Assembly: GCA_003979335.1 (NCBI GenBank)
Contig: RYWC01000054.1
Location: 1 to 5,460, forward strand
Source of the DNA: Clostridia bacterium
Lineage (GTDB): Bacteria > Bacillota_A > Clostridia > Christensenellales > Borkfalkiaceae
Reading direction: 5' to 3'
DNA length: 5,460 nt
Under the pieces are notes generated by a model. That model ran no database searches and was not told the origin of the DNA. It was given only the letters and a program-made list of their open reading frames with translations. The translations under genes were made by a program, and so were the position numbers. Within the stretch, counting starts at the first letter, position 1, and the number at the start of each line of letters is the position of its first letter. Below are positions 1 to 5,460 of the stretch, piece by piece.

Positions 1-78
1 CGCTTCAAGTTTTTTAACAGTTTCGCCCATTACGGAAAAATCCGCCGAAAGTATTGAGGGGGCTATTTTCGTTTGCAT
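1..78 (-). CDS. rpe: Ribulose-phosphate 3-epimerase, N-terminal 26 codons only (gene runs off the window)
   Basis: The first 26 residues begin MQTKIAPSILSADFSVMGE, which is the hallmark N-terminus of ribulose-phosphate 3-epimerase (K-I-A-P-S-I-L-S-A-D-F, the first strand of the TIM barrel with the substrate-binding Ser). The enzyme is cytosolic and interconverts ribulose 5-phosphate and xylulose 5-phosphate in the pentose phosphate pathway. The ATG at 78 is chosen because an AAGGAG site sits 6 nt upstream and the homology starts there. The gene begins 3 nt after the rlmN stop, so it is probably co-transcribed and translationally coupled with rlmN. The remaining roughly 190 residues, including the metal ligands and catalytic Asp, lie outside the window and cannot be checked. 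Confidence 0.88.
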   Translation of the reverse strand, partial: MQTKIAPSILSADFSVMGETVKKLEA

Positions 79-81
79 ATT

Positions 82-1128
82 CTACTCCTTATTTCCGTTT
101 TCCAGAAAGCTTGCGCGAAGCTGTCCGCACGCGCCTCCGACGTCCACGCCTATCTGCCGCCTGAGCGTTGCAGACAGTCCGCCGGACACAAGCATACCCA
201 AAAAAGAATACGCTTGCTTTTCGGTTACGGTTTTTAAATTTCTTTCTTTAACTTCGTTCAGTCTTATAAGGTTGACGTGACAGGGTCTGCCCTTTAAAAG
301 CTTTATAAGCTCTTCCGCATGCCTTGGGTCGCAGTTTTCGCCGTCTATGAGCGAATACTCGAATATATATCTTCTTCCGGTCTTTTCAAAGTAAAATTCA
401 CACGCTTTCAAAATTTCTGAAACGGAGTATTTTTTAGCTATCGGCATAGTCCTTGCGCGTCCCTCATCCGTCGTTTGGTGCAGGGATATGGTCAAATTAA
501 CGGGTATTTGCTCTTCGGCAAGCCTGTAAATTTCAGGCACCAATCCGCATGTGGAAAGGGAGATATTTCTTGCTGAAATGTTGATACCCTCGGGCGCGGA
601 AATATTCTTTAAAAAGCTAACAACCTCGCTGTAATTGTCAAGCGGTTCTCCGCTGCCCATAAGCACGACGTTTGTAACAGAACGCTTGTCCGCAGTGCCT
701 CCGTGCAATGAATTAACAACGAGAATCTGGCTGAGAATTTCACCCGAAGTCAAGTTGCGTTTAAGACCGCCCAAGGTGCTTGCGCAGAATTTACAACCCA
801 TTCTGCACCCGACCTGTGTAGAGACGCATTGCGTGTTGCCGTACTTGTACTTCATAAGCACGCCCTCTATAACATTGCCGTCGGAGAGCGCAAAAAGATA
901 TTTTTCAGTTCCGTCCGAGGAAGTAAGGGTCTTAACTACTTTAACAGGCTCGTCTTCGTACTCTTCTATAAGTTTCTGTCTCAAACTTTCGGGAACATTT
1001 ATTTTTGATATGGGTTTTCCGAGCATAAGCCCTGTATAAAGTTGCTTTGCGCGGAACTTTTTTTCGCCCATATTCAATATTAAATTTTCAAGCCCCTGAA
1101 AGCTCAAATCCTGTAAAATCTTTTTCAC
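82..1128 (-). CDS. rlmN: Dual-specificity 23S rRNA / tRNA adenine C2-methyltransferase RlmN (radical SAM)
   Basis: This is a 348-residue cytosolic radical-SAM enzyme. The family methylates C2 of A2503 in 23S rRNA and of A37 in a subset of tRNAs. The N-terminal accessory domain carries the family segment GEKKFRAKQLY (21-31). The radical-SAM cluster motif is C108-RMG-C112-KF-C115. The methyl-carrying cysteines match C101 (in CVSTQVGC) and C334 (in GGACGQLR), equivalent to E. coli C118 and C355. Glu88 (VIEGVLM) fits the conserved acidic residue. The SAM-binding GSGEPLDNY and the segments LSTCGLVPEI, TISLHQTTDEGR and FEYSLIDGEN follow in order. The length is normal and the gene looks intact. The start is GTG, chosen because residue 1 aligns with usual RlmN N-termini; no clear Shine-Dalgarno precedes it. 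A 228-bp gap separates it from rsmB, so it may have its own promoter. rpe follows after 3 nt. The Cfr resistance paralogue is less likely given the housekeeping context. Confidence 0.96.
   Translation of the reverse strand: MKKILQDLSFQGLENLILNMGEKKFRAKQLYTGLMLGKPISKINVPESLRQKLIEEYEDEPVKVVKTLTSSDGTEKYLFALSDGNVIEGVLMKYKYGNTQCVSTQVGCRMGCKFCASTLGGLKRNLTSGEILSQILVVNSLHGGTADKRSVTNVVLMGSGEPLDNYSEVVSFLKNISAPEGINISARNISLSTCGLVPEIYRLAEEQIPVNLTISLHQTTDEGRARTMPIAKKYSVSEILKACEFYFEKTGRRYIFEYSLIDGENCDPRHAEELIKLLKGRPCHVNLIRLNEVKERNLKTVTEKQAYSFLGMLVSGGLSATLRRQIGVDVGGACGQLRASFLENGNKE
85..90 (-). promoter_or_regulatory. Ribosome binding site of rpe (AAGGAG)
   Basis: AAGGAG on the minus strand lies 6 nt before the rpe ATG. 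It sits inside the last codons of rlmN, just before the rlmN TAG stop, so ribosomes finishing rlmN would be placed on the rpe start. Confidence 0.75.
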
Positions 1129-1356
1129 TCTGTTATACCAATTAATTTCAGAACGCCTAAACTAAATTTCGCGGAATGTATAATCATAATTTGTCAACTC
1201 TTTAATTTTAACGCTATGCTTTTGCTAATCTTTACCTTTTTACAATCTTTAAAATTTATTTCAACCGCATAATGCGGAAAAATTGCTGTTTATAAAACGG
1301 CAACGCGTCAACGCGTAAATTTTATAAAACGCACAACTTTTATTTGCTTTCCTAGT
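1129..1356. other. AT-rich intergenic gap between rsmB and rlmN, possible promoter region
   Basis: This is the only sizeable non-coding stretch in the window. I see no ORF or RNA gene in it. It holds a pair of 11-bp direct repeats with an 8-bp tandem repeat between them (1289-1331), and a small hairpin CCGCA-TAA-TGCGG (1265-1277) with no U-run after it on the minus strand. A perfect -35 hexamer TTGACA lies at 1192-1197 (minus), but no good -10 sits 16-18 nt downstream; TATACA (1177-1182) is only 9 nt away. A promoter for rlmN here is plausible from the gap length and the change in spacing but is not demonstrated by sequence. Confidence 0.4.
1289..1331. repeat. Two direct copies of TTTATAAAACG flanking a tandem CAACGCGT pair
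   Basis: TTTATAAAACG occurs at 1289-1299 and again at 1321-1331 in the same orientation. Between them CAACGCGT occurs twice back to back (1301-1308 and 1309-1316), which also gives two ACGCGT palindromes 8 bp apart. The arrangement lies in the rsmB-rlmN gap. It could be a protein-binding site or just a small local duplication; nothing in the sequence decides between these. Confidence 0.6.
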
Positions 1357-1962
1357 TCATAAATCCTGTTTTCTTTTGAACGCCGAAATATAAAAACCTG
1401 CGCCCATCGAAATTTGCGGAAGAAACTGCAAACCGTACTTTGTTGCCCTGTGTCCGAGAGGCGAAATAAGGTTAATTAAAGCATATTCGGGGTGCAATTC
1501 CAAGAATCTGCAAACCGTACTGTCATTTTCTTCTGGCAAAACCGAACAGGTGGAATAATAAAGCACACCGTCTTTTTTAACGTAACGCGAACAGTTTTCA
1601 AGAATTTTCAACTGAGTCTTGGTAAGAGAAACCAAATCGCTTTCCTTGCGGAAAAGCTTGATATCGGGGTTTTCGTTTATGACGCCAGTACCCGAACACG
1701 GCACGTCGCAGAGCACGCCGTCAAATGCCTGCTCCCACTCGGAATTATATACTAAGCTATCCGCCTGAATAGCATTAACATTATTCGCGCCCATACGCTC
1801 TGCATATGATTTTATAAGTTCCACCCTGTGAGGGTGCAGTTCGCAAGCACAAACGCTATCGCATTTTTTTGAAAGCAATACCGATTTACCTCCGGGCGCG
1901 GCGCAAGCGTCCAAAAAACTGCCGCACGGAGCAATTGCGTTGCATATTGCAACCGAGCCCAC
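1357..1962 (-). CDS. rsmB: C-terminal part of RsmB: SAM-dependent m5C methyltransferase domain, probably untranslated in this orientation
   Basis: This 201-codon stretch has all catalytic motifs of the RsmB/NOP2 family: the SAM loop DACAAPGGK (18-26), DVPCSGTG (86-93) with the cysteine that releases the product (C89), and YSTCSVLPEEN (136-146) with the nucleophilic cysteine (C139). It ends QFLPQISMGAGFYISAFKR as the family usually does. The real coding frame extends upstream through the left inverted repeat (to 2001), where DGGFFCGDYTFQSV matches the family's G-x-F-x-x-Q-D/S linker entry. The GTG at 1962 is an internal valine codon in the intact protein, has no ribosome binding site, and lies downstream of two in-frame stops. 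Independent translation is therefore doubtful. Without the NusB-like domain and linker, activity on rRNA would be unlikely. Confidence 0.8.
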   Translation of the reverse strand: MGSVAICNAIAPCGSFLDACAAPGGKSVLLSKKCDSVCACELHPHRVELIKSYAERMGANNVNAIQADSLVYNSEWEQAFDGVLCDVPCSGTGVINENPDIKLFRKESDLVSLTKTQLKILENCSRYVKKDGVLYYSTCSVLPEENDSTVCRFLELHPEYALINLISPLGHRATKYGLQFLPQISMGAGFYISAFKRKQDL

Positions 1963-1980
1963 GGACTGAAAGGTGTAATC

Positions 1981-2001
1981 GCCGCAGAAAAAGCCCCCGT
2001 C
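1981..2001 (-). repeat. Left arm of the 21-bp inverted repeat bounding the rsmB inversion
   Basis: On the minus strand this arm starts with GACGGGGGCTTTTTCT (perfect 16-bp core, next to the interior), then G, then CGGC. It encodes D-G-G-F-F-C-G of the RsmB linker in frame. It differs from the other arm only at 1985. Similarity stops abruptly on both sides. Confidence 0.9.
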
Positions 2002-2067
2002 TGGTTAGTCAAACGGCTCAGACGCAGTTATAAAAGCGAGGCGGCGCAGATTTTGTGCGCGGAAAGT

Positions 2068-2592
2068 TTAGGCGTCTGCGTGCGTTTTGAACGGAACAAA
2101 GAAAACTATCTTAATAAGCCGCACAAGGTTTCGCCTTTTGAAAACGTTTACTTTTTCGATAATTTTGTTCGCGACGGGGGCTTTTTCTACGGCCAATCTT
2201 TCATCTGTTTTTTCGGGCAAAGGCGGAATTTTATATGAACGCAAAAATGCGTTTACAAAGCCCGACGCGCCGTCCTTGCCGGTTTTTTTAGTGAGTTCAA
2301 CCGCATAATCGACAACCATATAGTCGTGCTTTTGCATAAATTCAAGCATATAAAGCGCAATTTTTATAATAATTTTAATTGCGTTTTTAGGCTGTTTTTT
2401 TACGTTTGCCCCTATAATATGCTCCAAATACACGTCTTTTTCGAGAACGCCGTAACAAATTTTTACGGTACGCGCTTTATTCAAAGGTTCAACCGGAGTT
2501 TCGGCTATCGCCTGTTTTAAAAACTTGCCGCCTATATAAACTTTACTGAGTATAAGATAGGGGTCTGTAAGCGGATTATTCAAGCACGTCAC
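2068..2592 (-). CDS. rsmB: N-terminal part of RsmB: NusB-like domain plus a 34-residue tail read from the inverted segment
   Basis: This is the 174-residue frame open in the present orientation. Residues 1-140 are genuine RsmB: the NusB-like helical domain, with typical segments such as ICYGVLEKDVYLEHII, IALYMLEFMQKHDYMVVDYA and GFVNAFLRSYK. The last seven of these residues (AVEKAPV) are encoded by the right inverted repeat. Residues 141-174 come from reading the inverted segment backwards. They form a basic, hydrophobic tail (NVFKRRNLVRLIKIVFFVPF) unrelated to RsmB, ending at TAA 2068-2070. The product would lack the whole methyltransferase domain and cannot methylate RNA. Whether it is stable, or has a role such as RNA binding, is unknown. 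The GTG start follows the family alignment only loosely; TTG at 2583 is an alternative. Confidence 0.75.
   Translation of the reverse strand: MTCLNNPLTDPYLILSKVYIGGKFLKQAIAETPVEPLNKARTVKICYGVLEKDVYLEHIIGANVKKQPKNAIKIIIKIALYMLEFMQKHDYMVVDYAVELTKKTGKDGASGFVNAFLRSYKIPPLPEKTDERLAVEKAPVANKIIEKVNVFKRRNLVRLIKIVFFVPFKTHADA
2173..2193 (+). repeat. Right arm of the 21-bp inverted repeat bounding the rsmB inversion
   Basis: On the plus strand this arm reads GACGGGGGCTTTTTCT, then A (2189), then CGGC: 20 of 21 identical to the left arm in inverted orientation. On the minus strand it encodes A-V-E-K-A-P-V, just before the W-L-V motif of the RsmB linker. The repeat thus encodes two different peptides on its two strands, both fitting the family. 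Confidence 0.9.
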
Positions 2593-3493
2593 CCGTTTTT
2601 ATCTTTCTTCCGTTGACGAAATCGGCGGCTTTCATTCTTTTTCCGCCCGAAATCTGCAAATCTGTTATAAGTATTCCGCCGCCGCCGCATTTCACGGTTA
2701 TACCGCGTTTGCCGACGGCAACGACTTCGCCGCATTTGCCATTAAAAGCTTCACACTCTTCGGCGCTGAAAATATTCAAGTCAGCCCCTCCGAAGAGGCA
2801 AAAAGCCGCAGGAGAAGGACTGAAAGCTTTAATTAAACGGCATATATGTTGGGGGGAATTTGAAAAATCAAGCTTTCCGTCCTCTTTGTTAAGCTTTTTG
2901 CAGTATGTCGCTTTTGAATCGTCCTGCATAAGAAGCTGACGGTCCCCTCTTTCCAAAAGTCCGACGGCTTCCTCCGCGGCTTCGGCTCCAAGCAACGCAA
3001 GTTTTTCCGTAAGCTCGCCGCAGGTCAAACCGCCTACTGGACATCTTTTTACAAGAAGCATATCGCCCGTGTCCATTTCAAGCTCGGTCTTCATTACGGT
3101 TACGCCCGTATATTCGTCACCCGAAAGAATAGCCGCCTGTATGGGTGAGGCGCCCCTGAATCTTGGCAGAAGCGATGCGTGAATATTCCATACGCCGCCT
3201 TTGAAAACGTCCAGAACTTCCTTTGAAAGCATCTGTCCGTAAGCACATGTAATCATAATGTCGGCGTTAAGGCTTTTTAGCGTCTCCACTTCGCTTCGGA
3301 TTTTAGGAAAGCCGTATACGGGAAGCCCCATCGACAGAGCGTATTCTTTAACAGGCGTAGGGGTAAGGACGCGCCGCCTTCCGACCGGCTTGTCCGGCTG
3401 AGTTATTACAGCCACAACTTCCCTTTTGCACTCCAAAAGCTTTTTTAGCGACGGAACCGCAAATTCGGGCGAGCCGGCAAAAACTATTTTCAT
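2576..3493 (-). CDS. fmt: Methionyl-tRNA formyltransferase
   Basis: Fmt transfers a formyl group from 10-formyltetrahydrofolate to Met-tRNA(fMet), giving the bacterial initiator tRNA; it acts in the cytosol. The 305-residue length is normal for the family. The N-terminus MKIVFAGSPEFAVPSL is the formyltransferase Rossmann start. QPDKPVGRRRVLTPTPVK (32-49) matches the tRNA-contacting loop. The catalytic Asn-His-Asp are N103 and H105 (VWNIHASLLPRFRGASPIQ) and D141 (EMDTGDML). The C-terminal OB-like domain ends in LQISGGKRMKAADFVNGRKI. The start at ATG 3493 is preferred over an in-frame one at 3589, because the extra 32 residues overlap def in another frame and match nothing in the family, and GGAGG lies 6 nt before 3493. 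It begins 1 nt after the def stop and overlaps rsmB by 17 nt. The zinc protease gene often found between fmt and rsmB in Bacillota is absent. Confidence 0.97.
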   Translation of the reverse strand: MKIVFAGSPEFAVPSLKKLLECKREVVAVITQPDKPVGRRRVLTPTPVKEYALSMGLPVYGFPKIRSEVETLKSLNADIMITCAYGQMLSKEVLDVFKGGVWNIHASLLPRFRGASPIQAAILSGDEYTGVTVMKTELEMDTGDMLLVKRCPVGGLTCGELTEKLALLGAEAAEEAVGLLERGDRQLLMQDDSKATYCKKLNKEDGKLDFSNSPQHICRLIKAFSPSPAAFCLFGGADLNIFSAEECEAFNGKCGEVVAVGKRGITVKCGGGGILITDLQISGGKRMKAADFVNGRKIKTGDVLE

Positions 3494-3494
3494 A

Positions 3495-3959
3495 TCAGTC
3501 CTCCGCAGGCAGGTCGTAAAGCTCGTCGGCTTTGTCAATATAAAGCACGCCGTCCAGATGGTCGATCTCGTGACAGACTGCACGGGCAAAAAAACCTTCG
3601 GCGGTGATTTTATGCTTCTTGCCGTTGCGGTCGCGGTACTCCGCCTTTACTTTTAGGGGGCGGCGCACAGTACCCTGTACACCTTTTACAGACAGGCAGC
3701 CCTCCGGGCCTACCTGTTCCCCTTTTTGCGAAACTATGACGGGGTTAATCATTTCGAAATAGCCCTCGTCCACGTCGATTACTACAACGCGTAGCGCAAG
3801 ACCTATCTGAGACGCGGCAAGTCCCGCTCCGCTTTCGGCGCGCACGGTTTCTTTCATATCCGTAAGAAGATTATGCAATTCCGCATTGAACGCTTTCACT
3901 TCTTCGCACTTCTGTCTTAAAACAGGGTCGTCTTTCTGAACGACGTATCTTTTTGCCAT
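3495..3959 (-). CDS. def: Peptide deformylase
   Basis: Def removes the N-formyl group from new polypeptides, using a ferrous ion (or similar metal), and acts at the ribosome exit. The 154-residue protein has the three deformylase motifs in order: motif I G44-AGLAASQIG, motif II E86-GCLS-90 with metal ligand C88, and motif III H130-EIDH-134 with the two metal-binding histidines and catalytic E131. Length and motif spacing fit a short type 1 bacterial deformylase. ATG 3959 has AGGAG 6 nt upstream and begins 9 nt after the priA stop. fmt follows after 1 nt, so the enzymes that add and remove the formyl group are made from adjacent genes, as in many bacteria. No missing residue was seen. Confidence 0.98.
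   Translation of the reverse strand: MAKRYVVQKDDPVLRQKCEEVKAFNAELHNLLTDMKETVRAESGAGLAASQIGLALRVVVIDVDEGYFEMINPVIVSQKGEQVGPEGCLSVKGVQGTVRRPLKVKAEYRDRNGKKHKITAEGFFARAVCHEIDHLDGVLYIDKADELYDLPAED
3500..3504 (-). promoter_or_regulatory. Ribosome binding site of fmt (GGAGG)
   Basis: GGAGG on the minus strand lies 6 nt before the fmt ATG, inside the last codons of def. It decides the fmt start at 3493 and implies coupling to def translation. Confidence 0.8.
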
Positions 3960-3965
3960 ACTTTG

Positions 3966-3970
3966 CTCCT
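3966..3970 (-). promoter_or_regulatory. Ribosome binding site of def (AGGAG)
   Basis: AGGAG on the minus strand lies 6 nt before the def ATG and overlaps the priA TAG stop codon (3969-3971), which suggests translational coupling between priA and def. Confidence 0.75.
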
Positions 3971-5460
3971 ATGATAAATTCGTGGGGTTTTCTTCCACAT
4001 AGACAAGCACGTCCGCAGTGGAAGACTCAGCCGCAATTTTATAGATTTTTTCCAAAAGCTTGCCGCTTTTAAGACGCATAAGCGTCTGATAACGGTGTTT
4101 GCCCTGTATTTTCTTTACGGGCGAATGCATTTTATTTAAAAATATAAATTCCTCGGGATTTTCCGAACGGAGTTCTTCAATCGCCAAATACGCTTCTTTA
4201 AGAGCCGCAACCGTCTTCTTTTCGTCTTCGCCCGTCACCATTACACGGCAAATGAGGGAAAAAGGAGGAAAAAACGTAGCTTTGCGAATTTCTATTTCGT
4301 TTCTGAAAAAGCCGTTATAATCGTAATTGACGGCATACCGCAAAATATAATTTTCAGGGCAATAGGTCTGAAGAACTACTTTACCTTTCATATCCGCCCT
4401 GCCGCTTCTGCCCGAAACCTGCGTTATAAGCTGAAAAGTTCTTTCTCCGCTCCTGTAATCGGAAAACTGCAAACTCATATCCGCGTCCAAAATGCCGACA
4501 AGGGTTACAGAAGGAAAGTCGTGCCCTTTCGCAATCATCTGAGTTCCGACAAGGATATCCGCCTCTTTTTTCGCGAACTTACTCAATATTTTATAATGTC
4601 CGTCTTTGCCGGACACAGTGTCGTTATCCATTCTTATTATACGCGCCTCGGGATAAAGCGCATTGAGTTCGGAAACCACCCTTTGCGTGCCCGTGCCGCT
4701 GTATCTGACGTGGGTTCCTCCGCAATCGGGACAGGCGGAAAGCATCTTATACCTTGCGCCGCAGTAGTGGCATTTCAAACAGTCGTCCTCGCTGTGATAT
4801 GTAAGGGAAACGTCGCAATTTTCGCATTTTGCGACATAGCCGCAGTCCCTGCAAATTACCTTTTGCGAATACCCCCTGCGGTTCAAAAAAATTATCGCCT
4901 GATTTCCGCATTTCAACGTTTTGTCAAGCTCTTCTCTGAGCGCTGAAGAAAAGGGCGACGCATTGCCCCTTTTTACTTCTTTGCGCATATCGGCGATAAT
5001 TATTTCCGGCATAGGTTGCTTATTTATTCTTTCAGGAAGTTCTATTAAATTGTATTCCCCATCCGCCGCCTTTGCAAAACTTTCAACGGAAGGGGTTGCG
5101 CTTCCGAGAATGAGCTTACAGCCGTTGTATTCCGCGCGCATTTCTGCGACAGTCGCGGTGGAATATCTGGGCGCCGTTTCAGAAAGATAAGAGGAGTCGT
5201 GCTCTTCGTCTATTATTATAACCCCGAGATTTTCAAGCGGAGCGAATATGGCGCTTCTTGCGCCTATGGCAATTTTTGCTTCGCCGGAACGGAGGCGCCA
5301 CCATTCGTCGAATCTTTCGCCTGCCGTAAGACCGCTATGCAATATTGCGGCTTCGCCTTTAAAACGCGCGCGGAGCTGCGTAAGCATCTGCGGAGTTAAA
5401 GAAATTTCAGGCACCAAAAAAATCGCGGTTCTGCCGGCGGCTATTTCATCCGCTATAAGT
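3969..5460 (-). CDS. priA: Primosomal protein PriA (replication restart helicase), N-terminus outside the window
   Basis: PriA is a superfamily 2 3'-5' DNA helicase that recognises stalled forks and reloads the replicative helicase. The window holds the last 496 residues. The frame stays open to the edge; the TTG at 5417 is an internal leucine in FLVPEISLTPQ, helicase motif Ia. Counting from the first complete codon: Walker B DEEH (84-87), motif III LGSATPS (118-124), eight zinc-binding cysteines in four CxxC pairs (203/206, 212/215, 230/233, 243/246), motif V GTQMIAKGHD (305-314), motif VI QVSGRSGR (347-354), and the C-terminal domain with FPPFSLICRV. The missing part, about 240 residues by comparison with the family, would include the 3'-end-binding domain, winged helix and Walker A. 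It heads the gene run leading to def and fmt, an arrangement common in Bacillota. No defect is visible in the part shown. Confidence 0.97.
   Translation of the reverse strand, partial: LIADEIAAGRTAIFLVPEISLTPQMLTQLRARFKGEAAILHSGLTAGERFDEWWRLRSGEAKIAIGARSAIFAPLENLGVIIIDEEHDSSYLSETAPRYSTATVAEMRAEYNGCKLILGSATPSVESFAKAADGEYNLIELPERINKQPMPEIIIADMRKEVKRGNASPFSSALREELDKTLKCGNQAIIFLNRRGYSQKVICRDCGYVAKCENCDVSLTYHSEDDCLKCHYCGARYKMLSACPDCGGTHVRYSGTGTQRVVSELNALYPEARIIRMDNDTVSGKDGHYKILSKFAKKEADILVGTQMIAKGHDFPSVTLVGILDADMSLQFSDYRSGERTFQLITQVSGRSGRADMKGKVVLQTYCPENYILRYAVNYDYNGFFRNEIEIRKATFFPPFSLICRVMVTGEDEKKTVAALKEAYLAIEELRSENPEEFIFLNKMHSPVKKIQGKHRYQTLMRLKSGKLLEKIYKIAAESSTADVLVYVEENPTNLS

Follow-up and report, generated by a model that had tools for sequence, protein, structure and literature searches.

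The gene rsmB of this Clostridia contig is interrupted by a segment that lies in reverse between two nearly identical inverted arms. This raises the question whether the segment is a reversible ON/OFF switch of the gene, as proposed in the first-pass annotation, or the trace of a single mutation. In the window, i.e. the whole stretch of 5,460 nucleotides that was analysed, reading frames and profile matches identified five minus-strand genes: rlmN, rsmB, fmt, def and priA, the last of which is truncated at the window end. As sequenced, the frame of rsmB is split in two. A 174-aa ORF (2068..2592, minus strand) encodes the N-terminal, NusB-like part followed by a foreign tail of 34 residues that comes from the inverted segment, and a 201-aa ORF (1357..1962, minus strand) encodes the C-terminal methyltransferase part. 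The linker of 57 codons is found on the plus strand between these two minus-strand parts. The five other gene frames of the window are open.

The identity of the split gene was addressed by profile comparison. The top NCBIfam match of the N part was the RsmB model NF011494 (55.7 bits, residues 25-135), and the C part matched the same model with 184.4 bits over profile positions 252-443 of 444. The nearest relative, the intact protein P0001, displays the precomputed domains PF01029 and PF01189, and RsmB models match both halves in the window. RsmB models were the best family matches, yet the flipped protein (254.6 bits) and intact P0001 (263.8 bits) both score below the curated cut-off of NF011494 (319). 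Since P0001 also stays below this value, the shortfall of the flipped protein is not caused by the inversion. The same scores imply that the assignment of 16S C967 as target of the enzyme rests on homology. Within fmt, which scores above its own family cut-off, a weak inverted repeat (37 nt, 73%) was observed at 2798-2834 / 2865-2901.

The two arms at the borders of the segment were clearly recognized, in agreement with the interruption by an inversion between inverted repeats that had been described. The C-side arm (1981..2001, plus strand) codes on the minus strand for the conserved residues DGGFFCG, which are the same in P0001, and the N-side arm (2173..2193, plus strand) codes on the minus strand for AVEKAPV, where P0001 has AVECSAPV. 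They are complementary at 20 of 21 positions, enclose a spacer of 171 nt and have 16 nt as their longest common perfect stretch. Among 2000 first-order Markov sequences of equal length, only one contained a perfect repeat whose arms measured 16 nt or longer and lay less than 400 nt apart. Flipping positions 1981-2193 opens a single minus-strand frame of 411 codons, as had been stated. The extent of the segment required a correction. The sole mismatch between the arms (1985/2189) sits with the flanks as in P0001 (AVE..., ...FCGD), and the inverted unit is thus located inside the mismatch, within about 1986-2188. A flip of the full 1981-2193 would place A and Y at the mismatch positions, unlike P0001. 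The segment is bounded by the inverted repeat, and its maximum extent compatible with P0001 is 1986..2188 (no strand assigned), the flip of which opens the frame.

Such an arrangement is what an intragenic inverton would produce. The segment would be inverted by a site-specific recombinase, or through recombination of the two repeats with each other, so that rsmB alternates between ON and OFF, the window displaying the OFF state. The near-perfect repeat located exactly at the segment borders, the opening of the whole frame by one flip and the lack of decay in the spacer and in both halves all favour this explanation. Repeated flips at existing repeats are described for SPO75 and YBZ1 in the yeast study (PMC8604942), where this re-inversion occurs with very short spacers. 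A search with the 15-nt core of the arms, allowing up to 3 mismatches, gave a further point in its favour: four matches were detected in the window against 0.21 expected, and none of 200 shuffles gave as many. Apart from the two arms themselves, the matches are located in def (3756-3770, 2 mismatches, 13/15) and in priA (5433-5447, 3 mismatches, 12/15), which could hint at a recurrent site. On the other side, no recombinase was identified by profile scan among the six frames of the window. Between 1900 and 2700, no promoter-like site was found (1.5 in shuffles), and the two terminator-like sites represent no excess over shuffles (1.6). At the inverted junction (1997-2016, minus strand), the coding strand of rsmB forms a hairpin that precedes a T run and resembles a terminator. 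The Rfam scan of the window returned nothing at gathering scores.

The comparison with P0001 was more informative. This very close relative provides the intact (ON) form that was to be sought among relatives: it shares 96% identity with the flipped product and represents a cluster of 80 member sequences. Leaving the arms aside, the two proteins show 2 differences over the 130 residues of the N part, 7 over the 207 residues of the C part and a single one over the 57 residues of the spacer. All three parts have hardly diverged, indicating that the event is recent. Counted from the same start, the flipped locus encodes 408 residues and P0001 409, and this is the only gap between the two. As an inversion conserves length, no flip of the present sequence can yield the 409 residues of P0001, and bases must have been lost. 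The same was observed across the 120 listed relatives. One alignment column, located at the N-side arm, is filled in all 120 and empty in the flipped protein (the remaining nine gap columns correspond to an insertion in a single relative). The pattern used to measure the distance between anchors matched 95 of the 120, and all 95 display the same distance, one more than the window. The claim that one flip repairs the gene perfectly was therefore not upheld.

The nature of the missing codon points to its origin. None of the 120 listed relatives has K in the two N-side positions, where 83 of them have CS. Over 16 nt, the K codon with its neighbours matches the reverse complement of the C-side arm without a mismatch, and the C-side arm codes for residues found in P0001 and similar to those of the other relatives. 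It thus appears that the C-side arm served to overwrite the N-side arm, the ancestral form of which is seen in P0001 at the protein level. At both sites, the P0001 protein has the same flanking residues as the window, and a shorter or imperfect ancestral repeat at which the strands switched may have existed there. The loss of a codon together with the duplication of an arm argues against a conservative recombinase acting on existing sites.

The overwriting and the inversion may also have happened in two steps. An intact allele would first have undergone homogenisation of its N-side arm (CS to K), and recombination or a second switch between the arms, by then near-perfect, would have inverted the segment afterwards. 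In yeast coding genes, nine of the ten spacer inversions described began from arms that were already perfect (PMC8604942), which would fit such an order of events. However, the intact K intermediate that it requires is absent from the 120 listed relatives, which are cluster representatives, and the two-step path is considered highly improbable. The lineage of the window may also have carried the K codon from earlier on, which would speak against a one-step event.

In order to see whether the repeat exists independently of the inversion, the DNA of relatives was compared at the two sites. The set of 30 loci was made of best matches, with 8 from the genome contig scan and the best 20 of the 398 genomes of the family of G005. 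In the 29 loci of the count (L019 was left out, and eight loci duplicate a place that was already in the set), the two sites share 3-6 nt, as seen in 21 distinct pairs. A repeat comparable to that of the window was absent at both sites in all 29 readable loci (21 distinct). When a wider region around the sites was compared in eight loci, the longest shared stretches were 5-9 nt, and none in the register of the arms reached 16. Searches for DNA of the same species gave eight relatives at 67-78% in the genome contig scan, nothing closer than 78% in the 398 family genomes and no match in the viral contigs scanned. P0001 was matched in 383 of these 398 genomes, the nearest at 78%. In at least nine of the 383 (G017, G033, G035, G135, G196, G213, G220, G304 and G376), the match was weak (E 1e-17 to 1e-23) and looks like a paralogue. 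Together with these nine, the 15 genomes where P0001 was unmatched suggest that rsmB may be missing, or lost through incomplete assembly, in some family members.

Taken against the inverton, these results weigh more than the points in its favour. The repeat is missing at both sites in the relatives that were read (29 of 30 loci), P0001 has no K codon to complete the N-side arm, and the flip leaves the protein one codon short of all 120 relatives. Repeats were found at the borders, as in invertons, whereas comparison with the relatives showed neither a repeat independent of the orientation nor an exact flip-back. With no recombinase among the six scanned frames in addition, the reversible switch as proposed was not supported, and we regard it as unlikely. 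A switch in rsmB appeared in no title of the literature search, which was done at title level with most subscription journals and preprints outside its scope. The proposal had also relied on the repair of the gene by one flip, which would not be expected after decay. The same observation also fits a single recent mutation without later decay.

An OFF form circulating in other strains could have been visible in protein databases. Neither of the two broken rsmB halves was found among about 5.8 billion clustered proteins, which counts against the inverton within the limits of a database clustered at 90%, where the search sees representatives and not the alleles inside the cluster of P0001. The search with the N half gave 68 matches, none of which shares even one 5-residue word with the 34-residue foreign tail. 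With the C half, nothing above 75% was detected among the best 120 of 3973 matches. No second inverted copy was recovered with either half among the cluster representatives. The best match of the N half was P0121 (131 aa), encoded on a single contig of 3397 bases. Over the 125 residues that were compared from the start onwards (equivalent to 2210-2583 of the window), it shows no difference from the window, and it terminates with QPTNF shortly before the N-side arm would begin, at a distance of a few codons. The possibility that P0121 displays the segment in a second arrangement was rejected, as QPTNF occurs in no frame of the window or of 16 relative loci. P0121 would thus represent a further lesion in this lineage or the joining of contigs.

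The finding of the intact form alone elsewhere (the P0001 cluster with its 80 members, and no OFF half) also agrees with an artefact, i.e. a chimera produced by template switching during amplification, or a misassembly, with an intact rsmB in the living cell. Template switching of the same kind can occur in vitro. Common assembly words are longer than the 16 nt of the longest perfect match between the arms, and the joining of correct reads should not produce a hybrid arm, so that a plain assembly error is unlikely. The open state of the five other gene frames speaks against an artefact as well. The inverted form may still be a chimera from an amplified library, and the undecayed spacer and halves would be expected from such a chimera, from a switch and from a mutation of very recent date. 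On balance, an artefact of either kind is judged fairly unlikely.

The explanation that best accounts for these data, and which we consider likely, is a recent and probably static template switch of the polymerase, which would have broken rsmB and generated the inverted repeat as a by-product. The inverted spacer, the near-identical arms and the one-codon difference from the 120 listed relatives are seen directly in the sequences, whereas the union of overwriting and inversion in one event, the polymerase mechanism, the static state and the loss of function are inferred from them. The spacer is inverted relative to the relatives and, at the protein level, one arm has been homogenised to the other, both of which are hallmarks of this process. 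During replication of one of the two sites, the growing strand would have switched to the complementary template of the other. There, about 190 nt comprising the C-side arm and the spacer would have been copied in reverse before the strand returned at a short stretch of shared sequence. The product would carry the spacer in inverted orientation and a copy of the C-side arm in place of the N-side arm, leaving rsmB as two fragments. The replacement of the N-side arm by a copy of the C-side arm would account at once for the near-perfect inverted repeat and for the loss of one codon. The combination of arm homogenisation and spacer inversion corresponds to the signature of polymerase template switching as published for yeast (PMC8604942). 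In REG2, both changes are described together, with a 5-bp arm turned into a perfect arm of 16 bp (PMC8604942).

With rsmB in two fragments, methylation of 16S C967 has probably been lost in this strain, a prediction derived from homology. For E. coli, the rsmB knockout is described as accumulating 17S precursor rRNA with a mild drop of the reporter yield (PMC7056703). Given this phenotype, the loss of rsmB in this strain need not be lethal.

Once made, the repeat could in principle serve a later re-inversion. The template-switch accident would then have created the 20/21 repeat which now lets the segment flip both ways. In its ON state, rsmB would deviate from the ancestral gene by a single codon. 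Such a self-made switch is seen as quite unlikely. Should flipping back take place at this repeat, the locus would illustrate how one error of replication can give rise to an intragenic switch. In either case, the locus calls for caution in searches for invertons, as the repeat bordering an inverted segment may be the product of the inversion and not its cause. The comparison with relatives, here over a single codon, separates the two.

Among known systems, the coli system reportedly described by Schofield et al. in 1992 is similar in that rare inversions between short repeats take place without a dedicated invertase. A conservative exchange would keep all bases, unlike in the window, which has lost one codon and carries two copies of one arm. 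With intragenic invertons (Chanin et al., 2024, Nature, as cited in PMC11868660 and PMC11892184), the locus shares a segment within a coding frame that is bounded by inverted repeats and of which one orientation opens the frame. It differs from them by the absence of the repeat in relatives, the lost codon, the lack of a recombinase in the scanned frames and a window sequence seen in one orientation only. The locus also resembles the template-switch mutations described by the Ripley model and in yeast REG2 (PMC8604942), with a copied arm and an inverted spacer in a coding gene, of recent origin. Unlike the yeast events reported there, the present one concerns a bacterial gene and produced a knock-out rather than amino-acid replacements. 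Yeast inversion spacers measured 2-5 bp, short spacers being favoured (PMC8604942), against 171 nt here, so that the case would fit yeast template switching in kind, not in size.
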